Source: JAWOFN01 sp046497505 [NCBI: bacterium]
Lineage (GTDB): Bacteria > Blakebacterota > Blakebacteria > Blakebacterales
Assembly (NCBI GenBank): GCA_046497505.1
Contig: JAWOFN010000107.1
Coordinates: 1-6,954, forward strand
Direction of reading: 5' to 3'
DNA: 6,954 nt
The notes below the pieces were generated by a model. It was given only the letters and a program-made list of their open reading frames with translations. It was not told where the DNA came from and made no database searches. Below, piece by piece: positions 1 to 6,954 of this stretch; position 1 is the stretch's first letter, and every line of letters starts with the position of its first letter. Both the position numbers and the translations under genes were made by a program.

Positions 1-1
1 C

Positions 2-607
2 GGAGATGGAGATGTATACTACATGGTTTCTTATGATAACGGAGTGACGTGGGATAGTGGTGTCGAGATCGCGGGAAGTTCTACAGATTATGCTCCCGCC
101 GCTTTAGCAGTGAACGGGAGCACGGTGCACGTGGTGTGGGTGGAGTATGATGGCTCGGATTATTATATATGGTACCAGAACTCGACGGATAACGGGGGTA
201 GCTGGGGAAGTACACAGAGGTTGATTGGTCCAGTAGTGATGGCTGATGACCCAAGTATCACTTGTAATTCAACCTTTGTGTCATTCATTTGGGAAGATGG
301 TAGAGATGATGGTCAGTTTAGCAACGAAATATACATTAAGAATTCTACTAATTCAGGAGGTACTTGGGGAGTTAATACGAGATTAACTGATCAATCGGGT
401 GATGTCGATGGTCCACGGATAACGATGACCGAAGGTAAAAAGTATGTAGTGTGGTGGGATGATAGACATGGAAATGAAGAGATCTACTTCAAGTGTTCAC
501 CCGACTTCACGAGTGTTCCCGAGTTTCCGAATCTGTTGATGCCAGTTCTTGCTGTTCCTGCGATAATTTTTCTTTACGAACGGATACGGAAAACTTCTAA
601 AAACTAA
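2..607 (+). CDS. Asp-box (BNR/sialidase-like) repeat surface protein with PEF-type C-terminal anchor, 5' partial
   Basis: The frame is open from the left edge, so the true start lies outside the window; an ATG at 23 is internal to a repeat. 201 residues are visible. Three Asp-boxes (S-x-D/N-x-G-x-T/S-W) occur at about residues 10-17, 61-68 and 115-122, each followed by a strand and a 'VVW/FIW...D/E' core strand, the pattern of beta-propeller blades. A fourth blade core (VVWWDDR) has lost its Asp-box. The end is a typical archaeal sorting signal: a V-P-E-F-P motif at about 172-176, a hydrophobic segment, then a basic tail (YERIRKTSKN). Such PEF-CTERM-like tails are processed by archaeosortases in euryarchaea, so an extracellular, membrane-tethered protein is inferred. 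Asp-box repeats alone do not indicate sialidase activity and no catalytic residues can be assigned; the substrate or partner is unknown. Moderately AT-rich codon use matches the next gene, not the region after 1200. Confidence 0.85.
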   Translation, partial: GDGDVYYMVSYDNGVTWDSGVEIAGSSTDYAPAALAVNGSTVHVVWVEYDGSDYYIWYQNSTDNGGSWGSTQRLIGPVVMADDPSITCNSTFVSFIWEDGRDDGQFSNEIYIKNSTNSGGTWGVNTRLTDQSGDVDGPRITMTEGKKYVVWWDDRHGNEEIYFKCSPDFTSVPEFPNLLMPVLAVPAIIFLYERIRKTSKN

Positions 608-620
608 TGTAAAATTTTTA

Positions 621-636
621 CCGAAGTTTTATATAC
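621..636 (+). promoter_or_regulatory. Archaeal promoter: BRE-like CCGAAG plus TATA box TTTATATA
   Basis: The element TTTATATA (628-635) matches the archaeal TATA consensus TTTAWATA and is preceded by a purine-containing BRE-like CCGAAG (621-626). Archaeal transcription starts about 25 nt downstream of the TATA box, here around 655-660, leaving a 25-30 nt leader that holds the ribosome binding site of the gene starting at 685. The position in a 77-nt gap just after the stop of the upstream gene supports it. The start site is inferred, not seen. Confidence 0.75.
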
Positions 637-669
637 GCTCGAGTCATTACCTTTTTCGATCGTTAAATT

Positions 670-677
670 AGGAGGAG
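670..677 (+). promoter_or_regulatory. Ribosome binding site AGGAGGAG
   Basis: AGGAGGAG ends 7 nt before the ATG at 685 and fixes that codon as the start. It is a near-perfect match to the anti-Shine-Dalgarno sequence. Confidence 0.85.
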
Positions 678-684
678 AATACCG

Positions 685-1200
685 ATGTACAATAAGCATA
701 GATTGAGTAAATCTGTATGTGTTTTAGTGACTTTTATGTTGATCGTCAGTGCTGTTGTTGTATTACCTGTTGGTGGAAAGGCGAACAGCGGAGGAAAAGA
801 AAAACAAGATATTCCGAACGACGGTGTTCCTCAACTGAATGTGGAATCTGTTTGGTCTGAAGATTCTGTTGTATATCTCGGTGAGGAAAACAAGATGTGG
901 CTCAGTATTTCGAATAAAGGGAACGGGAGCAGTAAGAAAACGATTGCTAATGTGACTGATATCAAGCCTGACGGTTCGGAAGAGTTGATAACGAGTCTGC
1001 ATTTCGGGAATATGGTACCTGGAATGGAGCAGAAAAGACCGTTCAACTGGTCTCCTGAGGGTAGGGGAATACATTACCTGAAAGTCGATGTTACAGGAGA
1101 GTATGTAGAACACCATTCGAAGCCCGTGGAAATGAGTACGAGTACAATGTTGAGTTCTGCTTTTCCAGTGAATCCTACTTATTCGAATGAACCGATATGG
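685..1200 (+). CDS. Secreted protein with Ig/CARDB-like domain, 3' cut by the sequence junction
   Basis: The start at 685 is supported by the AGGAGGAG site and the upstream TATA box. Residues 1-9 are polar and basic, 10-29 form a hydrophobic signal sequence or N-terminal anchor, and a lysine/glycine-rich linker follows. From about residue 50 to 150 there is a beta-rich segment with the alternation of a CARDB/Ig-like domain: a 'V.LGEENKMWLSISNKGNGSS' stretch, then a 'GMEQKRPFNW' and a 'HYLKVDV' strand. Such domains are common adhesion or spacer modules in archaeal surface proteins. The last residue with host-like composition is W172. Beyond about 1200 the frame stays open to 2226, but that part is a Pro/Gly/Arg/His-rich antisense reading of bacterial DUF58 and MoxR genes and is not real protein. 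The native length is therefore unknown. With the upstream Asp-box protein it suggests an archaeal cell-surface locus. Specific function is not recognisable. Confidence 0.8.
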
Positions 1201-1213
1201 GACCTCCCCCCCC
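1196..1213. other. Junction between archaeal-type and bacterial-type sequence
   Basis: Left of here the DNA is moderately AT-rich with archaeal promoter signals and plus-strand genes. Right of here it is very GC-rich with minus-strand bacterial genes. The DUF58 protein is family-like up to E245 (codon at 1206-1204); the next codons (P, Y, R, F, I, R) read antisense through the archaeal gene. The archaeal frame is host-like up to W172 (1198-1200). A run of eight C lies at 1206-1213, immediately on the bacterial side. The exact breakpoint cannot be placed better than a few bases. Confidence 0.85.
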
Positions 1214-1938
1214 TCCATCCCCTCCAGGAGGGCCTCCTCGGGGAAGTCGAAGTCCACCTCGCGAGAATCGAGGACACGGAAGACGATGACCTCGTGCTTG
1301 CGGTGCCGCAGGTGCCGGAGACCCAGGCCCACCCGTCGGGGATCGTCCAGGAGGTCGGAGAAGAGGATCACCAGCCCCCGGCGGTCCAGCCGTTCGGCCA
1401 GCTCCCCCAGCACCGATCCACCGTCCGTCCCCTCCCGGGTCTCGAGACCTTCCAGTTCCCCCAGCAGGGGATGGAGCCAGGAGGATACGCTCCTGGGGGG
1501 GAGCATGCGGCGCATCCGCTCGTCGTAGGTGACCAGACCCACCGCGTCCCGCTGTCTGAGCATCAGGTAGGCCAGGGCGGCGGCGAGCTGCCGGGCGTAG
1601 GTGATCTTGGTGATCTCCCCCGACCCGTAGCCCATCGACCCGCTGGCGTCCATCACCAGGTGGGAGCGGAGGTTGGTCTCCTCCATGAAGGTCTTCACAT
1701 AGTAGCGGTCCGACTTGGCGTAGAGGCGCCAGTCCAGGTAGCGGAGGGCGTCGCCGGGCTGGTAGGGACGGTGTTCGGCGAACTCCACGCTGAAACCGTG
1801 GTAGGGGCTGCGGTGGAGTCCGGTGACGAACCCCTCCACCACCAGACGCGCCACCAGGTCGAGGTCCTCCAGGCGGGAGAGGGCCACCGGGTCGAGCCGC
1901 CTCCCCGCATCCCGGGCCGGGGCGCCGAGGGCGCTCAC
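1201..1938 (-). CDS. DUF58 (MIDAS/vWA-like) protein, C-terminus cut by the junction
   Basis: The start is GTG at 1938-1936, overlapping the MoxR stop by four bases (GTGA), which implies translational coupling. The family signature is clear: H-x-S-P-x-x-G-x-S-x-E-F at about residues 42-53, R57-x-Y-x-x-G-D63 and R-x-x-D69-W, followed by the metal-ion-dependent adhesion site D97-x-S99-x-S101 in a 'VMDASGSM' strand. A later strand 'GLVILFSDLLDD' and the 'FPEEALLEGMEGGE' segment are also typical of the family. No transmembrane segment is present, as in the soluble subgroup paired with MoxR. About 245 residues are native; the family usually runs to roughly 290, so about 40-50 C-terminal residues are missing beyond the junction. 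DUF58 proteins are thought to act with MoxR ATPases in assembly or maturation of complexes; the substrate here is unknown. The open frame down to 763 is an artefact of crossing the junction. Confidence 0.92.
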
Positions 1939-2936
1939 GGCGGCGGCACCTCCCCCAGCAGGCCCTCCACCACCTGGAGGGCATCCACGTCCTCCGCCTC
2001 GGCGGTGAAGTTGGTCACCAGCCGGTGGCGGAGCACGCCCCGGGCGGCACGTCGGATGTCCCCGTCATCGGGGGTGAGGCGCCCGTCGAGCAGGGCCCGG
2101 GCCTTGGCCCCCAGGACCAGGTACTGGCTGGCCCGGGGACCGGCCCCCCAGCGGAGCCACTCCCTGGCGCAGACGGCGGCCTCCTCCTCCCCGGGTCGGG
2201 TGGCCCGGACCAGGCGGACCGCGTAGTCCACCACCTCCTCGGTGACCGGGACCCGCCGGACCAGTGCCTGGTAGGCCACCACCTCCTCGCCCGTGAGGAC
2301 CGGTTCGGTGACCGGCTGCAGTTCTCCGGTGGTGCGGAGGACGATCTCCCGCTCCTCCTCCGGGGAGGGGTAGTCGATCCAGATGTTGAACATGAACCGG
2401 TCCAGCTGCGCCTCGGGGAGGGGGTAGGTGCCCTCCTGTTCGATGGGGTTCTGGGTGGCCAGGACGAAGAAGGGCGGGGTGAGGGAGTAGTCCTCTCCCC
2501 CGGCGGTGACCTTGTGCTCCTGCATCGCCTCCAGCAGTGCCGCCTGGGTCTTGGGGGGGGTACGGTTGATCTCGTCCGCCAGCACCACGTTGGCGAAGAT
2601 CGGACCCTTCATGAAGCGGAAGACCCGCTCCCCGCTGCTCCGGTCCTCCACCAGGACCTCGGTACCGGTGATGTCGGAGGGCATCAGGTCGGGGGTGAAC
2701 TGGATCCGGGAGAAGCGCAGGTCCAGGGCGCCGGCCAGGCTGGAGACCAGGAGGGTCTTGGCCAGCCCCGGCACCCCGACGAGCAGCACATGCCCACCGG
2801 ACAGCAGGGCGGTGAGCAGGTCTTCCACCACCCGGTCCTGCCCCACGATGACCCGGCCCAGCTCGGAGGTGAGGCGTCCCGCCGCTCCCGCCAGGGCCTC
2901 GGCGGCCTCCACATCGTCCTGCGGGATGGTGCTCAT
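1935..2936 (-). CDS. MoxR-family AAA+ ATPase
   Basis: This is a 333-residue AAA+ chaperone-type ATPase, a usual length for the family. Walker A is G54-V-P-G-L-A-K-T61, Walker B is V117-V-L-A-D-E122 followed by I-N-R, sensor 1 is A-T-Q-N-P at 160-164, and the P-E-A-Q-L-D-R-F block is at 174-181. A C-terminal helical lid follows from about residue 215. I chose the ATG at 2936 because it has a GAGGGAG site (2944-2950) seven nt upstream and begins the family-typical N-terminus. A longer frame back to 3005 would encode a non-conserved stretch across a DnaA box. The gene heads a unit with DUF58 (4-nt overlap). MoxR proteins use ATP hydrolysis to activate or assemble partner complexes, commonly with vWA/DUF58 proteins. 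Transcription probably starts in the 188-nt gap upstream, which carries DnaA boxes, so control by DnaA is possible but unproven. Confidence 0.95.
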   Translation of the reverse strand: MSTIPQDDVEAAEALAGAAGRLTSELGRVIVGQDRVVEDLLTALLSGGHVLLVGVPGLAKTLLVSSLAGALDLRFSRIQFTPDLMPSDITGTEVLVEDRSSGERVFRFMKGPIFANVVLADEINRTPPKTQAALLEAMQEHKVTAGGEDYSLTPPFFVLATQNPIEQEGTYPLPEAQLDRFMFNIWIDYPSPEEEREIVLRTTGELQPVTEPVLTGEEVVAYQALVRRVPVTEEVVDYAVRLVRATRPGEEEAAVCAREWLRWGAGPRASQYLVLGAKARALLDGRLTPDDGDIRRAARGVLRHRLVTNFTAEAEDVDALQVVEGLLGEVPPP

Positions 2937-2943
2937 CTGCTCG

Positions 2944-2950
2944 CTCCCTC
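2944..2950 (-). promoter_or_regulatory. Ribosome binding site GAGGGAG for the MoxR gene
   Basis: GAGGGAG on the minus strand lies 7 nt before the ATG at 2936. It favours this start over the upstream in-frame start at 3005 and so leaves the DnaA-box cluster outside coding sequence. Confidence 0.6.
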
Positions 2951-2980
2951 TTCGGGCCCGGTGACCGACTGACAACGTGT

Positions 2981-3114
2981 TGTGGATAACCCGTGAACCC
3001 CTCACTCAGACAGCCCTGCTATCTCCCCGGCCGACTTAAGGATAGCGGGTTATCCACGGGGCGCCGGGGGTTCTCCACATCCCTCTCCCGGGGTGTGGAC
3101 GACGGTGTGGATAA
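2981..3114. other. DnaA-box cluster: candidate oriC or DnaA-controlled region
   Basis: The 188-nt gap between the AtpI-like gene and MoxR (2937-3124) holds five DnaA-box-like 9-mers. Two are perfect TTATCCACA, both on the minus strand (2981-2989 and 3106-3114). One is TTATCCACG on the plus strand (3050-3058). Two are degenerate: TTCTCCACA on plus (3071-3079, one mismatch) and TGTGGACGA at 3094-3102 (minus orientation, two mismatches). The three best boxes share a 12-bp extension, GTGGATAACCCG. Clustered boxes in a non-coding gap about 1.8 kb from parB are what chromosomal origins often look like. Points against: no dnaA or dnaN is in view, there is no clear AT-rich unwinding element (only a short CTTAAGGATA stretch near 3035-3044), and parAB is transcribed toward the cluster. 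A DnaA-regulated promoter for moxR is the alternative. Confidence 0.6.
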
Positions 3115-3118
3115 CCCG
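2982..3118. repeat. Three copies of a 12-bp sequence GTGGATAACCCG in alternating orientation
   Basis: GTGGATAACCCG is exact at 2982-2993 and 3107-3118 on the plus strand and at 3046-3057 on the minus strand (read there as CGGGTTATCCAC). Starts are 64 and 61 bases apart. Copies two and three form an inverted repeat that encloses a shorter inverted pair, TCCACA (3074-3079) and TGTGGA (3094-3099). Conservation beyond the 9-bp DnaA box suggests the CGGG flank is part of the recognised site. Confidence 0.85.
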
Positions 3119-3124
3119 GGTCCC

Positions 3125-3523
3125 TCACCCCCGCCATCGGCCCGTGACCAGCCGGCCCATCTGCCAGAGATAGATGGTGAGGGGGACCGCCGCCAGGCCC
3201 AGAACGGTGGTCACCGGGGGGAGTCCGGCCACCAGGACCAGCAGGAGGAGGATGCCCCCCAGGAGGAGGTAGCGCAGGATGAAGCCGGCCGCCGAACGGT
3301 GTCCGGCGGCGATGGGGTCGCGTCCCTGCCGGGCCGCGCTGCGCATCTCGTGCATGAAGAGGCTCGTGGCCAGGAAGTTGGACGAACTCAGGACCGCTCC
3401 GGCCAGCAGGCCGAGCGCGTCCGTGGGACGTCCCGCCGCGGTCAGTCCCGCCGCCCCCGCGGCGGCCAGGACCAGGGCACCCAGGGCGTAGCGCCACGCG
3501 GTGCTCCAGAGGGGGTCGCCCAC
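3125..3523 (-). CDS. atpI: AtpI-like (ATP synthase subunit I family) small membrane protein
   Basis: The product is a 132-residue hydrophobic protein with four predicted membrane segments, at about residues 8-27, 33-53, 77-97 and 100-120. The segment 'GLLAGAVLSSSNFLATSLFMHEM' recalls the small-residue/Asn pattern of the second helix of ATP synthase I proteins (G-x-x-x-G...N), and the third begins with 'FILRYLL', also usual there. AtpI assists assembly of the rotor c-ring or Mg/Ca transport beside the F-type ATP synthase. I chose the GTG at 3523 because AAGGAGG (3528-3534) precedes it; the longer frame to 3649 only repeats antisense-like Arg/Pro-rich sequence inside the bactofilin gene. It lies 19 nt after the bactofilin stop and is probably the last gene of the operon. 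No ATP synthase gene follows, so the assignment is by similarity of pattern and remains moderate. Confidence 0.65.
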   Translation of the reverse strand: MGDPLWSTAWRYALGALVLAAAGAAGLTAAGRPTDALGLLAGAVLSSSNFLATSLFMHEMRSAARQGRDPIAAGHRSAAGFILRYLLLGGILLLLVLVAGLPPVTTVLGLAAVPLTIYLWQMGRLVTGRWRG

Positions 3524-3527
3524 GCGG

Positions 3528-3534
3528 CCTCCTT
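3528..3534 (-). promoter_or_regulatory. Ribosome binding site AAGGAGG for the AtpI-like gene
   Basis: A perfect AAGGAGG on the minus strand ends 4 nt before the GTG at 3523, a short but workable spacing. It decides the start of the AtpI-like gene against a longer in-frame start inside the bactofilin gene. Confidence 0.7.
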
Positions 3535-3542
3535 CCCGGAGG

Positions 3543-4019
3543 TCAGGAGTCCCGGGACTCGGAACCCACCGGGACCTCCCGGTCGGTGCCCTGCCCGGAC
3601 GGTCCCCCGGAGGATCCCTGGGGGGAGGACTCCTTGCCCCCGCCCTCACGGGGACCGCCCTTCCCGGCCCGCTCCGCCTCCTCGCCCATCCGGCAGGTAC
3701 CGTTGAAGACCGCGCCCTCCTCGATGATCAGCTTCTTGGTCGTCACATCACCCATCACCGTGGACTTGCCTTCGAGGATGACCACCTCCTGGGCCTGTAT
3801 GTCCCCCTCCACGCGGCCGCCGATCGTAGCGCTCTTGACCTTCACGCTGGCTTCCACCACCCCGGTCTTCCCCACCAGCAGGGTGTCCGAGCAGTTGATG
3901 CGTCCCTTCACCTTCCCGTCCACCCGGATGCTGCTGGAGATGTTCAGCGTGCCCTCGATGACCGTTCCGTTCCCCACCAGGGTGTTCATCTGCCCATCGC
4001 CTGCTGCGCCCTTAGCCAT
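3543..4019 (-). CDS. Bactofilin
   Basis: The product is 158 residues. Residues about 10-112 are the bactofilin core, a run of short beta-strands in right-handed helix style with regular hydrophobic/glycine spacing: 'T.IEGTLNISSSIRVDGKVKG', then 'LLVGKTGVVEASVKVKSATIGGRVEGDI', then 'VVILEGKSTVMGDV' and 'LIIEEGAVFNG'. The first block with G-x-I-x-G-x-L and R-V-D-G-x-x-x-G is diagnostic. The last 45 residues are a Gly/Ser/Glu/Pro-rich disordered tail. Bactofilins polymerise without nucleotide and scaffold cell-shape or polar complexes on the cytoplasmic side. The ATG at 4019 follows a GAGAGGA site (4025-4031) that overlaps the stop of the M23 gene, so translation of the two is likely coupled (10-nt gap). 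The M23 neighbour and parAB upstream point to a role in wall shaping and/or chromosome positioning. Confidence 0.95.
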   Translation of the reverse strand: MAKGAAGDGQMNTLVGNGTVIEGTLNISSSIRVDGKVKGRINCSDTLLVGKTGVVEASVKVKSATIGGRVEGDIQAQEVVILEGKSTVMGDVTTKKLIIEEGAVFNGTCRMGEEAERAGKGGPREGGGKESSPQGSSGGPSGQGTDREVPVGSESRDS

Positions 4020-4029
4020 GTCCGTCCTC

Positions 4030-4857
4030 TCAGTATCTGGGTAGGTATCTGCGGGGATCCACGGACCGCCCGTCCTTCTGGACCTCGAAATGGAGGTGCG
4101 GCCCCGTGGTGACCCGCCCAGAGCTGCCCACGTACGCGATGATGTCCCCCTTGCTGACGATCTGTCCCTCTCTCACGGTGAGGCGGCTGCTGTGCCCGTA
4201 GCGGGTGATCATCCCCTCCCCGTGGTCGATCTCGAGCAGGTTCCCGTAGCTCTCATCCGTGCCGGCGAAGACCACCCGGCCGTCGGCGGCGGCCCGGACG
4301 ATGGTACCGCTGGAAGCCGCGATGTCCAACCCGGTATGTGCGGATCCCGCCGAACCCGCCCCCTCACCGAACTCCGAGGTCACGTAGCCCCGCACCGGCC
4401 ACGCGAAGAGCAGGCTGCCCGGGACGCTCTCCGGGACCTCGCTCTCCGTTCCCCGCGGCAGGGCGGTCTCGGTGATGGCGGTCCTGCCGCTCACCGCGCT
4501 GTCCGGGAGGCTCCCCAGCCGGTAGCGGAAGCCGGGCCAGTCCTCGGGCATCTCCACACCCAGGCGCGAGCGGATCTTGTAGTCGGTCTCCAGCAGGTCG
4601 CCCATGAGCTGCTCGAGCTCCCACACCTTCTGGACCTCCTGCATGAGGTCGGCGTTCTCCTCCTTCACCTCCCGCACCTCCACCGCCACCCGTGCCACCC
4701 GTCCGTAGGTGGCGATGCCGAGGCCGATGAGGACCACCAGGAGGGCCCCGAGTCCCACGAGCAGGCGCATCGCACCGGCGCTGAGCCGGAACTGCCGCGT
4801 CCCGCTCTCGTCGTCGGGGATGAACAGGATCGTCCAGCTGCGTCGCTTCTTGGCCAC
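4030..4857 (-). CDS. Membrane-anchored M23 (LytM) metallopeptidase
   Basis: The product is 275 residues. A basic N-terminus with the 'W-T-I-L-F-I-P' and 'R-x-F-R-L-S' pattern, common in bactofilin-linked peptidases, precedes one membrane segment at about 30-51. A coiled coil at about 55-95 follows, then a linker and the peptidase domain at about 150-272. Zinc ligands and catalytic residues are intact: H174-x-x-x-D178, H222 in 'YGHSS' and H254-L-H256, so an active peptidoglycan endopeptidase is expected outside the membrane. The start is GTG at 4857, 24 nt after the parB stop, with only a weak GGTG-type site upstream. Members of this group work with bactofilin in cell-shape control (Csd1/CcmA in Helicobacter, LmdC-type pairs in alphaproteobacteria), matching the bactofilin directly downstream. 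Overlap with that gene's ribosome site suggests co-expression at a fixed ratio. Confidence 0.95.
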   Translation of the reverse strand: MAKKRRSWTILFIPDDESGTRQFRLSAGAMRLLVGLGALLVVLIGLGIATYGRVARVAVEVREVKEENADLMQEVQKVWELEQLMGDLLETDYKIRSRLGVEMPEDWPGFRYRLGSLPDSAVSGRTAITETALPRGTESEVPESVPGSLLFAWPVRGYVTSEFGEGAGSAGSAHTGLDIAASSGTIVRAAADGRVVFAGTDESYGNLLEIDHGEGMITRYGHSSRLTVREGQIVSKGDIIAYVGSSGRVTTGPHLHFEVQKDGRSVDPRRYLPRY

Positions 4858-4881
4858 GTCGGTTCACCGCCGGTCCGCGGG

Positions 4882-5811
4882 TCAGTCCAGGCTGATATCG
4901 AGCCTGTCGCAGATGCGCGTCAGGTCGTCCGCGGAGTAGTAGTCGATCTTCAGGGAACCCTTCTTCACGGACCCCTTGAGGGTCACCCGGGTCCCCAGGG
5001 CCCGCTGGAACTCTTCCACAAGGGCCTGGAGCCGGGGGGGGAGTTCCTTCTGCCCCCTCTTCCTCGGACCCTCCCCCTCATCATCAGCAGCGGCTTCCCG
5101 TACCAGCTTCTCGGTCGCCCGGACCGAGAGACCGCGGGCGATGATCTTCTTCAACAGGGTGATCCGGGCGCCGGAGCTGCCCAGCCCGAGGAGGGCCCTG
5201 GCATGGCCCTCGGTGATCTTCTCGTCCTTCACCGCCTGCCGTACCTGCTCCGGCAGGCTCAGCAGCCGCAGGGTGTTGGCCACCGAGGTGCGGCTCTTCC
5301 CCACCCGCTCGGCGATCTGTTCCTGGGTGAGACCGCAGTCGTCGGCCAGTCGGCGGTACGCGCGGGCGGTGTCCATCGCGTTGAGGTTCTCGCGCTGGAC
5401 GTTCTCCACGAGGGCCAGCTCCAGCATCTCCTCGTCGCTGTCCACCTCGTACACGATGGCCGGGATGCTCTTCAGGCCGGCGATCTCCGCCGCGCGGAGG
5501 CGGCGCTCCCCCGCTACCAGCTGGTAGGCCTCCTCCCCCTCCTCGTCCTCGACGGCCCGCAGCAGCACGGGCTGCAGGACCCCCTTCTCACGGATGGAGT
5601 CCGCCAGCTCCTCCAGCCCCTCCCTGGCGAAATCCTGGCGGGGCTGGAAGGGGTTGGGCCGGATCCGTCCGAGACGGACCTTGGTGACCGTGCCCGCCTG
5701 CCCGGGCCTGCCCGGTTTGCTCTTCCGGGCGGCGGCGGAAGAAGAGGATTCATCCCCCCCGGCGCCCGGGATCAGGGCATCAAGCCCTTTGCCGAGCGCT
5801 TTCCTTGCCAT
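4882..5811 (-). CDS. parB: Chromosome partitioning protein ParB (Spo0J family)
   Basis: The product is 309 residues, normal for chromosomal ParB. The N-terminus 'MARKALGKGLDALIP' is the ParA-interacting motif. The CTP-binding/clamp region contains the R-x-N-P-x-Q-P-R block at 51-58, 'GERRLRAA' at 101-108 and 'ENVQREN' at 136-142. The helix-turn-helix lies at about 161-184 (LTQEQIAERVGKS...), followed by 'ITEGHARALLGL' and a C-terminal dimerisation domain ending in 'LDISLD'. An acidic/Ser-rich linker occupies residues 20-40. I chose the ATG at 5811 because of a strong AAGGAGG site (5821-5827) and the conserved N-terminus; it overlaps the end of parA by 32 nt. ParB loads on parS sites, spreads as a CTP-dependent clamp and stimulates ParA. 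I found no parS-like 16-mer (TGTTTCACGTGAAACA) in the window. Confidence 0.97.
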   Translation of the reverse strand: MARKALGKGLDALIPGAGGDESSSSAAARKSKPGRPGQAGTVTKVRLGRIRPNPFQPRQDFAREGLEELADSIREKGVLQPVLLRAVEDEEGEEAYQLVAGERRLRAAEIAGLKSIPAIVYEVDSDEEMLELALVENVQRENLNAMDTARAYRRLADDCGLTQEQIAERVGKSRTSVANTLRLLSLPEQVRQAVKDEKITEGHARALLGLGSSGARITLLKKIIARGLSVRATEKLVREAAADDEGEGPRKRGQKELPPRLQALVEEFQRALGTRVTLKGSVKKGSLKIDYYSADDLTRICDRLDISLD

Positions 5812-6565
5812 GGGCGATGACCTCCTTGGTGAGGCTGATGTAGTTCTCGGCGCCGGTGGAGAGGATGTCGTACTGGATGATGGGCTTCCCGAAAGAGGGT
5901 GCCTCACCCAGCCGCACGTTCCGCATGATCTTGGTCGTGTACACCTTGTCCCCGAAATACCTCGCGGCCTCCTCCGCCACCTGCTTGGAGAGGTTGAGGC
6001 GGCCGTCGTACATGGTCAGCAGCACCCCTTCGATATAGAGGTTCGGGTTCAGATGCTTCTGGACCAGCCGGATGGTGTTCAGCAGTTTCCCGAGTCCCTC
6101 CAGGGCGTAGTACTCGCACTGGATGGGGATCATGACCGAGTCCGCGGCGGTGAGCGTGTTCAGGGTGAGGAGCCCGAGGCTGGGGGGACAGTCCACCAGG
6201 ACGAAGTCGTATTCCTCCCGGACCGACTCGATCGACTGCTGCAGCTTCTTCTCCCGGCCGATCATCGAGACCATCTCCAGTTCGGCGCCGGTGAGTCGGA
6301 TGTGGCTGGGCACCAGGTCCAGGTCGGTCACCGTGGTCTCCAGCAGGGCGTCCTCGATGTCGATCTCCTCGATGAGGGCCTCGTAGATGGTGAGGTCCAC
6401 GTCGTTGGGGTCCACACCCAGCCCCGAGGTGGCGTTGGCCTGCGGGTCGATGTCGATGAGCAGGGTCTCGTAGCCCTGCTCGGCCAGGCACGCCGAGAGG
6501 TTGATGGCGGTGGTGGTCTTCCCCACCCCGCCCTTCTGGTTGGCGATGGCGATGACTCGACTCAC
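5780..6565 (-). CDS. parA: Chromosome partitioning ATPase ParA (Soj family)
   Basis: The product is 261 residues, with the deviant Walker A K11-G-G-V-G-K-T-T18 starting just after the N-terminus, as in short chromosomal (type Ib-like) ParA without an N-terminal DNA-binding domain. Walker A' is 'LLIDIDPQANAT' (about residues 35-46) and Walker B is 'FVLVDCPPSLG' (about 120-130). The C-terminal basic/helix 'NVRLGEAPSFGKPI' is family-typical. The start is GTG at 6565, with AAGAAGG (6572-6578) 6 nt upstream inside the dikinase tail. Its codon begins one base after the stop of that gene, so coupling is likely. The 3' end overlaps parB by 32 nt and carries parB's ribosome binding site. ParA binds DNA non-specifically as an ATP dimer and drives movement of ParB-bound origins. 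Confidence 0.97.
   Translation of the reverse strand: MSRVIAIANQKGGVGKTTTAINLSACLAEQGYETLLIDIDPQANATSGLGVDPNDVDLTIYEALIEEIDIEDALLETTVTDLDLVPSHIRLTGAELEMVSMIGREKKLQQSIESVREEYDFVLVDCPPSLGLLTLNTLTAADSVMIPIQCEYYALEGLGKLLNTIRLVQKHLNPNLYIEGVLLTMYDGRLNLSKQVAEEAARYFGDKVYTTKIMRNVRLGEAPSFGKPIIQYDILSTGAENYISLTKEVIAHGKESARQRA
5821..5827 (-). promoter_or_regulatory. Ribosome binding site AAGGAGG for parB, inside parA
   Basis: AAGGAGG on the minus strand sits 9 nt before the parB ATG at 5811, within the codons for the 'LTKEVIAHG' end of ParA. It fixes the parB start against an upstream in-frame start at 5907 that would add a low-complexity Ser/Pro stretch. Confidence 0.85.
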
Positions 6566-6566
6566 A

Positions 6567-6953
6567 TCAGACCTTCTTGGGGGGTTTGCCCGACCTGCGC
6601 TTGCCCTTCCCCTTCGACCGGGTCCGTCGGGTCCCGGACTTCTCCGCCTTCTGCTCGCGGGTAGGGCGCTCGCGCTCGGATGTCTCTACATGCTCCAGTA
6701 CCGCCTGGGCCGCCGCCAGGCGTGCGATTGGCACACGGTAAGGAGAACAGGAGACGTAGTCCAGCCCGACCTCGTGGAAGAAGGTCACGCTCTTGGGGTC
6801 GCCGCCGTGCTCTCCGCAGACCCCGATCTTCAGCTCCGGTTTCTCCTCCCTCCCCCGGTCGACGGCCATGGCCACGAGCTGGCCGATCCCCTCGATGTCC
6901 AGGGACTGGAAGGGGTCGTGGGGCAGGATCTCCTGGTCGATGTACTGGGGAAG
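6567..6953 (-). CDS. ppdK: Pyruvate, phosphate dikinase, C-terminal part, with a basic C-terminal tail
   Basis: The frame is open through the right edge; 128 residues of the C-terminal PEP/pyruvate-binding TIM-barrel domain are visible. The diagnostic '[10 protein letters not shown]' block carries the catalytic cysteine, and '[24 protein letters not shown]' is the usual last helix region. These distinguish it from PEP synthase and EI of the PTS. The enzyme interconverts pyruvate + ATP + Pi with PEP + AMP + PPi in the cytoplasm. Most dikinases end within a few residues of '...AAAQAAL'; here about 40 more follow, rich in Lys/Arg with repeated K-x-K and R-R, ending in 'KPPKKV'. It ends one base before the parA start. 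A second start-like GTG at 6875 is internal. The tail's role is unknown. Confidence 0.95.
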
Positions 6954-6954
6954 G

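What the first reader, a model, noticed from the sequence alone, without database searches (positions are those of the whole stretch)
2981..3114. Cluster of DnaA boxes next to a parAB operon: possible bacterial chromosome origin without dnaA beside it
Two perfect TTATCCACA boxes, one TTATCCACG and two degenerate boxes lie within 134 bp in the only sizeable non-coding gap of the bacterial part, about 1.8 kb from parB. The three best boxes share a 12-bp extended sequence with starts 64 and 61 bp apart. Origins commonly sit near parAB, but the usual dnaA/dnaN/mnmG genes are replaced here by atpI-like and moxR genes, which would be an unusual origin context. Caveats: parAB is oriented head-on to a fork leaving the cluster, and no clear AT-rich unwinding element is seen.
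Basis: partly seen in the sequence, partly recalled or inferred. Interest (0 to 1): 0.72.

Follow-up and report, generated by a model that had tools for sequence, protein, structure and literature searches.

The report
Conserved replication-origin-like DnaA-box array
A short stretch between a chromosome-partition gene cluster and a moxR gene carries likely binding sites for the replication starter protein DnaA in an arrangement whose spacing recurs in two other groups of uncultured bacteria, so it may be where chromosome copying begins, away from the usual dnaA gene.

Summary
In detail: two perfect, one TTATCCACG and two degenerate DnaA boxes lie in the 188-bp AtpI-moxR gap, and none of 2000 shuffles has such a cluster. 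In gene direction three boxes form an array: left box A, left box B 21 bp on, inverted right box R 90 bp after A. The same array, exact or with shifted spacing, sits between parB or bactofilin and moxR in genomes of an Eisenbacteria phylum, and between gyrA or rpiB and moxR in the phylum of a Hydrothermota genome. It persists beside bactofilin or gyrA where moxR is not adjacent, and none of 23 unlinked moxR genes examined has a box in the upstream DNA held. A clade without it often has a spaced box array upstream of dnaA instead. An origin at this junction, about 10-15 kb from dnaA in five relatives, is the best reading, but it is unproven: GC skew decided nothing, the window's spacer is barely AT-enriched, no DnaA-trio was found, and no genome is held for the window. 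Rivals: a moxR control site, or an accessory DnaA site.

The parts
2937..3124 (.). non-coding gap between the AtpI-like gene and moxR that holds the DnaA-box array
   Evidence: gene calls and Pfam; sequence
3071..3079 (+). left box A (TTCTCCACA; TGTGGAGAA in gene direction)
   Evidence: 90 bp to R, as in G020 and in 7 of the 8 genomes among G042-G050 that have the array
3050..3058 (+). left box B (TTATCCACG), 21 bp from A and 69 bp from R
2990..3049 (.). 60-nt spacer between B and R, weakly AT-enriched (37% against 31% in flanks); possible unwinding region
   Evidence: function inferred
2981..2989 (-). inverted right box R (TTATCCACA), next to moxR
3106..3114 (-). additional perfect box TTATCCACA, not part of the shared A/B/R array
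3094..3102 (-). additional degenerate box TCGTCCACA
1935..2936 (-). moxR (AAA_3 ATPase), frequent neighbour of the array
   Evidence: Pfam; synteny
1200..1938 (-). DUF58 gene, cut off at the contig junction
   Evidence: Pfam
3125..3523 (-). AtpI-like gene
   Evidence: Pfam ATP-synt_I, 26.0 bits against cut-off 25.1
3543..4019 (-). bactofilin
   Evidence: Pfam
4030..4857 (-). M23 peptidase
   Evidence: Pfam
4882..5811 (-). parB
   Evidence: Pfam
5780..6565 (-). parA
   Evidence: Pfam

Best explanation
The gap holds a chromosome replication origin (oriC), or the DnaA-binding half of one. DnaA would bind the tandem left boxes A and B (two helical turns apart) and the inverted right box R, form an oligomer across the 60-nt spacer, melt it or adjoining DNA, and load the helicase. 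Shown here: the boxes, their spacing, and their recurrence in two other phyla with changing neighbours. Inferred: that DnaA binds, that DNA melts there, and that forks start there. The array keeps company with parAB, gyrA and moxR, while dnaA is not adjacent to it.
For: (1) Boxes at 90 and 69 bp from R in the window and in G020, G042, G043, G046-G050; both 10 bp further in G044; 89-90 and 68-69 in eight moxR-linked loci of the other phylum, L309-L313 and L315-L317 (the 89 of L315 is), though L309-L312 are near-identical. (2) In the Eisenbacteria phylum the pattern hits 22 sites in 18 of 47 genomes against 1 site for the reversed control; 19 of 22 sites (16 of 18 genomes) lie at the par/M23/bactofilin/moxR locus. 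(3) It does not need moxR: present without adjacent moxR in G002, G011, G012 (and G015, M23-like neighbour only) and beside gyrA without moxR in L291-L294; in G020 another open frame separates them. Of 30 moxR loci cut (30 of 47 genomes), the 7 linked to par or bactofilin have boxes and the 23 others have none in the upstream DNA held. (4) It does not need parB next to it: in seven genomes of the other phylum whose ParB place is known it is on another contig. (5) 16 of 19 genomes of the clade G022-G041 have at least two boxes of a spaced array upstream of dnaA (G030 shifted by about 24 bp), and 17 of 18 with a ParB hit have no box after parB in the DNA held. (6) The spacer is AT-richer than its flanks in 30 of 32 elements, but flanks include coding DNA.
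Against: No test places a fork here. G016 skew is void, because C1 is contigs joined by 97 gaps of 100 N in the 1.6 Mb held. In G018, a gap-free 340 kb, a local skew turn lies at dnaA, not at the array, and strand-corrected skew is uninformative. In G164, + strand markers fall 46 and 38 of 84 either side of the array (p 0.45; contig taken as closed and ordered, unchecked). Genes from rnpA to parB run head-on to a fork leaving the array towards dnaA. The window's spacer is GC-rich, and DnaA-trio runs are no longer than in shuffles (mean 0.91 against 1.16). dnaA upstream regions carry boxes in array genomes too (mean 2.07 against 2.41 in genomes without the array), and the 12-bp doublet is also seen in G006, G008 and G045 without the array pattern. 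In the other phylum control hits occur in 19 of 147 genomes.
Confidence: 0.57

Rival explanations
1. A DnaA-responsive control region of the moxR-DUF58 operon: DnaA bound at R and the left boxes couples transcription of this operon to the cell cycle.
For: In the 23 moxR-linked cases outside the window that were lined up, the order is left boxes, R, moxR, and R lies within about 120 bp of the extrapolated moxR start in all but G020. In several genomes of G042-G050 a CATAC-like stretch recurs between R and moxR and could be a promoter part (seen by eye).
Against: The array persists where moxR is not adjacent (G002, G011, G012; L291-L294), an open frame separates them in G020, and 23 of 23 unlinked moxR genes examined lack boxes in the upstream DNA held, including those of G011 and G012.
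Confidence: 0.18
2. An accessory DnaA site near the origin (titration or reactivation site in the manner of datA or DARS, or one lobe of a split origin), with unwinding at the dnaA-rnpA region about 10-15 kb away.
For: dnaA upstream regions in array genomes keep boxes, 9 of 15 with a doublet 12 bp apart; genes diverge around dnaA-rnpA, and G018 has a local skew turn there; no strong unwinding element in high-GC members.
Against: Its recurrence beside gyrA or rpiB and moxR in another phylum, and its absence from the clade that has a spaced array upstream of dnaA, fit a main site better. This is indirect. An argument from G016, where dnaA and the array seemed far apart, was dropped because the sequence is a string of joined contigs; the weight of this rival was raised for that reason.
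Confidence: 0.2
3. A chance cluster or a box-like motif of another regulator.
For: The whole-window count of boxes with up to 2 mismatches is within chance; left box B in relatives drifts to GGTGGAAAA.
Against: 0 of 2000 shuffles and recurrence of the spacing in other phyla.
Confidence: 0.05

Closest known systems
Bacterial oriC in a gene context other than the dnaA cluster, as in Escherichia coli (review PMC4285127, section 4 read)
   Same: DnaA boxes in a gap outside the dnaA gene cluster, with a context conserved within groups; box spacing matters by helical turns
   Different: neighbours are parB, bactofilin, gyrA or rpiB and moxR; compact 99-bp three-box core; no demonstrated unwinding element
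Thermotoga maritima oriC (PMC10316083, passages seen)
   Same: short minimal origin (149 bp) with five DnaA boxes, one of opposite direction
   Different: T. maritima needs three TAG repeats in its unwinding element; no run of TAG, TAA or AAG triplets in the window's array region
Split origins of Bacillus subtilis and Helicobacter pylori (PMC4285127, PMC10316083, passages seen)
   Same: two DnaA-box groups, one near dnaA
   Different: here the second group is about 10-15 kb from dnaA in five relatives rather than one gene away
datA/DARS-type accessory DnaA sites (recalled, from no call)
   Same: DnaA boxes outside the origin proper
   Different: linkage to parB, gyrA and moxR in two phyla and inverted boxes around a spacer

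Membership tests
bacterial oriC | cluster of DnaA boxes in a non-coding gap | tested here: met
bacterial oriC | conserved orientation and helical-phase spacing of boxes among relatives | tested here: met
   A-B 21 bp, A-R 89-90 bp (100 in G044) in the main series; other spacings (75-76, 83/75, 86/66, 97/89) in other clades
bacterial oriC | AT-rich unwinding element or DnaA-trio | tested here: inconclusive
   spacer AT above flanks in 30 of 32 elements, but only 37% in the window; trio runs not above shuffles
bacterial oriC | GC-skew inflection at the site | tested here: inconclusive
   no genome for the window; G016 void, G018 and G164 not decisive
bacterial oriC | origin-proximal gene neighbourhood | tested here: met
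   parAB in the window and Eisenbacteria phylum; gyrA in the other phylum
bacterial oriC | DnaA binding, unwinding, autonomous replication, fork start | not testable with these tools
   needs experiments
moxR control region | array present wherever moxR is, and absent where moxR is absent | tested here: not met
   0 of 23 unlinked moxR genes have a box in the upstream DNA held; array present without adjacent moxR. Part against this: in the other phylum it is beside moxR in 11 of 30 loci cut
parS (ParB site) | TGTTTCACGTGAAACA-like site (consensus recalled) | tested here: not met
   0 matches with up to 3 mismatches in the window

The most novel reading that the evidence does not exclude
A distinct origin type: a compact A/B-spacer-R array that starts replication at the parB- or gyrA-moxR junction in several uncultured phyla, held in place by its neighbours rather than by dnaA, and exchanged in one clade for an array upstream of dnaA, so that the origin has moved within one gene neighbourhood during evolution.
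Probability: 0.4. Interest if true: 0.72.

Novelty: new variant of a known kind. Interest (0 to 1): 0.56.

Why it matters
A common shortcut is to place origins at dnaA. If this array is the origin, its fixed spacing gives a sequence signature for finding origins in metagenome-assembled genomes that lack dnaA linkage or usable skew, would improve growth estimates based on coverage, and offers a natural series for studying how an origin moves within its gene neighbourhood.

Tried and rejected
GC skew as a locator. G016:C1 (2,690,529 bp; 80 of about 135 stretches of 20 kb read) was first taken for a complete chromosome. Two-arm fits put the origin at 0.16, 2.54, 0.24 and 0.16 Mb by four measures, with neither the array (0.60 Mb) nor dnaA (2.33 Mb) best. 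Its order, and so the skew and the 0.96 Mb between dnaA and array, mean nothing and are not used. G018:C14 (340 kb, no N) and a strand-biased 9-mer in G164 were indecisive. In one search the list was cut: only the + strand hits of G164 were whole, so G165 and G166 gave nothing.

The window's own genome or a close relative: none held; the ParB scan of genome contigs gave six loci at 34-46% identity. A ParA+ParB tree of 51 sequences puts the window outside the Eisenbacteria phylum, near sequences of the phylum of the Hydrothermota genome, with weak support (0.72). In the phylum of G001 the pattern hit 25 of 396 genomes against control hits in 17; no loci were cut and neighbours were not examined.

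parS in the window: none. Structured RNA: no Rfam match at gathering scores. DnaA-trio: not enriched. In some searches the loci L296-L299, L309-L313 and L315 are turned by the pattern and so run opposite to moxR; one search gives them along moxR.

Literature (open-access PMC text only): no paper holds 'replication origin', 'DnaA box', 'parB' and 'moxR' together, nor 'DnaA boxes', 'moxR' and 'oriC'; 'oriC' with 'Eisenbacteria' gave one paper on bird microbiomes, and 'moxR' with 'origin of replication' and 'DnaA' gave three. Broader searches gave 207, 46 and 53 papers, of which only the first 10-15 listings were seen.

Full report
What is there. The window looks like a join of two sources: positions 1 to about 1200 are low-GC (about 40-45%) with a CARDB-domain protein, then GC jumps to about 70% at a run of C near 1203 and the DUF58 gene is cut off. 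The bacterial part reads, on the minus strand, a PEP-utilising enzyme C-terminus (pyruvate phosphate dikinase-like, by recall), ParA, ParB, M23 peptidase, bactofilin, AtpI-like, gap, MoxR, DUF58. No whole genome is held for the window.

The observation. Over the whole window, loose matches are not in clear excess (13 against 8.7). The cluster is: 0 of 2000 dinucleotide shuffles of the bacterial part reach four boxes with up to one mismatch in 134 bp, or two perfect boxes that close.

The array in relatives. A ParB scan found a distant relative in a record titled Candidatus Eisenbacteria with the order ParA-ParB-M23-bactofilin, which gave access to 47 genomes of its phylum (phylum names here come from record titles). 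In part of these the order parA-parB, with or without M23-bactofilin, leads to moxR-DUF58, and a box array lies in the gap. The pattern GTGGANAA - 60 to 90 bases - TTATNCACA occurs at 22 sites in 18 of 47 genomes, against 1 site for the reversed pattern. Nineteen of the 22 sites, in 16 of the 18 genomes, lie at this locus; in 12 genomes moxR follows (in G016 only its first 34 residues before an assembly gap); G015 has only an M23-like neighbour. Three sites (the second of G020, and those of G026 and G035) have none of these neighbours.

Geometry. In gene direction the window has left box A, B 21 bp further, and inverted R 90 bp after A. G020, G042, G043, G046, G047, G048, G049 and G050 have exactly 90 and 69 bp to R (B with up to two mismatches); G044 has 100 and 79, one helical turn more. 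G016-G018 have left boxes at 89-90 and at 97-107; G002 and G012 have a single left box at 75-76, G011 one at 76 and a weak one at 64. Of 147 genomes of the phylum of the Hydrothermota record (L003), 70 have the pattern; the reversed control hits 19, so some hits are chance. Thirty loci were cut, from 30 of the 70 genomes; 11 have the array beside moxR. Of these, L309-L313 and L317 have 89 and 68 bp, L316 90 and 69, L315 68 (and 89), and L296, L298 and L299 have 83 and 75. In four others (L291-L294) it lies beside a gyrA-like gene with no moxR (86 and 66 bp), and in L296, L298 and L299 between a gyrA-like gene and moxR. By Pfam, gyrA was checked in L292, L296 and L299, and rpiB in L310, L313 and L317 (in L317 another open frame lies between). 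In G060 (L295) a box cluster lies between dnaA and dnaN instead.

What moves with what. The array is kept where moxR is not adjacent (G002, G011, G012) and an open frame has come between in G020. Of 30 moxR loci cut in the Eisenbacteria phylum (of 47 genomes), the 7 linked to par or bactofilin have boxes upstream and the 23 others have none in the upstream DNA held (up to 700 bp; less in G013, G032 and G039). In the other phylum, parB is on another contig than the array in the seven genomes of these loci where its place is known (G062, G069, G081, G091, G093, G106, G108), but these are fragmented assemblies. dnaA lies about 10-15 kb away on the same contig in G012, G018, G043, G044 and G048, with dnaA-rnpA-yidC-mnmE-mnmG-parAB order seen in G018, G043, G044 and G048 (rnpA itself not matched in G043 and G044).

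Arrays upstream of dnaA. In 42 genomes up to 900 bp upstream of dnaA were read. Of the 15 with the element, 9 have a box doublet 12 bp apart near the gene; so do G006, G008 and G045, which lack the pattern. In the clade G022-G041, 16 of 19 have at least two boxes of an array spaced about 80 and 90 bp, G037 and G038 have one and G028 none; 17 of 18 of that clade with a ParB hit have no box after parB in the DNA held, which is only about 60 bp in G025. Mean box numbers upstream of dnaA hardly differ (2.07 with the element, 2.41 without). This could be a move of the origin, but a dnaA promoter array would also fit.

Tests that did not decide. G016:C1 is contigs joined by N gaps, so its skew fits and gene distances are void. 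In G018, gap-free over 340 kb, a local skew turn lies at dnaA and strand-corrected skew is uninformative. A strand marker in G164 gave 46 against 38 of 84 + strand hits either side of the array (p 0.45). No DnaA-trio excess was found. The spacer is AT-richer than its flanks in 30 of 32 elements, weakly so in the window.

Reading. [quoted passage not shown]). The array fits that description. I hold 'origin or its DnaA-binding half' at 0.57, 'accessory DnaA site or lobe with unwinding at dnaA' at 0.20 and 'moxR control region' at 0.18. The first figures were 0.60 and 0.17 for the first two; they were changed because the G016 evidence fell away. By kind this is an origin outside the dnaA context, which is known. 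No listing seen in the searches describes such a design at a parB/gyrA-moxR junction.

Noticed in passing
window 1-1203: Low-GC sequence with a CARDB-domain protein joined abruptly at a C run to 70% GC bacterial DNA; the DUF58 gene is cut at the join. Probably a chimeric contig.
   Followed up: partly
window 6567-6953: A PEP-utilising enzyme C-terminus (PPDK-like) lies directly upstream of parA, where several relatives have the mnmE-mnmG neighbourhood.
   Followed up: partly
L056-L064 and L250-L282 (upstream of dnaA): Two different box layouts upstream of dnaA in one phylum: a doublet 12 bp apart in some genomes, two or three boxes about 80 and 90 bp apart in another clade.
   Followed up: partly
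L039 and the other stretches of G016:C1: A 2.69-Mb 'single contig' genome that is really short contigs joined by 100-N gaps, one of them cutting moxR beside the array; unfit for skew or distance.
   Followed up: yes
   Followed up: no
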